Assembly: GCA_902537415.1 (NCBI GenBank)
Contig: CACBBC010000007.1
Span: 1-64,000 of the forward strand
Length of the DNA: 64,000 nt
Source: an uncultured Alphaproteobacteria bacterium
GTDB lineage: Bacteria > Pseudomonadota > Alphaproteobacteria > Rhodobacterales > Rhodobacteraceae
Reading direction: 5' to 3'
Shown here: piece after piece, positions 1 through 64,000 of the stretch
How the letters are laid out: each line of letters begins with the position of its first letter
Position numbering within the stretch: position 1 is the stretch's first letter
The notes under the pieces: model-generated
The model's database searches: none
Seen by the model: only the letters and a program-made list of their open reading frames with translations
What the model was told of the DNA's origin: nothing
Program-made: the position numbers and the translations under genes

Positions 1-202
1 CTTTGTCAGATACTTGTAAAATTTTCAGTTCTGCCGTCTTCAAAAGTTTTTCGCAATGGGTTTTTAGTTTAATCCCTATTTCGTAGTAAGAAATTGATTC
101 CTCCAAGCTTAGATTCCCATCGTCTAGATGAGTAACCAACTCTTCTAATTTCTTCAGCCCCTCTTCAAATTTAAGGCCTTTTATCTCGTCTTCTGTAAGC
201 AT
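1..202 (-). CDS. xseB: Exodeoxyribonuclease VII small subunit (partial, C-terminus beyond window)
   Basis: XseB is the small subunit that, with XseA, forms the single-strand-specific exonuclease VII. The minus strand reads from an ATG at 202 for 67 codons without a stop and runs off the left edge. The start MLTEDEIKGLKFEEGLKKLE, followed by an LEELVTHLDDGNLSLEES segment and a Y-x-x-G-x-x-L helix, is the typical XseB helical hairpin. The family is usually 75-85 residues, so only a few C-terminal residues are missing. It is divergent from mutM, with an 81-base gap between them. Family call is confident; the end is not visible. Confidence 0.85.
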   Translation of the reverse strand, partial: MLTEDEIKGLKFEEGLKKLEELVTHLDDGNLSLEESISYYEIGIKLKTHCEKLLKTAELKILQVSDK

Positions 203-283
203 AATAAATCTAATGATATTTTTATAATGATCTATAGTATATTCTTTTAGATCAATAGCCAGTTCATTTTTATAAATAGATTT

Positions 284-1117
284 TTGCCAGAACTTCCAGA
301 AATAGAAACAGTTAAATTAGGTATAGAAAAGACAGTTTTAGGTAGTGCCATCATCTCAACTAAAATTTTTAGACGAGACTTAAGGTTTCCTATCGAAGAG
401 AACTTTGAAAAATTGATACTGAAAAAACGAGTTCTAGGGGTTGGCAGACGATCAAAATATCTTCTTTTCTTTCTAGATAAGAAAACAACGATAGTCCTAC
501 ATCTGGGGATGTCAGGAAGGATAAATTTAAGTACAGAAAGTAAAAATAAATACAAACCAAAAAAACACGACCATCTGATAATATCATTCGATAATCAATT
601 CCTGCTTATATATAATGATGCTCGAAGGTTTGGTTTTATTGAAACTATTGAAGGTGACTATACAGATTATCAAAGGTTTAAATATATAGGATTAGAACCT
701 CTTTCAAAAAAATTTGATGAACAACATCTGTGGTCCAAAATCAAAAACTCTTCAAGGTTTTTAAAAAATATTTTAATGGATCAGAAAGTTGTAGCTGGCT
801 TGGGGAATATATACGTTAGTGAGGCTTTGTGGGATTGTCGAATCAAACCGACTAGGATTGGAAAAAAAATGTCTCTAATTGAATGTGAAAGACTAGTTAC
901 ATCAATTAAGAAAGTTCTTAACAAGGCGATTAAATTTGGTGGTACTACTTTAAAAGATTTCCGACAGGTTGGTGGAGAGGTAGGATATTTTCAAAACAAA
1001 CTGCAGGTTTATGGGAAAGAGGGTCAAGCATGTTTTCGGGGTAAATGTAAGGGTACTGTTGGGAAAATTATAATTAGTGGGAGGAGTACATTCTATTGCG
1101 CAACCTGTCAGAAGTAA
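284..1117 (+). CDS. mutM: Formamidopyrimidine-DNA glycosylase (MutM/Fpg)
   Basis: A base-excision repair enzyme that removes 8-oxoguanine and formamidopyrimidines and cleaves the abasic strand. The 277 residues have the full family length. The start is TTG: it gives MPELPE, which puts the catalytic Pro2 and Glu3 exactly where the family needs them after Met removal. The conserved lysine is K58 in RRSKYL. The C-terminus ends in a zinc finger, with Cys250 and Cys255 in a C-x4-C spacing as in alphaproteobacterial homologues, then Cys272 and Cys275. It heads the plus-strand run toward rpsT and dnaA, a gene order I recall from Rhodobacterales. Confidence 0.95.
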   Translation: MPELPEIETVKLGIEKTVLGSAIISTKIFRRDLRFPIEENFEKLILKKRVLGVGRRSKYLLFFLDKKTTIVLHLGMSGRINLSTESKNKYKPKKHDHLIISFDNQFLLIYNDARRFGFIETIEGDYTDYQRFKYIGLEPLSKKFDEQHLWSKIKNSSRFLKNILMDQKVVAGLGNIYVSEALWDCRIKPTRIGKKMSLIECERLVTSIKKVLNKAIKFGGTTLKDFRQVGGEVGYFQNKLQVYGKEGQACFRGKCKGTVGKIIISGRSTFYCATCQK

Positions 1118-1188
1118 GTCATTATTTTCTTGATAAATCTTGATAAGAAAATTAAAAGTTTGTGCAGATCAATTTTTTGGAGAATCGG

Positions 1189-1965
1189 ATGGCTTACGAG
1201 ACGCTCATCATAGAGCATGAAGAACCTATTTTAATTATAAAACTAAATAGGCCAAATGCATTGAACGCTCTAAACAGTAAGTTGTTGGAGGAACTAAACA
1301 GCGCTTTAACAGATGCAGACAATAATGATTCTGTTAGAACAATTATTTTAACTGGTTCTGAAAAGGCTTTTGCTGCTGGCGCAGATATCAAAGAGATGAT
1401 ATCAAAGTCTTTTGTAGATATGTTTTACAAAAACTTTTTTTCTAATGATTTAGATAGAATTCAAGCAACTAGAAAGCCAATTATAGCTGCTGTAGCTGGA
1501 TACGCGCTAGGAGGAGGATGTGAGCTTGCAATGAGGTGCGACTTTATTTTAGCTGCAGACAATGCGAAATTTGGACAACCTGAAATAAATTTAGGCGTTA
1601 TGGCAGGGTTTGGAGGAACACAGCTGCTGTCAAAATTTGTTGGAAAATCTAAAGCAATGGAGATGCACTTAACTGGAAGAAATATGGATGCTGAAGAAGC
1701 TGAAAGGTCTGGTCTAGTCAGTAGAGTTGTTCCTGCTGAAGATCTTTTAAAGGAAGCTAAGGCTGTAGCGTATAAAATCGCAGAAAAGTCTATGTTGTCG
1801 ACTATGGGAATTAAGGAGTCAATAAATCGTTCATTCGAAATTGGAATGTCAGAGGGTTTATTGTTTGAAAGGCGAATATTCAATGCTCTTTTCTCAACTG
1901 AAGATAAAAAAGAAGGTATGTCCGCTTTTATAGAAAAAAGAACTCCCAAGTTCGAAGACAAATAG
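1189..1965 (+). CDS. Enoyl-CoA hydratase (crotonase family)
   Basis: Hydrates trans-2-enoyl-CoA to 3-hydroxyacyl-CoA in fatty-acid or short-chain acyl-CoA breakdown. The 258-residue crotonase fold shows the oxyanion-hole motif AFAAGADIKEM (about 60-70), then GYALGGGCELAM with Glu112 and QPEINLG with Glu132. These match the two catalytic glutamates of true hydratases. I chose the ATG at 1189 over an in-frame ATG at 1162 because GGAG lies six bases upstream and the protein then starts MAYETL like its homologues. It lies between mutM and rpsT. The exact acyl chain cannot be read from sequence. Confidence 0.93.
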   Translation: MAYETLIIEHEEPILIIKLNRPNALNALNSKLLEELNSALTDADNNDSVRTIILTGSEKAFAAGADIKEMISKSFVDMFYKNFFSNDLDRIQATRKPIIAAVAGYALGGGCELAMRCDFILAADNAKFGQPEINLGVMAGFGGTQLLSKFVGKSKAMEMHLTGRNMDAEEAERSGLVSRVVPAEDLLKEAKAVAYKIAEKSMLSTMGIKESINRSFEIGMSEGLLFERRIFNALFSTEDKKEGMSAFIEKRTPKFEDK

Positions 1966-1976
1966 CAGTTCGCTTA

Positions 1977-2005
1977 TTGACATTTATAACCGCATTGTGT
2001 AATTG
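1977..2005 (+). promoter_or_regulatory. Probable sigma-70 promoter of rpsT
   Basis: A perfect -35 TTGACA (1977-1982) is followed after 17 bases by TAATTG (2000-2005). The predicted start near 2012 gives a leader of only about 17 bases carrying AAGGAG. It lies just after the enoyl-CoA hydratase stop, so rpsT can be transcribed on its own. Sequence match only. Confidence 0.5.
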
Positions 2006-2028
2006 ATTGCGTAAGGAGTACGATAAAG

Positions 2029-2301
2029 ATGCCAAATAAAGCTTCAGCAAAAAAAAGATTAAGACAAACGGTTAAAAAAACCACGGAAAATAAGAATAGA
2101 AAAACTAGGATAAAAACGTTTGTTAAGAAAGTTGAGCAAGCTATAGTAACGGGTGATCAAGCCACTGCTAATGAAGTTCTTAAGACAGCGCAGTCGGAAA
2201 TCATGAGAGGCGTTACAAAAGGTGTTTTTCATAAGAATTCAGCGAGCAGAAAAATATCGAGATTAAATTCAAGAGTAAAAGGTTTAAAAGAAGCGAGCTA
2301 G
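2029..2301 (+). CDS. rpsT: 30S ribosomal protein S20
   Basis: A primary binding protein of 16S rRNA in the 30S body. It is 90 residues, very rich in lysine and arginine, starts MPNKASAKKRLRQ and ends in the HKNSASRKISRLNSRVK helix typical of S20. AAGGAG at 2012-2017 precedes the ATG. Its own promoter is likely just upstream. rpsT directly before the dnaA region is normal for Rhodobacterales. Confidence 0.97.
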   Translation: MPNKASAKKRLRQTVKKTTENKNRKTRIKTFVKKVEQAIVTGDQATANEVLKTAQSEIMRGVTKGVFHKNSASRKISRLNSRVKGLKEAS

Positions 2302-2408
2302 CGCAAGCATGGTTTCTAATTTGTTGCTATAAACTTATGGCAAGGTTACTGTATCAATAAGACACCGTTTTTTAAAGTGGATTTACAAAAACGATCCTTT
2401 AAACAGGT

Positions 2409-2846
2409 TTGAATTTGGTTGAAAATATAAACTCAAAAGAAGCTTTTGACCTTCTAAAAGAAGATAGAAACGCTGTGTTGATAGATGTAAGAACCAACAA
2501 AGAGCATTTGGAAGTTGGAATACCTGACTTAAGAGAGATCGGTAAAGATACCTTTAAAATAGAATGGAGAAACTCGATCTTACCGGGGTCACGCAAGCGC
2601 TTTTTAAATGATTTTAACAATAATTTAAGCCATCATGACCAAGGAAAGTATCTTTTTATATGTAGATCTGGAATTAGATCAAATTTCGCTGCATTAACTG
2701 TGGAAGAATCGTTTAAATCCGGTAATTATAATGGTATGTGTTTTAACATTGAGGATGGATTCGAGGGATTTGAACAGCCTTCAGTCTATCCACATAACCC
2801 AACCGGATGGAAGAACTTGGGCTTGCCCTGGAGTAGAGTTGATTAA
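2409..2846 (+). CDS. Rhodanese-like domain protein overlapping dnaA
   Basis: A single rhodanese domain of 145 residues, the family of sulfurtransferases that carry sulfur on an active-site cysteine. The N-terminal part has LIDVRTNKEHLEVG (about 24-37), and the catalytic loop CRSGIRS places the cysteine at 85. The C-terminus (DGFEGFE, then GWKNLGLPWSR) matches an alphaproteobacterial subgroup. The start is TTG at 2409 with a weak CAGG upstream. The stop codon shares one base with the dnaA ATG, so the two are probably translationally coupled. A rhodanese gene in this position is not something I recall as standard. The substrate is unknown. Confidence 0.85.
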   Translation: MNLVENINSKEAFDLLKEDRNAVLIDVRTNKEHLEVGIPDLREIGKDTFKIEWRNSILPGSRKRFLNDFNNNLSHHDQGKYLFICRSGIRSNFAALTVEESFKSGNYNGMCFNIEDGFEGFEQPSVYPHNPTGWKNLGLPWSRVD

Positions 2847-4211
2847 TGAACAAAGATGAGTGGTCAAAGGTTAAAGAGTTTGTAAAGAGCAATATAGGTG
2901 AAAGTGCTCACGCTAACTGGATACAACCCATTGAGCTAAAGGAGATTAACGGTTCTGTTGCAAAGTTTAAAGTGCCAACAAGATTCATTGGTACTTGGGT
3001 TCATAGGAACTACGGAGATCACATTATCCAAGGATTTAAGAATCAAAAACTAAGGATCGATAGACTTGAGTTTATTGCATCGTCAGATAAAACAGCAGGA
3101 AAAAAAAATGTTTCAGAGAAAAGAGCACTGAAAAGAACTGACCAAAAATCTCAAGAATCTCAGCTTGATCTACCCAGTTCACCACTTGATGCCAGGTTTA
3201 CCTTCGATAAATTTGTGGTCGGAAAACCAAATGAGTTGGCACATGCAGCTGCAAAAAAGAGTTTCAGATGGGGGAAAGGTAACTTTCAATCCTTTATTTT
3301 TGTATGGAGGTGTTGGTCTAGGAAAAACGCATCTAATGCACGCCATTGCTTGGTCTACCAAAGAAAAAAATAAAAGAGCGCGAATACTATACCTCTCAGC
3401 CGAACAGTTTATGTATAGATTCGTTCAAGCTTTAAGATTTAAGGACATGCATGCGTTCAAGAAGCTATTTAGGTCAGTGGATGTTTTGATGGTAGATGAT
3501 GTTCAGTTCATAGCGGGGAAAGACTCAACACAAGACGAATTTTTTCATACCTTTAATGCCCTTATAGAGCAAGGAAAACAAATAGTCATATCGGCTGATA
3601 GAGCTCCCGGTGAAATTGATGGTTTGGAAGAAAGAATTAAATCTAGACTTGCTTGGGGTCTTGTTGTCGACGTGCACCCTACAGACTATGAATTACGCCT
3701 AGGAATTTTGCAGGCTAAAGCTGAAATACAAATGGAACTGAATAGAGACGTTAAGATTGATGAAGGTATATTAGAGTATTTAGCTCATAAAATTTCTTCA
3801 AATGTTAGGGTGCTAGAGGGAGCTCTGACAAGGTTATTCGCTTTTGCATCTTTGGTGGGAAAAGAAATAAACATTGATTTAGTTCAGGAATGTCTATCAG
3901 ACATACTTAGAACTTCAGAGAGAAAAGTTACTATTGAAGAGATAATAAGAAAAGTTGCTGAACACTACAACCTTAGAATGACAGACTTGATATCTGCAAG
4001 AAGAGCAAGGGTGGTAGCTAGACCCAGACAGATAGCTATGTTTTTATCTAAAAGTCTCACTTCAAAATCTCTTCCAGAAATTGGAAGAAAATTCGGTGGA
4101 AGAGACCACACCACTGTGATTCACGCGGTCAAGAAAATCGAAGAATTAAAACTAGTTGATGTACAGGTGGCAGACGAGGTGGAAATCTTACGCAGAACAC
4201 TTGAGGCATAA
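2846..4211 (+). CDS. dnaA: Chromosomal replication initiator DnaA, interrupted by a one-base frameshift
   Basis: DnaA binds oriC and melts it to start replication. Domain I ([14 protein letters not shown], tryptophan-rich) and the linker are in one frame to about base 3259. The AAA+ core ([13 protein letters not shown] Walker A near 3300, VLMVDDVQF Walker B) and the C-terminal box-binding domain ([14 protein letters not shown]) are in the +1 frame to 4211. The switch is at the A6 run 3253-3258. With one A removed the protein reads [14 protein letters not shown] without a break and has 454 residues, a normal DnaA length. As written, the upstream frame gives 175 residues with a wrong tail and the main frame lacks its start. 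dnaA is essential, so a homopolymer sequencing or assembly error is the likeliest cause. Confidence 0.93.
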
Positions 4212-4284
4212 AAAGCTTTTTCGCTATTATTTTATTTTAAAAAAGGATATTATTCACCCTATACATTTATTGGTATGAAGCGAA

Positions 4285-5403
4285 ATGAAGATTAGTGTAG
4301 AAAGAAGTGATTTGCTTAGGTCAATGAGCCGAGCGCAAGCTATCGTTGAAAGAAGAACTACTATTCCCATTTTATCGAATGTTTTAATTGAAGCCAGAGA
4401 AGACCGTCTGACCCTAAGGGCTACCGATTTAGATATAGAATTATTGGACTCCATAAATGCTGTGGTGGAAAAAGAAGGAGCTGTAACTGTTGGTGCGCAT
4501 ACTTTCTATGAGATTCTTAGAAAACTTCCAGATGGTTCCAGGGTTTTAATTGACCTTGATCCTTTGAATCAGAAAATAAATGTCAAAGCAGGACGTTCTA
4601 CTTTTTCATTAACAACAATTTCTGTTGACGACTTTCCATTGATGGCTTCGTCGGAATATGACATTTCATTCTCTATAAAGGTTGAAGAGCTAAAGAGGCT
4701 ATTCGAAAAAGTAAAGTTTGCTATGTCGATGGAAGAAACAAGGTTTTATCTTAATGGTGTTTTTTTCCATGAGTTCATTGATCAAGAAACGAAGCTTATA
4801 CGTACTGTTGCCACTGATGGTCATAGACTAGCAAAAATAGACTCACCATTACCAGACAATGCTAGTGGAATGCCAGGATTGATTGTGCCACGAAAGACAG
4901 TTTCTGAATTGAGAATGATATATGAAACAACGGAAGAAACAGTAAACATTTCTGTATCAGAAACTAAAATACGGTTCTCAAACTCGACCTTATCCTTAAC
5001 ATCTAAGGTAGTGGATGGATCATTTCCTGATTACGATCGAGTTATACCAAAAAATAACATTAAAAAATTAGTTATTGATGCCTCAGAATTTGCTAAGTCA
5101 GTAGATAGAGTAGCAACTATTTCTTCAGAGCGTGCTCGGGCAGTTAAACTGAGTCTTAGTAAAGAAAAGCTTATATTATCTGTAAATGCTCCAGAGACAG
5201 GATTAGCAATTGAGGAAATTCCTGTAGCTTATGAGGGAGAAGAAATTGAAATTGGATTTAATGCTAAATATCTTCAAGAAATCTCCAATCAGGTTGAAAG
5301 TGGCGAAGCAATTTTCTTATTCAATGACGTTGGGGATCCTGCACTTATGAAGGATAATAATGACGACACTGCGGTTTATGTTGTTATGCCCATGCGTGTG
5401 TAA
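4285..5403 (+). CDS. dnaN: DNA polymerase III beta sliding clamp
   Basis: The ring-shaped processivity clamp that tethers DNA polymerase III and repair proteins to DNA. It has 372 residues, the usual length, built of three repeated clamp domains. It starts MKISVERSDLLRSMSRAQAI with the typical ERRTTIPILSNVLI segment at about 22-35 and ends DTAVYVVMPMRV, the classic beta-clamp C-terminus that forms the partner-binding pocket. It lies 73 bases after dnaA and 15 before recF, the conserved replication cluster order. Confidence 0.98.
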   Translation: MKISVERSDLLRSMSRAQAIVERRTTIPILSNVLIEAREDRLTLRATDLDIELLDSINAVVEKEGAVTVGAHTFYEILRKLPDGSRVLIDLDPLNQKINVKAGRSTFSLTTISVDDFPLMASSEYDISFSIKVEELKRLFEKVKFAMSMEETRFYLNGVFFHEFIDQETKLIRTVATDGHRLAKIDSPLPDNASGMPGLIVPRKTVSELRMIYETTEETVNISVSETKIRFSNSTLSLTSKVVDGSFPDYDRVIPKNNIKKLVIDASEFAKSVDRVATISSERARAVKLSLSKEKLILSVNAPETGLAIEEIPVAYEGEEIEIGFNAKYLQEISNQVESGEAIFLFNDVGDPALMKDNNDDTAVYVVMPMRV

Positions 5404-5418
5404 ACAATTTATATTAAA

Positions 5419-6498
5419 ATGAGTTCTGCCGGAATAGAAAAACTCAAAATCAGTAATTTCAGATCGTATAAAATTTTACAACTCTCCTTTGATTCAAACC
5501 CTACTGTTATTTATGGAAAAAACGGAGCTGGAAAAACAAACCTTTTGGAAGCTATATCACTCTTATACCCGGGCAAGGGGATAAGAAGGTCTAGCTTTCA
5601 TGATATGATAAATCTATCTAATAAAAATTCCTGGAAAGTTGAGGCTGTAGTTCACCGAAACAATAATATTTTTGAAATCGAGACTTCTAGTGACGGAAAT
5701 GGAAGAGCTGTAAGAATAGATGGAAAAAAAGTACCACAGAATAATCTTAGTTCGAGTTTAAAAATTTTATGGTTTTTACCACCAATGGATAGGATCTGGA
5801 TGGAAACCTCTAAGGACAGAAGAAAATTCTTAGATAGAATGGTATTTAGTCTTGATATTAACCACGCAAAAAGATGTACTCAATATGAAAAACTTCTTAG
5901 AGACAGGAATAGGTTATTAAAAGATCATGTAGAAGACAGCTCTTGGTATCTTGCTATCGAAAAGAAAATGGCCACACTTGGGTTTGAAATACATAATTGT
6001 AGACGGGATTTCATCAGAAAGCTTAATAAAGTTTTAATCGAAAAGAATAATTATTTTCCGCTGATTAAGCTTAATATGAAAGATGACATTATTGAAAGCG
6101 AACAAGTATTCTTGAAAAATTTAATTGAACGAAGAAGACAGGACCTATTATCTGGCAGAACAAATTTTGGCCCTCATACAGATGATCTACAAGGCTTTTA
6201 CTTAGAGAAGGAAATAGATACAAAATACTCTTCTACAGGTGAGCAAAAACTTTCGATCATTTCCATTATTCTATCCAATGCGAAATTGATTAAAGAACAG
6301 CACAAAGTCTCTCCCATTATGCTTTTGGATGAGATAACAGCTCATTTAGATGAAGTACGCAAAGAAAACTTATTTTCAGAACTGTTATCTTTAGAAAGCC
6401 AGTTTTTTATTTCAGGAACGGAGATGGGTATATTTAATTCCTTAAGCAAAAAAGCGAGATTTTTGGAATTGGAAGAAAGGAAAAAATTTGTCGCCTAG
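5419..6498 (+). CDS. recF: DNA replication and repair protein RecF
   Basis: A SMC-like ATPase that helps load RecA at single-strand gaps. The 359 residues carry Walker A YGKNGAGKTNLLEA (about 33-46), an ABC-type signature SSTGEQKLSI and Walker B IMLLDEITAHLDE. It starts 15 bases after dnaN, so the two are likely co-transcribed. The last four bases overlap the end of a minus-strand FMN dehydrogenase gene. gyrB, the usual next gene in this cluster, is absent here. Confidence 0.96.
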   Translation: MSSAGIEKLKISNFRSYKILQLSFDSNPTVIYGKNGAGKTNLLEAISLLYPGKGIRRSSFHDMINLSNKNSWKVEAVVHRNNNIFEIETSSDGNGRAVRIDGKKVPQNNLSSSLKILWFLPPMDRIWMETSKDRRKFLDRMVFSLDINHAKRCTQYEKLLRDRNRLLKDHVEDSSWYLAIEKKMATLGFEIHNCRRDFIRKLNKVLIEKNNYFPLIKLNMKDDIIESEQVFLKNLIERRRQDLLSGRTNFGPHTDDLQGFYLEKEIDTKYSSTGEQKLSIISIILSNAKLIKEQHKVSPIMLLDEITAHLDEVRKENLFSELLSLESQFFISGTEMGIFNSLSKKARFLELEERKKFVA

Positions 6499-7646
6499 TT
6501 TTTCTCAAAGAAAGGACAATCTTTAATGATATCTCTACCAACGTCTTTTATGTCTCGTCTTCCGCACAGTGCCATTGTCATATCAAGTTCCTTATTGAGA
6601 ATTTCCAAAGATTTTGTAACTCCTTCTTTTCCTCCGGCTGATAGTCCGTAAACAAAGGACCTACCAATCATTACACCTTCAGCTCCCATTGCAATAGCCT
6701 TGAGGATATCCTGTCCAGATGAAATCCCACCATCCATTAAAACCTCCATATTAGATACTGCTTTCTTTATTTCAGGAAGCGTGGAAATTGAGCTATTTAC
6801 CCCATCTAATTGCCGGCCGCCATGATTAGAAACCACTAAAGCGTCTGCACCACACTTCTGTGCCATTTTAGCGTCATCTGGGTCCATTATACCCTTAATA
6901 ATTAGTTTGCCTCCCCACCAGTCTTTAATTCTTTTTACGTCGTCCCAATTAAGTCTTGTATCGAATTGATCCTGTACCCATTTGGTTAAAGAGTTTAGAT
7001 TAGTGATATCTTTTACATGACCCATAACATTTCCAAACGTCCTGTTTTTTGTTCTAGCCATTTGATAGCACCAGCTAGGTTTCGACAATAAGTCGAAAAG
7101 GTTAGACAATTTTATCTTCAATGGTATTGATAAACCGTTTCTTATGTCAGCGTGCCTTTGACCTAGTATTTGTAAGTCTAAAGTAAGTACTAGTGCAGAG
7201 CATTGCGCTGCTTTTGCTCTTTCAACTAATCGCTTAGCAAAATCATGGTCTCTCATAACATAGAGTTGAAACCAGAAAGGCTTTGATGTATTCCTTGCAA
7301 CCTCTTCTATCGAACATATTGACATCGTAGAGAGAGTGAAAGGAACGCCAAAGCCTTCAGCAGCCTGAGCCGCCAATATCTCACCATCGGCTCTTTGCAT
7401 ACCAAGTGAACCGACGGGCGCAAGAGCAACTGGCATTTTATATTCAACGCCTAATAAACTCTTTTTAGTGGTTCTATTAGATATATCGACCGCAACTCTT
7501 TGTCTAAAGGAAATTTTTTGAAAATCATTCCTATTATTTTTTAAAGTGGTTTCAGTCCAAGATCCAGATCTTACGTAGTCATGGAACGCTTTGGGTACTT
7601 TTTTCTTTGCTTTGTATTTTAAATCGTCAATAGTTAGATATTCCAT
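6495..7646 (-). CDS. FMN-dependent alpha-hydroxy-acid dehydrogenase/oxidase (LldD/GOX family), paralogue 1
   Basis: Oxidises a 2-hydroxy acid such as lactate, glycolate or mandelate to the keto acid, passing electrons to quinone or oxygen. The 383-residue TIM barrel has the family catalytic set: Tyr24, Tyr129 in WFQLYV, Lys251 in LIIKGI, His275 and Arg278 in SNHGGRQLDG, then DGGISSGQDILKA for the FMN phosphate. The N-terminal DYVRSGSWTE differs from the common DYIDGGA form, marking a subtype of unknown substrate. It is the last gene of the seven-gene minus-strand cluster, 12 bases after the CoA-binding gene. Confidence 0.88.
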   Translation of the reverse strand: MEYLTIDDLKYKAKKKVPKAFHDYVRSGSWTETTLKNNRNDFQKISFRQRVAVDISNRTTKKSLLGVEYKMPVALAPVGSLGMQRADGEILAAQAAEGFGVPFTLSTMSICSIEEVARNTSKPFWFQLYVMRDHDFAKRLVERAKAAQCSALVLTLDLQILGQRHADIRNGLSIPLKIKLSNLFDLLSKPSWCYQMARTKNRTFGNVMGHVKDITNLNSLTKWVQDQFDTRLNWDDVKRIKDWWGGKLIIKGIMDPDDAKMAQKCGADALVVSNHGGRQLDGVNSSISTLPEIKKAVSNMEVLMDGGISSGQDILKAIAMGAEGVMIGRSFVYGLSAGGKEGVTKSLEILNKELDMTMALCGRRDIKDVGRDIIKDCPFFEKN

Positions 7647-7658
7647 GCGGTACTCTTT

Positions 7659-8123
7659 CTAAATTTTAAGGTCTAATCTGGGCTTCCAAAAAGGACGAAA
7701 TAATTCAATCTTAGGACATCTGTTCATGACAACTTTTAATCCTGCATTTTTTGCTATCTCTGCAGCTTCGTCATCATACACTCCTATTTGACCCCAAAGT
7801 ACTTTTGCTTTTATTTCAATTGCTTCTTTTGCTACCGATAAAAGCTCTTCTTTCCTTCGAAATACCTGTACCATATCAACAGGTTTGTCTATTTGCTTTA
7901 GACTGTGAAAGACCTTAAGACCTCTAATCTCTTTAATACTGGGGTTCGGGTTAACAGGCAACATTTGATATCCAGTTTCATGCAGTACCCTTAGAACACC
8001 ATAGCTAAATTTTGTCTTATCCCCACTAGCCCCAACCATGGCAATTGTTTTTACAGATTTTAGAATGTCTTCGATATAACCTTTGGGATAATTGTATATG
8101 TGGTCTACATCAGCTTCGGGCAT
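7659..8123 (-). CDS. CoA-binding domain protein (YccU-like)
   Basis: A small stand-alone Rossmann-fold CoA-binding protein of 154 residues. The nucleotide-binding part is TIAMVGASGDKTKFSYGV (about 27-44), followed by YQMLPVNPNP and the KVLWGQIGVYDDEAA and VMNRCPKIE segments shared with YccU homologues. The family's precise function is not established. The start ATG shares one base with the ferredoxin stop, so translation is coupled. Its place in the operon suggests a CoA- or acyl-CoA-linked step or regulation, which is inference. Confidence 0.85.
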   Translation of the reverse strand: MPEADVDHIYNYPKGYIEDILKSVKTIAMVGASGDKTKFSYGVLRVLHETGYQMLPVNPNPSIKEIRGLKVFHSLKQIDKPVDMVQVFRRKEELLSVAKEAIEIKAKVLWGQIGVYDDEAAEIAKNAGLKVVMNRCPKIELFRPFWKPRLDLKI

Positions 8124-8497
8124 TACTTCTCTCTTTCTTTTTTTGCAATGTCATCCTTTAGTTCATGAGGCTCCAAAGGATCTAAAAATGGATTTCTGTA
8201 AAGCTTGTCATGACTCTCAACACCAATTTCAAGAATAATATTCGACTTAGGTCTTGCTACGCAAAGTATAATGTATCCATCATTTATCTGTCTATTATTA
8301 AGTGCCACCTGCCTTCTTTGATCTACTTCTCCATCAATAAGTTTTGCAGCACACGTTATACATCCTCCATACTTACAACCATACGGTAAATCAACGCCTT
8401 GTTGCCTCAAGCTATCAAGCAATGGACGCTGATCTCCAACTTTATAGGATTTACCACGTCTATTTGATATTTCGACCTGAAATGTTTTCACAGCCAT
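8123..8497 (-). CDS. 2Fe-2S ferredoxin, plant/oxygenase type
   Basis: An electron carrier of 124 residues. The cluster-binding motif is C-x4-C-x2-C-x29-C, seen as Cys41, Cys46 and Cys49 in YGCKYGGCITCAAKL and Cys79 in ILCVARP. This is the pattern of ferredoxin domains that serve oxygenases and reductases. Its start overlaps the end of the SBP56 gene by ten bases and its stop overlaps the CoA-binding gene by one, so it is tightly embedded in the operon. No dedicated ferredoxin reductase is nearby. Its electron partner is not evident; the neighbouring oxidase is one candidate. Confidence 0.9.
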   Translation of the reverse strand: MAVKTFQVEISNRRGKSYKVGDQRPLLDSLRQQGVDLPYGCKYGGCITCAAKLIDGEVDQRRQVALNNRQINDGYIILCVARPKSNIILEIGVESHDKLYRNPFLDPLEPHELKDDIAKKEREK

Positions 8498-9843
8498 ATA
8501 TCACTAGTGCAATCGCCACCGGGATATCTACTTTCATGACATCGGCTTGGGCCATTTGGTTCTTCCCCAAAGTTTACCATAAAATCAGGATTAATTTTCA
8601 TCCCTCCGTTTACTGGGTCACAGTCAATCATTATCAATACACCACCCTTTTCCCTTATATCTGGATAAAATTGATTGTCCCAAGTAGAAAATAGAGAAGT
8701 TGTTACGTACAGTCTTTTCCCATCTAGGCTGAGCTGAAACATTTGTGGTCCTCCGGCAATCTTAAGACCATTAACTTCAGGAGCTCTTCCCAGTAGACCA
8801 CCCATCCAAACTTGACCAGTAAGTTTTGGCTTGTGAGGGTCTGATATATCATATTGCCTCATATCACCGTGCAGCCAATTATTAAGATATAAATATTTAT
8901 CATCCATTGAAACGAGAATTGCTGACATCACACCTGGGATAGGAATTGGCCAGTCCGGGTGAGGTTGGTTTTCTACATCAATAATTTTTTCCCATTTCCA
9001 TTTTTCATTTTTGTCTTTCCACCAATGTATCACGTTTGCGCTTAGTGCTGCACCGCAAAACCCATGACTGCTATCTGGATTATGGTGAAATTTTACTTCT
9101 AAAGGAACGAGACCGTCTTCACCCAAATACATAGTTTCAATTGGCTTGCGTTCCTTGAAATCCCAGAAATGGAGTTGTCTCCCATACTTGAGGTGCCCAA
9201 CTTCTTCTAAATCAAAGCCCGGCATAAATGTGTTGGGAGCAGCCCACTCCGATGAAACCATTATATTGTGTCTTGGTTGATACCAAAAATCATACCCAAA
9301 TGGTATATCTCCCATTGAGTTTTCCCATCTTCCTATAATTTCGAAATTTTTATCCAGATGCAAATATCCTCCAGGTGCTTCTCCCTTTGCATCACCCAGC
9401 ATAGATATAATTATTTCTGAGCCCAGGCAATGGACGGTATGTGGGCCACTTAAGTTGGTTTTTGATTTAATATCTGCTCCGTCAATAACTTTGTGTAGAG
9501 TGGGCATTCTAGGATTAGTCGCAGTATCCACTATGTGAATATTATTTGACCTCACTCCCGGAAGTAAAAGATATTTGCGGGTCATGCTAGAGTCGTCATG
9601 GCAAGATGAACACGCATTCCATCCCATATGATGAAGTTCATCACCAATGCCTGGCATTTCTAACCTATGTATAACTTTCGAATAAGTAGGGCTAGCGGGG
9701 TCAACATCGACTGTAGCTAAATAGTCAGGCTTTTGTATTCCCGTTCCTGTATATATTGCAATTGTATATAAAAGTTTCTCCCTCGGTGCTTTTATAGCTT
9801 CTGCAGGGGACGAATATCCAGGACCACAACACGTTTCATTCAT
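8488..9843 (-). CDS. Selenium-binding protein 56 family, probable methanethiol oxidase
   Basis: SBP56/SELENBP1 family protein. Characterised bacterial (MtoX) and human members oxidise methanethiol with O2 to formaldehyde, H2S and H2O2. The 451 residues begin MNETCCGPGYSSP and include HHMGWNACSSCHDD (His71, His72, Cys78, Cys81), GPHTVH (His135, His138) and the C-terminal signature HESRYPGGDCTSDIW (His436, Cys445). These histidines fit the copper ligands proposed for MtoX. No signal peptide is seen, whereas the Hyphomicrobium enzyme is reported periplasmic. SCO1- and MauG-like genes often reported beside mtoX are absent; rhodanese, ferredoxin and a GFA protein are the neighbours instead. Family certain, substrate inferred. 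Confidence 0.88.
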   Translation of the reverse strand: MNETCCGPGYSSPAEAIKAPREKLLYTIAIYTGTGIQKPDYLATVDVDPASPTYSKVIHRLEMPGIGDELHHMGWNACSSCHDDSSMTRKYLLLPGVRSNNIHIVDTATNPRMPTLHKVIDGADIKSKTNLSGPHTVHCLGSEIIISMLGDAKGEAPGGYLHLDKNFEIIGRWENSMGDIPFGYDFWYQPRHNIMVSSEWAAPNTFMPGFDLEEVGHLKYGRQLHFWDFKERKPIETMYLGEDGLVPLEVKFHHNPDSSHGFCGAALSANVIHWWKDKNEKWKWEKIIDVENQPHPDWPIPIPGVMSAILVSMDDKYLYLNNWLHGDMRQYDISDPHKPKLTGQVWMGGLLGRAPEVNGLKIAGGPQMFQLSLDGKRLYVTTSLFSTWDNQFYPDIREKGGVLIMIDCDPVNGGMKINPDFMVNFGEEPNGPSRCHESRYPGGDCTSDIWL

Positions 9844-9846
9844 AGT

Positions 9847-10245
9847 TTATTCTTTCGTTTCAATAGGATTTCCAGATTTTTTCCATGCGGCAAATCCTCC
9901 CTCTAGATGAGATACGGGGCTCAGACCCATGTCTTGTGCTGCTTTGGCTGCAAGAGCAGATCGGCCAGCTGCAGCACAATAAAAAACATATTTCTTGTCT
10001 TGGTTAAAAATTTCTTTGTGGTAGGGGCTATTAGGGTCTATCCAGAATTCGAGCATTCCTCTAGGGCAAGAGAACGAATTTGGAATTTTTCCTTCTCTTT
10101 GTATTTCTCTAGGGTCTCTTATATCTACAAAAACGTACTTACTATCTTCGAAATATTTTGAAGCATCAACTACAGGTGTTATTTCAACCTCTTTATTTGC
10201 CTCATCTACCATATCTTTCACATGTTTTACAATTTTTTGTGCCAT
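9847..10245 (-). CDS. Rhodanese-like sulfurtransferase in the SBP56 operon
   Basis: A single rhodanese domain of 132 residues. YVFVDIRDPREIQREGKIPNS (split over about 37-57) is the typical entry, and FYCAAAGRSALAA gives an active-site loop with Cys90. A helical N-terminal stretch (about 1-25) precedes the domain. It lies three bases upstream of the SBP56 start and 20 after the GFA gene, on the same strand. If the SBP56 protein releases sulfide, a rhodanese could take up sulfane sulfur from it; that link is inference from position. It is unrelated in detail to the rhodanese gene next to dnaA. Confidence 0.88.
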   Translation of the reverse strand: MAQKIVKHVKDMVDEANKEVEITPVVDASKYFEDSKYVFVDIRDPREIQREGKIPNSFSCPRGMLEFWIDPNSPYHKEIFNQDKKYVFYCAAAGRSALAAKAAQDMGLSPVSHLEGGFAAWKKSGNPIETKE

Positions 10246-10265
10246 TTTGTCTATTCCTTCCTATT

Positions 10266-10673
10266 TTAAGAGAAGTTTTTCTGAAACTGATCTAAACTTA
10301 CATCTATTTTAATTGAGGGTATTTTTTTTGATACCCAAACGTCTCCTTGTGGTTTTATCATCTCTAATTCATTTACAGTTCCTGCATGTATCCTCACTAA
10401 TCCAGGTCTACCTTCATTTAAGGAGAACATCTGACAACCGCATTGATCGCAAAACTTTTTAGTTATTTTGTTGCCACTTTCTGATTGATGTACGTAGCTT
10501 TTTAAAGTCCCTTGAATATGTAAATCGCCTTCTTTCACAAATATATTGGTAAGATAAGGGGCACCACTACATTTTCTGCAGTCCTCGCAATGACAGTTAA
10601 AAGTCCTTAATGGTGAAGTGTTACTGTTATACGTTACAGCTCGACATAAGCAGCTTCCGGTGAATCCTTTCAT
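10266..10673 (-). CDS. GFA / CENP-V family zinc protein
   Basis: A glutathione-dependent-formaldehyde-activating (GFA) fold protein of 135 residues. Zinc-binding cysteines are clear: Cys8 and Cys10 in GSCLCRAV, Cys27, Cys29, Cys32 and Cys35 in NCHCEDCRKCSG, and Cys75, Cys78 and Cys80 in FCDQCGC. Many family members have no proven formaldehyde activity. I prefer the ATG at 10673 because AAGG lies just upstream and homologues start close to the first cysteine pair; an in-frame ATG at 10736, overlapping the SDR gene, would add 21 residues. Beside a putative methanethiol oxidase that would yield formaldehyde, a role in formaldehyde or S-adduct handling is tempting but inferred. Confidence 0.82.
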   Translation of the reverse strand: MKGFTGSCLCRAVTYNSNTSPLRTFNCHCEDCRKCSGAPYLTNIFVKEGDLHIQGTLKSYVHQSESGNKITKKFCDQCGCQMFSLNEGRPGLVRIHAGTVNELEMIKPQGDVWVSKKIPSIKIDVSLDQFQKNFS

Positions 10674-10720
10674 CTCTACCTTTTCTCTATTTATCATAAC
10701 TCGACTCATTGGTCTTAAGT

Positions 10721-11428
10721 TCAAGAGTTTATCCATCCACCATCAACATCAACAGTGGTTCCGTTAACAAAATCATTTTCAATAACAAAGATAATTCCTT
10801 TTGCAACCTCATCCGGTTTTCCAGCTCGCTTTATTGAGTGAGATGCTGTGGCTGAACTTAGAAATAGTCGTCTATCCTCACCTTTTTGTGAAAACATAGG
10901 CGTATCTATTAAGCCTGGCGCTACAGAATTTATTCTCTTTGGAGCAATTTCGTTTGCAACACCTCTAACTAGGTTCTCAACCGCGCCTCCAACAGCAGAA
11001 AGAGCAATTTGTCCAGGCTTCATTCGCCTCGCAGGTGCGCCACTGACTAAAACTATTGTTCCATCCGAGCTTAAATAGTGTGTGCCATAGCGAACAACAT
11101 TGGCGTAACCCCATAATTTATCAAAAGAGTTTTTAAAGCCAGTCATATCCATTTCTAGAAATGGGCCAGCTGCTCTGCTTCCTCCAGTTGCAGCACTTAC
11201 CAAGATTTCGAAGGGAGCATGTTTTTGAAAAATATTTTTTACTTCCTCTTCAATTCTTACATCACAGCTTTCAAAGGATAGTTTGTTGTGTTTAACACTA
11301 GTCGCCTTGCTTGGGTCTCTGCTGATGGCAATAACGTCTGCACCTTTTTCAATTAATTGTTCACATGTAGAGAGCCCGATTCCAGAAGTTCCACCAAATA
11401 CGAGGGCTTTTTTATTCGCTATGTCCAT
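10721..11428 (-). CDS. Short-chain dehydrogenase/reductase lacking the Tyr-Lys pair
   Basis: A 235-residue SDR with a Rossmann nucleotide-binding motif VFGGTSGIGLS (10-20) and the C-terminal GGWI characteristic of classical SDRs. Ser129 sits at the catalytic serine position. However, the Tyr-x3-Lys dyad is replaced: the aligned stretch is IALSA at 141-145, with Ile for Tyr and Ala for Lys. The usual NNAG motif is replaced by VSAATGG. It may bind NAD(P) without normal oxidoreductase chemistry or use another base. It is the first gene of the minus-strand cluster; the GFA gene follows on the same strand. Confidence 0.85.
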   Translation of the reverse strand: MDIANKKALVFGGTSGIGLSTCEQLIEKGADVIAISRDPSKATSVKHNKLSFESCDVRIEEEVKNIFQKHAPFEILVSAATGGSRAAGPFLEMDMTGFKNSFDKLWGYANVVRYGTHYLSSDGTIVLVSGAPARRMKPGQIALSAVGGAVENLVRGVANEIAPKRINSVAPGLIDTPMFSQKGEDRRLFLSSATASHSIKRAGKPDEVAKGIIFVIENDFVNGTTVDVDGGWINS

Positions 11429-11515
11429 TTTTTATCTATCCACAAAAGAATTTGTAATTTACTCCAATTGATATTAAAGCAAATGGAGGTTAATTGAAGT
11501 TTTTTTGGGCTATGC

Positions 11516-12469
11516 ATGAATAATAATTATATGGGAATATTGGCAATTGTCTTGGGTACAATTTGTTTCTCAATAAATGACATCTCGGTTAAGCTTTTCA
11601 GTACTGACATGCCACTGCATCAGCTTATGTTTTTCCGAGCTATTTTTGCCATTTCAATTTTACTTTTTATCGTTCTACCTTTTTACGGTGGCTTTAAATA
11701 CCTTAATACAAGTAACCCTACTTTTCATGTGTTTCGGGGATTAGCTGTTGTTGGGGCGAATACTTTCTTCTTCATATCTATAGCTGAGCTTTCGTTGGCA
11801 GAGGCAACAGCAATATTTTTTATAGCACCAGTTTTGATTACAATTTTTGCTGTATTTTTTTTGAAAGAGAAAGTAGGTATACGTAGAAGCTTGGCCTGCT
11901 TTATCGGATTTTTGGGCATGTTACTCATAATAAAGCCAGGTACAATTTCGTTTGAATTAATTTCACTATTTCCTTTAATCGCTGCTCTTTTTTATACAGC
12001 TCTACATATAATTACTAGAAAGTATGGGGCGCAAGAAAACCCGATCACAATGGGTTTTTATATCCAAATATGTTTTCTTGTCACAAGCCTTACATTTGCT
12101 GGAGGCTTTTACATAGCTGATCTTAATGTTGGACAGAGCAATGCTTTGATATTTTTGACGGGCTCATGGGTTTCAGTCAATACTTTTGATTTGTTACACA
12201 TTTTTGTAGGTATAGCCTTCCCAATCTCTATAGGGGGTATTCTTGTTTCTTATGCATATAAGAATCATGAGGCATCTTTTTTAGCGCCATTTGAATATGG
12301 GGCTTTAGTTATTGCAGTTATTTCTACCTATTTAATTTGGAACGAAATCCCAGATAGACTTTCTCTTTTAGGTATAATTTTGATAATGAGTTCTGGTATT
12401 TTTGTATCATTAAGAGAAAAGCAAGTAAGTTCAATACGTTCATCGCGAAAATTAATATATAGACGATAA
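11516..12469 (+). CDS. EamA/DMT family transporter (10 TM)
   Basis: An inner-membrane drug/metabolite transporter family protein of 317 residues with about ten hydrophobic helices and two EamA repeats. The first repeat runs from GILAIVLGTICFSINDISVK with FFRAIFAISIL; the second includes AALFYTALHIITRKYG and a final helix LLGIILIMSSGIFVSL. The positively charged tail (RSSRKLIYRR) should be cytoplasmic. Substrate cannot be read from sequence. It is divergent from the SDR-headed operon (87 bases between) and followed after 15 bases by an esterase gene, probably co-transcribed. Confidence 0.9.
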   Translation: MNNNYMGILAIVLGTICFSINDISVKLFSTDMPLHQLMFFRAIFAISILLFIVLPFYGGFKYLNTSNPTFHVFRGLAVVGANTFFFISIAELSLAEATAIFFIAPVLITIFAVFFLKEKVGIRRSLACFIGFLGMLLIIKPGTISFELISLFPLIAALFYTALHIITRKYGAQENPITMGFYIQICFLVTSLTFAGGFYIADLNVGQSNALIFLTGSWVSVNTFDLLHIFVGIAFPISIGGILVSYAYKNHEASFLAPFEYGALVIAVISTYLIWNEIPDRLSLLGIILIMSSGIFVSLREKQVSSIRSSRKLIYRR

Positions 12470-12484
12470 ATATCTCAATAACTT

Positions 12485-13420
12485 ATGATAAGTAGAAAGG
12501 CTAAAAACAGAAAAAAGGTCATATCTTTTGTCATGAGACTTGTGACTTTAATTAAACCTGGAAGCCTTAGCCATTTTCAGATTAAAATAATGCGATTGCT
12601 TGTTTTATTTGCATCCTTTAGAAGAGCAAACGTAAACAATGTCGTCGTGAAAAAAATATCTTTAGATCAGCTTGAGCTATATCGGATTATACCAAATAAG
12701 ATTTCTGATAAAGTAAAGATATTATTCTTTCATGGGGGTGGGTTTTTTGTTGGTAACTTTAAAATTTATCGAAGTTATATATCTTTTTTTGCGGAGATCC
12801 TCGGCAGAGAAATTATATTTGTTGAATATAAACTCAGTCCTGAGTCAAAGTATCCAAGCCAATTAGAAGATGCAAAAAAAGCATACTCTTTTCTTTTAGG
12901 AAAAAAAGAAAAATCCAGTATTATCCTTGCTGGTGATTCAGCTGGCGGCAATTTAGCACTAGCATTATTTTTAGCACTGAAAAAAGACAAATCAAAAAAA
13001 CCAAAAGGAATATTCTGTATTTCTCCTTGGGTTTATCCAACTGCTATAATGGCAGAATATCCAGATAGTTGCTGTCAAAGTGATGTACTACTAGGACCAT
13101 TTATAAAACGTGCAAAAGAAACAGGTTCTGGTCCTTTATCCTATCTCTATTGCAATCCATCAGATCATAAAAACCCCTTCATTTCACCTTTATTTGGCGA
13201 CTTTAAAAATTCACCACCAATTATGATCCAATATGCAGAAAATGAGATTCTTTCAGTACAGATTGGGCAGTTTTTAAAACGACTAAAAAAGCAAAGAGTC
13301 AAAGTGGTAATAAAAACCTGGAAAGACCTATGGCATGATTTTCAGCTCGAAACAGATTTAGTTGAGACTCGTAGGTCTTTCGTACTTTTCAAGGACTTTC
13401 TTGATGAACTATGCACTTAA
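12485..13420 (+). CDS. Alpha/beta hydrolase, HSL-type esterase
   Basis: Hydrolyses carboxyl esters. The 311 residues contain the oxyanion motif FFHGGGFFVGN (about 81-91) of the hormone-sensitive-lipase group, the nucleophile elbow AGDSAGGNLAL, and a late histidine in LWHDFQ; an acidic residue near AENEILS completes the expected triad. It lies 15 bases after the DMT gene. The last four bases overlap the end of the convergent PhyH gene. Physiological substrate unknown. Confidence 0.85.
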   Translation: MISRKAKNRKKVISFVMRLVTLIKPGSLSHFQIKIMRLLVLFASFRRANVNNVVVKKISLDQLELYRIIPNKISDKVKILFFHGGGFFVGNFKIYRSYISFFAEILGREIIFVEYKLSPESKYPSQLEDAKKAYSFLLGKKEKSSIILAGDSAGGNLALALFLALKKDKSKKPKGIFCISPWVYPTAIMAEYPDSCCQSDVLLGPFIKRAKETGSGPLSYLYCNPSDHKNPFISPLFGDFKNSPPIMIQYAENEILSVQIGQFLKRLKKQRVKVVIKTWKDLWHDFQLETDLVETRRSFVLFKDFLDELCT

Positions 13421-14304
13421 ACTTTATCTTCGCCTGCTTGGGCCGCGTAAATAGAAGTGTACCCTCCTGACCAGTCGGGGGGCATCTGGCAAGGTCTTGG
13501 ATCATGGTGTGCCCATTTTACCTGCTCTCCCCTTACAATTTTATATGTGTTCACGGTTGGTTGTGGGTGAGGTGTATATGCTTTAGCGTCAGCAGATGTA
13601 TAACAATTAAGTAAAAGTGGTCTGGGATTTTTAGATTTCGAAGATGGTGAGAAATGAAGTGCTCTTGCGTTATGTATTGTTATAGATCCAGCATTTCCAG
13701 TAAGATAGTCAACCATCGACATATCAACAGTATTTGCGTCTTCATCGCTTAACATCCCTGTCCAATTACCATTTTTGTCGTACTGATCATATAGGTCATT
13801 TTTATGTGAACCTTTTAACACGGCTAAAGGCCCATTGTTCATATCAGTGTCCTCTAAATAACACCCAATTGTCAAAACATTGTAATTTGTATGGGGAAAG
13901 AATTGGATATCCTGATGCCACTTAACAGTGTCACTTTTGTCATACCACTTAAAGTTTAATTTTGAGTGATGAAATGTCACATTTGGACCAACAAGGTCAC
14001 TAGCAACGTCAGCCATTAGACCCTTTGAGAAATTCCAATACTCATCATGATTCTCATCTGGACTCTTTAACCTTCTAAGTACCGGGTTCTCGTAAGAATG
14101 TCCTGGACCAATATCAAAAACATTATTTGACTCCGTGACCACGCGACTTTTTTCAACGAACTCACTTGTAACTTTTTTGATAAGTTTTAGTGTATCCGAC
14201 GGAACTAAGTCTTTTATTCCTACGAACCCAAACTCAAAATAATGTTCCCTCTGCTCCTGAGTTAAGATTTTGGGTGGATAAGATAAAATTTCTTCTGGTG
14301 TCAT
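13417..14304 (-). CDS. Phytanoyl-CoA dioxygenase (PhyH) family oxygenase
   Basis: Fe(II)/2-oxoglutarate-dependent dioxygenase family, 295 residues. The N-terminal YFEFGFVGIKDLV is the usual PhyH entry. The iron ligands are visible as WHQDIQFF (His-x-Asp) and a distal histidine in TIHNARALHFSP, and the RPLLLNCY strand may supply the 2-oxoglutarate-binding arginine. Family members act on very different substrates, so no precise substrate is claimed. It is convergent with the esterase gene and divergent from the CoA-transferase gene (104 bases between starts). Confidence 0.88.
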   Translation of the reverse strand: MTPEEILSYPPKILTQEQREHYFEFGFVGIKDLVPSDTLKLIKKVTSEFVEKSRVVTESNNVFDIGPGHSYENPVLRRLKSPDENHDEYWNFSKGLMADVASDLVGPNVTFHHSKLNFKWYDKSDTVKWHQDIQFFPHTNYNVLTIGCYLEDTDMNNGPLAVLKGSHKNDLYDQYDKNGNWTGMLSDEDANTVDMSMVDYLTGNAGSITIHNARALHFSPSSKSKNPRPLLLNCYTSADAKAYTPHPQPTVNTYKIVRGEQVKWAHHDPRPCQMPPDWSGGYTSIYAAQAGEDKV

Positions 14305-14408
14305 GTTTAAACTCTAATAAAAATCTTCTCTCAGGCTTCTTAAATTTAAGTTGCATCTTCAAGGTTAACAGCTCATATTTTAGTGTAAATATTTTTCTGG
14401 AGGTTTTT

Positions 14409-15599
14409 ATGGCTGGTGCTTTAAAAGGGATAAGAATAATCGATTTAACCTCGATGATTTCAGGTCCAAGTGCAACGATGATACTGGGAGACCAGGATGC
14501 TGAAATCATAAAAATTGAAAATACTTCAGTTGGAGATTATACTAGGATTGTCAGCACCCAGAGATCTGGAATTTCAGCCGCCTACCTAAACAACAATAGA
14601 AATAAGAAATCTGTGTGTATTGATCTAAAAGCGGAGGAAGGAAAAAATATCCTTAAAAAGCTTATTGGAACGGCAGACGTTCTAGTGCAAAACTTCAGAC
14701 CAGGGGTAATGGATAGGTTAGGTTTCGGATATAGCGATGTTCGTGCGATAAGTCCTAACATTATATATGTTTCCATAAGTGGCTTCGGTTTTACTGGCCC
14801 TTATAAGAACAAACCAGTTTACGATCCTCTTATTCAAGCTCTATCCGGTCTAACCACTGTACAAGCAGGATCAGATGAAGAGAGACCGAGGCTTATGCGA
14901 ACGATACTTCCTGATAAGCTTACTGGGTTCGCTACCGCTCAGGCGATAACAGCGGCACTGTTCCACAAGGCAAAAACAGGTGAGGGTCAGGAAGTCAAAA
15001 TATCAATGCTAGATGCTGTAATTTCTTTTTTGTGGGGTTCTGATATGGGAGGGCATACCTTTGTTGGAGACGAACTTGAAAAGGAGACCGCACAGAGTTT
15101 TATTGATCTAATATATGAAACTAAAGGGGGCTTTATATCTGTTGCAGTACAGTCCGATAAAGAATGGTTTAATATTTGCGATGCATTTAATAAGAAAGAG
15201 TGGTTAAGTGATCCGAGGTTTTTGACTGCGGAATTAAGGCATCAGAATATAAATGAAAGACTAGAATTGATACAATCTGAGCTTAAGAAAAAAACATCCG
15301 ATGAATGGTTGAAATTGCTAACGGCTAAAGATGTTCCTTGTGCACCCGTTTTGACAAGAAAAGAAATGATAAAGAATGAACAAGTAGTTGCAAATGATAT
15401 AATAAAAATTTCTGAACACCCTATTGCAGGAAAGATACGGCAGTCTAAGTTAGCGGCTAGCTTTTCCGTAACCAATAAAGATGACAATTTGTCAGCCCCA
15501 ACACTTGGTCAGGATACTAAGTCAGTTCTTTCAGGATTAGGCCTTACAGAATTGGAAGTTGATAGATTGCTTAGTGATAAAATAATTAAGGGCAGTTGA
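14409..15599 (+). CDS. CaiB/BaiF family (type III) CoA-transferase
   Basis: Transfers CoA between an acyl-CoA and a free acid. The 396 residues begin MAGALKGIRIIDLTSMISGP, the standard family N-terminus, then VLVQNFRPGVMDRLG and YVSISGFGFTGPY. MLDAVISFL carries the aspartate expected to form the acyl-anhydride intermediate. The ATG at 14409 is preferred over an in-frame start 73 codons upstream because GGAGG lies just before it and the extra residues do not resemble the family. It is followed by a candidate small RNA and a strong terminator. Substrate unknown. Confidence 0.9.
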   Translation: MAGALKGIRIIDLTSMISGPSATMILGDQDAEIIKIENTSVGDYTRIVSTQRSGISAAYLNNNRNKKSVCIDLKAEEGKNILKKLIGTADVLVQNFRPGVMDRLGFGYSDVRAISPNIIYVSISGFGFTGPYKNKPVYDPLIQALSGLTTVQAGSDEERPRLMRTILPDKLTGFATAQAITAALFHKAKTGEGQEVKISMLDAVISFLWGSDMGGHTFVGDELEKETAQSFIDLIYETKGGFISVAVQSDKEWFNICDAFNKKEWLSDPRFLTAELRHQNINERLELIQSELKKKTSDEWLKLLTAKDVPCAPVLTRKEMIKNEQVVANDIIKISEHPIAGKIRQSKLAASFSVTNKDDNLSAPTLGQDTKSVLSGLGLTELEVDRLLSDKIIKGS

Positions 15600-15630
15600 C
15601 TTATATTTTCAATTGTTAATTTAAATTGGT

Positions 15631-15726
15631 ATGCGAATTGCAATTTAGATAAAGCATGATATTTTTTCATGTTCATACCTCCCTGTTGACTAAAGCCGAG
15701 CAAATTTTTGTTCGGCTTTTTTTTTT
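15631..15726 (+). ncRNA. Candidate small RNA with CCUCCC loop and intrinsic terminator
   Basis: The 177 bases between the CoA-transferase stop and the glycine-zipper start look structured. A 7-bp hairpin (15653-15659 with 15667-15673, one G-U pair) is followed by an unpaired ACCTCCCTG (15677-15685), complementary to a Shine-Dalgarno sequence, and then by a 12-bp terminator stem. A TTGACT at 15596-15601 and a weak TTTAAA at 15620-15625 could be a promoter. This resembles in outline the anti-Shine-Dalgarno CCUCC-motif sRNAs described in Rhodobacter. It could equally be just the 3' untranslated region of the CoA-transferase mRNA. Confidence 0.4.
15692..15726 (+). terminator. Rho-independent terminator
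   Basis: Twelve-bp stem AAAGCCGAGCAA (15692-15703) with TTGTTCGGCTTT (15708-15719), one G-U pair and a 4-base loop, running straight into ten T residues (15717-15726). It is the clearest intrinsic terminator in the window, and ends transcription from the CoA-transferase gene and/or a small RNA. Confidence 0.88.
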
Positions 15727-15776
15727 ATAAATTTGGTGTATATTGTTAAATGGAATAACTACAAATGGAGACCAGA

Positions 15777-16289
15777 ATGTTAAAATTTATCACAGCAATC
15801 CTAGCTCTATTTTCTTTCTCAAATTTATTTGCAGAGACTTATTATGTGACCGGTACTGTGCAATCTATTGAACCAGTTTATTCAAGTACGAATATTTACA
15901 CACCTGAGACACGTTGCAGAAATGTAAAGGTACCAGTATACGGAAAGGTTGTCAGTGGTAACGGCGCATCAGGCGCTGATGTGTTAGGAGGAATGGTGGT
16001 TGGAGCTCTTATTGGTAAAGCCTTAACAAACGATAACAATGCCGCTGGGGTTGGAGCTGTTATGGGAGGAGTTGTAGCAGCCGAACAACAAAAGAAAACA
16101 ACAACAAAGGTCGTTGGTTACAATACAGAACAAAGATGTGAGGTTGTCCAGCTGGTCAGTCAGCGAAGTGCTGTAGAAAGCTACAGAGTGATATATAGTT
16201 GGAATGGATTTACAGGTTCCAGCTTAACGGGGCGTTATTATGAGATAGGCTCTAAAATCCAAATAAAAGTGGGTCTTTCTTTGGACTAA
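15777..16289 (+). CDS. Exported glycine-zipper 2TM domain protein
   Basis: A 170-residue envelope protein of unknown role. A signal peptide is clear (MLKFITAILALFSFSNLFA, cleavage near 19-20). A glycine-zipper stretch at about 77-105 (GGMVVGALIGKAL, then GVGAVMGGVVAAEQQ) resembles the 2TM domain of outer-membrane lipoproteins such as SlyB, but there is no lipobox cysteine. The flanking regions have Thr/Val-rich strands and paired cysteines (near RCRNV and QRCEV). The ATG at 15777, with GGAG six bases upstream, is preferred to an in-frame ATG at 15765. Confidence 0.82.
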   Translation: MLKFITAILALFSFSNLFAETYYVTGTVQSIEPVYSSTNIYTPETRCRNVKVPVYGKVVSGNGASGADVLGGMVVGALIGKALTNDNNAAGVGAVMGGVVAAEQQKKTTTKVVGYNTEQRCEVVQLVSQRSAVESYRVIYSWNGFTGSSLTGRYYEIGSKIQIKVGLSLD

Positions 16290-16320
16290 ACATTTCAGCA
16301 TGAAAATTGAAAATCACCTT

Positions 16321-17436
16321 TTAGAAGTCATTTAAATATTTAGAATTTAGCTTGTTAATGTCAAAATTGCCCATTTGAGCCATCGCTATTTCTATTTCTT
16401 TTTTTAGATTGTTAGTCATTTGGACTAGGCCATCAAATCCTTCAGCTGCTATAGAAAAAAGTGCATGTTTCCCAATCATTACGAAGTCTGCCCCCAAACA
16501 AAGCGCTTTAAGAATATCTTCTCCATTTCTTATCCCAGTATCATATATCAAGACTGTACTTTTATTTATAGACTTACGTATTTTCGATATTTGATGAATG
16601 GGGATTGGGCTACTATCAAATTGTCTTGAGCCATGGCCGGATACATAAATAGCATCCACTCCAAGACTTTCTGCCTTTTTTGCATCTTTCGGGTTAAGGA
16701 TTCCTTTGATAATTAATTTACCTTTCCAAAGTGCTCTTAAGTCTTTAAAAAACTTCCAATCAGCTGCTCCCCTTGGTTTATTTCTGTCTATCTTCAAATC
16801 TTTTTCAAAGTTTTGAGGTCTTGGAATACCATTTGCCAAAAGATCTAAACTCCATTTGGGATGCATTGCGCAATCAATAATTTGTTTGTAATTTGGTCTA
16901 AACTTTGCTGAAAAATTATGTTTTAGCTCTCTTGGTCGTCGACCTAATTCAGGTACATCAACTGTCAGTATCAATGTCTTGTAACCAGCGATTTGTGCTC
17001 TTTTGGCTAAACGTAACCCTGATTTTAAATCATCATAAACATAGAGTTGAAACCAGCCTAAATCACCAGTGATCTTGAGAGTTTTCTCGAGTGACGTGGA
17101 AGCCATTGTAGAATAGCAAACAGGAATATTAAACTTTTTTGCTAATTTTCCAATTGCATAATCCGCTTTTGAATTCACAAGATTACACATACCCATTGGC
17201 GCTACACCAAAAGGTAGGTCATATGATTTACCCAATATTCGTTTGGAAATTTTTTTAGCACCGCCACCAGCCAGCACATTTTGTGATAGCTTAAGTGATT
17301 TAAAGTACTCAGCATTGGAATAGTAACCGTCTGCCTCAAGTGCTACTCCATCGACATAATCAAAGATCATTGAAGGAAGTCTTTTCTTTGCTAGAAGACG
17401 AGCATCCTGCATACTATGTATAGAGCTTTTTTTCAT
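16321..17436 (-). CDS. FMN-dependent alpha-hydroxy-acid dehydrogenase/oxidase, paralogue 2
   Basis: A second member of the LldD/glycolate-oxidase family, 371 residues. Catalytic residues are kept: Tyr27 in FDYVDG, Tyr132 in WFQLYV, Lys244 in LIIKGI, His268 and Arg271 in SGHGSRQFD. Differences from paralogue 1 include SGHGSRQF for SNHGGRQL and GKHALF for the usual GR near the FMN phosphate site, so the substrate probably differs. It is monocistronic, convergent with the glycine-zipper gene and divergent from the TerC gene. Confidence 0.87.
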   Translation of the reverse strand: MKKSSIHSMQDARLLAKKRLPSMIFDYVDGVALEADGYYSNAEYFKSLKLSQNVLAGGGAKKISKRILGKSYDLPFGVAPMGMCNLVNSKADYAIGKLAKKFNIPVCYSTMASTSLEKTLKITGDLGWFQLYVYDDLKSGLRLAKRAQIAGYKTLILTVDVPELGRRPRELKHNFSAKFRPNYKQIIDCAMHPKWSLDLLANGIPRPQNFEKDLKIDRNKPRGAADWKFFKDLRALWKGKLIIKGILNPKDAKKAESLGVDAIYVSGHGSRQFDSSPIPIHQISKIRKSINKSTVLIYDTGIRNGEDILKALCLGADFVMIGKHALFSIAAEGFDGLVQMTNNLKKEIEIAMAQMGNFDINKLNSKYLNDF

Positions 17437-17529
17437 AAAAATTTACTTTTGTAGAAGATTTTATTTGAAATACTGACGATAAGCTACTAAACCGAAGGTG
17501 TCAAAAGCAATAAATAAAATTAATTCACA

Positions 17530-18135
17530 ATGAACTTTTCTCTAGTCGAGCTGGCTCAGGTCATTTTAGCTGATATATTTTTATCTGGCGATAATGCAAT
17601 TATTATAGGTATGGCTGCAGCTGGCCTATCAGAGAAGTTTAGAAAGAGGGTAATTTTCTGGGGGTTAGCATTAGCAGCAGGGTTCAGAATTATCTTTGCA
17701 GCTATAGCATCTTTTTTAATTCAAATACCTGGAATATTAATTTTCGGCGGACTACTTTTGGCTTTTGTTTGTTGGCGGTTTTTTAAAGAAATCCGTCATG
17801 CTGGCCAAAAAAACGATCCAGAAATTAAGTCCAATTTGTCAGAAAAGCTGACCGAAAAGCAACAATTTTCGCAAGCATTATTCACAATTGCGGTTGCTGA
17901 TATTTCAATGTCTTTAGATAACGTTGTAGCTGTTGCTGCCATAGCAAGAGAAGATACGGCGTTATTAGTGTTTGGACTCGTTTTAGCGATAGTGCTGATG
18001 GCGTTTTTTGCAACTATTATAATGCGTGTTATGACGAAGTTCCCATGGCTGTCGTGGATTGGACTAATTTTCCTTGTCTATCTGACAATAAAGATGCTTG
18101 TTGACGGTTGGTTTGAGCTTTCACATATTCTCTAA
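17530..18135 (+). CDS. TerC/YjbE family integral membrane metal transporter
   Basis: A 201-residue inner-membrane protein with about six or seven helices. It has the two TerC-family acidic motifs: LADIFLSGDNAII (Asp15, Asp21) and VADISMSLDNVVA (Asp124, Asp130), arranged as an inverted pair. Characterised relatives export manganese or help load metals onto secreted enzymes; whether this one does is inference. The 93 bases upstream show no recognisable yybP-ykoY riboswitch. It sits five bases before glpD, so it is likely co-transcribed with glycerol genes, a pairing that may be accidental. Confidence 0.85.
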   Translation: MNFSLVELAQVILADIFLSGDNAIIIGMAAAGLSEKFRKRVIFWGLALAAGFRIIFAAIASFLIQIPGILIFGGLLLAFVCWRFFKEIRHAGQKNDPEIKSNLSEKLTEKQQFSQALFTIAVADISMSLDNVVAVAAIAREDTALLVFGLVLAIVLMAFFATIIMRVMTKFPWLSWIGLIFLVYLTIKMLVDGWFELSHIL

Positions 18136-18140
18136 GATCT

Positions 18141-19643
18141 ATGAAGAAAAAAGCATTGGATGAAAACTACTTTGACATTTTCGTTATAGGTGGCGGAGTA
18201 AATGGTGCAGGAATTTTAAGAGACGCTGCGGGCCGGGGGTATAAGTGTGGGTTAGCTGATATGGGTGATTTTGGCTCAGGAACTTCCTCATCGTCCACAA
18301 AGTTATTTCATGGTGGATTGAGATACTTAGAATCTTATCAGTTTAGACTTGTAAAAGAGTCTCTTCGTGAACGAGACTTGCTCGTTAATCTCATGCCTCA
18401 TATAAGCTGGCCAGTAAAATTTATACTCCCCCACAACAAAAGCCTGAGGCCCTATTGGATTTTACGGCTTGGACTATATATCTATGATCTATTGGCGGGT
18501 TCTACAAATTTTTCAAAAACTGTTGGTATTGATTTGCGAAATAATCCAGTTGGTAGTTGTTTGGACAAATCCTACACAAGAGCACTGGCATATACGGATT
18601 GCTGGGTGGAAGATTCGCGATTAGTAATACTAAATATTTTGGACGCAGAAAAAAAGGGAGCAAAAGCATTCTCCTATTCCAGGGTAACTGATGTTCAACG
18701 AAAAAAAGGTCATTGGCTTGTTTCGATAAAATCAAAAGAAAGGTCATTCAGAGTAAAAACTAAGGTCTTGATAAATACTATGGGTCCTTGGGTCAATTCT
18801 CTGAGTCAACTTGTAAAAAATAAAAATAATCAAGTAATGGTAAGACTAATAAAAGGAAGTCACATAGTCATAAAAAAGCTTTTCAATCACGATAGTGCAT
18901 ATATATTCCAAGGAAAAGATGGAAGAATAATATTTAGCATTCCCTACGAAAACGATTTTACCCTAATTGGAACAACTGAAGTTGAGCACAAAGAGGGTGA
19001 TGAAGTTAAGTGTTCCGATGAGGAAAAAGATTATTTGTGTAATTTTGCTTCGAGTTATTTTCAAAGAAAATTAACAAAAAAAGATATTGTTTGGGATTAC
19101 TCTGGGGTGAGGGCTTTGTACGAAAATAAGAATGTAGAAGCGCGAAATGCCAGTAGAGATTATTCCTTTCAACTTGAAGAAAAGGAAGGAGCAGTACTCC
19201 TTACCGTTTATGGAGGAAAAATCACAACATATAGAAAACTGGCTGAAAAAGCTGTTTCTAAAATCACAGCATTATTAAAGTTAAAAAGAACGGAATGGAC
19301 TGCCATAAAATACTTACCAGGTGGGGGGTTCAAATTAGAGGATAAAGAGAAACTTATTGTGGGTATATTGAAAAAATACAAATTCTTAAATAGAGATTGG
19401 GCAGAAAGATTATTTAAAACATTTGGTACAGATGTTGAAAAAGTTCTAGGCAAGGCTAAAGCAAAAAAAGACTTAGGTAGGAATTTCGGATCTGATCTAA
19501 CGGAAAGGGAAGTACTTTGGTATATTAATCAAGAGCATGCCAAATGTGTTGAGGATTTGATTTGGAGAAGAAGTAAGCTTGGGTTACGCTTGTCTAGTAA
19601 GCAGGTAAGGGAACTTAATTCCTACATAAAAAAATTAAATTAG
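18141..19643 (+). CDS. glpD: Aerobic glycerol-3-phosphate dehydrogenase
   Basis: A membrane-associated flavoprotein that oxidises sn-glycerol-3-phosphate to dihydroxyacetone phosphate and reduces ubiquinone. The 500 residues start with an FAD dinucleotide motif VIGGGVNGAGILRDAAGRGY (12-31), then SSSTKLFHGGLRYLE and the C-terminal YGGKITTYRKLAE flavin-binding segment, followed by the family's helical C-terminal domain. It is five bases after the TerC gene and 13 before glpK. No glpR repressor or glycerol transporter is visible in the window. Confidence 0.95.
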   Translation: MKKKALDENYFDIFVIGGGVNGAGILRDAAGRGYKCGLADMGDFGSGTSSSSTKLFHGGLRYLESYQFRLVKESLRERDLLVNLMPHISWPVKFILPHNKSLRPYWILRLGLYIYDLLAGSTNFSKTVGIDLRNNPVGSCLDKSYTRALAYTDCWVEDSRLVILNILDAEKKGAKAFSYSRVTDVQRKKGHWLVSIKSKERSFRVKTKVLINTMGPWVNSLSQLVKNKNNQVMVRLIKGSHIVIKKLFNHDSAYIFQGKDGRIIFSIPYENDFTLIGTTEVEHKEGDEVKCSDEEKDYLCNFASSYFQRKLTKKDIVWDYSGVRALYENKNVEARNASRDYSFQLEEKEGAVLLTVYGGKITTYRKLAEKAVSKITALLKLKRTEWTAIKYLPGGGFKLEDKEKLIVGILKKYKFLNRDWAERLFKTFGTDVEKVLGKAKAKKDLGRNFGSDLTEREVLWYINQEHAKCVEDLIWRRSKLGLRLSSKQVRELNSYIKKLN

Positions 19644-19656
19644 AGAAAGTCTTACT

Positions 19657-21147
19657 ATGAGTTACGTTCTAGCGATTGACCAAGGAACAACATCAACTAG
19701 AGCTATAGTCTTTGACAAAAATTTACAAATAGTGGCGTCATCTCAAAAGGAAATAGAGCAATTTTTTCCTTTTCCTGGTTGGGTAGAGCATAATCTAGAG
19801 GAAATCTACGCTACTGTCATTGCTACAGTGCGTGATGCTGTAAAAGGAGCGAAAATATCTTCGCAAGATATTTTAAGTATTGGGATTACAAACCAAAGAG
19901 AAACTACAGCTATATGGAACGCTGAAACGGGTCAAGCGCTCTCTAAAGCAATAGTATGGCAGGATCGGCGCACTTCTGAATTTTGCAATGAACTTAAAAA
20001 AAATGGGAAAGAGAGAGTTTATCAAGGAAAGACAGGCTTACTAATCGACCCTTATTTTTCCGCAACAAAAGTTAAGTGGCTTCTTGATAAGTATGACCCT
20101 GAAAGAACTATGGCAAATTCTGGAAAATTATTATTTGGCACAATTGATTGCTATTTGATTTGGAGGCTTACCAATAAAAAAAGCCATACAACTGATATAA
20201 CCAATGCATCCAGAACCATGCTATTTAATATCGAGAGTTTAGAATGGGACAATGATATTCTCGGTGATCTAAATGTGCCCAAAAAAATGCTTCCAAGCGT
20301 TAAAGAGTGTGCTGATGATTTTGGAGAAATGGTATCAGAAATACTTGGCTCCCCAATACCGATTAATGGGGTTGCAGGTGATCAACAAGCCGCAACCATA
20401 GGCCAAGCATGTTTTCAAAAGGGCATGATTAAATCAACTTATGGAACAGGATGTTTTGCGCTACTTAACACAGGAGATCAATTTGTACTGAGTAAAAATA
20501 AGCTTTTGTCAACTATAGCGTATAAAATAGATGGGAAGACTTGTTATGCCTTGGAAGGGTCAATATTCATAGCTGGCGCGGTTGTACAATGGCTTAGAGA
20601 CTCGATTAATATTATAGATAAAGCAGACCAAGTGGGTAAGCTTGCATCGAAAGCAAAGGATCAAGATATTTATTTTGTTCCAGCTTTTACGGGGCTAGGC
20701 GCACCATATTGGGACCCTAATGCTCGTGGAGCGATTTTTGGATTATTGAGAGATACGGGGAGAGAAGAGATTGCTTTGGCTGCTCTCGAGAGCGTTGGCT
20801 TTCAAACAAGGGATTTACTAGAAGCCATGATAAAAGATGTTGATGGGATAGAAAGAGACCATATAAAGTTGCGCGTAGATGGTGGGATGACTCAATCAAG
20901 TTTAAGCATGAAAATTCTGGCTAATCTTACAGGAGTAGAGATCAATATACCTGATATACAGGAGTCTACTGCAAAAGGGGTAGCATGGTTGGCAGGTATG
21001 AAAATAGGTCTATATAATCAGTTGGAAGCGTTTGAAGAAGAGTGGACTCTCAAGGAGAAATTTTCTCCCAAACTTTCTCCAGACGAACGCGATAAGAAAT
21101 ATGAGGGTTGGATAAAAGCAGTAGAAAGAACGAGAATTTCAGCTTAA
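19657..21147 (+). CDS. glpK: Glycerol kinase
   Basis: Phosphorylates glycerol to glycerol-3-phosphate, the GlpD substrate. The 496 residues have the FGGY-family phosphate-1 motif LAIDQGTTSTRAIVFD (4-19), ITNQRETTAIWN, the substrate region VWQDRRTSEFC and a GDQQAATIGQACF segment; the C-terminal domain carries GLGAPYWDPNARG. It forms an operon with glpD. The last nine bases overlap the end of the convergent homocysteine methyltransferase gene. Confidence 0.96.
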   Translation: MSYVLAIDQGTTSTRAIVFDKNLQIVASSQKEIEQFFPFPGWVEHNLEEIYATVIATVRDAVKGAKISSQDILSIGITNQRETTAIWNAETGQALSKAIVWQDRRTSEFCNELKKNGKERVYQGKTGLLIDPYFSATKVKWLLDKYDPERTMANSGKLLFGTIDCYLIWRLTNKKSHTTDITNASRTMLFNIESLEWDNDILGDLNVPKKMLPSVKECADDFGEMVSEILGSPIPINGVAGDQQAATIGQACFQKGMIKSTYGTGCFALLNTGDQFVLSKNKLLSTIAYKIDGKTCYALEGSIFIAGAVVQWLRDSINIIDKADQVGKLASKAKDQDIYFVPAFTGLGAPYWDPNARGAIFGLLRDTGREEIALAALESVGFQTRDLLEAMIKDVDGIERDHIKLRVDGGMTQSSLSMKILANLTGVEINIPDIQESTAKGVAWLAGMKIGLYNQLEAFEEEWTLKEKFSPKLSPDERDKKYEGWIKAVERTRISA

Positions 21148-22047
21148 AGAAGTAACGATCTCATAGTCTTTTTCGATTAAAATATCATGTAAATATTTTA
21201 TGTGGCTTGGTCCAATCTCACAACAACCTCCAACAACAGACGCGCCTTGCTTTGCCCAATTTAGAGCGTGTTTAGAGTACTCTTTAGGCCCCAAATCTGT
21301 TCTAGCTGATAATACCGATACATTACTGGCTGTCTTTAAGGGTTCTATTGATGTGAAACCATTACCATAACCTCCAAAGAATTTTGAGTTGTGACTGAGA
21401 ATCGTGATTCCTTTATCTATAACTTCAGGAAATGAGCAATTAAGAACAATTTCCTGTTGTCCAAGAGATTGCAACTCGTTCACACAATCAATTAATTTTT
21501 CACCTGACCTCAATTCACAATTTTCATTGTCTTCCAATGTTAGGCCACACCAAATTGTTTTCCCGCTAGTTTTGGCAGCCATTACAGCTGCTTTGGCTTC
21601 CTTTATAGAAGCCATTGTTTCACAAATAAAAAGATCAACAAAATCTTCTTGTTCTCTAACTATTTGTAAATACAATTCAACGCATCTTTCATAATCAGGC
21701 GCTTTATCAGGTCGATAACTCCATACAAGCGGAGGGAGACACCCTGCTATGAGTACATCTTTTTGTATTTGATCAATTGCTGCCCTAGCCAAATCAATAG
21801 CCTTTTTGTGAAAAAAGCTAAACTTATCTGATAAATCATTGGCTTCCAATCTTTCTGGAGTCGTCGAGTAGGTATTAAGTGTAATAACGGTAGCCCCTGC
21901 TTCGATAAAATCTACATGGACTTTTTTTACCAACTCTGGTTCCTCTGACATAACGTATGTCGACCAAAGAGGATGAGGCTTTGACTTTGAATTTTTTATA
22001 AGTTCCTGTCCCATTCCACCATCAAGAAGTATAATTTCTTTCCTCAT
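21139..22047 (-). CDS. Homocysteine S-methyltransferase family protein
   Basis: A zinc enzyme that transfers a methyl group, for example from S-methylmethionine, betaine or a related donor, to homocysteine to give methionine. The 302 residues start with ILLDGGMGQEL and place the zinc cysteines at 204 (LNCSFPE) and 275-276 (VVGGCCEIGP), the complete three-cysteine set. It is eight bases downstream of the livM-like permease on the same strand, hence the last gene of the importer operon. That placement suggests the importer brings in a methyl donor; this is inference. The methyl donor is not identifiable from sequence. Confidence 0.88.
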   Translation of the reverse strand: MRKEIILLDGGMGQELIKNSKSKPHPLWSTYVMSEEPELVKKVHVDFIEAGATVITLNTYSTTPERLEANDLSDKFSFFHKKAIDLARAAIDQIQKDVLIAGCLPPLVWSYRPDKAPDYERCVELYLQIVREQEDFVDLFICETMASIKEAKAAVMAAKTSGKTIWCGLTLEDNENCELRSGEKLIDCVNELQSLGQQEIVLNCSFPEVIDKGITILSHNSKFFGGYGNGFTSIEPLKTASNVSVLSARTDLGPKEYSKHALNWAKQGASVVGGCCEIGPSHIKYLHDILIEKDYEIVTSLS

Positions 22048-22055
22048 TTAATATC

Positions 22056-23363
22056 CTATCTGCCCTCTGGGAAAATACCTTTTGGCGCAAAACGTAAGAC
22101 CAATAATAATAAAAGACCCATCATAATGTATCTCATATGAGCGGCGTTAGTAATAAGTTGTATCCTAAGAGGGTTGGTATCACTTAAAGGGGATGTGAAT
22201 AATTCAACCAAATAGAGGCCTAATGGCTCTGCTTCAACCCACAAGAACCAAACGAGAAATCCTCCAATAAGAGACCCATAATTATTTCCTGTTCCGCCTA
22301 TAATGACCATAACCCATACTGTAAAAGTAAATCTAAGGGGTTGATATGTGGTTGGCGTAAATTGACCTTCAAGAGTAGTAAGCATTGCTCCAGCAAGACC
22401 GACAATTGCCGAACCGATAATAAAAATTTCTAAATGCCGAGCTTTTACATTTTTTCCCATAGCTCTAGCAGAAATTTCATTATCTCTAATTGCTCTCATC
22501 ATTCTGCCCCAAGGAGACTTCAGAGCTATTTCTGACAATATAAAAATTGTTATTAAAATTCCTGAGAACAGTAAGCAATAACTAATTTTTACTACGATCG
22601 ATGATGTTTCAACTAAAGGAAAGTTGTATTTATCACAAAATTCAATAAACCATGCATTTCCTTGTAAATCGACTTCATATGGGACTGGCCTTGGAAGACC
22701 GTTGACGTTTTTAACTCCACGTGTCAGCCAATCTTCATTTTTGAGAAAGTAAATTATAACCTCGGCTATACCTAATGTGGCTATCGCCAGGTAATCACTT
22801 CTTAAACCTAAAGTCAGCTTTCCTATGAGGAATGCCACAATACCAGCTAAAATCCCTCCTACAAACCATGACAGTATTATAGGCAAACCAAATCCACCCA
22901 AAAATCCAGATGCCGCCGGCTCAAACGCTTCAATTCTTTCAATGGCTGGTGATCCAACTAAATTAAACAAAATTAGTAACATTAGTATAGTGAGGGGTAC
23001 TGTTAACTTTTTTATTGAGCTTGAGAGTGAGGATTTATAGATAAATGTAACTGTTGCAGTACCCACAAATAATATAACTAGAGATAGAAAAACTCCTGAT
23101 CCACCAAGCTCAATGGTCTCAGGCACTGGAGGGTATGAAATTATTACTGCAGCCAATCCTCCTAAAGCTGCGAATCCCATGACCCCAGCATTAAATATGC
23201 CTGCGTAGCCGAGCTGGATGTTGACGCCTAATGCCATAATGGCTGAGATAATACACAGATTGAAAATACCTAAAGCTACATTCCAGCTCTGAAAAAAACC
23301 TATAAATATAATAGCGATAAAAAAAGAAAAAAATATGAAAGCGCGTCTATGAATATTTGTCAT
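22056..23363 (-). CDS. Branched-chain amino acid-type ABC transporter permease (LivM family)
   Basis: An inner-membrane permease of a HAAT-type importer, 435 residues with about ten hydrophobic helices. It shows SYGSLIGG-type and LGYAGIFNAGVMGFAALGG motifs (near 50-70) and DNEISARAMGKNV, the cytoplasmic loop that contacts the ATPases. It is longer than typical LivM, with an extra hydrophobic segment at about 105-145 (IYKSSLSSSIKKL and the helix after it). The start overlaps the end of the LivH-like gene by four bases. Substrate not assignable. Confidence 0.9.
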   Translation of the reverse strand: MTNIHRRAFIFFSFFIAIIFIGFFQSWNVALGIFNLCIISAIMALGVNIQLGYAGIFNAGVMGFAALGGLAAVIISYPPVPETIELGGSGVFLSLVILFVGTATVTFIYKSSLSSSIKKLTVPLTILMLLILFNLVGSPAIERIEAFEPAASGFLGGFGLPIILSWFVGGILAGIVAFLIGKLTLGLRSDYLAIATLGIAEVIIYFLKNEDWLTRGVKNVNGLPRPVPYEVDLQGNAWFIEFCDKYNFPLVETSSIVVKISYCLLFSGILITIFILSEIALKSPWGRMMRAIRDNEISARAMGKNVKARHLEIFIIGSAIVGLAGAMLTTLEGQFTPTTYQPLRFTFTVWVMVIIGGTGNNYGSLIGGFLVWFLWVEAEPLGLYLVELFTSPLSDTNPLRIQLITNAAHMRYIMMGLLLLLVLRFAPKGIFPEGR

Positions 23364-24370
23364 ATGGTTTTCCCACTAAAAATGCCCGTAGGTTTTATAA
23401 TTAAAACGATAACTAGAATTATAAAAGAAACAGCAAATTTGTAATCTGTTGATAGAAATTGCATCATCGTTGTTGGTTCTAGATTTTCAGGTAGAAGATA
23501 TCCTAAAACTTTTTTATATGCGAAAGTAACAAAGAGCTCGGACAAGGCAATAATATAGCCACCAATAAACGCTCCCAGTGGGTTGCCTACACCTCCTACA
23601 ATAGCAGCGGAAAATATTGGTAGTAACATTTGAAGGAATATAAATGGCTTGTAAATTTTGTCTAATCCGTAAAGAACGCCAGCAAATGTAGCCAATCCAC
23701 CAGCAATTATCCAAGTTAGTAACACAACTTTATTTGGGTCTATTCCGGACAATAAAGCGAGATCTTCGTTGTCCGAAAAAGCTCTCATTGATTTACCGGT
23801 TCGAGTTGAATTAAGAAAGAAAAACAAAAGCGAGCAAAGAATTATTGTCGTTAGAATTGTAATAGCCTGAGACGTTTTAAGGCCAAACCCTTCATTTAAT
23901 CCTGTTAAAGTCTTAAACTCTCTTACTGTGAAAATAAAACGAACACCATCATTAAAGCTTTGGTCACTCGGCCCTATAATGAAACGAATTAGCCCAGCAG
24001 TGAAAAACATTACTCCAATTGAAGCTATAAGAAAAATTATAGGGTTTGATTTTTTTTTCCGGTAGTAGGAAAACACAAATTTTTCTATCAACATACAGTA
24101 GAGAATTGTGAAAATCATAGCTACGGGTACAAATAAAAGCGCTGTCGGCAAGAAGCCAAAAGAGACTCCGTAGCTTTGTCCCAACCACGTAAATAGTATA
24201 CATACCATTGCCCCAAAAGACATTATCTCACCATGGGCAAAATTTGAAAAACGCAAAACAGCATAAATCAATGTAACGCCCAAAGCACCAAGAGCGAGCT
24301 GACTACCATATGTCAAACCAGGTAGTAAGATAAAGTTTGTTATTAAAGCTATTGCGTTAAAAAAATCCAT
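23360..24370 (-). CDS. Branched-chain amino acid-type ABC transporter permease (LivH family)
   Basis: The second permease, 336 residues with about eight or nine hydrophobic helices. LRFSNFAHGEIMSFGAM (about 40-56) is the LivH entry motif, and SDNEDLALLSGIDPNKV is the ATPase-coupling loop. GGVGNPLGAFIGGYIIAL follows in the C-terminal half. It begins directly after the livF stop and overlaps the LivM-like gene by four bases, so both permeases are probably translated together. Confidence 0.92.
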   Translation of the reverse strand: MDFFNAIALITNFILLPGLTYGSQLALGALGVTLIYAVLRFSNFAHGEIMSFGAMVCILFTWLGQSYGVSFGFLPTALLFVPVAMIFTILYCMLIEKFVFSYYRKKKSNPIIFLIASIGVMFFTAGLIRFIIGPSDQSFNDGVRFIFTVREFKTLTGLNEGFGLKTSQAITILTTIILCSLLFFFLNSTRTGKSMRAFSDNEDLALLSGIDPNKVVLLTWIIAGGLATFAGVLYGLDKIYKPFIFLQMLLPIFSAAIVGGVGNPLGAFIGGYIIALSELFVTFAYKKVLGYLLPENLEPTTMMQFLSTDYKFAVSFIILVIVLIIKPTGIFSGKTI

Positions 24371-25072
24371 TTAGCCACCTAAGAATGCTTTTCTTACTTC
24401 TCTATTTTCTAATAGAGTCATTCCCTTATCTGTAAATTTATTTTCACCTTGTACAAGAACAAAACCATTATCTGATATTTCAAGAGCTTGTTTAGCGTTT
24501 TGCTCAACCATAAGTATAGCTATGCCCGCCTTAGCAATATTTATTATTTTTTCAAATAGTTCTTTAACTACTATTGGAGAAACACCAGCTGTTGGCTCGT
24601 CTAACATTAGGAGCTTAGGGTTCGTCATTAAAGCCCTTCCAACAGCAACCTGTTGTCTCTGTCCTCCCGATAATTCACCAACAATTTGCTTTTGTTTTTC
24701 TTCTAATATTGGAAATAAGTTAAATATTTCTTTGATGTTACTTTTTATTTTATCCAAGTTCGTAAAGCCCCCAATTTCCAAATTTTCTAGGACGGTCATC
24801 GATGTAAAAACGTTATTCGTCTGAGGCACAAACCCCATTCCCTTTTTTACTCTGTCCTGAGGGCTCAAATATGTAATATCTTCACCATCAAAAAAAACAT
24901 TTCCCTGCCTTAAATCAAGCATTCCAAAAATAGCTTTCATCGCAGTCGACTTTCCTGCGCCATTAGGTCCAACTATAACAGCTATTTCACCCTGTTTTAC
25001 ATTTATGGAACAGTTATTTAGGATTGTGGTTTCTCCATAGCCACCCACCATATTTTTAGCATGCAAAAACAT
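24371..25072 (-). CDS. ABC transporter ATPase (LivF family)
   Basis: One of two ATPases energising the importer, 233 residues. Walker A is VGPNGAGKSTAMKA (about 35-48), the signature LSGGQRQQVAVGRALM, and Walker B LLMLDEPTAGVSP. The short length and QTNNVFTSMTV region fit LivF rather than LivG. It is five bases after the livG-like stop. Confidence 0.93.
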   Translation of the reverse strand: MFLHAKNMVGGYGETTILNNCSINVKQGEIAVIVGPNGAGKSTAMKAIFGMLDLRQGNVFFDGEDITYLSPQDRVKKGMGFVPQTNNVFTSMTVLENLEIGGFTNLDKIKSNIKEIFNLFPILEEKQKQIVGELSGGQRQQVAVGRALMTNPKLLMLDEPTAGVSPIVVKELFEKIINIAKAGIAILMVEQNAKQALEISDNGFVLVQGENKFTDKGMTLLENREVRKAFLGG

Positions 25073-25077
25073 TTAAT

Positions 25078-25830
25078 TTAGTTCCCTAGATATGCCTCTA
25101 TAACTCTTTCGTCGTTTCTAATTGAAGATACTTTTCCCTCGGTCAAAACAGATCCTTCAGTCATTACGATTACAGGATCACATAGGGATGATATAAACTC
25201 TATATCATGCTCTATCATAAAGAAAGTGTATCCCATTTCCTTGTTAAGCGTTTTGATTGACTCGCCTATCTTCTTCAACAAAGTCTTGTTAACTCCAGCA
25301 CCTACCTCATCTAGCAAAACAATTTTTGCATCTACCATCATTGTCCTGCCCAATTCCAATAATTTCTTTTGACCGCCTGAGAGGCTACCAGCTTTTTCGT
25401 TTGCAAGGTGATCAAGACTTAGAAACTCCATAACCTCAGTCGCTTTTTTTGAGTTCTCCTCCTCTTCAATTCTTATTTTTTTTCTTGATATCCAAGTATG
25501 AAAAATCGTTTCACCCGTCTGGTTATCGGGAACCATCATTAAATTTTCTCTTACAGTTAGATTTTCAAACTCATGTGCAATCTGAAAAGTTCTAAGAATA
25601 CCTTTCTTAAACAGTTCGTCTGATCGCAAAGTAGATATATTCTCTCCTTCAAATATAATCTCTCCAAAATCTGGAGAATAAAACCCGGCAATAATATTAA
25701 ATAATGTCGTTTTTCCGGCCCCATTAGGACCAATAAGTCCGGTTATAGATCCTTTTTGTATATCAAGGGTCACGTTCTCGACGGCTTTTATACCACCAAA
25801 GTGCTTTGACACATTTCTTATTTCAATCAT
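25078..25830 (-). CDS. ABC transporter ATPase (LivG family)
   Basis: The second ATPase, 250 residues. Walker A is IGPNGAGKTTLFNIIAG (about 33-49), the signature LSGGQKKLLELGRTMM, and Walker B IVLLDEVGAGVN, where the usual DEP/DEA is DEV. The helical insertion with LRTFQIAHEFENLTVRENLM is LivG-like. The start codon lies 11 bases after a strong intercistronic hairpin and has no clear Shine-Dalgarno sequence, so expression is probably lower than that of the binding protein. Confidence 0.92.
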   Translation of the reverse strand: MIEIRNVSKHFGGIKAVENVTLDIQKGSITGLIGPNGAGKTTLFNIIAGFYSPDFGEIIFEGENISTLRSDELFKKGILRTFQIAHEFENLTVRENLMMVPDNQTGETIFHTWISRKKIRIEEEENSKKATEVMEFLSLDHLANEKAGSLSGGQKKLLELGRTMMVDAKIVLLDEVGAGVNKTLLKKIGESIKTLNKEMGYTFFMIEHDIEFISSLCDPVIVMTEGSVLTEGKVSSIRNDERVIEAYLGN

Positions 25831-25841
25831 GACAAATAGTA

Positions 25842-25871
25842 AATGCCTCGGTTACGTAAAACCGAGGCATT
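25842..25871 (-). promoter_or_regulatory. Intercistronic hairpin between binding-protein and ATPase genes
   Basis: A perfect 12-bp stem, AATGCCTCGGTT with AACCGAGGCATT, and a 6-base loop. It starts 18 bases after the binding-protein stop and ends 11 bases before the livG start. No T-run follows on the minus strand, so it is more likely an mRNA-stabilising or attenuating element than a full terminator. Such structures let periplasmic binding proteins be made in excess over the membrane parts. Confidence 0.75.
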
Positions 25872-25889
25872 ATCAAACTTATTTTTATA

Positions 25890-27065
25890 TTATCTATAAG
25901 CTACAGTCTCGTTCTTACCGTTCTGAACTTCAATTTGAGCATAGTTTCCGGCACTTTCGCCACCACCAACTAGTTCTACTGCTGAAGCTCCGACGTAATC
26001 GATGTCTTTTCCAGCTTTAACGAGATCTAATGCTTTTCCTAACTCCCCAGGATAGATCTTTTCGCCTGGAGCGTTGGCAATCTCATCGATAGCAAATTTG
26101 TAAACTTGGCTATCTGAAGATTTTGTTGCCTCCATTGCAAGAAGCATTAATGCGGCTGCATCATAAGATTCCATAGCAAATGGTCCATTTTTGAATCCCG
26201 CTGCTTTTGCTAGATCGCCGAAAGTAGCAGCGCCTGGGCTATCCGTTCCGGGAACGGTTCCGATAGATCCGTTAAGCCCTGATCCTATATCATTAGGTAA
26301 AGACTCTCCTATCATTCCATCAGGAAGAAAGAACTGGTCGAAAGCACCTGCATCTAGGGACGCTTGGATAATTCCTTTTCCTCCAGAATTAAGGTAGCCT
26401 GCAACTATAAGTATGTCTCCCCCTGCTTGAGCTAAAGCTCCTACTTCTGCACTATAGTCACCCTTGTCATCTTCATGCGGCGCGCTTATGGTCACTGTAC
26501 CACCAGCTGCCTTGTGGTTTTCTTCAATACTTGCAGCAAGGCCTTTACCATAATCGTTATTAACATAAGATATTGCAACATTTTTCATTCCTTTTTCCTG
26601 TAAAATGTCGGCAATAACTTGGCCTTGTCTAGCATCAGATGGTGCAGTTCTAAAAAACAGGTTATTGTCTTCAACTGTAGATAGAGCGGGTGAAGTCGCT
26701 GAGGGTGATACCATAACCATCCCGTTAGCCATAGCAACCTGTTGCAATATCGCGGTTGTAACGCCAGAACAGTCGGCTCCCATTATTCCGTTAACTTTAT
26801 CTGAGGTAATCAATCTTTCTGCAGCGGCTGTTGCAGCTGAAGAGTCTATGCAAGTGGAATCAGCTCTGATCCCTGATACATTTCCCATAGAAAAACTACC
26901 AGATTTGTTAACTTCATCAATTGCCAGTTCAGCACCGGCAGCCATATCTGGTGTAAGACTTTCAATCGGTCCAGTAAATCCTATTATTATACCTAATTTT
27001 ACGTCAGAGAAAGACGCTGTCGTAGTTAGACATAATGCTAGGAGTGTAGTTATTAATTTTTTCAT
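25890..27065 (-). CDS. Periplasmic substrate-binding protein, branched-chain amino acid (Leu/Ile/Val-type) family
   Basis: The ligand receptor of the importer, 391 residues. MKKLITTLLALCLTTTASFS is a signal peptide, and the mature protein opens VKLGIIIGFTGPIESL. It continues GAELAIDEVNKSG and a bilobed type I fold with the VSPSATSPALS ligand-loop region. I chose the ATG at 27065, with GGGAG upstream, over an in-frame ATG ten codons earlier, which would spoil the signal peptide. It is the first gene of the operon that ends in the homocysteine methyltransferase. Ligand unknown: the family also binds urea, amides and aromatic acids. Confidence 0.9.
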   Translation of the reverse strand: MKKLITTLLALCLTTTASFSDVKLGIIIGFTGPIESLTPDMAAGAELAIDEVNKSGSFSMGNVSGIRADSTCIDSSAATAAAERLITSDKVNGIMGADCSGVTTAILQQVAMANGMVMVSPSATSPALSTVEDNNLFFRTAPSDARQGQVIADILQEKGMKNVAISYVNNDYGKGLAASIEENHKAAGGTVTISAPHEDDKGDYSAEVGALAQAGGDILIVAGYLNSGGKGIIQASLDAGAFDQFFLPDGMIGESLPNDIGSGLNGSIGTVPGTDSPGAATFGDLAKAAGFKNGPFAMESYDAAALMLLAMEATKSSDSQVYKFAIDEIANAPGEKIYPGELGKALDLVKAGKDIDYVGASAVELVGGGESAGNYAQIEVQNGKNETVAYR

Positions 27066-27253
27066 TTCTTTCTCCCAAATTTGTTCTTTCTTCAAAAAAA
27101 AAGAATCTCTTTACAAACTCTGAGTATAGGCAAATTGCTTTTCTTTTAAAATAATAATTTTTGTTGCTTTTCATTGGAAATTGAGACACTCACTTACATA
27201 CAGGGAATCTCCATCATGGTAAAATTTTGTAAAACTAGAGAGATTGTTGCGAT
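27066..27253. other. Divergent intergenic region of the importer operon
   Basis: The longest gene-free stretch in the window, between the binding-protein gene (minus) and a DMT transporter gene (plus). On the minus strand TATACT (complement of 27123-27128) is a good -10 candidate, but no convincing -35 is 16-18 bases upstream of it. A pyrimidine/purine-rich segment with an A9 run (27096-27110 region) lies in the leader. I see no riboswitch or clear operator. Confidence 0.4.
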
Positions 27254-28129
27254 ATGATCAGAAGTGAATATTTTTTAGGATTAACAGCTGGCATCTCGGT
27301 TGTTTTTATTTGGTCATTTTGGTTGGTAGTTACAAGGTCTGGTGTTTCTTCTACTTTAACTATTTATGATTTTGCGGCATTTCGTTATGGGCTGTCTTCA
27401 TTAATAGCATTACCCATTGTATTATATTTCAAACCTTGGAAAACCATGAGTTTTGGAAAAGTAATCACAATAACTTTTTTACTTGGTCCAATATACATTC
27501 TTTGCGTCTTTAGCGGTTTTATTTATGCACCTGCTTCCCACGGAGGCATATTTATGAATGGACTTATGCCGTTTTTTACTTTGATTTTTGGATTTTTTCT
27601 TCTGAGACAAAAAATATTCATTCAGCAAATGTTTGGAGCGGCAACGATTTTGTTCGGAGGATGTCTTGCCGTGTATGATGGGCTTGAATTTAGCTTTTCA
27701 GATGCCTGGATTGGAGATCTATTCTTTATAGTAGGAGCAATATTTTTTTCCATTTACGTTGTTCTAAGTAGGTTATGGAATATTACTATGACCCAATTGC
27801 TCTTTTGCGGATCGGTGATAAATGCAATTATATATCTCCCACTTTACTTTGCCTTTCTTCCTAAAGGTATAACAGAAGCACCAAACCAAATTTTAGTGCT
27901 ACAGATGATGTACCAAGGTTTTGTGCCTAATCTAATAGGAATATTTTTTATTACCTATGCCTCTCAAAAAATTGGATCAGCATCAATATCAGCAATATTG
28001 TCATCAGTTCCACCAATTGGGTCAGTTTTAGGGTTACTGATACTCGGTGAACTTTTAGGGATATATGGTTGGTTGAGCCTAATTTTTATTACACCGGGAA
28101 TACTATTAGTCGTCTTAAAAAGAGAATAA
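27254..28129 (+). CDS. EamA/DMT family transporter
   Basis: A second drug/metabolite transporter, 291 residues with about ten hydrophobic helices. The first repeat includes GISVVFIWSFWLVVTRSG and DFAAFRYGLSSLIALP. The second repeat ends with the typical PPIGSVLGLLILGELLGIYGW and a last helix LIFITPGILLVVL. It is only distantly similar to the DMT protein upstream in the window. The OYE-family gene starts 29 bases later; they may share a transcript. Substrate unknown. Confidence 0.9.
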   Translation: MIRSEYFLGLTAGISVVFIWSFWLVVTRSGVSSTLTIYDFAAFRYGLSSLIALPIVLYFKPWKTMSFGKVITITFLLGPIYILCVFSGFIYAPASHGGIFMNGLMPFFTLIFGFFLLRQKIFIQQMFGAATILFGGCLAVYDGLEFSFSDAWIGDLFFIVGAIFFSIYVVLSRLWNITMTQLLFCGSVINAIIYLPLYFAFLPKGITEAPNQILVLQMMYQGFVPNLIGIFFITYASQKIGSASISAILSSVPPIGSVLGLLILGELLGIYGWLSLIFITPGILLVVLKRE

Positions 28130-28158
28130 ATTATTTTAAATTAAATTATGGAGAGAAA

Positions 28159-29292
28159 ATGCTATTTGAAAATTTAAAGATCCGTGATGTTAATCTTAAA
28201 AACCGCGTAGTGGTGTCTCCAATGTGCCAGTATTCGGCTAAAGACGGTTACATTCAAACGCACCATAAAACACATTACGGGCAACTCGCTATGGGTGGAG
28301 CGGGTCTCATTTTTCTTGAAGCTACAGGTGTTACTGCTCAAGGGCGAATAACTAATGGGTGCTTAGGAATCTGGGATGACAAGCAAATAGAAGGATTAAA
28401 AGAAATTACTCAATCAATTAAGGTATTAGGATCAGTTCCAGCCATCCAATTAGGTCATGCAGGACAAAAGGCGAGCATGCAAAGACCATGGCACGGCAAC
28501 GGTCCGCAAACAACGATCGACACTGATAGAGGTGATATTATATGGGAACCAATTGCGCCTATGGATCGGCCTCTAGATGAGGGTTGGTTAAAGCCAAGAA
28601 AAATGGAAAGAAAAGAGTTGGATGAAGTTAGAGATGCATTTGTAAAAGCATCTGAGAGGTCAATAGAGGCAGGGTTTGAGATTATAGAAATTCACATGGC
28701 ACATGGATACCTTCTTCATAGCTTTCTGTCTCCATTATCTAATTCAAGAAATGATGAGTATGGTGGGTCAATAGAGAACAGAATGCGTTTTCCTTTGGAA
28801 GTGGTTAAAAAAGTTAGAGAAACAATAGGAGAAAACGTTCCTCTTTTTGTTCGTATATCTGCTGAAGATGGATTAGATGGAGGATGGACTATAGAAGATA
28901 GCATTAATTTTTGCCATATTTTAAAGGAACAGGGAGTAGATGTTGTCGACTGCTCTTCAGGTGGCAATTCCTCTAAAGGAGCTACCGCTTCTGGCCAAAA
29001 AAGAAAGTCTGGTTTTCAAGTGCCCTTTGCAGAAAAAATTAAGAAAGAGGTAGGTATTAAGACACAAGCTGTGGGGTTGATTAGAACCTTTGATTTTGCA
29101 AATACCATCTTACAAGAAGAAAAAGCAGATTTGATTGCTTTGGGAAGACAGCATCTTTTTAATCCGTTTTGGACAAATCAGGCAAGAGAAATTGCAAATC
29201 AAAATAAGGACTTCGAGGAATGGCCACAGCAGTATCGCTGGTGGCTAAGTAAGTGGAAGTCAGCATTGAGCGACATCAATGAGAAGCCTTAA
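28159..29292 (+). CDS. NADH:flavin oxidoreductase, Old Yellow Enzyme family (YqjM-like)
   Basis: An FMN enzyme that reduces activated C=C bonds using NAD(P)H. The 377 residues begin MLFENLKIRDVNLKNRVVVSPMC, with SPMCQYSA typical of the YqjM branch (the Cys modulates the flavin). It also has IQLGHAGQKAS, EIHMAHGYLLHSFLSPLSN and the C-terminal GRQHLFNPFW. The ATG at 28159 with GGAGAG upstream is chosen over an in-frame start 30 codons earlier inside the DMT gene. It is four bases before the malonyl-CoA synthetase gene. Natural substrate unknown. Confidence 0.9.
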   Translation: MLFENLKIRDVNLKNRVVVSPMCQYSAKDGYIQTHHKTHYGQLAMGGAGLIFLEATGVTAQGRITNGCLGIWDDKQIEGLKEITQSIKVLGSVPAIQLGHAGQKASMQRPWHGNGPQTTIDTDRGDIIWEPIAPMDRPLDEGWLKPRKMERKELDEVRDAFVKASERSIEAGFEIIEIHMAHGYLLHSFLSPLSNSRNDEYGGSIENRMRFPLEVVKKVRETIGENVPLFVRISAEDGLDGGWTIEDSINFCHILKEQGVDVVDCSSGGNSSKGATASGQKRKSGFQVPFAEKIKKEVGIKTQAVGLIRTFDFANTILQEEKADLIALGRQHLFNPFWTNQAREIANQNKDFEEWPQQYRWWLSKWKSALSDINEKP

Positions 29293-29295
29293 TCT

Positions 29296-30819
29296 ATGAA
29301 CCCGCTATTCGATCACTTGTTTGCGAAGAACCAAGGTTCAAAAATTTTTCTAAGTTTTACTGACCTGGATAAGACGCTTACATATGATAAATTTCTAAAT
29401 GAAATAAAATGTACGGCAAATTGTCTAAAGAAATTTGGGTTGGAAAAGGGAGACTGTTTAGTTCTTCAAATAGAAAAATCTCATCACGTTTTTACAATTT
29501 ACGGAGCCTGTGTTCAACTGGGAATAATATTTATACCTTTAAATACGAGCTATACGGGGTTTGAAGTTGAATATTTCCTAAATGATAGCGAATGTAAAAT
29601 TTTTATAACCACTTCAAAAATGTTGAAGGAATTGGACTCATTAGAAAAAAAAGGAAGTTACGATATAGAAACAATAGATGCCGATTACAAAGGAAGTTTT
29701 TTTTCAAATTTTAATGAAAATGAACCTCTAGATTTTATTGAAGTACTAGATGAAGACGATACAGCAGCAATTCTTTACACTTCAGGAACGACTGGTCAAT
29801 CGAAGGGTGCTATGCTTTCTCAAAAAAACTTGCTTTCAAACGCTCTGACCCTTTCAAAGGCGTGGGAGTTTACTGCTTCCGATATATTGTTACATGCTCT
29901 GCCCATTTACCATACACATGGTCTATTTGTAGCAACAAATATTGCATTAGTTTCAGGCAGTCAAATTCGATTTCTTAAAAAGTTTGATGTAGATGACATT
30001 ATATTAAATCTTTCCTCAACAACGGTAATGATGGGAGTTCCGACCTTCTACACCCGATTATTAAAAAATGATAAATTTAATAAGGAAATAACTAAAAACA
30101 TGCGCCTTTTTATTTCAGGAAGTGCGCCTTTATTGACAGAAACGCATAAAGAATTTGAGTATCGTACTGGGCATAAAATTTTAGAACGGTACGGAATGAC
30201 AGAAACGAACATGATAACTTCAAATCCATATATTGGTGAAAGGAAAGCAGGGACTGTCGGTAGGGTTCTTGAAGACGTTGAGATAAGAATAGCAGACTTG
30301 GAGATTAAAGACGAAGTTAAAAAAAATGGGGATATAGGCGTTGTGGAGGTAAAAGGCCCTAATGTATGTAAGGGGTACTGGAAACAACCAGAGAAAACAA
30401 AAAGCGAATTTAGAGACGATGGTTATTTTATTACTGGTGATATGGGGTTCCTAGATCAAGATAACTACCTTACAATAGTGGGACGAAATAAGGACCTCAT
30501 AATAACTGGGGGTTTAAATGTTTATCCAAAAGAAATCGAGACAGTCATCGACGAGGATAGTAACGTTGACGAGTCTGCGGTTGTTGGGGTGTCACATCCA
30601 GACTTTGGTGAGGGTATTTTAGCAATAATAGTTGAGAAAAAAGGACATAGGATTAACATCGGTGTTCTTAATGAAACTCTTCGAAAAAATCTTGCGGCTT
30701 TCAAATTGCCGAAAAAAATACATGTTATAAAAGAACTGCCAAGAAACTCAATGGGAAAAGTACAGAAAAATTTGCTGAGAGATATATACAGGGATGAATT
30801 CAGTGACACAAATAAGTAA
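29296..30819 (+). CDS. matB: Malonyl-CoA synthetase (MatB-type acyl-CoA synthetase)
   Basis: ATP-dependent ligase joining CoA to a carboxylic acid, here probably malonate or methylmalonate. The 507-residue ANL enzyme has the P-loop ILYTSGTTGQSKGAMLS, the A5 motif ERYGMTETNMITSNPY followed by GERKAGTVGRVL, the hinge VGRNKDLIITGGLNVYPKEIE and the C-terminal lysine in RNSMGKVQKN. The TNMITSNPY form is characteristic of MatB. No malonyl-CoA decarboxylase gene is adjacent, so the fate of the product is unclear. It is tightly packed between the OYE and YggS genes. Confidence 0.85.
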   Translation: MNPLFDHLFAKNQGSKIFLSFTDLDKTLTYDKFLNEIKCTANCLKKFGLEKGDCLVLQIEKSHHVFTIYGACVQLGIIFIPLNTSYTGFEVEYFLNDSECKIFITTSKMLKELDSLEKKGSYDIETIDADYKGSFFSNFNENEPLDFIEVLDEDDTAAILYTSGTTGQSKGAMLSQKNLLSNALTLSKAWEFTASDILLHALPIYHTHGLFVATNIALVSGSQIRFLKKFDVDDIILNLSSTTVMMGVPTFYTRLLKNDKFNKEITKNMRLFISGSAPLLTETHKEFEYRTGHKILERYGMTETNMITSNPYIGERKAGTVGRVLEDVEIRIADLEIKDEVKKNGDIGVVEVKGPNVCKGYWKQPEKTKSEFRDDGYFITGDMGFLDQDNYLTIVGRNKDLIITGGLNVYPKEIETVIDEDSNVDESAVVGVSHPDFGEGILAIIVEKKGHRINIGVLNETLRKNLAAFKLPKKIHVIKELPRNSMGKVQKNLLRDIYRDEFSDTNK

Positions 30820-31465
30820 ACTAGAAACAATTAACAACCAAATCGCATCACAGGAAATCGAAGCGGGTCGAAAAAAAGGTTCTGTTAACCTAATTGCTGT
30901 ATCCAAAACAAAGTCCATGGATCAAATAAAACCTGTTATAGATGAGGGCCATTCTCACTTTGGTGAAAATAAAGTTCAAGAAGCAGTGTTGAAGTGGCAG
31001 GAATTAAAGAAAGAAAATAAAGTCATAAATTTACACCTCTTAGGTCCATTACAGTCAAATAAAGTGAAAAAGGTGTTCGGCTTATTTGATTATATACATA
31101 GCTTAGATAGAAACTCATTAGCCGAGAAGATATCAGACGAAGCTCAAAAAAAAGGATTCTGCCCAAAAATTTTTATTCAGGTTAATACAGGTTTAGAGCA
31201 ACAAAAAGCCGGTATTGAGCCTGAAAAGCTAAGTGAGTTTATGGATACAATCCAGAAGTTTATGGATCTAAACATTATAGGTTTAATGTGTATTCCACCC
31301 ATTAACGAAGCACCTGAAACACATTTTAGGCTTCTGAAAAAGTTAGCTGATGAAAATGGTCTTCTAGAATTATCAATGGGTATGAGTTCAGATTACATGG
31401 CAGCAATAAATTGTGGCGCAACATTTGTACGAGTCGGCACGGCTATTTTTGGTTTAAGGAGGTAA
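30794..31465 (+). CDS. YggS/PLPBP family pyridoxal phosphate homeostasis protein
   Basis: A PLP-binding TIM-barrel protein that buffers pyridoxal phosphate and affects amino-acid balance. The 223 residues have LIAVSKTKSMDQI with the PLP lysine at 38, then HFGENKVQEA and HLLGPLQSNKVKK. The end is LSMGMSSDYMAAINCGATFVRVGTAIFG, the family signature. The ATG at 30794 lies within matB (26-base overlap); a GTG at 30803 is an alternative. It ends two bases before the convergent ribA stop. Confidence 0.93.
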   Translation: MNSVTQISKLETINNQIASQEIEAGRKKGSVNLIAVSKTKSMDQIKPVIDEGHSHFGENKVQEAVLKWQELKKENKVINLHLLGPLQSNKVKKVFGLFDYIHSLDRNSLAEKISDEAQKKGFCPKIFIQVNTGLEQQKAGIEPEKLSEFMDTIQKFMDLNIIGLMCIPPINEAPETHFRLLKKLADENGLLELSMGMSSDYMAAINCGATFVRVGTAIFGLRR

Positions 31466-31467
31466 GG

Positions 31468-32562
31468 TTAAAAAAGGTGCCCACTTTTTTTAGCTTTTGT
31501 TTTCAAGTAATTTTCATTATTAGGATTCATGCTTACTATCAAAGGCACTCTTTCTTTGACGGTGATCCCATTATCAGTTAACAGTTCTATCTTTTTTGGG
31601 TTGTTAGTCATTAGCTTTATTTTGCTTACACCTAAAGATTTTAAAATCTTTGCAGCAATCTCTAGGTCTCTTTCGTCATCTTCAAAACCAAGTCTATGAT
31701 TAGCATCGACTGTATCAAAACCGATATTTTGGAGATGATATGCTCTCATTTTGTTAGCTAAGCCAATTCCTCTACCTTCCTGGTTTAAATATAACAAAAT
31801 CCCATTGCCCTCATTTCTCATTTTTGACATTGAGACACTAAATTGCTCCCCACAATCACATTTTTCTGAGCCAAGTAAATCACCTGTAAAACAAGCAGAA
31901 TGTACGCGTGTTAAAGCAGGTTGATTAATTTTTGGATTGCCAAATACTATTGCATAATGTTCAGTAAGATCTGTTACTTCTCTGAAAACAGATAGACTTA
32001 TATTTTGTTGTCCACTAATGGGTAGTTGGGCCGAGCTCAAATTCGGCAAAAACTTGGTCTCCTCATGTTTAATCTTCAAATCACCTATATCAGACTCAGA
32101 TATTTGGGAAGATACCAATTCGTCCCGCATGCTTTTTGGTATATTTACAAGTATTGATGCTGGCAAAAGTCTTGCTTTCTTACAAAGTGATAGTGATACA
32201 CTGGCAACGTTGAATTTACCATTTCTTTCGCTGTGGAATGGGCCCTTAAGTGGATAATCTAGATCCTTTGAAGGATCTGCGATAGCTTGAAGGAGTTGTA
32301 GGCTTACTTTTTCTCTTATGGAAATTCTAGTAACTGAATCATTATATAGTCTAACGTTTAATACCTTTGCTCTTCTATTAGTTATAGCTATCTCAAAATT
32401 TCGGTTTTTTGCAATCTCCATTATTTTATCTAGTTTCTCTGAATACAATGTTTCTATTGCTGCGGTTAAAAAATATGTTTTTTCATCATATAAGATGATT
32501 GGCAGTCCTAATCGTAAATCTGATACCAACCTCGAAGATATTTCAGTTGAGCTTAAAAACAT
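31468..32562 (-). CDS. ribA: GTP cyclohydrolase II with an N-terminal extension
   Basis: First committed enzyme of riboflavin synthesis, opening GTP to a diaminopyrimidine. The catalytic domain is the last ~180 of 364 residues: SACFTGDLLGSEKCDCGEQF with the zinc cysteines, LYLNQEGRGIGLANKM with the catalytic region, and MTNNPKKIELL. The first ~185 residues are an additional domain, as in other alphaproteobacterial RibA proteins. It does not show DHBP synthase active-site motifs that I can recognise. It is a single gene, convergent with yggS and divergent from the regulator at 32671. Confidence 0.92.
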   Translation of the reverse strand: MFLSSTEISSRLVSDLRLGLPIILYDEKTYFLTAAIETLYSEKLDKIMEIAKNRNFEIAITNRRAKVLNVRLYNDSVTRISIREKVSLQLLQAIADPSKDLDYPLKGPFHSERNGKFNVASVSLSLCKKARLLPASILVNIPKSMRDELVSSQISESDIGDLKIKHEETKFLPNLSSAQLPISGQQNISLSVFREVTDLTEHYAIVFGNPKINQPALTRVHSACFTGDLLGSEKCDCGEQFSVSMSKMRNEGNGILLYLNQEGRGIGLANKMRAYHLQNIGFDTVDANHRLGFEDDERDLEIAAKILKSLGVSKIKLMTNNPKKIELLTDNGITVKERVPLIVSMNPNNENYLKTKAKKSGHLF

Positions 32563-32670
32563 TTTATTGTGTCAATTGGTTTAGAATTTCAATTTTTATG
32601 TTAAATTGATGCTAAGGAAATTTTTAATAGATGTATATCTTATAATTTTTATTCACTTAAGGTAAAAAAC

Positions 32671-33345
32671 GTGAACTTAGCAATTATAACATCAAATATT
32701 TTATTTGGAGAGAGCTTAAAGACTTTATTGGAAAATTACAAATTCAGAAATGGGAGGTCTATTGTTGTGAAAGATTTTAATTTGGAAAACATCAAAGACC
32801 TTGATGTTTTAGTAAGTGATTATGATTCCACGAAATTCAAAGAATTTCTATCGACTACAAAGATGCAAAAAAATAAACTTAAGGAGATAGAAAAAATATT
32901 AATTACTCAAAAGAGGTTCGAATTATTGCCAAAGGGTAATATTTACCTAAAAAGGCCATTTAGGATTGTTGAGCTGGTCGAAGTATTGCAACCAATATTT
33001 GAAAGAATGAAAAGTAAAAGAGAGAATAACAGAGTTCTTGGATATATAAGCTTCATAATTTCTGATAGAAAATTAATCTATAAAGATAAACAGGCCGTTT
33101 TGTTAACGGAAAAAGAAAGTGACATATTTGTATCTTTGCTGAATTCTGAGGATAGAGGAATAACGAAAGAGGAAGTAATGTCAAAAGTTTGGATGTTAAG
33201 TCCTAATATTGAAACACATACTTTCGAAACACACCTTTACAGATTAAGAAAAAAAATCAAAGAGAGCCTAATTCTCAACGATTTTATAATTAATAAAGGA
33301 GGCAGGTATTATTTGAATTACGAACTTATGGGCGAGAAAAATTGA
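32671..33345 (+). CDS. OmpR/PhoB-type winged-helix regulator with a degenerate receiver
   Basis: A 224-residue DNA-binding protein. The C-terminal half (about 125-218) is an OmpR-type winged helix: LTEKESDIFVSLLNSEDRGITKEEVMSKVW, then ETHTFETHLYRLRKKI and GGRYYL. The N-terminal half resembles a receiver in size and ends with LKRPFRIVELVEVL like the Lys-Pro segment of receivers. The acidic pair after strand 1 is missing (AIITSN), although a DYDS lies where the phospho-acceptor would be. It is thus probably not controlled by normal phosphorylation. It starts GTG and overlaps xth by four bases. Confidence 0.83.
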   Translation: MNLAIITSNILFGESLKTLLENYKFRNGRSIVVKDFNLENIKDLDVLVSDYDSTKFKEFLSTTKMQKNKLKEIEKILITQKRFELLPKGNIYLKRPFRIVELVEVLQPIFERMKSKRENNRVLGYISFIISDRKLIYKDKQAVLLTEKESDIFVSLLNSEDRGITKEEVMSKVWMLSPNIETHTFETHLYRLRKKIKESLILNDFIINKGGRYYLNYELMGEKN

Positions 33346-34127
33346 AATCACTTGCAGTAGCATCATGGAATATAAACTCTGTAAGACTCAGAGAAGAACT
33401 CGTGTTGAGATTTTTAAAGCTGGCTCGCCCAGACATTATGTGTCTCCAAGAAACAAAATGTATTGACGAAAAGCTCCCCTTAGAAAACTTTGAAAAGTTG
33501 GGTTTTAAATATGCAGCGTTTAGGGGGGAAAAGTCGTATAATGGTGTCTTAATTTTATCGAAACGTAAAATAGTGCGAATAGAGAAATTCAATTTTTGTG
33601 GTAAAAACGATGCTCGACACATTGGAATTGAGCTTGAAGACGGTGTAAAGGTCCACAATCTATATATTCCGGCGGGCGGGGATGTGCCCGATACGAAATT
33701 AAATCCTAAATTTGAGCATAAAATCAATTTCCTTTCGGAAATTAAGAATGAATTTTTTAAAGGCAAGAAAAAGAAAACTATAATCGTTGGAGACTTCAAT
33801 ATAGCCCCTTTACCAGATGACGTTTGGAGCCATAAAGCTCTTTTAAACGTTGTTTCGCACACAAAAATAGAAACAGACCTTTTATCGGAGATAAAAAAAA
33901 GTGGAAACTGGATTGACACATTTAGAGAAATGAAACCTTCTGGAAAATTATATAGTTGGTGGTCATATAGAGCACGAGACTGGAAGATTTCAAATCGGGG
34001 AAGACGCTTGGATCATATATGGGCAAGCCAAGATCTAAAATCTAAATTAAGCAAAGTTCAAATTTTTTCAGAAGCTAGAGACTGGGAAAGACCTTCTGAT
34101 CACGTTCCTATACTTTCTATTTTTTGA
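33342..34127 (+). CDS. xth: Exodeoxyribonuclease III
   Basis: An AP endonuclease and 3'-5' exonuclease of base-excision repair. The 261 residues follow the EEP fold: SWNINSVR with Asn, MCLQETKC with the metal-binding Glu37, VGDFNIAPLPDDVW with the Asp/Asn pair, RRLDHIWAS, and a final SDHVPILSIF with the catalytic His. The TTG start overlaps the regulator's stop by four bases, giving a coupled pair. Its last 11 bases overlap the convergent lolA end. Confidence 0.94.
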   Translation: MKSLAVASWNINSVRLREELVLRFLKLARPDIMCLQETKCIDEKLPLENFEKLGFKYAAFRGEKSYNGVLILSKRKIVRIEKFNFCGKNDARHIGIELEDGVKVHNLYIPAGGDVPDTKLNPKFEHKINFLSEIKNEFFKGKKKKTIIVGDFNIAPLPDDVWSHKALLNVVSHTKIETDLLSEIKKSGNWIDTFREMKPSGKLYSWWSYRARDWKISNRGRRLDHIWASQDLKSKLSKVQIFSEARDWERPSDHVPILSIF

Positions 34128-34731
34128 ATAGTTCATAATCTTTTTCAGTTTTAAAAATTTCGTCTGATATGTAATTATTTTTTCGTATATCCTTAAGCCT
34201 GATTCTTATCATTTCTCCCATTTGATTTTTGAATTCCCATCCAATTATGGATACAGGATTTTTATTGAATTCAATGCTTAGTTGGTATTGCGGATTTCGA
34301 ATTTTCAAGAAGATCAAATTATTGAGCTCAAAACTCTGATCATTTTCACCTATTAATGAGCTCAAATCATTTTTGATTAAGAAGCCCAGAGGAGTATAAG
34401 AAAGGGGGTATGTTAGAGGACCGGTACCGCTGTTTTTGGGATCAAATATCAATATTGCTTGTTGTTTTGAAACAATTTGTAAGTAATTGGGAGGATCATA
34501 AGAAAAACGAATTTTTCCTGGTTTTTTTAAGAAAAGGTCACCTGTCATAATTTCTCCCATATAATCAGTTTGAGAGAATCTTGCTTGAAGTGTTCTAATG
34601 TCTGCAAGATAGTCTTTAATTAGTTTTAACGTATTATTTTTGGGAAGTACGACATTATTTGAAAATATAAAAATAATAGAAATACAGAAAATTGTTCTGA
34701 AAAACTTTTTCCTAAAATCCCGCATATGCAT
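34117..34731 (-). CDS. lolA: Outer-membrane lipoprotein carrier protein LolA
   Basis: Periplasmic chaperone that ferries lipoproteins from the LolCDE complex to the outer membrane. It has 204 residues with a hydrophobic N-terminal signal (about 11-26, FRTIFCISIIFIFS). The mature part shows IRTLQARFSQTD, GDLFLKKPGKIRFSYD and PLGFLIKNDLSSLI, all standard LolA features. The start codon shares a base with the ftsK stop, so translation follows ftsK; ftsK-lolA is a common order in alphaproteobacteria. Confidence 0.92.
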   Translation of the reverse strand: MHMRDFRKKFFRTIFCISIIFIFSNNVVLPKNNTLKLIKDYLADIRTLQARFSQTDYMGEIMTGDLFLKKPGKIRFSYDPPNYLQIVSKQQAILIFDPKNSGTGPLTYPLSYTPLGFLIKNDLSSLIGENDQSFELNNLIFLKIRNPQYQLSIEFNKNPVSIIGWEFKNQMGEMIRIRLKDIRKNNYISDEIFKTEKDYELFKK

Positions 34732-37184
34732 CAGATGTTGTTTTCAGGAATTAATACATCACGCTTCCCAACATGGTTTGCAGGAGACACGAAACCTTTC
34801 TCTTCCAACGCTTCTACTATCTTTGCTGCTCGGTTATATCCAATGGATAATTTTCTTTGAATATATGATGTTGAGCACTTCCTATCTCTTCTCACGATTT
34901 CTAATGCGTTTTCAAGAAGATCTTCCTCATCGCTGTTACCATTCGTAGCTGATGGATCAAAAAAGCTATCGTTATTTTCAATATTTTTTGGGTTCAATAT
35001 TTCTTCTCGGTATTCAGGCACGCCCTGTTCCTTTAAATGAGATACAATTTCTTCAACCTCTGCATCGGCTACGAAAGGACCGTGAACGCGAGTAACTTTA
35101 CCCCCATTAGCCATATAAAGCATATCGCCCATTCCAAGGAGTTGTTCAGCGCCCATTTCTCCCAATATTGTTCTGCTATCTATTTTTGAGGTTACCTGGA
35201 AAGAAATTCTTGTGGGAAAGTTTGCCTTTATCGTTCCAGTAATAACATCTACCGAGGGCCTTTGAGTAGCCATAATAAGATGTATACCTGCCGCTCTTGC
35301 CATTTGTGCCAATCTCTGGATGCACCCTTCTATCTCTTTTCCTGCAACCATCATTAAGTCAGCCATTTCATCAACTATAATGACTATAAATGGTAATGCT
35401 TTGGGTTCTTCGCTCTGTTCTTCATAAAGCGGTTCACCTGTATTTTGATCAAATCCCACTTGAACAGTTCTTGAAAAAGTTTCTCCGTTCTTGATTGCTT
35501 CGCTCACCTTCGAGTTAAAGCTTTCTATATTTCGAACACCCATCCGTGACATCTTTTTATATCTATCTTCCATTTCTAATACTGCCCACTTCAGAGCTAC
35601 AACCGCTTTCTTGGGGTCAGTGACCACCGGACTAAGCAGATGAGGTATGCCATCATAAACAGATAATTCTAACATTTTAGGATCAATCATTATCAGTCTA
35701 CATTGATCTGGAGCAAGCCTGTACAATAGGGATAGGATCATTGTATTGATCCCAACTGATTTTCCTGACCCAGTTGTTCCTGCTATCAAGAGATGGGGCA
35801 TTTTTGCAAGATTTGCTATCACAGGCTCTCCACCTATATCTTTACCCAAGGCCAGTGGTAATTGAAAACGGCAGTCCTCATAAATTTTTGATGATAAAAG
35901 CTCTTTTAAAAAAACTTTTTCTCTGCTTGAATTTGGTAATTCAATTCCTATCACGGATCGGCCTGGTATTGTTGAGACTCTGGTTGCCAAAGCAGACATT
36001 GACCTCGCTATATCTTCAGATAATGAAATTACTCGGCTAGCTTTCAAACCCGCAGCTGGCTCTAGCTCGTATAGAGTTACTACAGGACCGGGCTTGACAG
36101 AAATAATATTCCCTCTTACGCCATAATCCTCTAATACCGCTTCAAGCATTTTGGCATTTTCATTTAATGAAACAGAGCTCACAGAGCTTATTGATTGATA
36201 TGTGTAATCACTAAGCAGAGCTAGAGGGGGATAACGGTATTTTTCTTTATTTTGAGTTAAATCTAGTGATGGCTGCGCTTCGGAAGTAGCTCTGCTACTA
36301 CTCTTAATTTTTTTAGATCTTGTTTTTATCCTTCCATTACCAAAAATACTAATAGGAGGCCTACTATAAATTCCATTTAAAAGATCTTTTTCATTTTCCG
36401 TAGAAGCAGAAAAATCGTTATTTGTATCTTGATAGTCGTTATTTTTTATTACAGGGTCGTGTAGCTTTATGGAGGCATTCTTATGGTCATCTGCCTCTAA
36501 ACTCTTCTTTCCCAATTGAAATATGGTTTTAAAGAGAATTTTAAGAACTTTAAATGATCCCACAAAAAAGATCTTTAAATGTTGAACTCTATTTCTTGTC
36601 AAAGAGTAAATCTCATGCTTTTTGAAACCAGCAACAAGAAAAAACAAAAAAATAGAAAAGGCTAGACAGATTATTGCAATCAATTGAAGCCATTGATTTA
36701 TTTCGATGGGTTGATAAATTAGTATTCTCTTTAAAAATGTATCACCAAATATTCCACCTAGACCATACTCAAAAGACCAGTAGTTTGGGGGACTATTTGT
36801 TGATAAAAATACTGAGAAAAAGCCAATAAACAAAGGTAGCAATATTATTCTTTTGAGAAGATAAATTGGACCGTTATTAAAGAGAAATCTACTCGACCAA
36901 GCAAATAGGAATATCGGTAATGTAAGCATAGTAACTCCAATCGCTACATGAAGAGAGTCTGCTAAATAGGAGCCAAATTTACCAAATACATTTGCAATTT
37001 CTCCGTCGTTGGCATTTCGGAAACTAGGATCATTTTTGGAGTAAGTGATAACAGATAGCAATATAAAGACTGATGAAAAAAATAGTAAAATTCCAAGAGT
37101 TTTTACAAAAATGAATAGTAAAAACTTTTTTGAATACTCTCTTACAGCTGAGTCTGGATAGTCAACTTTTTCTAAAAAAGACAT
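34731..37184 (-). CDS. ftsK: DNA translocase FtsK
   Basis: Septum-located motor that pumps chromosomal DNA and promotes dimer resolution at dif. The 817 residues contain about four N-terminal membrane helices (30-190), a charged low-complexity linker (about 235-310), and the RecA-like motor. The motor has Walker A LIAGTTGSGKSVGINT, Walker B FIVIIVDEMADLMM, and ATQRPSVDVITGTIKANFP. A C-terminal gamma winged helix follows (SYIQRKLSIGYNRAAKIVEALEEKG). The linker is short compared with gammaproteobacterial FtsK. A promoter lies upstream, and lolA follows with a one-base overlap. Confidence 0.96.
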   Translation of the reverse strand: MSFLEKVDYPDSAVREYSKKFLLFIFVKTLGILLFFSSVFILLSVITYSKNDPSFRNANDGEIANVFGKFGSYLADSLHVAIGVTMLTLPIFLFAWSSRFLFNNGPIYLLKRIILLPLFIGFFSVFLSTNSPPNYWSFEYGLGGIFGDTFLKRILIYQPIEINQWLQLIAIICLAFSIFLFFLVAGFKKHEIYSLTRNRVQHLKIFFVGSFKVLKILFKTIFQLGKKSLEADDHKNASIKLHDPVIKNNDYQDTNNDFSASTENEKDLLNGIYSRPPISIFGNGRIKTRSKKIKSSSRATSEAQPSLDLTQNKEKYRYPPLALLSDYTYQSISSVSSVSLNENAKMLEAVLEDYGVRGNIISVKPGPVVTLYELEPAAGLKASRVISLSEDIARSMSALATRVSTIPGRSVIGIELPNSSREKVFLKELLSSKIYEDCRFQLPLALGKDIGGEPVIANLAKMPHLLIAGTTGSGKSVGINTMILSLLYRLAPDQCRLIMIDPKMLELSVYDGIPHLLSPVVTDPKKAVVALKWAVLEMEDRYKKMSRMGVRNIESFNSKVSEAIKNGETFSRTVQVGFDQNTGEPLYEEQSEEPKALPFIVIIVDEMADLMMVAGKEIEGCIQRLAQMARAAGIHLIMATQRPSVDVITGTIKANFPTRISFQVTSKIDSRTILGEMGAEQLLGMGDMLYMANGGKVTRVHGPFVADAEVEEIVSHLKEQGVPEYREEILNPKNIENNDSFFDPSATNGNSDEEDLLENALEIVRRDRKCSTSYIQRKLSIGYNRAAKIVEALEEKGFVSPANHVGKRDVLIPENNI

Positions 37185-37232
37185 TTTTTCTGCTCGTTTA
37201 TTCTTGGTTATTTCAAGATATATTTTTTGTAT

Positions 37233-37261
37233 ATAATACTTTTTTTTGTCATCTAGGTAAA
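37233..37261 (-). promoter_or_regulatory. Possible sigma-70 promoter of ftsK-lolA
   Basis: On the minus strand TTTACC (complement of 37256-37261), a 17-base spacer and TATTAT (complement of 37233-37238) sit about 50 bases upstream of the ftsK ATG, inside the 96-base gap after the amidase gene. Match by eye only. Confidence 0.4.
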
Positions 37262-37280
37262 GATTAGACTTTTTATTTGA

Positions 37281-38612
37281 TTATTTTATTTTCTCGATAG
37301 CCAATCCGATATTCATTAGATCAAATTCATTGTTAGGACTTCCCATAAGCATTAAACCAGAAAAATCTGTATCAGTTGGCAATGTTAAAGCACATAAATT
37401 TAATGAGTTTGCCATTCTAGTATTTCTCAAAGCTAATAAATTCCTTTCAGTAAAAAATTTATGATTATCTAATAATTGTGTAATGCTTGGGGGTTTTATG
37501 GGTGAAGTTGGTGCCAATATAGCGTCAAACCCAATGACTTTCTTCAGGAAACTCATCCTCAATTCAAATAATCTTTGTAGGGAATACACATAATCATGCG
37601 CTAAGATCTTTTTTCCACTACGAAATCTTTCCCGAATAGGGGCAAACATTTTTTCGGGGTTTTTTTCAATTTCCTGTTGCCACATTCCATAAGCCTCAGC
37701 CGGAAAAACAGTCTTGCTGATTTCAAATGCGCTATCAATCTCTGAGATGTTCTTATACTCTATATGGGCACCGCTTTTAATTATCTTTTCAATAGTGACA
37801 TTAAAGCTATCATTTATTTCACCATCTATACCTTCAAAAAACATATTTTTTATGATTAAAAACTTAAAATTTTCAGGCCTATATTTTCTTAGTTTTTGAG
37901 GCTTTCCATTAATCATTCCGTTAAAAAGCAAATTTGTGTCATCAACATTTCTGCAAATGGGCCCCAGAGTATCAAAGCTAGGACAAAGTTTCAAAACACC
38001 AGTTAAATCAATTAGATTATGGGTTGTTTTCAATCCTACTAAATTATTCCAGGCTGCAGGAATTCTTACAGACCCCCCAGTATCCGAACCAATTGACGCA
38101 AAACAATAATTTCTAGAAACAGATACTGCTGACCCCGATGAAGATCCTCCAGAAACAAGTTCCTCATTAAATGGGTTAGTGGGGGTCGCGGTAATGGGAT
38201 TTAGACCAAGGCCTGAAAAAGCAAGCTCAGTCATATGAGTCTTACCCAAAATGATTGCTCCCTGGTATTGTAAATTATCTACAAAAGTAGCGTTAGCCCT
38301 CGCTTTTTCTTTATTAGTCAGAGACGATCCGCCGCCTGTAAGTTTTCCTTTTATATCGGCTAAGTCCTTTACTGATATTGGAATTCCGTCAAGAGTCCCT
38401 CTTCTTAACCCGATTTTAGCTCTTTTTTTTGACTCTTTAGCTGAGGCTAGAGCAGATTTTTTATAGACTTCAGTAAATATCTCTTCTGACCTAGGGTCAC
38501 TTGATATTTTTTGCAAATAAAAACGAGTGAGTTCCTCCGGGCATATCTGCCCGTTCCCAATTAATTTGCTGACATCGTTAATTTTTTTATTCTTTAAATT
38601 CTCAAAGTCCAT
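37281..38612 (-). CDS. Amidase signature family amidohydrolase
   Basis: A Ser-cisSer-Lys amidase of 443 residues. The lysine is Lys82 in PISVKDLADIKGK, the glycine/serine loop GGSSSGSA is at 155-162, and the nucleophile is Ser181 in GSDTGGSVRIP. It resembles GatA-like and catabolic amidases, but no gatB or gatC gene is present, so a free-standing catabolic amidase is more likely than the tRNA amidotransferase subunit. It is upstream of ftsK with its own gap and divergent from the ubiH-type gene. Confidence 0.88.
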   Translation of the reverse strand: MDFENLKNKKINDVSKLIGNGQICPEELTRFYLQKISSDPRSEEIFTEVYKKSALASAKESKKRAKIGLRRGTLDGIPISVKDLADIKGKLTGGGSSLTNKEKARANATFVDNLQYQGAIILGKTHMTELAFSGLGLNPITATPTNPFNEELVSGGSSSGSAVSVSRNYCFASIGSDTGGSVRIPAAWNNLVGLKTTHNLIDLTGVLKLCPSFDTLGPICRNVDDTNLLFNGMINGKPQKLRKYRPENFKFLIIKNMFFEGIDGEINDSFNVTIEKIIKSGAHIEYKNISEIDSAFEISKTVFPAEAYGMWQQEIEKNPEKMFAPIRERFRSGKKILAHDYVYSLQRLFELRMSFLKKVIGFDAILAPTSPIKPPSITQLLDNHKFFTERNLLALRNTRMANSLNLCALTLPTDTDFSGLMLMGSPNNEFDLMNIGLAIEKIK

Positions 38613-38698
38613 TTTTTTGTCGGTTGGTTTTATTTACTTTTTGATATAATAAACTAGTTAAATTGTTTACTAAATATATTATTTTCTGAATCAAACTG

Positions 38699-39934
38699 GT
38701 GACTGATCTGCTTATGAAAATTTCAAAAAAAAGACAAATTGTTATAGCAGGTGCGGGTTTAATCGGAAGTACAACGGCGATAGCGCTTGCATCAAAGGGA
38801 TTGGATGTAACAATTGTTGATGGAACTTCAGAGGAGGATCGAATAAGGAGAAATAAGGGACGAACCTATGCTCTATCAAGAACCTCAAAGAATTTATTAA
38901 TTAATCTTGGTCTGTGGGACCCAAAAAGATTAAAGGTAAGTCCCATAGAAAATATCATGCTTTCAACAAGAAAGAATTCTGGTGACACGAAACGGCATTT
39001 GGTGGAGTTTAATAAAGAACCCCAAGAGGTTGGCCCTTCGAGCTACATGATAGAAGACTTTTACTTGAGAAAAGTGCTTGATTCAGAGATTAATAGAAAT
39101 ACAAAAATTCAATTGATCAATTCCACAGAAGTAATTGAGGATCAGACAAATAGTTTCGAAACTAAAATCATGCTATCTGACAAATCGTTGATTAGCACTG
39201 AAATATTTATTATCAGTGATGGTCGAGAGTCGGGCTTTGCGAAACGCCTAAATAAAACTTTTTTCAAAAAAAATTATAACCAATTAGCGATAGTTGGGAA
39301 CCTGTCCCATGAAAATAAACATAATTTTGTTGCCCATCAATTATTTTTGTCAGGTGGCCCATTAGCTATACTTCCTCTCAAAGGGAAACGGGCAACTTTT
39401 GTTTGGAGTCTGCCAATAGAACTTGCAGATAAAATAAGCAAATCTAATAATGAAACATTTATAAACCATTTAAAGGATAACATTGGAGATATTCTAACGA
39501 ACCTTGAATTGATAGGTGAAAAAAAAATATTTCCGCTTTATCTAAGGTTTCTGAGAGACACTATTGATAATAGAAAAGTTTTTATTGGAGACTCAGCTCA
39601 AGCAGTTCACCCACTCGCTGGACAGGGTCTGAATCTAGGTTTAAGAGATGTTGCCTCTTTGGTTGATATCCTTTTGAAAGGTAAAAAATTAGGTCTAGAT
39701 CTTGGTAGCAATGATCTTTTAAAACAATATGAATCATGGAGATCATTCGATAGGATATCTCTAGCAACCTATACGGATTTTATAAACACACTTTTCTCGA
39801 ATGACAATTTTTATCTTAAAACTCTAAGAGAACTTGGTATGAGCGCTGTTGATAAATCTGATCTGTTAAAGAGTTTTTTTGTAAAGGAGGCAGCAGGTGA
39901 GTATGGAAATCTTCCTGCGCTTCTAAAACAATAA
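38699..39934 (+). CDS. UbiH/UbiF/Coq6-type FAD-dependent hydroxylase
   Basis: A flavin monooxygenase that probably hydroxylates the aromatic ring during ubiquinone synthesis. The 411 residues have the FAD dinucleotide motif VIAGAGLIGSTTAIALASKG (split at about 16-35), a DG-containing middle segment (IISDGRESGFAKR), and the family signature FIGDSAQAVHPLAGQGLNLGL. The start is GTG at 38699; an ATG at 38714 fits homologue length equally well. It converges on regA with a five-base gap. Which ring position it hydroxylates cannot be told. Confidence 0.9.
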   Translation: MTDLLMKISKKRQIVIAGAGLIGSTTAIALASKGLDVTIVDGTSEEDRIRRNKGRTYALSRTSKNLLINLGLWDPKRLKVSPIENIMLSTRKNSGDTKRHLVEFNKEPQEVGPSSYMIEDFYLRKVLDSEINRNTKIQLINSTEVIEDQTNSFETKIMLSDKSLISTEIFIISDGRESGFAKRLNKTFFKKNYNQLAIVGNLSHENKHNFVAHQLFLSGGPLAILPLKGKRATFVWSLPIELADKISKSNNETFINHLKDNIGDILTNLELIGEKKIFPLYLRFLRDTIDNRKVFIGDSAQAVHPLAGQGLNLGLRDVASLVDILLKGKKLGLDLGSNDLLKQYESWRSFDRISLATYTDFINTLFSNDNFYLKTLRELGMSAVDKSDLLKSFFVKEAAGEYGNLPALLKQ

Positions 39935-39939
39935 AGGTA

Positions 39940-40494
39940 CTATCTAGGACTTCTTTTTGCAAGAATTCTTTGTAGTGTTCGTCTATGCATGTTCAATCTC
40001 CTAGCAGTCTCAGAGACATTTCTATTGCACAATTCAAATATCCTTTGAATATGCTCCCACTTTACTCTATCTGCTGACATCGGGTTGACTGGAGGAGGAG
40101 GTTTACTCTGGTCACTAAAAACAAGAGCGTTCAAAATATCATTTGCGTCTGCTGGCTTTGACAGGTAATCAATTGCACCTATTTTGACAGCAGCAACTGC
40201 TGTGGCAATTGCACCATAGCCGGTAAGTACTACGATTTTCGATTTTGGGTTTATGTTTCTTATACTTTCGACAGCATCTAATCCAGTTCCATCGCTTAGC
40301 CTAAGGTCAATTATCGCGTAGTTTGGACAGTCACTTTCTATAATTTTACTAAATTCTGCCATAGAACTGGCGGGAAAAACATTAAAACCTCGCTTTTCCA
40401 TTGCCACACTCAATCTTTTTAAGAACGGTTGATCGTCGTCCAAGATTAGTAGAGAATTATCCTCGTCGATTTTGTAGTTACTTTGATCCAACAT
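39940..40494 (-). CDS. regA: Redox response regulator RegA/PrrA/ActR
   Basis: Global transcription regulator responding to the redox state sensed by RegB; in related bacteria it controls respiration and related energy pathways. The 184 residues combine a full receiver (acidic Asp19-Asp20, phospho-acceptor Asp63, Thr91, Lys113) and a Fis-like helix-turn-helix (NRNVSETARRLNMHRRTLQRIL, split at 154-175), joined by the proline linker PPPPVNP typical of RegA. It is divergent from regB as in Rhodobacter, but no senC/prrC gene accompanies it. Confidence 0.95.
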   Translation of the reverse strand: MLDQSNYKIDEDNSLLILDDDQPFLKRLSVAMEKRGFNVFPASSMAEFSKIIESDCPNYAIIDLRLSDGTGLDAVESIRNINPKSKIVVLTGYGAIATAVAAVKIGAIDYLSKPADANDILNALVFSDQSKPPPPVNPMSADRVKWEHIQRIFELCNRNVSETARRLNMHRRTLQRILAKRSPR

Positions 40495-40593
40495 CTACGT
40501 ATGCCCCTCTTTGTGGATAATATGTTCCAAAATTACTCTCCGTCAAACATTTTCCTCAGTGTTACTATTAAGCATTTAATGAGACCAATTAAT

Positions 40594-40621
40594 TTTACAA
40601 GAATTTTAGAAAGAGTATGTT
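40594..40621 (+). promoter_or_regulatory. Possible promoter of regB in the regA-regB divergent region
   Basis: TTTACA (40594-40599), a 16-base spacer and TATGTT (40616-40621) lie 36 bases upstream of the regB ATG. The rest of the 163-base divergent region is AT-rich; a DnaA-box-like TGTGGATAA lies at 40512-40520. No clear RegA binding site was recognised. Confidence 0.35.
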
Positions 40622-40657
40622 AGATATTATTTAGTATTCAATACTTAAACTTTGAAA

Positions 40658-42067
40658 ATGATAAATTTAATTAAAAGGCAAATCTATTTAGATGCAAGTT
40701 GGATTAAGCCTAAAACTCTAGTAAATTTACGCTGGCTAGCGATAGTTGGACAAGGAATTGCAATAGCAGTTACTGATCTGGTACTAGGCCTAACCTTTAA
40801 TGTTGAAGCATGTCTCACAATAATTTTATTTTCTTGTATAGTTAATCTTACTTGTAGCATTTACTTCAGAACAGAAAAGCGATTATCAGCTTTGAAGACA
40901 TTTTTATTTCTCTCTTTTGATTTGACTCAAATTTCGTTACTACTTTATTTTTCCGGTGGAATAAGCAATCCCTTTTCAATGCTTATAATTGTACCAGCTA
41001 TTGTATCTGCATCTTCGCTACCAATAATCTATCTTATTGCTCTTGGTATAATGACATTTTTATGCATATTGCTATTGAGCTTAAAGAATTTTTCTATTCT
41101 TGACAGCTCAGGACATGTATTAATGCCTCCAGAGATTTTATTAGTTGGTTTCTCAGCTTCGTTAATAATTACCGTGACATTTCTAGGCAGTTATGTGAGA
41201 AGAATATTTTTGGATAATTCATATATGAATAAAGCCCTTCAGGCCGCTCAAGTTGCTTTAGAGAAAGAAAGAAAACTTACGGCCTTGACAGGTGTAGTTG
41301 CCGCTTTAGGCCACGAATTAGGTTCTCCGCTCGCAACGATTAAATTGGCCTCATCGGAGATTCTTAGTGAAATTGATAGCGACAGCCCCATTTATCAAGA
41401 TATAAAATTAATATACGAACAAATTGATAGATGTAAGACAATTATTTCGGATATGGGGTCACTTGGAAAAGATGATCAGTATGTAAAAATCATTGATTTT
41501 TTCACACTTCTTTTTGAAGCTAGCCAGCCTTATAAATCCTTTGATAAGCAAATAATTTTCCGACTTAACGGAGTAAGTCAAAGTCATGAGGGCATTTCAA
41601 TAAAAGAAAAAATGATACCTTTGGTTAGAAGAGAGCCTGAACTGATACATGGTATAAGAAATATTGTCCACAATGCACTGAAATTTTCTAAATCCCATGT
41701 GGATATAAATTTAATACTTAACTCTAGAAAAATAAATTTAGAGATAACCGATGACGGCAAAGGTTTTCCTAATGATATTACAAATATGATTGGAGAACCA
41801 TTTTTAAAGAAAAGTAATTTTTATTTAATGGAGATAAAAAATAGAACATCCGAAGAAGGAATGGGTCTTGGTTTATTCATAGCAAATATTTTATTGGAGA
41901 AAACAAATGGGCGGTTGAAATTCTCAAATATGAAACAAATCGAAGATGATGGTAAAAAACGAATAATAGGGGCAAAAGTTGAGATTTCTTGGGAAAGGTC
42001 ATCTATTGAAGTCTTGCAATGGGACACAAAAGCTAAAATGAAGGAGAACCCAAGAAATGTTAGCTGA
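40658..42067 (+). CDS. regB: Redox-sensing histidine kinase RegB/PrrB
   Basis: Membrane kinase that phosphorylates RegA according to quinone redox state and oxygen. It has about six N-terminal helices with the quinone-binding motif GGISNPF (near residue 103), then the H-box GHELGSPLATI with His219. Exactly 40 residues later is Cys259 in DRCKT, flanked by Arg and Lys, the spacing of the redox-active Cys265 relative to His225 in R. capsulatus RegB. The ATPase domain has GIRNIVHNALKFS, DDGKGFP and EGMGLGLFIA. ATG at 40658 assumed; TTG at 40652 also possible. It overlaps tsaE. Confidence 0.94.
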   Translation: MINLIKRQIYLDASWIKPKTLVNLRWLAIVGQGIAIAVTDLVLGLTFNVEACLTIILFSCIVNLTCSIYFRTEKRLSALKTFLFLSFDLTQISLLLYFSGGISNPFSMLIIVPAIVSASSLPIIYLIALGIMTFLCILLLSLKNFSILDSSGHVLMPPEILLVGFSASLIITVTFLGSYVRRIFLDNSYMNKALQAAQVALEKERKLTALTGVVAALGHELGSPLATIKLASSEILSEIDSDSPIYQDIKLIYEQIDRCKTIISDMGSLGKDDQYVKIIDFFTLLFEASQPYKSFDKQIIFRLNGVSQSHEGISIKEKMIPLVRREPELIHGIRNIVHNALKFSKSHVDINLILNSRKINLEITDDGKGFPNDITNMIGEPFLKKSNFYLMEIKNRTSEEGMGLGLFIANILLEKTNGRLKFSNMKQIEDDGKKRIIGAKVEISWERSSIEVLQWDTKAKMKENPRNVS

Positions 42068-42572
42068 GCCCTTTATTATGTTACATGCATTTGATTTGGA
42101 ACTCCTTGATTTAGGTGAGATAGCAAAAATTTTTGCAGAAAACACAGAAAATAGTGACTTGCTACTTCTTTCCGGCAAGGTTGGTGCTGGAAAGACAGAG
42201 TTTGCTAGACTATTTATTAAAGCGAACGCGAAAAAGGAAAATATAGATATTGAAGAAGTTTCGTCACCAACATTTTCGTTGATTCAAAGCTATGAATTTA
42301 GGTGTCGTAAAATTTCACACATTGACCTTTACAGGGTTAAAAGTGAGTTGGAGCTATTCGAGTTGGGGATTCCAGATGTATTTGATAGCCAGATTACTAT
42401 TTTGGAATGGCCAGAAATTTTAGAAAAAGAAAACCTTCCTCGGTATGTAAGCATAAAAATGCTGGAAACAAAAAAGCTTAACAAGTATAGAAACGTTGAG
42501 TTTGCATTTTTTGGAGATGGGTGGGATGATTTGGTTGGCGCTTTAATTGGCAGTAGATATTTTAATAAGTAA
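42057..42572 (+). CDS. tsaE: tRNA threonylcarbamoyladenosine biosynthesis ATPase TsaE
   Basis: Essential ATPase that works with TsaD and TsaB to make t6A37 in tRNAs decoding ANN codons. The 171 residues show Walker A SGKVGAGKTEFAR (39-51), the SSPTFSLIQSYEF segment, HIDLYRVKSELELFELG and ITILEWPEIL, all hallmark TsaE motifs. Its ATG lies within the end of regB (11-base overlap) with GGAG upstream. regB-tsaE is a familiar Rhodobacterales arrangement. Confidence 0.94.
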   Translation: MLAEPFIMLHAFDLELLDLGEIAKIFAENTENSDLLLLSGKVGAGKTEFARLFIKANAKKENIDIEEVSSPTFSLIQSYEFRCRKISHIDLYRVKSELELFELGIPDVFDSQITILEWPEILEKENLPRYVSIKMLETKKLNKYRNVEFAFFGDGWDDLVGALIGSRYFNK

Positions 42573-42592
42573 AATATTTAGAATAAGAAAAC

Positions 42593-44023
42593 ATGGATTT
42601 AATTTTTTATGACTTCGAGACAACTGGTAGAGATCCACATTGGGATCAAATTCTTCAGGTCGGAGCAATTAAAGTCTCCAAAGAGTTTAATGAGATAGAC
42701 GCATTTGAATATAGATGTAGATTAAAGCCAGGACTAATACCAAGCCCTTTCGCTCTCGCAGTAAATAACACCGATTACGCCAAACTAATTAAAACGGAAT
42801 GTTCGCACTACGAGATGCTTAGAAAGCTAGAAGAAAAGTTTATTAAATGGTCACCTTCTATATTTATAGGTTATAACAGCATAAATTTTGATGAGGAATT
42901 CTTAAGACACTCATTATTCAGGGCTCTTCTTGACCCATATTTGACAAGTAGAAATAATAACCAAAGGGCTGATTTACTAGAGCTATTACGAACCGTTGAT
43001 TTTTTTTTCCCGACTACTATCAATGTCCCTACTAATGAAAAAAAGAAGAAAACTTTTAAGCTAGATCAAATAGCGCCAGCAAATGCCATTAATCACCTTG
43101 CCCATGATGCGTTTGGTGATGTTATGGCTACAAAAAAATTGGCACAACTTATATCCAAAAGACAACCCAGTTTTTGGCGATCATTTTTAGAGGGCGCAAA
43201 TAAATCACGGGTGTACAATACCCTTTCAGAAGAGAAAATAGTATTTCTATGCCAAACATTCTACGGAAAGACAACGCCTATTTCAGGAACTTTTCTGTTT
43301 AGTCATCCTGTTTATAATTTCCCAGTCCTCTTTGATCTAAATTACGACCCTCAGGATTTAATTGAACTAAATTCAAAGGATTTAAGAGATATTTATATTT
43401 CTGGCCAAAAATTTCTTAAATTTGTAAATCCAAACAAAGGTCCAATATTGCTAAAAAAAAAGCAAGTTGAAGATAGTTGGTTTTTCAACTCAATAAATAT
43501 AAATCAATTCCAAAAAAGATCTGAGGTCTTAGAGAAGGCCTCATTTTTTAAACAAAATTTAGCGTCAATGCTTTTGGATATTGCAGAGGAGAATAAACAA
43601 GAAAAAGAATTAATCGGATCACAAGAAGATATTATGGCGGAGGAAACATTGTATATTGGTGGATTTCCGAGCCATAAGGACCAAAAACTGAAAGAACAGT
43701 TTAAGATTGAGAATTGGTCAAATAGATATAAATTATGCCAGGAATTTTCTGATAAACGTTTTTCTTATTTTGGTCTGAGGCTTATTTATGAGGAGTGCTC
43801 TCAAACATTACCATTAAATGTAAGAGACAAAATTGAGCGCTCGGTTGAAGATCAATTAACAAGTACTAACAAAGAAAAATGGAAAACTTGTGACGATTTT
43901 GACAAAGAGATTGAAATTATTGAAAACGACTCTAATACTAAGGTCAGTGAATTTGTTTTTGAACTCAACGATATCAGAAATTATTTTAAAGAGACTTATT
44001 ATCAAAAAAGGATAAAAAACTAG
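42593..44023 (+). CDS. sbcB: Exodeoxyribonuclease I-like DEDDh exonuclease
   Basis: A 3'-5' single-strand DNA exonuclease by homology to ExoI. Catalytic acids of the DEDDh exonuclease are clear: Asp7 and Glu9 in YDFETTG, Asp100 in NFDEEF, His171 and Asp176 in AHDAFGDVMAT. The 476-residue length and the C-terminal region with PSFWRSFLEGANKSRV resemble E. coli ExoI rather than a bare DnaQ domain. It lies between tsaE and trxA, where, from memory, other Rhodobacterales carry addB-addA. The symbol rests on family resemblance only. Confidence 0.85.
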   Translation: MDLIFYDFETTGRDPHWDQILQVGAIKVSKEFNEIDAFEYRCRLKPGLIPSPFALAVNNTDYAKLIKTECSHYEMLRKLEEKFIKWSPSIFIGYNSINFDEEFLRHSLFRALLDPYLTSRNNNQRADLLELLRTVDFFFPTTINVPTNEKKKKTFKLDQIAPANAINHLAHDAFGDVMATKKLAQLISKRQPSFWRSFLEGANKSRVYNTLSEEKIVFLCQTFYGKTTPISGTFLFSHPVYNFPVLFDLNYDPQDLIELNSKDLRDIYISGQKFLKFVNPNKGPILLKKKQVEDSWFFNSININQFQKRSEVLEKASFFKQNLASMLLDIAEENKQEKELIGSQEDIMAEETLYIGGFPSHKDQKLKEQFKIENWSNRYKLCQEFSDKRFSYFGLRLIYEECSQTLPLNVRDKIERSVEDQLTSTNKEKWKTCDDFDKEIEIIENDSNTKVSEFVFELNDIRNYFKETYYQKRIKN

Positions 44024-44032
44024 GAGTAAACC

Positions 44033-44353
44033 ATGGCAACATTTAACGTAACAGATGAGACTTTTGAAGAGCAAGTGATTAAGAGCTCGGTTCCTGTAGT
44101 AATCGATTTTTGGGCTGAGTGGTGCGGGCCATGTAAACAAATAGGACCAGCTTTGGAAGAGTTGTCTGAGGAATATGGAGAAAAAATTAAGATTGCAAAA
44201 ATCAATGTTGATGAAAACCCCAATAGTCCAAGCAAATTAGGTGTTAGAGGTATTCCAGCACTCTTCATATTTAAAAATGGAGAAATGATCTCATCTAAAA
44301 TTGGGGCGGCACCTAAGACAGATTTAAAAAACTGGATTGACGAAAGCACCTAG
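44033..44353 (+). CDS. trxA: Thioredoxin
   Basis: Cytoplasmic disulfide reductase, 106 residues. The active site is [14 protein letters not shown] with Cys31 and Cys34; [13 protein letters not shown] includes the conserved cis-proline. AGGAG precedes the ATG, nine bases after the exonuclease stop. Its last four bases overlap the convergent folC end. trxA beside folC is conserved in Rhodobacterales. Confidence 0.96.
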
Positions 44354-45654
44354 ATTTCAACCCCATTCTCTTTCAAAGCTTGTCCCGCCAAGTATAAGGA
44401 ACCACAGATTAAAATTGAAACTTGCGGCGCTAAACCTTCATCTTGGGAACAAATATTTGTGATAGCATCGCGAATGCTACGCGCTAAATAGATTTTTTTC
44501 CAACCTACTTCTTTAGCACTTGAAACGGCCACTGTTTTAGTTAGTGATGAAGATTGATTATCAATTTCAACTATACTTAGAGACGAGGCTACGGCCACTA
44601 AATTTCTTAAAAAAGATCTATGATCTTTATGTTGGAGGCAACCAAAAATGATATGGAGGTTTTTTTTATTCATAAAACCCACGCTCTTACTTAGTTGAAT
44701 GCTAGCGTCTTCATTATGGCCTCCATCGATCCATAATTTGTTACTAATGTTATATTTTTTTATCAATTCAAATAAAGTTCCGTTATCGATCTCTTGGAGC
44801 CTAGCTGGCCAGTAAGTAGATGTTAACCCCTCACATATGTGTTTTTCGGGGACCTTTAAATAAGTAAGTGTAGAAATAGCAGTCATTGCATTGCTGATCT
44901 GGTGTGTGCCAATTAAGTTAGGAAAAGGATATTCGATTTTTTTATTGTTGAGTTTTTGAATAATCGATTTCCTTGAACTAGAAACGGTGAAACTTTCCGC
45001 CGACCAAATAACATTACTATTATTTGATACGCATTTTGCTTCAAGTATTCTTTTTACTATTGGAGATTGGTTTGAGATTATAGTGGGAGTGTTTTTCTTA
45101 ATTATACCAGCTTTAGCGGCAGCAATCTTTTTTATTGAACTTCCCAAATACTCTTTATGATCGAAGGATATTGGCGTAATAATTGAGGCTATGGGGTTTT
45201 GAATAACGTTAGTAGCATCAAACTCTCCGCCCAGTCCAACCTCTAAAAGAGTATAGTCAGCAGATGCTCTTGAAAATGCAAGAAAAGCAGCACAGGTGGT
45301 TATTTCAAAAAATGTTATTGGCTGAGAGTTATTTACCTCTTCGCATTCATTAAGAACTTCTTTTAATGCATCTTCACTTATCCTTTTGTCCCCTATCTCA
45401 ATTCTCTCATTAAAGCTTACCAAATGTGGTGAAGTATAGGTATGTGTCCTAAACCCACTTCTTTGCAACCCTGATTTAATCATAGCAATAGTAGAACCTT
45501 TTCCATTAGTTCCAGCCACATGTATTACAGGAGGTATCGATTTTTCGGGATTACCCAATTTCCTCAAAAGTCTTTTTACTCTGTCTAATTTAAGATCAAT
45601 TATTTTGGGGTGAAGTAATTCCAGCCTTTTAAGAATCTCGTCCATTGGGCTCAT
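44350..45654 (-). CDS. folC: Bifunctional folylpolyglutamate/dihydrofolate synthase
   Basis: Adds glutamate to dihydropteroate and then extends folate polyglutamate tails. The 434 residues have the Mur-ligase-type P-loop [11 protein letters not shown] (about 45-55), [12 protein letters not shown], the [15 protein letters not shown] segment, and the ligase C-terminal part [12 protein letters not shown]. The ATG at 45654 overlaps the accD end by 26 bases; an in-frame ATG at 45645 is possible. It is the second gene of an accD-folC operon. Confidence 0.95.
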
Positions 45655-46534
45655 CAGACTCTGTAATATTTCCCCTAATAGGTGGAGGTTGATTTTTTAA
45701 TAGGTAGATTAATTTTATCAGCTCTTCTCTCAAAAATTTTCTCGATACCACTTTATCAAGCATGCCGTGGTCTAACAAATACTCTGATCTCTGGAATCCC
45801 TCTGGTAGTCTTTCCCTAATTGTTTGCTCAATCACTCTTGGTCCTGCAAAGCAAATAAGTGCATTTGGTTCTGCTATTTGCACATCTCCCAGCATTGCAT
45901 AAGACGCTGTAACTCCTCCAGTAGTTGGGTTTGTTAATACAACTATATAGGGAAGTTTGGCATCTCTTAACATTTCAATTGCGACTGTTGTTCTGGGCAT
46001 TTGGATCAGCGATAAAACACTTTCTTGCATTCTGGCACCCCCAGCAGCAGCAAATAAAATAAAGGGAGATTTATTTTTCACCGCTCGTTTCACCCCTTCT
46101 AAAATCGCGTTTCCTACGGCCATACCCATAGAACCTCCCATAAACTTAAAGTCTTGACAGGCTATTACAGTTTTCATGCCACCTAATTGACCTTCAGAAA
46201 TTAAAATTGCTTCTTTTTGACCAGTACTTCTTTGTGCATCTTTTATTCTATCAGTATACTTTTTTGTATCTTTGAAAGTCAAAGGATCCTGTTCTGGAGC
46301 TTCATAATCAATCTCCGAGTATAAGCTGTCGTCAAATAATGACCTGAAGCGGTCGTTAGGAGACATATACATATGATAGTTACAACTTGGGCATACATTG
46401 AGATTTTGGCTAAATTCTTTATGAAATATCATCGAGTTGCAGCTCTCGCATTTTACCCACAATGTCTCAGAGCTACCTTTACGTGAAAATATTGCATTGA
46501 TTTTTGGCCTAACAAAGTTAGAGATCCAATTCAT
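45629..46534 (-). CDS. accD: Acetyl-CoA carboxylase carboxyltransferase subunit beta
   Basis: With AccA it transfers CO2 from carboxybiotin to acetyl-CoA for fatty-acid synthesis. The 301 residues begin with a zinc ribbon (Cys29, Cys32, Cys48, Cys51 in CESC and CPSC). The crotonase-like core follows, with FMGGSMGMAVGNAI, AAGGARMQESVLSLIQM and TTGGVTASYAMLGD. The accD-folC order is widespread in proteobacteria. It is divergent from a lipoprotein gene (135 bases between starts). Confidence 0.97.
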   Translation of the reverse strand: MNWISNFVRPKINAIFSRKGSSETLWVKCESCNSMIFHKEFSQNLNVCPSCNYHMYMSPNDRFRSLFDDSLYSEIDYEAPEQDPLTFKDTKKYTDRIKDAQRSTGQKEAILISEGQLGGMKTVIACQDFKFMGGSMGMAVGNAILEGVKRAVKNKSPFILFAAAGGARMQESVLSLIQMPRTTVAIEMLRDAKLPYIVVLTNPTTGGVTASYAMLGDVQIAEPNALICFAGPRVIEQTIRERLPEGFQRSEYLLDHGMLDKVVSRKFLREELIKLIYLLKNQPPPIRGNITESDEPNGRDS

Positions 46535-46669
46535 TTTATATACCAGTTTTTTTTATATAATCACTATTGCTAAACTAAAAAATAACATTATACAAAATAA
46601 AAATAAACCAACTGTTTTTTCTAAGATAAATAGTGGGTACACTAGACTAGTTATATTGGAGATTTGGTC

Positions 46670-47272
46670 TTGAAAAATTTAAGCAAAATGCTCGGAGGCT
46701 TTTATCTCTTGCTTTTTTTGAGTGGTTGCTTATCAATCGGGTCAGGACCACTGACAAATTCTATTTCTATACCTCCAGGTCAATTTAAGGTACAACATAA
46801 ACTGCCAAGGGGTTTTTGTTTGGATCGAAGCGCTAATAGCTTCACTGGGTTGCGAGAAACATTGGTCGTCACTAATTGCATAGAAGTAAATAATGGTGAT
46901 AAACTCTATTTTAGTCGTAGACCAGTTGACACGATAGTTAATATCACATTCACCCAGTCGAGAGTTCCAAAAAAAATTTCTCAAAAAAAATATTTATCGG
47001 AAATTGCTGAACAAATCGAGTTCAAGAAATTTACTGCCGCATTTAGAAATAAGAAGCTGATTTACGGTGAAAAGAAGTTACAAAATAAATTTTTCTATGT
47101 GAACTTTCAGATGGTTAGTGCCTCAAAACGAAAAGAGTTTGTTAGAAAATATTTTTTCTTGGTAGATAACAAAGTGGTAGTAATGACAATTGTATCTTTC
47201 CACAAGCCAAGGAAAAGTACATATTCTTCATTTGAGAGCTTTATTAAAAAACTAAGCAAACCTAGTTCTTAA
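46670..47272 (+). CDS. Hypothetical lipoprotein
   Basis: An exported lipoprotein of 200 residues that I do not recognise. MKNLSKMLGGFYLLLFLSGC is a lipoprotein signal with lipobox LSGC at about 17-20. The mature part has charged beta-rich segments (PPGQFKVQHKLPRGFCL, RPVDTIVNITF, FFYVNFQMVSASKRKEFV). The TTG at 46670 is chosen because GGAG sits eight bases before it; a TTG at 46664 would be only two bases from GGAG. It is divergent from accD and its end overlaps pip by 11 bases. Confidence 0.75.
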   Translation: MKNLSKMLGGFYLLLFLSGCLSIGSGPLTNSISIPPGQFKVQHKLPRGFCLDRSANSFTGLRETLVVTNCIEVNNGDKLYFSRRPVDTIVNITFTQSRVPKKISQKKYLSEIAEQIEFKKFTAAFRNKKLIYGEKKLQNKFFYVNFQMVSASKRKEFVRKYFFLVDNKVVVMTIVSFHKPRKSTYSSFESFIKKLSKPSS

Positions 47273-48239
47273 ATTGTTCAGTTGCCTTTACCAAGGCTGC
47301 TGTGATTCCTGGCTCCGACATTGCATGACCTGCTTTTGACACCATAACTAAATTCGAATTTGGCCATAATCTGTGAATTAACTCAGCTGTTCCAGGAGGA
47401 CAGATCATATCATATCGTCCTTGAACTATTATCGATGGTATGTCCAATATTTTATGCATATTGTCTCTAATTTGTTGTGATTTACTTAAAAACCCAAGGT
47501 TCTTGAAATAATGGTTTTCAATCCTCGCAAAAGCTCTTGCATAATCAGTTGAGGGACTAGAACCAAATCCAGGACTTTCGAGATTAGCAAGAGCATTCTC
47601 CCAAGCTGTCCAAGCTCTTGCAAATCGACCTTGTTCTGTAGGGGAAGAGCCAAACAATCTTGAGTGATAGCCTTTAATTATATTTTTCTGCTCTTTTAGA
47701 GGGAGCATGTCCCTAAAAGCTCGCCATGCTTCAGGCCAAAACATGCTTGCTCCACCCTCTTTGTAAAACCAGTCTAACTCAGATTCGGTCATAGTAAATA
47801 CTCCTCTGAGGATTATTTTACTAACCATTTCAGGGTGAGTTTGAGCATAGATTAGAGACAGAGCAGCGCCCCAGCTACCTCCAAACAAAACCAACTTCCT
47901 TATTCCGAGCTTTTTTCTTATACCCTCCATATCTGATATAAGATGCCATGTAGTGTTATTCTCCACTGAAGCGTAGGGTTTGGATCTTCCGCAACCTCTT
48001 TGATCAAAAAGAATAATGTAGTATGCGTCAGGATCGAAAAACCTACGCATTGTAGGGCTACAGCCGCCACCTGGTCCGCCATGTACCACCAAAACAGGTA
48101 TGCCGTTAGGGTTGCCGCATTCTTCATAATACACCTTGTGCCCATCACCACTATCGAGAAAACCTTTTCTGAATGGCTCTACCTCAGGAAACAAATGGGC
48201 TCTTTGTTTGTTGGGTCGGGAAATATTTTGTTCAGGCAT
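47262..48239 (-). CDS. pip: Proline iminopeptidase
   Basis: Releases N-terminal proline from peptides (family S33). The 325 residues have the oxyanion motif VVHGGPGGGCSP (about 51-62), FDQRGCGRSKP, and the nucleophile elbow LFGGSWGAALSL. The acidic member and the late histidine (SKAGHAMSEPG) are also present. Its N-terminal RAHLFPEVEPFRKGFLDSG is typical of the proteobacterial enzyme. It is divergent from ubiG. Confidence 0.94.
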   Translation of the reverse strand: MPEQNISRPNKQRAHLFPEVEPFRKGFLDSGDGHKVYYEECGNPNGIPVLVVHGGPGGGCSPTMRRFFDPDAYYIILFDQRGCGRSKPYASVENNTTWHLISDMEGIRKKLGIRKLVLFGGSWGAALSLIYAQTHPEMVSKIILRGVFTMTESELDWFYKEGGASMFWPEAWRAFRDMLPLKEQKNIIKGYHSRLFGSSPTEQGRFARAWTAWENALANLESPGFGSSPSTDYARAFARIENHYFKNLGFLSKSQQIRDNMHKILDIPSIIVQGRYDMICPPGTAELIHRLWPNSNLVMVSKAGHAMSEPGITAALVKATEQFKN

Positions 48240-48298
48240 GCTTGAGACTAAAAAAAAAGACTATATATCTATTATGTCATGTGTATAGGAACAATTCA

Positions 48299-49039
48299 AT
48301 GAAAAGAGCATCATCGATTAATACGGGGGAAGTTGCAAAGTTCGAGAAATTAGCAAATGAGTGGTGGGATGCAGAGGGTAAGTTCAAACCACTTCATATG
48401 TTGAACCCATGTAGATTAGAATTTATAACAGACCACTTATCTCTTTATTTTCAAAAAGATATGGTTCTCGAAAAAGAGCCTTTGAAGGGAGTTAAAATTT
48501 TAGACATAGGTTGTGGGGGGGGATTGTTGTGCGAGCCAATGGCCAGACTAGGGGCAGAAGTTCTTGGCATTGATGTAGTGGAAAAAAATATTAAGGTTGC
48601 TTCGTTGCATGCAAAGAAGATGAATCTTGACATAAAGTATCGCCATATCTCTGCGGAAGACCTTTTAAAAGAGAAGACGGCATTTGATGTGATTCTCAAT
48701 ATGGAAGTCATTGAGCATGTAGAAAATCCAGGTTTTTTTATTGAGGTGTGCTCAAATCTTCTCAATAGGGGTGGCCTAATGTTTTGTTCAACAATAAATA
48801 AGAACTTAAAAAGTTACCTTTTTGCGATTCTGGGTGCTGAATATGTAATGCAGTGGCTACCAAAAGGAACGCACGATTGGAATAAATTCATCAAACCAAA
48901 TGAATTAAAAAAGTTATTTTTAAATTCCGATCTAAAAGTAAAAGACACAAAAGGGTTTGTATTTAATCCAATATCCTGGGGATGGGAGCTATCAAAAAGC
49001 GACTTTACAGTCAATTACGCAGTTTGTGCTACGAAATGA
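48299..49039 (+). CDS. ubiG: Ubiquinone biosynthesis O-methyltransferase UbiG
   Basis: Performs both O-methylations in ubiquinone synthesis. The 246 residues open VAKFEKLANEWWDAEGKFKPLHMLNP, split here by lines of homologues but characteristic of UbiG. SAM motif I is ILDIGCGGGLLCEPMARLG (about 62-80), and the NMEVIEHVENP segment follows. The ATG at 48299 with AGGA upstream is used; the longer open frame from 48173 overlaps pip on the other strand and adds unrelated residues. It converges on the 49044 gene. Confidence 0.95.
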   Translation: MKRASSINTGEVAKFEKLANEWWDAEGKFKPLHMLNPCRLEFITDHLSLYFQKDMVLEKEPLKGVKILDIGCGGGLLCEPMARLGAEVLGIDVVEKNIKVASLHAKKMNLDIKYRHISAEDLLKEKTAFDVILNMEVIEHVENPGFFIEVCSNLLNRGGLMFCSTINKNLKSYLFAILGAEYVMQWLPKGTHDWNKFIKPNELKKLFLNSDLKVKDTKGFVFNPISWGWELSKSDFTVNYAVCATK

Positions 49040-49043
49040 CAAC

Positions 49044-49748
49044 CTAATCTAGCTTAATAACGCTATTCCAGAGCTCATCCAAAACATCTATTTTGTCTTG
49101 ATCAAACTTAGCTAAATGTTTCCAATATTTACCATTTTCAACAAAGTAATCTAATTTCTCTTCCAACTGGAGTGCTCTTTTTAGTAACTTGGTGTTAATC
49201 TCTCTTGGTGAGCTGTCTTTAGTTATATTTTCTAAACTACTACGTCTAAAAACTAAGTTACTGCTAGGCCCTTTGGAAAGATTAAAAATCGCGCAACCTT
49301 GAGATGTAGCAATAGCCTCTAGGCGAGCAGACTTGGCCTTTAAATTTTTTAATGTTAGGTCTTTTCTAAGAGGATCTGGCTTACCTCTTCCATAAAAATG
49401 CGTAACTTTCCCATCATAAATCATATCGCAACCTATATATGCTATCGCTTTGGGTTTGAAATACCCTAGAGCCCAATATCCGGCGGTAAAAGACATGGTT
49501 CCACCAGAATAAACGAATCCACCATACTTGTTTTGTATTGGGACATATTGGTTAGAACTTATTAGTCTTTTGTCCTTATTTTTAGTAGGTCTTCTGTTTT
49601 CTGGAAAATCATCAGGAAATATACAAAAATCCCAATCACTTCTTATATTCCATGCATTATTTATAGCTACTATCGCCCCAAAAAGCTCTCTCTTTAAATT
49701 TTGGGCCTCTAAAGCATCTGGGGCGCTTCCAATTATTAGGATAAGCAA
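49044..49748 (-). CDS. Unknown protein beside a MarR regulator, possible glycosyltransferase-like fold
   Basis: A 234-residue protein I cannot assign. It opens with a beta strand and glycine loop, LILIIGSAPDALEAQNL, then IVAINNAWNIRSDWDFCIFPDD. This layout is reminiscent of sialyltransferase/DUF115-type proteins (nucleotide loop, then an Asn-containing strand) but is not decisive. Later it has KYGGFVYSGGTMSFTAGYWAL, AIAYIGCDMIYDGKVTHFYG and a helical C-terminus. TTG start with a perfect AGGAGG seven bases upstream. It is 11 bases after the MarR gene on the same strand, so the two form an operon. No signal peptide. Confidence 0.8.
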   Translation of the reverse strand: MLILIIGSAPDALEAQNLKRELFGAIVAINNAWNIRSDWDFCIFPDDFPENRRPTKNKDKRLISSNQYVPIQNKYGGFVYSGGTMSFTAGYWALGYFKPKAIAYIGCDMIYDGKVTHFYGRGKPDPLRKDLTLKNLKAKSARLEAIATSQGCAIFNLSKGPSSNLVFRRSSLENITKDSSPREINTKLLKRALQLEEKLDYFVENGKYWKHLAKFDQDKIDVLDELWNSVIKLD

Positions 49749-49759
49749 AAGTGCACCTC

Positions 49760-50212
49760 CTAAACTCTATTTTTTTCGATTGATTCTCGAAAGCTTCTTA
49801 AATCGCCCAATAAACTTTTCTTGGTTAAGTGATCGGTTCCTTGTATTATTTCATCTAATATAGGCTTTATGGATTTCATAGCATAATTCCTAGCATCTAT
49901 TCCACTTTGACTTATCGAAATACGTTTTTTCCTGGCATCATTCCAGTCAGGGCGAACATGGATGTACCCTAGCTTTTCAAGTTTGGTTAAAGTATTAGTC
50001 ATAGCTCCTTTAGTAACATGAAAACTTCTTGCCAATTGCAAAGGAGTTTTTTCTGCTTTTGAGCCAGAAAAATGATTTAAAACAGAAAAGCTGGATATAT
50101 TTAAATCCTTAGGTAGAGCATTATCAAGTTTGTTTCGAGCTAATTGTTCTATAGTGGCTATCTCACTAAGTAGAATTAATAAATTCATATCTTTATTGTT
50201 GAATTCTAACAT
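49760..50212 (-). CDS. MarR family transcriptional regulator
   Basis: A 150-residue winged-helix repressor/activator. The DNA-binding part is TPLQLARSFHVTKGAMTNTLTKLEKLGYIHVRPDWNDARKKRI (about 55-100, given in pieces of the wing motif RPDWNDARKKRISI). Dimerising helices lie at both ends. It precedes the unknown gene at 49044 by 11 bases and is divergent from the methyltransferase-like gene, so it probably controls one or both. Ligand unknown. Confidence 0.9.
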   Translation of the reverse strand: MLEFNNKDMNLLILLSEIATIEQLARNKLDNALPKDLNISSFSVLNHFSGSKAEKTPLQLARSFHVTKGAMTNTLTKLEKLGYIHVRPDWNDARKKRISISQSGIDARNYAMKSIKPILDEIIQGTDHLTKKSLLGDLRSFRESIEKNRV

Positions 50213-50261
50213 AAAAACACGCTAATGATTGTTCAGAAAAAGTTGGTATCTCTATCATAAA

Positions 50262-51017
50262 ATGTTTTCGGATCAACAATCAATGTTATTTGATATAAAT
50301 CGAGTTAAAGAAAATAAAATCAGATCAAGAGAATCAAGGTCAAGAAGCTTTCTTTTAAAGAGAGTATTCGGTGATCTTGAAAATCGTATTTTAGATTTAC
50401 CCCATGGTTGGAAGTATGGTCTGATCGAAGGATGTAGAAAAAATGACCTTAAGGAGTTGAGCAAAATTAATAAAGTAACCATCTCAGAACTTAGCCACCA
50501 TAACACCAAAACTCAATCACTTGATTTGTACGCAAATCTGATGCAATTACATTGGTCTAATGACCCATATAGTGATTTTTTTGAAAAAGTTAAATTTTTA
50601 AAATCTGAAGGTCACTTTATGTGTTGCTTATTTGGATCAGAGACGCTCAATGAACTTAGAGATTCGTTCTTCAAAGCTGAAATGAAATTATTTGGAGCAG
50701 CGAGTCCAAGAATTTCTCCATTACCTGAAATACGAGATGTAGGTAATTTGGCTGCAAAGATTGGTCTCAATAACTGTGTAGTCGATAGAGATTTAATTAA
50801 GGTCAGTTATAAGAGTATAATAGATTTGTTTTTGGATATTAAAGAAATGGGTGAGACAAACGCAATTCGTGATCGGCGTAAAAGTTTAACAACCAAAAAC
50901 CTAGTTCAAGAGGTTGAAAGATTTTACTTTAAAAATTTTACAGATAAAAAATCAAAAAAGGATGTTTACACCATAAATGCAACTTTTGAAATAATTTTCC
51001 TATATGGAAGAAAATAG
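50262..51017 (+). CDS. BioC/NDUFAF5-like methyltransferase-fold protein without SAM motif I
   Basis: A 251-residue protein matching the C-terminal two-thirds of NDUFAF5/BioC-type methyltransferases: NLMQLHWSNDPYSDFFEKV, FMCCLFGSETLNELRDSF, SPRISPLPEIRDVGNLAAKIGL, DIKEMGETNA and the ending ATFEIIFLYGRK. Where the glycine-rich SAM motif should be there is only LPHGWKYGLIEGCRKND, so SAM binding is doubtful. Alphaproteobacterial relatives I recall share this degenerate front. Start uncertain: ATG at 50262 or 50283, neither with a good Shine-Dalgarno. It lies 72 bases before hemH. Confidence 0.75.
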   Translation: MFSDQQSMLFDINRVKENKIRSRESRSRSFLLKRVFGDLENRILDLPHGWKYGLIEGCRKNDLKELSKINKVTISELSHHNTKTQSLDLYANLMQLHWSNDPYSDFFEKVKFLKSEGHFMCCLFGSETLNELRDSFFKAEMKLFGAASPRISPLPEIRDVGNLAAKIGLNNCVVDRDLIKVSYKSIIDLFLDIKEMGETNAIRDRRKSLTTKNLVQEVERFYFKNFTDKKSKKDVYTINATFEIIFLYGRK

Positions 51018-51089
51018 CAGAATTAAGATCGAAAATGATTTGATATTTTTGAGGTATACCTTAGTTAATGCGTATCGAAAGAAATTGAA

Positions 51090-52127
51090 ATGAATGCAAA
51101 ACAGTCAAATATACCAAAAGAACATCCTCAGATTTTAGACCAAAAAGTCGGGGTAATTATTGGTAATCTGGGCACACCCGATGCCACAGACTATTGGTCT
51201 ATGAGAAGATATCTCAAAGAATTTCTTTCTGATAGGAGAGTAATTGATTACTCTCCTTGGGTATGGAAACCAATATTAAACTTAATTTTGCTAAGAAGAC
51301 CATTCTCCTCTGGTGAGGCATATAAAGAAATTTGGAATAACAAAGAAAATGAAAGCCCACTGCTGACAATTACAAAGGCTCAAACAAGAAAACTGAGAGC
51401 TAGGTTCGATAAAGCGTATGGTGATAAAGTTTTGTTAGATTTTTGTATGAGATATGGAAATCCTTCTACAGATAGTGTGGTAAAAAAAATGGTATCTAAA
51501 GGATGTACAAAAATTCTTTTTTTTCCACTCTATCCACAATATGCTGCACCAACAACTGCTACTGCTAATGATCAAGTATTTAGATCACTAATGAATCTTA
51601 ATTGGCAGCCTTCTATCAGAACAGTATCTCCATATTTTGATAACTCTAATTTTATCAATGCCATTTCAGAGTCCATAACGACCGCTTATAAAAACTCAAA
51701 AATAAAGCCTGAGCATCTAGTGATATCTTATCATGGCGTTCCCGAAAGATATCTAATGAATGGAGATCCTTACCACTGCCAATGCCAAAAAACAACTAGG
51801 CTTATTAGAGAAAAGCTCAAGTGGAAAGAGAGCGAATTAACAACGGCATTTCAGTCTAAATTTGGTCCCGAAAAGTGGGTAGGACCAGCGACCGTCGATC
51901 TCGTAGCAGATTTAGCGCAATCTGGTAAGGAAAACATCGCAGTCGTAGCTCCCTCATTTTCTTCCGATTGTGTTGAAACATTAGAAGAGATATGTGGCGA
52001 GATTTCAGAGAGTTTTATTGAGGCTGGCGGAAAAAATTTCTTATACATCCCATGTCTTAACGATGAAAAAATCCATATTGATATGCTTTTCAACATAATC
52101 AAAAATGAGTTGCTAGGTTGGATATAG
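51090..52127 (+). CDS. hemH: Ferrochelatase
   Basis: Inserts Fe(II) into protoporphyrin IX, the last step of heme synthesis. The 345 residues have the entry VIIGNLGTPDATDYWSMRRYLKEFL, NESPLLTITKAQ, the LFFPLYPQYAAPTTATANDQ strand, and the catalytic histidine in ISYHGVPERYL. The C-terminal VAPSFSSDCVETLEEI follows. Single-gene unit ending two bases before the convergent pnp stop. Confidence 0.96.
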   Translation: MNAKQSNIPKEHPQILDQKVGVIIGNLGTPDATDYWSMRRYLKEFLSDRRVIDYSPWVWKPILNLILLRRPFSSGEAYKEIWNNKENESPLLTITKAQTRKLRARFDKAYGDKVLLDFCMRYGNPSTDSVVKKMVSKGCTKILFFPLYPQYAAPTTATANDQVFRSLMNLNWQPSIRTVSPYFDNSNFINAISESITTAYKNSKIKPEHLVISYHGVPERYLMNGDPYHCQCQKTTRLIREKLKWKESELTTAFQSKFGPEKWVGPATVDLVADLAQSGKENIAVVAPSFSSDCVETLEEICGEISESFIEAGGKNFLYIPCLNDEKIHIDMLFNIIKNELLGWI

Positions 52128-52128
52128 C

Positions 52129-54249
52129 TCAAGCTTCCTTTTCTACTTCTTTACCTGTGCTTTGATTTATAACTTTCATCGATAGTTTGCTTTTACCTCT
52201 GTCATCAATACCCATTAACTTAACTTTTACATTCTGTCCTTCAGTCAAAACATCTTTCGGGTGGTTCACTCTTTCTTCCGATATTTGGCTTACATGAACA
52301 AGACCGTCTCGTTTTCCATAGAAGTTGACAAAAGCTCCGAAGTCCATCAGCTTCACAACTTTTCCTTCATAGACTTGACCAACAATAGGGTCTTCAACGA
52401 TTTCAGATATCATTTTTCTGGCTGTATCTAGGCTCTCTTTGTTTGAAGATGCTATTCTTACTAATCCTTCATCATTTATATCAACTTTAGCGCCCGAAAC
52501 TTCAACGATTTCTTTTATCACTTTTCCTCCGCTTCCAATAACTTCGCGAATTTTATCGCTTGGAACAGTTATTGACTCAATTTTAGGTGCATATTTCGAA
52601 AACTCAGATGGAGCCGACAAAGATTTAGCCATTTCTCCTAATATATGCAAACGAGCTTCCTTGGCTTGATCTAGAGCTTTTTCCATAATTTGAGGAGTAA
52701 TGCCTGCAACTTTTATATCCATTTGCAAAGACGTTATCCCAGCCTCTGTTCCAGCGACTTTAAAGTCCATGTCACCAAGATGATCTTCATCCCCCAAAAT
52801 GTCTGTTAGAACGGCAAACTTTTTTCCTTCTAGTATTAATCCCATAGCGACACCAGCTACGGGTGCTTTAAGGGGTACCCCAGCATCCATCATTGATAGA
52901 GACGATCCACAAACGGTTGCCATTGAAGAGGATCCATTGGATTCAGTAATTTCTGATACGACTCTTACAGTATAAGGGAACTCATCAGACGAAGGTAATA
53001 CTGCTTGTAAGGCCCTCCAAGCAAGTTTTCCGTGGCCTATTTCTCTACGGCCTGGGCCAGCCATTCGACCGCATTCTCCGACCGAGTATGGTGGAAAATT
53101 ATAGTGTAGCATAAAATTCAGCCTACCTTCTTTATGTAAGGCATCAATTATCTGTTCAGAATCCCCAGCTCCCAACGTTGTGACTACTAGCCCTTGAGTT
53201 TCACCCCTAGTAAATAGTGAAGAACCGTGTGCTCGTGGCAATAAACGAGTTTCCGTCGCTATCGATCTAACCGTTGTTAAATCTCTACCATCTATTCGAG
53301 TACCATTATCTAGAATATTGTTTCTAACAACCTCAGACTCTAGTTTTTTTATGAGTTCATTCACTTCAGTACCTTCATTTTCTTCATCAGACAGGGAACT
53401 TTTGATTTTCTCTACCGCTGACGCCACTGAAGCTTGTCGTTCTTTTTTTTCAGATATTTCAAAAGCTTTCTTTAGATCTTTGGCTCCCGCTTTGGATATC
53501 TTGTTATATAATTTGTCATTAAGCTGATACTCAAAAGAAAAGGGTTCGTTTGCAGCCTCTTTTGCCAGATCAATGATCATATCAATTACTGGTGCCATCT
53601 GTTCATGTCCGAACTTTACCGCTCCTAACATTTCTTTTTCCGATAATTCGTAAGCTTCGGATTCTACCATCATTACTGCATCTTTGGTTCCAGCAACTAC
53701 AAGATCAAGTCTTTGATCATTGTTTTCTTTTAAATTATCCATATCATCTACCGAAGGATTGAGAACATAAGAGTCATTTACAAAACCTACTCTGGCAGCT
53801 CCGATTGGACCAAGAAAAGGAGCTCCTGAAAGTGTTAAGGCCGCAGAGGCTGCTATCATTGCTACTATATCGGGGTCGTTCTCCAGGTCATGACTGAGAA
53901 CGGTACATGTTACTTGCACTTCGTTTTTAAATCCTTCGACAAATAAAGGTCGTATCGGCCTATCGATCAAACGACTGGTCAAAGTTTCTTTTTCTGTCGG
54001 TCTAGCTTCTCTTTTGAAAAACCCTCCTGGAATTTTCCCCGCAGCATAATACTTTTCTTGATAATTAACAGTTAAGGGAAAGAAATCTTGGTCAGCCTTT
54101 GACTCCTTTGAGTATACAACGGCAGCCATAACTACTGTTTCACCATATGTTGCTATTACGGTCGAGTCTGCTTGTCTAGCTATCTTGCCAGTTTCTAGTG
54201 TTAACTTATCGTGTCCCCACTCAATAGTCTTCTTTATTTCATTAAACAT
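52129..54249 (-). CDS. pnp: Polyribonucleotide nucleotidyltransferase (PNPase)
   Basis: Phosphorolytic 3'-5' exoribonuclease of the degradosome. The 706 residues show two RNase PH domains ([32 protein letters not shown] with [12 protein letters not shown] and [13 protein letters not shown]), a KH domain ([20 protein letters not shown]), and a C-terminal S1 domain ([20 protein letters not shown]). It lies 47 bases after rpsO, the conserved rpsO-pnp order. Confidence 0.98.
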
Positions 54250-54296
54250 ATCTTGCCTTTGTTTTGGTAAATTTTACGGACAAAAAACGGAATATT

Positions 54297-54566
54297 TTAC
54301 CTTCTAATTTCCAGTCTTTTAATTAGTTCTTTGTAGCGATTCTCGTCTTTCTCTCGCACATAGTCCAAAAGTTTTCGTCTTAAAGAAACCATTTTCAAAA
54401 GGCCTCTTCTAGAATGATTATCTTTTTTATGAGTTTTGAAATGCTCTGTTAAATTGACAATTCTCTTGGTCAATATAGCTACCTGAACTTCAGGTGAGCC
54501 AGTATCTCCCTTTTTTGTTGCGTAGTCTTTAATTAAAGTTTTTTTATCTTCTTGCGTAATCGACAT
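54297..54566 (-). CDS. rpsO: 30S ribosomal protein S15
   Basis: Primary 16S rRNA binding protein of the 30S platform. It is 89 residues, with [17 protein letters not shown], the [18 protein letters not shown] loop and [14 protein letters not shown], a textbook S15. It is preceded by a 146-base leader with a hairpin just upstream of the start. GAG-rich sequence ahead of the ATG serves as ribosome binding site. Confidence 0.98.
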
Positions 54567-54585
54567 CGTTATTCTCCATTTTTCT

Positions 54586-54614
54586 ATCCTACCAGGATGT
54601 CGTCCAGTTAGGAT
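54586..54614 (-). promoter_or_regulatory. Hairpin in the rpsO leader, possible S15 autoregulatory element
   Basis: On the minus strand ATCCTA ... TAGGAT pair as a 6-bp outer stem. An internal loop and a GGA/TCC inner stem follow, capped by a 5-base loop. It ends about 19 bases before the rpsO ATG, overlapping the region where S15 binds its own mRNA in several bacteria. The structure was found by eye; a regulatory role is inference. Confidence 0.4.
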
Positions 54615-54712
54615 TAGTTGTTTGGATAGTTATTAGTGTGATTTTACAAAAAAATAAAGAAAAAAATAAATAATACTGAATTACCTGTTATATTCCTTTT
54701 TTTATTGTGATG

Positions 54713-55606
54713 TTAAGTGTTAAGTTTTCTTCTTACTTTCAAAAATGAGCCATGCTTGAAAAGAATGGCTGCAACCCTTCCTTTATATTTTGCGATGAGC
54801 TCTTCTCCTTCGATTAGACAAACGGTCTTTGGACATTCTATTGGTTGACCATTTTCCAGCTGTTTTAAATCATCCATAGGACATTCAAAAATTTTTAGGT
54901 TCGGGATGCCTATCTCGATGGCTTTTAAATTTGACTCTAGCCTCTCTTTAGAAAGGTCTAATAATTTGGACAGCTGACATGCCTCTGTAACTTTAAAAGG
55001 ACCATACTCTAGGCGTCTCAAGTTTCTTACGTATCCGAAACATCCAATGAAATCACCAATATCTCTTGCAATTGATCTTACATACCCACCCTTGCCACAT
55101 TCAAAGTGAACAATGGCTTTTCCACTTTCATCGTAAGATTGTAATGAAAGCTCATATACCTCTATACTTCTTGCCGAAAGCTGGAAATTCTCGTTTGCTT
55201 TAAAACGTTTGTAAGCTCTTTTTCCTTCAACTTTTACGGCTGAGACTTTAGGGGGGATTTGAAAGATGACCTCTGAATAATAATTAAGTGCATCCAATAT
55301 TTCATTTTTTCTTGGAACGTAGAATGAGGATTTAAGAGCGTTTCCAGAAGCGTCATCTGTATCAGTTTTAACACCATACGAAAAAGTAGCTTCATACTTT
55401 TTTTTTGATTTAAGAAGATATGGAATGGCCTTAGTGGCTTCACCTAATGCTAATGGTATCAATCCCGTAGCGTCAGGATCCAGAGTTCCAGCATGACCAA
55501 TCTTTGTTGGGTTCATTTTTCTTTTTAAAACTCTAACGACGTCGGCAGATGTAATACCGGCCGGTTTATTCACTAAGAGCCATCCGTTGAATATATTCTT
55601 GTGCAC
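54713..55606 (-). CDS. truB: tRNA pseudouridine(55) synthase TruB
   Basis: Makes pseudouridine 55 in the T-loop of tRNAs. The 297 residues start GWLLVNKPAGITSADVV and hold the catalytic Asp43 in HAGTLDPDATGLIPLALG. KKYEATFSYGVKTDTDDASG, PPKVSAVKVEGKRAYKRF and GGYVRSIARDIG follow. The start is GTG at 55606, eight bases after rbfA. Order rbfA-truB-rpsO-pnp is conserved across proteobacteria. Confidence 0.96.
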   Translation of the reverse strand: MHKNIFNGWLLVNKPAGITSADVVRVLKRKMNPTKIGHAGTLDPDATGLIPLALGEATKAIPYLLKSKKKYEATFSYGVKTDTDDASGNALKSSFYVPRKNEILDALNYYSEVIFQIPPKVSAVKVEGKRAYKRFKANENFQLSARSIEVYELSLQSYDESGKAIVHFECGKGGYVRSIARDIGDFIGCFGYVRNLRRLEYGPFKVTEACQLSKLLDLSKERLESNLKAIEIGIPNLKIFECPMDDLKQLENGQPIECPKTVCLIEGEELIAKYKGRVAAILFKHGSFLKVRRKLNT

Positions 55607-55613
55607 TGTCTAC

Positions 55614-56000
55614 CTAATCTTTTTCAAGAGCTCTAAAAATTTTGTTAGTTTTTTCCATTTGTTCAAAAAGTGTGTCTTCTTTAAACCTTAAATCCGGTAA
55701 ATATTTCAAAGACACCTCTTTTCCAAGAGCGTGCCTGATGGCATTTTTATTTTTACCGAGAAAAGTAGTTAGGTCCTGAGCGTCTATATCATCTAAGGGA
55801 AGAACGTATACTGTTGCTATTTTGAGGTCTGCTGAGCAACGCACCTCAGTAACGGATGCTGAATAAATCTTCCTATCTTGATCGTAAAAGTTAGAGTCAA
55901 TTAAAATTTTCGCAATGTTTCTTTTAATTAATTCGGAGACTCTCAGTTGTCTTTGAGAAGCCTCGTCTCCAAACCTACCTTTATTTTTTCTTTTTTGCAT
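55614..56000 (-). CDS. rbfA: 30S ribosome-binding factor RbfA
   Basis: A KH-fold assembly factor for late 30S maturation. It has 128 residues, beginning with a basic tail (MQKRKNKGRFG) and SQRQLRVSELIKRNIAKIL. ASVTEVRCSADLKIATVYVLPLD and IRHALGKEVSLKYLPDLRFKEDTLFEQ follow, a full RbfA. It is the first gene of the minus-strand rbfA-truB unit and divergent from dapB (85 bases between starts). Confidence 0.95.
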   Translation of the reverse strand: MQKRKNKGRFGDEASQRQLRVSELIKRNIAKILIDSNFYDQDRKIYSASVTEVRCSADLKIATVYVLPLDDIDAQDLTTFLGKNKNAIRHALGKEVSLKYLPDLRFKEDTLFEQMEKTNKIFRALEKD

Positions 56001-56085
56001 ATTAGCTTCATCCAGTATAACGATTGGTCTATACTAACTACTAAAATTAAATTGGAGATTATTCAATTATTTGTTGAGGAAAAAT

Positions 56086-56898
56086 ATGAAAAATCATTTC
56101 AAGGTAAGTGTTTTAGGAGCTTCAGGTCGAATGGGATCTAAAATAATAAAAAAAATAACTGAATCTTCCACCATTGACCTACACTTTGTTGTGGAGCATA
56201 AAGGGCACGGTTGGATAGGACAAGATAGTGGGGAAAAACTTCTAGGTAGACCTAATAATATTTTGGTAACGGATGATTTAAAATTGGCTTTAGAGGGTGC
56301 AGAAGCTGTTATCGATTTTAGTACCCCAGATACCTCATTGGAGTGTGTAAAGGTTTGCGCACAGACCGATACTGCCCATGTAATTGGTACAACTGGCTTT
56401 GACCTAGGACAAGAAAATGAGATTAGCGAGTATGCAGAGAGAGTAGTGATTGTTAAGGCAGGAAATATGAGCCTAGGAATAAATGTGTTAACCAGCTTAG
56501 TCGAGAAGATTTCATCTTCTCTAGACCTAGATTTTGATATAGAAATTTTGGAAATGCATCATCGAGATAAGGCTGATGCACCCTCTGGAACAGCTTTAAT
56601 GCTAGGTGAAGCGGCAGCTAGAGGAAAAGGAAAAGGCCTGAAAGAATTGATAGCAGCAGTACGTGATGGCATATCAGATGGTCGAGAAAAAGGCTCAATA
56701 GGTTTTGCTTGCCTCAGAGGTGGTGGCGTAGTTGGTGAACACGAAGTTTCTTTTACATCTGACTCGGAACGAATATCTATTAAACACGAAGCATTCTCCA
56801 GAGATATTTTTGTAAACGGAGCAATAAAAGCAGCCTTGTGGTCTAAAGAAAAGGATCCAGGTCTATATGACATGTTAAATGTTTTAAACTTGAGGTAG
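56086..56898 (+). CDS. dapB: 4-hydroxy-tetrahydrodipicolinate reductase
   Basis: NAD(P)H-dependent step of diaminopimelate and lysine synthesis. The 270 residues have the dinucleotide motif VLGASGRMGSKI (about 9-20), VIDFSTPDTSLE and TGTTGFDL-type signature (IGTTGFDLGQ). The catalytic region EILEMHHRDKADAPSGTALMLGE is also present. The ATG at 56086 with AGGA upstream is used rather than an in-frame TTG at 56071. It is followed nine bases later by mltB. Confidence 0.96.
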   Translation: MKNHFKVSVLGASGRMGSKIIKKITESSTIDLHFVVEHKGHGWIGQDSGEKLLGRPNNILVTDDLKLALEGAEAVIDFSTPDTSLECVKVCAQTDTAHVIGTTGFDLGQENEISEYAERVVIVKAGNMSLGINVLTSLVEKISSSLDLDFDIEILEMHHRDKADAPSGTALMLGEAAARGKGKGLKELIAAVRDGISDGREKGSIGFACLRGGGVVGEHEVSFTSDSERISIKHEAFSRDIFVNGAIKAALWSKEKDPGLYDMLNVLNLR

Positions 56899-56906
56899 TT
56901 AAATAC

Positions 56907-58106
56907 ATGAAACCCAATCTTAAAACATTAGTTTTTTTACTGATATTTAGCTTACCGTCAGTTGTATTGGGCAATACGTTTACTAATTGTGGAGGGGATT
57001 TTAGTTTTTTTTTAAATGAAACAGAAAGGTATGCAACTGGTATCGGTATAAGTACTGAAGTAGTAAAAAAAACCATTAGACGAGCAAAATTTAACCCGGC
57101 CATTATTAAACTTGACAGAAAACAAAGAAGTTTCAAATTGAGCTTCCTAGATTTCTCCAAAAGAGCAATAAATGATTACAGATTGGTAAACGGGAAAAAA
57201 CAATTCAAAAAATATCAAACTGTTTTTAATAAAGCCTTAGCTATATATGGAGTGCCGAAAGAAGTGATTACGGCTTTTTGGGCTATGGAGACCGATTTTG
57301 GAGCCGTTCAAGGAAATTTTAATACTCTTAATTCCTTAGCTTCCCTGGCATTTGATTGCAGAAGACCCGAGCTCTTTCAGCCTGAATTCATTGCAGCAAT
57401 GCAATTGATTGAGCGTGGAGATATTGATTACGATACAACAGGAGCTTGGGCAGGAGAAATAGGGCAAGTTCAGATGTTACCGCAGGATATCTTGGAATTT
57501 GGTGTTGACGGTAACATGGATGGCCAGATTTCTTTAAAGGAAACGCCTGAAGATGCCATTTTAACAGCAGCCAATTTGATAAATCATATGGGTTGGACAA
57601 AGGGGGAGGCTTGGTTAGAGGAAGTGATATTACCGAAAGACTTTTATTGGGAATTAGCGGGATTTGGAAGGGGAAGAGCTCTTAAGGATTGGGAAAACTT
57701 AGGCCTAAAACTAAGAAGAGAAAAATTGAAAATAGATGAAAACCTTTATTCAACGCTCTTATTGCCCCAGGGAAAGAAAGGTCCAGCATTTCTGGCATTT
57801 AAAAATTTTGAAGTTTATTTGAAATGGAACGATAGCTTCATCTATACCGTTACAGCTGCTCACTTAGCTAAAAGACTTGCTGGAGCAAAAAAATATAAGC
57901 ATAACAACCCATCTGATATTTTAGATATTGAAGCAATGATAAAATTACAAAACGTTCTAAGATCTAAAGGGTATGATGTTGGAAAAGTAGACGGAATATT
58001 AGGTGCAAAGACCAGACAGGCTGTTAGGTTGGTTCAATTAGAATTTGGACTTTCAGCAGACAGTTGGCCAACTAAAGAGCTCCTAAGAAAGCTCCTAATA
58101 AATTAG
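56907..58106 (+). CDS. Lytic murein transglycosylase (MltB family) with peptidoglycan-binding domain
   Basis: Cleaves peptidoglycan glycan strands with 1,6-anhydro ring formation. It has 399 residues: a signal peptide (1-22, LKTLVFLLIFSLPSVVLG), then the SLT domain with catalytic Glu128 in AFWAMETDFGAVQGNFNT and GEIGQVQMLPQD. A C-terminal PG_binding_1 domain (about 338-398, MIKLQNVLRSKGYDVGKVDG, then GAKTRQAVRLVQ) completes it. No lipobox, so a soluble periplasmic form. Nine bases after dapB. Confidence 0.93.
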   Translation: MKPNLKTLVFLLIFSLPSVVLGNTFTNCGGDFSFFLNETERYATGIGISTEVVKKTIRRAKFNPAIIKLDRKQRSFKLSFLDFSKRAINDYRLVNGKKQFKKYQTVFNKALAIYGVPKEVITAFWAMETDFGAVQGNFNTLNSLASLAFDCRRPELFQPEFIAAMQLIERGDIDYDTTGAWAGEIGQVQMLPQDILEFGVDGNMDGQISLKETPEDAILTAANLINHMGWTKGEAWLEEVILPKDFYWELAGFGRGRALKDWENLGLKLRREKLKIDENLYSTLLLPQGKKGPAFLAFKNFEVYLKWNDSFIYTVTAAHLAKRLAGAKKYKHNNPSDILDIEAMIKLQNVLRSKGYDVGKVDGILGAKTRQAVRLVQLEFGLSADSWPTKELLRKLLIN

Positions 58107-58541
58107 CTAAATGTTTTGAATAAAATATTTGAAACCAGTATCCACAACTTTTTCCAAAGCTTTTTTTTTGTTCATAATTACAGAGCGATGATTTTTCTCA
58201 AGGTGTTCTGTTTTTCTCATCGTTGCGGCACATCGGTAAATATGGCATATTTTATGGGCCCAAATTTTATATTCCGGCATATATGTAAAACGTTGGAATA
58301 TCCCTTCTTTTTTAAGAACTTTAATGCCCCAACCTGTTTCCTCTAATACCTCTCGATAAAGAGCACGAATAAGGGACTCATTCTCATTCGAGCCTCCTCC
58401 AGGTAATTGAAGCTCTATACCATTCTCTTTAGTTATTTGCTCTGTTAAAATTAAGTCACTCTTTTGCAAAATAATACCATAGGCACCAATTCTTCTCTGG
58501 TATTTAATTTTGTAATTAACTCTTTTACCAAACAGCTTCAA
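58107..58541 (-). CDS. Nudix hydrolase
   Basis: A 144-residue Nudix-fold pyrophosphohydrolase. The complete Nudix box is seen as GGSNENE, seven residues, then REVLEETGW (about 49-71), so the metal-binding glutamates are all present. The N-terminal RIGAYGIILQKSDLILTEQ is typical. The substrate is not predictable. It starts 78 bases from the divergent hslO gene and ends directly against mltB. Confidence 0.88.
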   Translation of the reverse strand: MKLFGKRVNYKIKYQRRIGAYGIILQKSDLILTEQITKENGIELQLPGGGSNENESLIRALYREVLEETGWGIKVLKKEGIFQRFTYMPEYKIWAHKICHIYRCAATMRKTEHLEKNHRSVIMNKKKALEKVVDTGFKYFIQNI

Positions 58542-58619
58542 AGCTTACTACCGAATTGTTGTTGTTTTCGCATTCAATATTAAATAAATATCAATAACTA
58601 CTAAATAAAAACGAATTAT

Positions 58620-59513
58620 ATGAAAAACAATTTTTTAGACTCAGTTTTACCATTCCAGATTGATGATAAAAATCTAAGAGGTCGATTTGCACGAGTAGAG
58701 AAGTTAGCTTCAGATACAATAAGACATCATCGCTTCCCTGATAAAGTTTGTAAACTCCTATTCGAAGCACTACTACTTACTGTTTTAATAGGAGAGATGA
58801 TTAAAATAAGATGGAGACTTTCATTACAGATAAGAGGCAATGAAAGTGTAAAGTTGTTGGCAACAGATTATTATGCCCCAAAGGATCAGGGAAAGCCTGC
58901 AAATATAAGAGCATATGCAGATTATGACAAAGAAGCTACGCATTTAAATCTCGATACAGGATTATTCGCAATTACTATTGATCAAGGGAAAAATATGGAG
59001 CCCTATCAGGGCATAACCCCAATTATCGAAGGCAGTCTCAGTAAATCAGCGGAAAATTATTTTTTTCAGTCAGAACAAATTAAAACATTTTTTGACTTGA
59101 ATATTACAAAGAAGCACAGTGCAAAAAGTGGAAGAAATTGGATTGCCTCTGGGTTTATGTTGCAAGCATTGCCAGACGAGCATGATAACAAATATATTGA
59201 TGACAAAAGTTGGGATATTTTAAAGGAAAGAATAATTGAACAAATAAAAGACTCAATGAATGCAGAATTTAATCAATATCAATTCTTGGATAATATTTTC
59301 CAACACAGCGCATTAACAGTATTTAAAGATACAAAGATAAAATTTGGATGCTCTTGTAAACGAAAAACACTACTATACACTTTATCTAAATATCCAAAAG
59401 AGCAGCTAGAAGATATGTATGATAAGAAGGAAAAAATTTCTGCAAACTGTCAATTCTGTGGACGAAAATTTCAGTTTTCACTTAAACAAATACTTGACTA
59501 CTATGAAAGTTGA
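58620..59513 (+). CDS. hslO: Redox-regulated chaperone Hsp33
   Basis: A holdase activated by oxidation of a zinc centre. The 297 residues show RFARVEKLASDTIRHHRFPD and LLTVLIGEMIKIRWRLSLQIRG in the core. The C-terminal redox switch is complete: Cys244 and Cys246 in FGCSCKRK, Cys277 and Cys280 in ANCQFCGRKF. It is a little shorter than many alphaproteobacterial Hsp33 proteins. It overlaps the following Nudix gene by 11 bases. Confidence 0.94.
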   Translation: MKNNFLDSVLPFQIDDKNLRGRFARVEKLASDTIRHHRFPDKVCKLLFEALLLTVLIGEMIKIRWRLSLQIRGNESVKLLATDYYAPKDQGKPANIRAYADYDKEATHLNLDTGLFAITIDQGKNMEPYQGITPIIEGSLSKSAENYFFQSEQIKTFFDLNITKKHSAKSGRNWIASGFMLQALPDEHDNKYIDDKSWDILKERIIEQIKDSMNAEFNQYQFLDNIFQHSALTVFKDTKIKFGCSCKRKTLLYTLSKYPKEQLEDMYDKKEKISANCQFCGRKFQFSLKQILDYYES

Positions 59514-60138
59514 TTTTTCAAAAAAAGAAGAATTAATAGAAAAAATAAGAGGTATTATCAACCCTACTGACTATCACAATGATTTTAGGAGAAAAGCGGA
59601 TACCACCTTTGATCTACATCTTAAGCAAAACAGAAAAAATATAAATTTATACCCCGCTTCAGTCCTCGTTCCATTACAATATGAAAATTCTATGTGGCAA
59701 GTTATTTTAACTCGCCGTTCATTGAATATGAAAAAGCATTCGGGACAAATTTCTTTTCCAGGAGGCAAGTTTGATGATAAAGATAAAAGTCTTGACGTTA
59801 CAGCGCTAAGAGAAGCTTTTGAAGAAATCGGTTTAAGCTCGCTAAATGTATTTCTAATCGGTTCTTTACCATCACATGAAACAATAACTGGTTTCAGGAT
59901 CTTTCCGTTTATTGGAATTGTAAGTGGATATGAAATTCAAATAAATAGCTCAGAGGAGGTGTCTGAAGTATTTAAAGTACCACTTGAGTTTTTATTGGAT
60001 AGTAAAAAGTATTCGGAGCATTCTTTTACTTGGAATGAAGAGAAAAGATCATTTTTGGCGGTTCCTTATGGGCCGTATTATATTTGGGGTGCGACAGCAA
60101 GAATTCTTTATAATTTCTCAAAAATTTTCTCAAGTTAG
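59503..60138 (+). CDS. CoA pyrophosphatase-type Nudix hydrolase
   Basis: A NUDT7/YeaB-like Nudix enzyme that probably hydrolyses CoA or related pyrophosphates. The 211 residues contain the CoA signature ILTRRSLNMKKHSGQISFPGG (split around residue 70-90) running into the Nudix box FDDKDKSLDVTALREAFEEIGL. The ATG at 59503 is chosen because residues before it do not resemble the family; it overlaps hslO, so translation is coupled. cca follows after nine bases. Confidence 0.9.
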   Translation: MKVDFSKKEELIEKIRGIINPTDYHNDFRRKADTTFDLHLKQNRKNINLYPASVLVPLQYENSMWQVILTRRSLNMKKHSGQISFPGGKFDDKDKSLDVTALREAFEEIGLSSLNVFLIGSLPSHETITGFRIFPFIGIVSGYEIQINSSEEVSEVFKVPLEFLLDSKKYSEHSFTWNEEKRSFLAVPYGPYYIWGATARILYNFSKIFSS

Positions 60139-60147
60139 AGATATAAC

Positions 60148-61308
60148 ATGAAAAAAGTGAATGTAGAAAAGGTTTTTGGTTCAGAGCTAAAGGAACTTAT
60201 GCGTATACTTAGTTCATCAGGAAAGGAATGCTATATTGTTGGAGGAGCAGTTAGGGATTTATTACTCGGGTATAAAAAATTTAAAGATATTGACCTAACT
60301 ACTTCTTTAAGCGTTGAGCAACTTAAACAAATTTTTGATCAAAACCAAATAAGGTTTGATGATAGAGCAATAAAGTACGGTTGCTTGAAAGTTAGAAATA
60401 AAAAAAGAAATTTCCAAATAACATCTTTTAGGAAAGACATCCGAACTTTTGGTAGGGCGGCTGATATTGAGTTTGTTGAAAATATTGAAGAGGATGCAAA
60501 ACGACGTGACTTTACTATTAACGCTATTTATTGTTCCTATAGTGGGCAAATAATCGATCCATTAGGAAATTTAGAAGATTTAAATAAAATAAAGTTAGAC
60601 TTTATAGGTGATCCTGAGTTTAGAATAAAAGAAGATTATTTAAGGATATTAAGATTTTTTCGGTTTGTTGCAGTCTTAGATTTAAAAGATGAAAATGTCG
60701 CTTCAGATAAGTTACCGATTATCAAAAAGCATATAAATGGAATAAGTGACTTAAGTTATGAAAGGGTGGCTTCAGAGATTAGAAAAATATTACTTGCTAG
60801 GTCTCCATCTTTTGCTTTGAAGCTCATGAATAAAGTGGATCTTTATAAAAAATTGTTCGGAATTTACTCTCAATCCGCACTCCTTAAATTAGAAAAATTG
60901 GAGAATAGGTTTAATTTGACACCATCTTTAGTAAGGAGATTATTAGCTCTCGAGATGAAGACCTCATTCCCTCTTTTGATAAAAAAAGAAAAAAAATATT
61001 TCGATCAAATAAATAATCTATTGGGTCTGGACCATAATCCCGATTATTTAGGGTACAAATTGGGTGAAAAAGCCAGCATAGATTTGCTAATAATCAAAGA
61101 AGTTAAAGAAGGATTTATTATAACGGCCAAAGACATAGAGAAAATAAAGAAAGCATCTAGAAAAATTTTTCCGATAAGGTTCTCAGATGTTCACCCTTTG
61201 ACGAAAAACTTAAATACAACTAAAGAAAAAATAAATCTAATGGAAACATTTTGGATAGGTTCTGGGTTCAAGGCATCTAAGGAAAAGCTGCTAAGTTTGC
61301 TGAGCTAA
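60148..61308 (+). CDS. cca: CCA tRNA nucleotidyltransferase / poly(A) polymerase family
   Basis: Adds or repairs the 3' CCA of tRNAs, or in some members adds poly(A). The 386 residues have the nucleotidyltransferase motif YIVGGAVRDLLLGYKKFKDIDL (split about 31-51) with the DxD pair. RRDFTINAIYC and EDYLRILRFFRF form the ATP/CTP-selecting neck. The C-terminal half is helical. Many alphaproteobacteria have one such gene, favouring CCA addition. Its end overlaps the convergent hemF end by four bases. Confidence 0.9.
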   Translation: MKKVNVEKVFGSELKELMRILSSSGKECYIVGGAVRDLLLGYKKFKDIDLTTSLSVEQLKQIFDQNQIRFDDRAIKYGCLKVRNKKRNFQITSFRKDIRTFGRAADIEFVENIEEDAKRRDFTINAIYCSYSGQIIDPLGNLEDLNKIKLDFIGDPEFRIKEDYLRILRFFRFVAVLDLKDENVASDKLPIIKKHINGISDLSYERVASEIRKILLARSPSFALKLMNKVDLYKKLFGIYSQSALLKLEKLENRFNLTPSLVRRLLALEMKTSFPLLIKKEKKYFDQINNLLGLDHNPDYLGYKLGEKASIDLLIIKEVKEGFIITAKDIEKIKKASRKIFPIRFSDVHPLTKNLNTTKEKINLMETFWIGSGFKASKEKLLSLLS

Positions 61309-62198
61309 ACCCACTCTGCTGTTGGAGGTAAGCTCATTAATACTGCATCTATATTGTGTCCTGTCTGTAAGCCAAACTTTGTGCCTCTGTCGTAAACTAA
61401 GTTAAATTCAGCGTAAAGGCCCCTCTTTTGTTCTTGGATTTTCTTATCCTGTGGTGTCCAATCTTTCAGATAGTGTTTTTTTACTATTGGTATATAAGCT
61501 TCAATAAATGCTTCTCCAACATCTCTGGTGAAAGAAAAATCCTTTTCCCAGTCACCAGTGCAAAGATCATCAAAAAATATTCCACCTACTCCTCTTGCAA
61601 CTTTTCTATGTGGTATGAAAAAATATTCATCAGCCCATTCCTTAAACTTTTTGTAGTAACTCTGATTATGCTTATCACATTTCTTTTTCAGAATTTGATG
61701 AAAGAAATTTGTGTCGTCGTCATTTTCTATCGACGGATTTAAGTCGGTACCCCCTCCAAACCACCATGCATGAGGTGTCCAAAACATTCTTGTATTGAGG
61801 TGTATGGCAGGTGTATGAGGATTTCTCATATGTGCTACAAGGCTGATGCCTGAGGCCCAAAATCTGGGGTCATCTTTGAGCTCGGGGATAGCTCTCCTAG
61901 CCGTAATACTCTTTTGTGCTTCTGGTGCAAGTTTTCCATATACTGCAGAAACATTTACGCCTACTTTCTCAAATATTCGACCACCTTTAAGCGTTGCCAT
62001 GACGCCCCCACCGCCATCTTCTTTGTCGTCTGTTTCTCTTATTGTACTCTTTCTCTCAAATTTTTTTGCTGCCACATTACTCTTGGGAGATAATTTCAAG
62101 TGATCTTCCTCTAATATTTCAAACTCTTCGCAAATTTTATCTCTTAGATCTTTGAACCATTTTTCTGCCTGATTTTTTTGTTGCTGACCTATCATCAT
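61305..62198 (-). CDS. hemF: Oxygen-dependent coproporphyrinogen III oxidase
   Basis: Converts coproporphyrinogen III to protoporphyrinogen IX with O2. The 297 residues have GGGVMATLKGGRIFEKVGVNVS, HMRNPHTPAIHLNTRMFW, WWFGGGTDLNPS, and RGVGGIFFDDL, all strictly conserved in HemF. Ending LLLSLPPTAEWV type (VLMSLPPTAEWV). Single gene, divergent from tlyA. No anaerobic hemN is seen in the window. Confidence 0.97.
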   Translation of the reverse strand: MMIGQQQKNQAEKWFKDLRDKICEEFEILEEDHLKLSPKSNVAAKKFERKSTIRETDDKEDGGGGVMATLKGGRIFEKVGVNVSAVYGKLAPEAQKSITARRAIPELKDDPRFWASGISLVAHMRNPHTPAIHLNTRMFWTPHAWWFGGGTDLNPSIENDDDTNFFHQILKKKCDKHNQSYYKKFKEWADEYFFIPHRKVARGVGGIFFDDLCTGDWEKDFSFTRDVGEAFIEAYIPIVKKHYLKDWTPQDKKIQEQKRGLYAEFNLVYDRGTKFGLQTGHNIDAVLMSLPPTAEWV

Positions 62199-62268
62199 AT
62201 TCCTAATTTTTCTAATCTTTAAAAGACAATGCTATTAATAAGATAGCATACGAAGTACTTTTAGATAA

Positions 62269-62994
62269 ATGAAAATAAGATTAGATCAATATATTATGGA
62301 ATTGGGTTTGGCAGTATCAAGAAATAAGGCCCAGGAGCTAATAAAGGAAGGATTTGTTTTACTAAACGGAAAAATATGTAACAAACCTGCCAAAGAAATT
62401 ATAACAGGATCAAGTGTTTCTATAGTTGAACAACAGCAGTGGGTAAGTCGAGCAGGAAAAAAATTGTTTGAAGCTCTAAAAAGTTTTGAGGTAAAGGTTG
62501 AAGGGAAAACGGCCTTGGATGTAGGCTCGTCCACGGGTGGCTTTACACAAGTTCTGCTTTATGAGGGAGCAGAAAAAATTACATCAGTTGACGTTGGAAC
62601 AGATCAGTTTCATTCAAGTCTAAGAAATGTCGAACGGATTTCTTTATTAGAACAAACGGATATAAGAGATATTTCATCAAGACTGAAAGACTCCTTTGAC
62701 CTAGTTGTTGTAGATGTTTCCTTTATTTCATTATCAAAAATCATTAAAGATATAGAATCTGTTGCAAGAAAAGAGGGGGATATTATTTTATTATTTAAAC
62801 CTCAATTCGAAGTTGGAAAACAGAATATTTCAAAAAATGGTGTAGTAAAAAAGGAGATAGACACTCAGAAAACACTTGGTCATTTCCTGAAGTCCTTGGA
62901 AAAGAGTAGTTTATATTTTGTAAAGTGCGGAAAAGCGTATATCGCTGGAAAAAAAGGCAATCAGGAAATTTTCCTACATCTAAAAAAGTGTTGA
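62269..62994 (+). CDS. tlyA: TlyA family rRNA 2'-O-methyltransferase / S4-domain protein
   Basis: Predicted rRNA methyltransferase of the TlyA/hemolysin A group. The 241 residues combine an N-terminal S4 RNA-binding domain (RLDQYIMELGLAVSRNKAQELIKEG) and an FtsJ-like methyltransferase. The latter has WVSRAGKKLFEAL, motif I ALDVGSSTGGFTQVLL and VVVDVSFISLSKI. In many alphaproteobacteria it neighbours dxs and xseB; xseB here lies at the opposite edge of this window. It converges on aroC with a three-base gap. Confidence 0.92.
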   Translation: MKIRLDQYIMELGLAVSRNKAQELIKEGFVLLNGKICNKPAKEIITGSSVSIVEQQQWVSRAGKKLFEALKSFEVKVEGKTALDVGSSTGGFTQVLLYEGAEKITSVDVGTDQFHSSLRNVERISLLEQTDIRDISSRLKDSFDLVVVDVSFISLSKIIKDIESVARKEGDIILLFKPQFEVGKQNISKNGVVKKEIDTQKTLGHFLKSLEKSSLYFVKCGKAYIAGKKGNQEIFLHLKKC

Positions 62995-62997
62995 CTG

Positions 62998-64000
62998 CTA
63001 TAATATAGTACCAGAATTGGGCCCAATTTGGCCCCGATGTAGTAAAAAATGATCCAAAATAATACATGCTACCATAGCTTCTCCTACTGGCACTGCTCTT
63101 ATTCCTACACACGGGTCATGTCTTCCTCTTGTCGAAACTGTGGTTGAAGATCCTGCTTTTGTAATTGACCTTCTCTCGCTTAAAATTGATGACGTCGGCT
63201 TGACAGCAAATCTTGTAACAATTTCCTGACCCGAAGTTATACCACCCAAAACACCTCCCGCGTTATTGGATGTAAAAGAGATTTTTTCGTCCTCCAAAAA
63301 GATTTCATCAGCATTCTCTATTCCTTCAATCTCAGCAGCGTGCATACCAATGCCTATTTCGACACCTTTCACAGCATTTATGGACATCAGACCACTTGCT
63401 AGATCTGAATCCATCTTTGCGTATAAGGGCGCTCCCAGTCCTGCAGGTACGCCCTTAGCAATGATTTCAATCATTGCACCAACAGAATTTCCACTTTTAC
63501 GAAGTTCTTTTATATATTTCTCCCAATTTGCAACCATAGTTTTGTCAGGACACCAAAAGTCATTTTCTTGAATTGTAGTTTCAGAAAAATTTTCTCTATC
63601 AATTTCCAATTTTCCAATTCGGGTCAGATAGCCTGTTATCTCTACGTCTGGAGCGATATCTGCTAGTATCTTTCTAGCTATTCCTCCAGCCGCTACTCTG
63701 GATGCTGTTTCTCTTGCTGAAGATCTTCCGCCTCCTCTATAGTCTCTTATTCCATATTTAAGGTGATATGTAAGGTCTGCATGACCGGGTCTAAATGTAT
63801 TTGCAATTTCACTATAATCCTTTGATCTTTGATCTTGATTTTCAATGAATAGTTGAATTGGAGTACCTGTGGTTACGCCTTCAAAGGTTCCTGAGAGTAT
63901 CTTAACCTTATCCAACTCTTTTCTTTGGGTCGTATACTTGCTTTGGCCGGGCCTCCTTCTGTCTAACCAAGGCTGTATATCGGCTTCACTAAGTTCTACA
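62998..64000 (-). CDS. aroC: Chorismate synthase (partial, N-terminus beyond window)
   Basis: Forms chorismate from EPSP, the last shared step of aromatic synthesis, using reduced FMN. The frame is open to the right edge: the first visible residues read [19 protein letters not shown], then [18 protein letters not shown], and [50 protein letters not shown] and a C-terminal [15 protein letters not shown] follow. About 30 N-terminal residues are missing. The ATG at 63915 is internal, not the start. Confidence 0.95.

Follow-up and report, generated by a model that had tools for sequence, protein, structure and literature searches.

Which genes of a compact block around an SBP56-family gene belong together, and what might the block do? 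It lies in the window, by which we mean the whole stretch of 64,000 nucleotides analyzed here, from an uncultured member of the Rhodobacteraceae. A sequence-only reading had taken its seven genes for an operon around a methanethiol oxidase that could form a methylsulfur oxidation pathway; that reading is partly supported overall, and the existence of the block itself is confirmed.

The seven-gene block and its genus-level additions

An ORF check of the window confirmed seven ORFs, all on the minus strand (Table 1), and these ORFs, their coordinates and their Pfam matches bear out the claimed one-strand block. The transcription order is SDR, GFA, rhodanese, SBP56, ferredoxin, CoA-binding protein and FMN hydroxy-acid dehydrogenase, with intergenic gaps of –16, 20, 3, –10, –1 and 12 bases. 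The block is tightly spaced, as had been said, but the quoted maximum gap of 47 bases holds only with a later ATG of the GFA gene, at Met22 (10673), the gaps by the coordinates of Table 1 running from –16 to 20. This later start, rather than 10736, is likely: a GFA ORF was called at 10 loci of the genus, and at 7 of them it is clear of the SDR gene. A convergent recF overlaps the dehydrogenase gene, the last of the block, by 4 bases, and a divergent EamA gene lies 87 bases from the SDR gene, the first. Shuffled sequence gives promoter-like and terminator-like sites at least as often as the block does, so spacing and conservation are the basis on which we infer co-transcription of the seven genes.

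Table 1 Features of the seven-gene block, in window coordinates
Feature	Position	Strand	Basis	Place in block
SDR, short-chain dehydrogenase	10721..11428	-	PF13561/PF00106	Genus-level addition
GFA-fold protein, nine cysteines	10266..10736, likelier start 10673	-	PF04828, 109.7 bits	Mainly genus-level addition
Single-domain rhodanese, active-site Cys90 (CAAAGR)	9847..10245	-	PF00581	Accessory
SBP56, clade A, SELENBP1-like predicted methanethiol oxidase, 451 aa	8488..9843	-	PF05694	Core gene 1
HTVH codons His135-His138, putative counterparts of SELENBP1 H137/H140	9430..9441	-	Invariance in representatives; SELENBP1 review	
Cys445 codon in GGDCT	8509..8511	-	Motif read; role as reported in PMC10936201	
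Plant-type [2Fe-2S] ferredoxin	8123..8497	-	PF00111	Core gene 2
CoA_binding_2 (YccU-like) protein	7659..8123	-	PF13380, 125.3 bits	Core gene 3
FMN-dependent alpha-hydroxy-acid dehydrogenase	6495..7646	-	PF01070; NCBIfam PRK11197	Genus-level addition

Among 20 SBP56-bearing genomes of the same genus, all seven genes are present in 17, the GFA gene is absent in two (it was not found at loci L020 and L021) and a contig end cuts the block in one. The full block was not seen outside the genus, where a profile search covered 69 named loci (from the best 80 of 584) and 12 plasmid loci. This search returned one GFA homologue (L075, two genes upstream of SBP56 on the same strand; Pfam GFA 76.2 bits), one dehydrogenase homologue (L084, more than 5 kb from the core) and two distant SDR homologues (L082 and L209, more than 1.5 kb from SBP56). 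As a conserved pathway the seven-gene order is kept within the genus, and the GFA gene of L075 favors the claim, but elsewhere only a few distant homologues occur; as a widespread pathway it was rejected. GFA, SDR and FMN dehydrogenase appear to be mainly additions of this genus.

The nine GFA cysteines are conserved within the genus. The protein had been proposed as a formaldehyde step, a role that its sequence does not favor: it scores 23 bits against the S-(hydroxymethyl)glutathione synthase model TIGR02820 (cut-off 234.55), by which membership of that formaldehyde enzyme family was rejected, and its gene is missing in two of the 20 genomes. A formaldehyde dehydrogenase above cut-off is encoded in 16 of 22 genus genomes, including this one, where it lies outside the operon. 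The FMN dehydrogenase scores 415.3 bits against NCBIfam PRK11197, above the cut-off of 376.

A three-gene core across lineages

The conserved part of the block is a three-gene core of SBP56, [2Fe-2S] ferredoxin and CoA-binding protein. We picked the named loci by SBP56 alone and took the best 80 of 584; they are not independent and comprise 11 from the same genus, 22 from SAR11 and 47 others. Within these best 80 a ferredoxin motif lies downstream of SBP56 at every locus and a CoA-binding gene is present at 79, both occurring in 47 of the 47 others and in 22 and 21, respectively, of the 22 SAR11 loci. Core-bearing lineages among the named loci are SAR11, Roseobacter, SAR116 and Granulosicoccaceae. 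Roseobacters with the core include Phaeobacter inhibens P30 and Ruegeria arenilitoris. A second sample of clade-A loci, which overlaps the first (L022 and L076 are one gene), has the ferredoxin in 31 of 31 and the CoA-binding gene in 28 of 31, the latter being absent from three deep clade-A loci. BLAST found neither gene beside 44 clade-B and 9 MtoX-like rows, within fetched flanks of at most 1.5 kb. To reach the former number, four clade-A genes that are broken or lie at a contig end (L024 and L030, together one locus, L158 and L159) were taken off the 48 rows labeled B; the latter is the 10 rows labeled C without the clade-B fragment L028, and it counts one gene twice (L029 and L175).

The ferredoxin link reaches haloarchaeal plasmids, where a ferredoxin is annotated directly downstream of SBP56 in four of seven annotated records. 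There are exceptions in both directions. In clade B, a ferredoxin-like motif occurs at one locus, L182, at a distance of 873 bases downstream. The ferredoxin motif was not found in Rubrobacter or in four of eight haloarchaeal loci. With these exceptions, the adjacency is found in distant genomes and is absent beside the other SBP56 clades, which excludes chance for the core; chance adjacency of the ferredoxin and CoA-binding genes was rejected on these grounds. SBP56 is 84–89% identical to that of lineages whose DnaN is only 37–60% identical, which points to transfer of the core module between lineages, and a conjugative plasmid carries the core too. In our searches of open-licence full text, we found no paper on an SBP56–ferredoxin–CoA-binding unit and none joining selenium-binding protein, CoA-binding protein and ferredoxin.

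The ferredoxin has the cluster ligands CX4CX2CXnC (C41, C46, C49 and C79) and a conserved C-terminal tail. The CoA-binding protein, which matches PF13380 well above the gathering score of 22.8, has a single cysteine, Cys136, and a conserved C-terminus, and its solved relatives are 2duw and 1iuk. These two genes had been overlooked as a conserved part in the sequence-only reading.

The SBP56 protein and its pathway context

The SBP56 protein matches PF05694 over its full length (residues 5-451; 686.9 bits, gathering score 34), has no evident signal peptide and is the single SBP56 found in its genome, which is 65% complete. In the tree it belongs to clade A; a single branch splits off each of the clades A, B and C, with SH-aLRT values of 96, 99 and 100. 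Against the MtoX equivalog NF052453 it scores 159.8 bits, far under the cut-off of 650, and MtoX membership was rejected. Its cysteines C78, C139 and C445 are those of the motifs GWNACS, HTV(I)HC and GGDC(S/T) of Rhodobacteraceae cluster-1 MTO, and their spacing of 61/306 is that of clade A (spacing counts include duplicate rows). In the assayed cluster-1 enzymes the counterpart of Cys445 is reported to form Cys-S-S-CH3 (PMC10936201). Residues H135, H138, D185 and E249 occur without exception in all 12 clade-A and all 6 clade-B representatives; by spacing and invariance they are putative counterparts of the copper pocket whose residue numbers a review gives for SELENBP1 (H137, H140, D189 and E252). 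The 12 clade-A representatives and 5 MtoX-like ones all have tryptophans at 227 and 388, a putative match to published RpMTO numbers. The protein is a predicted methanethiol oxidase, and a methanethiol role is supported by the cluster-1 cysteines, the putative SELENBP1-type pocket residues, dmdA in genomes of the genus and pathway-type neighbors in some relatives.

The dmdA gene is above cut-off in 20 of 22 genus genomes, with two copies in this one. DmdA or DmdA-like genes lie near the core in 7 of the 47 loci outside the genus and SAR11 (of the best 80 of 584). The DmdA-like neighbors at L071, L087, L088, L090, L097 and Phaeobacter inhibens pP30_b score 359.7-377 bits, under the cut-off of 410, that of L080 scores 534.8 and a longer SAR11 relative 239.5; the scoring left out L058. 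On pP30_b the core is followed by a rhodanese, a Blh-like MBL protein, an enoyl-CoA hydratase, an acyl-CoA synthetase and the DmdA-like protein. Such DMSP-type neighbors mark a minority of loci, and elsewhere a CitE-like lyase, an aldehyde dehydrogenase or a CaiB gene is found. An IclR-type regulator is near the core in 21 of the same 47 loci.

The catalytic Cys90 of the rhodanese stands in the loop FYCAAAGR and is kept in at least 95% of 29 rows, among them those of the genus itself. A homologue recurs near the core in 12 of the 47 loci (of the best 80 of 584), in keeping with the earlier suggestion that the upstream rhodanese serves sulfur disposal. H2S and peroxide, the products then assumed, fare less well: in reported assays, Rhodobacteraceae relatives oxidize methanethiol to formaldehyde and sulfane sulfur, with no peroxide (PMC10936201). 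Sulfane sulfur as a product makes the rhodanese well suited to the operon. Of the proposed and probably methanethiol-oxidizing operon, the SBP56 center, the rhodanese and the setting in a DMSP-demethylating marine genome are supported, and the H2S, peroxide and GFA roles are weakly supported or unsupported. The genome also encodes a Blh-like protein of 298 residues (348 bits, family cut-off 625); all 22 genus genomes have Blh matches under this cut-off, the best of which cover the dioxygenase half only.

Proposed mechanism, alternatives and known systems

We consider it probable that the block serves to dispose of methanethiol, as an operon whose basis is a three-gene core open to transfer, and that it works as follows. 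SBP56 would oxidize methanethiol with copper, probably in the cytosol, and belongs to another clade than MtoX. The methanethiol that DMSP demethylation releases would form a mixed disulfide on Cys445, and O2 chemistry at the H135/H138/D185/E249 copper site would split the C–S bond to give formaldehyde and a protein persulfide. The ferredoxin may be a dedicated electron-transfer partner, to the copper center or for its maturation, and would fill the position of the SCO1/MauG genes beside MtoX. The CoA-binding protein may take or release sulfane sulfur, possibly as CoA persulfide via Cys136, and the rhodanese would hand this sulfur on to the Blh-like persulfide dioxygenase encoded elsewhere in the genome, which would oxidize it. 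Gene content, conservation, residues and the occurrence of genes for DmdA, formaldehyde dehydrogenase and a Blh-like protein can be read from the sequence, and for relatives others have shown the oxidation of methanethiol to formaldehyde and sulfane sulfur; the SBP56 activity and the ferredoxin and CoA-binding roles we infer. Against this explanation, no assayed enzyme is placed in clade A by sequence, RdMTO being placed there by a cysteine spacing that is off by one residue. Recombinant cluster-1 enzymes are also reported to consume methanethiol when neither partner protein is added (PMC10936201), which means that in vitro the two are not strictly needed.

A more elaborate form, which we regard as unlikely, is a three-component methanethiol oxygenase, in which reduced ferredoxin would supply electrons to the copper site, O2 being used much as in a monooxygenase, and CoA persulfide would travel on the CoA-binding protein to the rhodanese and persulfide dioxygenase; it would be a mobile, hitherto unrecognized methanethiol module found in SAR11, Roseobacter and SAR116, and some haloarchaea would have an SBP56–ferredoxin pair. 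The ferredoxin and CoA-binding protein might instead assemble or repair the oxidase cofactor, copper or a tryptophan-derived quinone, outside turnover, as SCO1/MauG would for MtoX. MtoX operons carry SCO1/senC and mauG (PMC5739008); a Pfam scan of ten window proteins, those of the operon among them, showed neither. The invariant W227 and W388 also suit such a role; we know of no cofactor-assembly function for a CoA-binding protein, which counts against it, and we hold it possible if rather unlikely.

It is quite improbable that methanethiol is a side substrate and that the core serves to convert a different small thiol or thioester, such as a CoA-linked or C3 mercapto compound, presented by the CoA-binding protein. 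That the CoA-binding protein belongs to the core speaks for this, as do the CoA-metabolism neighbors (a hydratase at every one of the 22 SAR11 loci, an acyl-CoA synthetase at 3 of the 47 others) and the 6 named loci that have a CitE-like lyase as the next gene upstream, all within the best 80 of 584. However, cluster-1 enzymes with the same cysteines are reported to be active on methanethiol (PMC10936201), and the hydratase, ligase and DmdA-like genes resemble the methanethiol-releasing DMSP route. Least credible, to the point of being very improbable, is that genome streamlining brought the seven genes together by chance and that SBP56 alone matters. The confinement of SDR, GFA and dehydrogenase to the genus, with few distant exceptions, and the dispensable GFA gene would fit, and these three genes may be neighbors by chance; for the core, conservation counts against it, since ferredoxin and CoA-binding genes accompany SBP56 on a plasmid and in distant genomes, with DnaN identity down to 37–60%.

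DMSP demethylation has methanethiol as one of its main products, and a methanethiol disposal operon on the core trio may help to explain how SAR11, Roseobacters and other ocean bacteria handle this gas. The fixed partner genes offer a genetic handle on C–S cleavage and on the destination of the sulfur and electrons, and the order SBP56, ferredoxin, CoA-binding gene is a marker that separates clade A from mtoX in ocean surveys.

Among known systems, human and plant SELENBP1/SBP1 have H, H, D and E copper-pocket residues whose putative counterparts in the window protein lie at matching spacing. To our knowledge, SELENBP1 in eukaryotes lies outside such gene clusters, unlike the window SBP56. The DMSP demethylation pathway (DmdABCD/AcuH) is represented by dmdA in the genome; some relatives have ligase and hydratase genes and DmdA-like ones close to the core, and the window operon itself is without any dmd gene. 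MtoX of Hyphomicrobium and Ruegeria pomeroyi (Eyice et al. 2018, PMC5739008) has in common the SBP56 family and a methanethiol role and, in R. pomeroyi, a nearby IclR-type regulator like that of core loci. MtoX-like proteins, at about 27-28% identity, make up a separate clade, and in 5 of 5 representatives Tyr or Phe replaces one pocket histidine that is His in clade A; the SCO1/senC and mauG genes set their operon apart as well. For the cluster-1 MTOs RdMTO (WP_011568565.1, from Roseobacter denitrificans) and RlMTO (Cao et al. 2024, PMC10936201), the main text treats single enzymes, with operon, rhodanese and ferredoxin absent from it and partner genes hence undiscussed there. These enzymes share with the window protein the SBP56 family and all three cysteine motifs; by the published cysteine numbers, RlMTO (64/316) fits clade B, and RdMTO (61/305) is nearer clade A, to which the window spacing of 61/306 belongs.

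The SBP56–ferredoxin–CoA-binding core

The SBP56 alignment was scanned against 84,980 species genomes, giving at least 584 relatives; the analysis used the best 80 loci among them. All of these best 80 have a ferredoxin motif downstream of SBP56, with the first ferredoxin cysteine no more than 150 bases from the SBP56 stop in 78 loci and farther in two. Of the same 80, 79 also carry a CoA-binding gene; the sole exception, L096, is a locus whose sequence stops about 450 bases past SBP56. When the 11 loci of the window's own genus and the 22 SAR11 loci are set aside, both genes are present in 47 of the 47 that are left from the best 80. A second sample, drawn from searches among relatives and at order, class and phylum level and partly overlapping the 80 loci, gives 31/31 for ferredoxin and 28/31 for CoA-binding among proteins of clade A, the SBP56 clade that holds the window protein. 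The three clade-A loci lacking CoA-binding have identities of 63–67%. BLAST found no ferredoxin or CoA-binding gene in the fetched flanks of 44 clade-B and nine MtoX-like (clade C) rows, and a looser motif search gave one distant ferredoxin candidate, 873 bases away in the clade-B locus L182. The three clades separate on a 57-protein tree with SH-aLRT values of 96, 99 and 100 (quick method, no bootstrap). No published description of the conserved three-gene core was found in the parts of the literature searched.

Conserved C-terminal tails occur in both the ferredoxin and the CoA-binding proteins and may serve specific contacts. The single cysteine of the CoA-binding protein, C136, is conserved in 97% or more of the 82 proteins compared. 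In SAR11 a second CoA-binding gene, about 40% identical, lies directly behind the first in 20/22 loci (e.g. L098, L083). In an uncultured Roseovarius (L099) SBP56 is followed, in this order, by CoA-binding, ferredoxin, rhodanese and Blh-like genes, and a second SBP56, 40% identical, lies about 4.5 kb beyond.

Range of the seven-gene order

In the window the core is part of a block of seven ORFs, SDR, GFA, rhodanese, SBP56, ferredoxin, CoA-binding and FMN hydroxy-acid dehydrogenase, with gaps of –16, 20, 3, –10, –1 and 12 bases. The sequence-only reading had taken it for an operon around an SBP56/methanethiol oxidase with gaps of at most 47 bases. Pfam bears out its family names, and the 47-base gap is obtained if GFA starts at Met22, while the full GFA ORF gives –16. 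Such a start is plausible, given that 7/10 own-genus loci have a called GFA ORF that stays clear of the SDR gene. Next to the block lies what we take, from gene names assigned to the translations, to be dnaA-dnaN-recF; recF is convergent to the block with a four-base overlap, and an EamA gene is a divergent neighbour. The split reading frame of dnaA is perhaps an assembly or amplification indel. The nearby PhyH-family/CaiB-like pair keeps its position in most own-genus loci with sufficient flank. In the window genome (1.61 Mb assembled, 65% complete) this SBP56 is the only family member found. The genome clusters with uncultured Alphaproteobacteria from the sea, among them isolate AG-899-B02 and MED-G56, of which MED-G56 bears the label Rhodobacteraceae.

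Coordinates of features in the window and in relatives' loci
Feature	Sequence	Coordinates	Strand	Remarks
Seven-gene block	Window	6495-11428	minus	
GFA start at Met22	Window	10673		
dnaA, two overlapping ORFs in different frames	Window	2846-4211		2846-3373 and 3165-4211
PhyH-family dioxygenase and CaiB-like genes	Window	13417-15599		divergent, near block
GFA-family protein	L075	3205-3648	same as SBP56	two genes upstream of SBP56; CitE-like gene alone between
Glutathione-dependent formaldehyde dehydrogenase	L206 (Paracoccus seriniphilus plasmid)	8128-9291		near SBP56-ferredoxin pair
Pyridine-nucleotide FAD oxidoreductase	L211 (Natronorubrum aibiense)	6829-7881		after SBP56-ferredoxin pair
SAR11 core with flanking genes	L104	1531-17000		upstream: methyltransferase, Rieske oxygenase, kinase- and cytidylyltransferase-like genes

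SBP56 is present in 20/22 own-genus genomes, and the gene order proposed for the operon holds up among them: within 1.5-kb flanks, 17 of the 20 show the complete set of seven in order, at least partly, GFA is missing in two (L020, L021), and L019 runs into the contig end and carries a fragment of GFA in inverted orientation. Outside the genus it was not seen: BLAST on 69 named loci (the best 80 of at least 584 SBP56 relatives minus the 11 own-genus loci) and profile searches on these 69 plus 12 plasmid loci gave few homologues of SDR, GFA and FMN dehydrogenase; an FMN dehydrogenase homologue lies more than 5 kb from the core in L084, and SDR homologues lie more than 1.5 kb from SBP56 in L082 and L209. 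Since homologues of these three genes are so few there, the seven-gene order is a trait of the own genus. The L075 locus, outside the genus, encodes a GFA protein of 147 aa (Pfam GFA, 76.2 bits), a hint at independent recruitment of a GFA-family protein to the core.

Pathway neighbours and probable transfer of the core

The Phaeobacter inhibens plasmid pP30_b has a divergent IclR gene followed by SBP56, ferredoxin, CoA-binding, rhodanese, Blh-like metallo-beta-lactamase, enoyl-CoA hydratase, acyl-CoA synthetase and DmdA-like genes; its Blh-like (367.1 bits, cut-off 625) and DmdA-like (377 bits, cut-off 410) proteins both score below cut-off. Counted in up to 8 kb of flank, the 47 loci outside the genus and SAR11 (from the best 80 of at least 584) contain IclR in 21, rhodanese in 12, DmdA or DmdA-like in seven, Blh-like in four, hydratase in four and ligase in three; the DmdA-like protein of L080 exceeds the DmdA cut-off, with 534.8 bits. 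All 22 SAR11 loci (from the same best 80) have a hydratase homologue, usually 60 bases upstream of SBP56. By contrast, six named loci (L056, L060, L066, L075, L084, L089) have a CitE/RipC-like lyase gene immediately upstream of SBP56, the family being assigned on the L075 member only, and genes for aldehyde dehydrogenase, iron alcohol dehydrogenase or CaiB occur near the core in others, so the wider context of the core varies. Downstream of the SAR11 core in L104 lies an FAD/GcvT protein with ETF genes (representatives scanned).

In the own genus, dmdA scores above cut-off in 20/22 genomes, with two copies in the window genome, and glutathione-dependent formaldehyde dehydrogenase does so in 16/22. 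In the window genome the latter is above cut-off with 606.5 bits; it lies on another contig than the block, and so does a Blh-like protein matching the dioxygenase half with 348 bits.

The window SBP56 is 86–89% identical to those of the 69 named outside-genus loci (from the best 80 of at least 584) and 84–88% identical to most clade-A genes of other proteobacterial genomes in the second sample. DnaN identities to seven sampled hosts are 59–60% (three Rhodobacterales), 44% (SAR116) and 37% (three SAR11), and a conjugative plasmid of P. inhibens carries the core. The simplest reading of these comparisons is that the core would have been transferred between lineages; slow SBP56 evolution could account for part of the identity excess. 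Clade A includes haloarchaeal-plasmid proteins and a Rubrobacter plasmid protein. Of seven haloarchaeal records with annotation, four list a ferredoxin gene immediately downstream of SBP56 (Halocatena, Natronorubrum aibiense, Haladaptatus, Natronococcus) and three do not (Haloterrigena, Natrinema salinisoli, Natronorubrum bangense); a search for the ferredoxin motif found none in an eighth, unannotated record or beside the Rubrobacter gene. The FAD oxidoreductase of N. aibiense is possibly a ferredoxin reductase. On the P. seriniphilus plasmid, a DUF2182 gene replaces CoA-binding after the SBP56-ferredoxin pair.

Proposed roles and known methanethiol oxidases

Sequence shows the gene content, the conservation and the residues. 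Beyond that, the ferredoxin would act as electron partner or cofactor-maturation partner of SBP56, the CoA-binding protein would handle sulfane sulfur or CoA persulfide, and the rhodanese would be the sulfur acceptor. According to Cao et al. 2024 (PMC10936201), relatives oxidise methanethiol to formaldehyde and sulfane sulfur. Because the recombinant enzymes work alone in vitro, the partners are more likely to have a tuning, protecting or maturing role than to be absolutely needed. The same paper reports that all three Rhodobacteraceae enzymes expressed oxidised methanethiol, yielding sulfane sulfur and no H2O2, with formaldehyde quantified for RpMTO. Both the family and its role in methanethiol oxidation have been described before, and SELENBP1/mtoX is on record in SAR116 genomes (PMC12262181).

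Cluster 1 of these enzymes is defined there by cysteines in GWNACS, HTV(I)HC and GGDC(S/T), the last of which forms Cys-S-S-CH3 (PMC10936201). The window SBP56 has all three (C78, C139, C445). Their spacing is 61/306 in 134/138 clade-A rows (duplicates included) and 64–65/313–316 in 45 clade-B rows. By this spacing RlMTO (64/316, C76) belongs to clade B; that of RdMTO (61/305) is close to clade A and unlike every clade-B row. With 159.8 bits the window protein falls short of the NCBIfam MtoX equivalog cut-off of 650. Four copper-pocket residues of human SELENBP1, as described in a review (PMC11394908), match H135, H138, D185 and E249 of the window protein when judged by spacing. These are invariant in 12/12 clade-A and 6/6 clade-B representatives, whereas the second pocket histidine is Tyr or Phe in 5/5 MtoX-like representatives.
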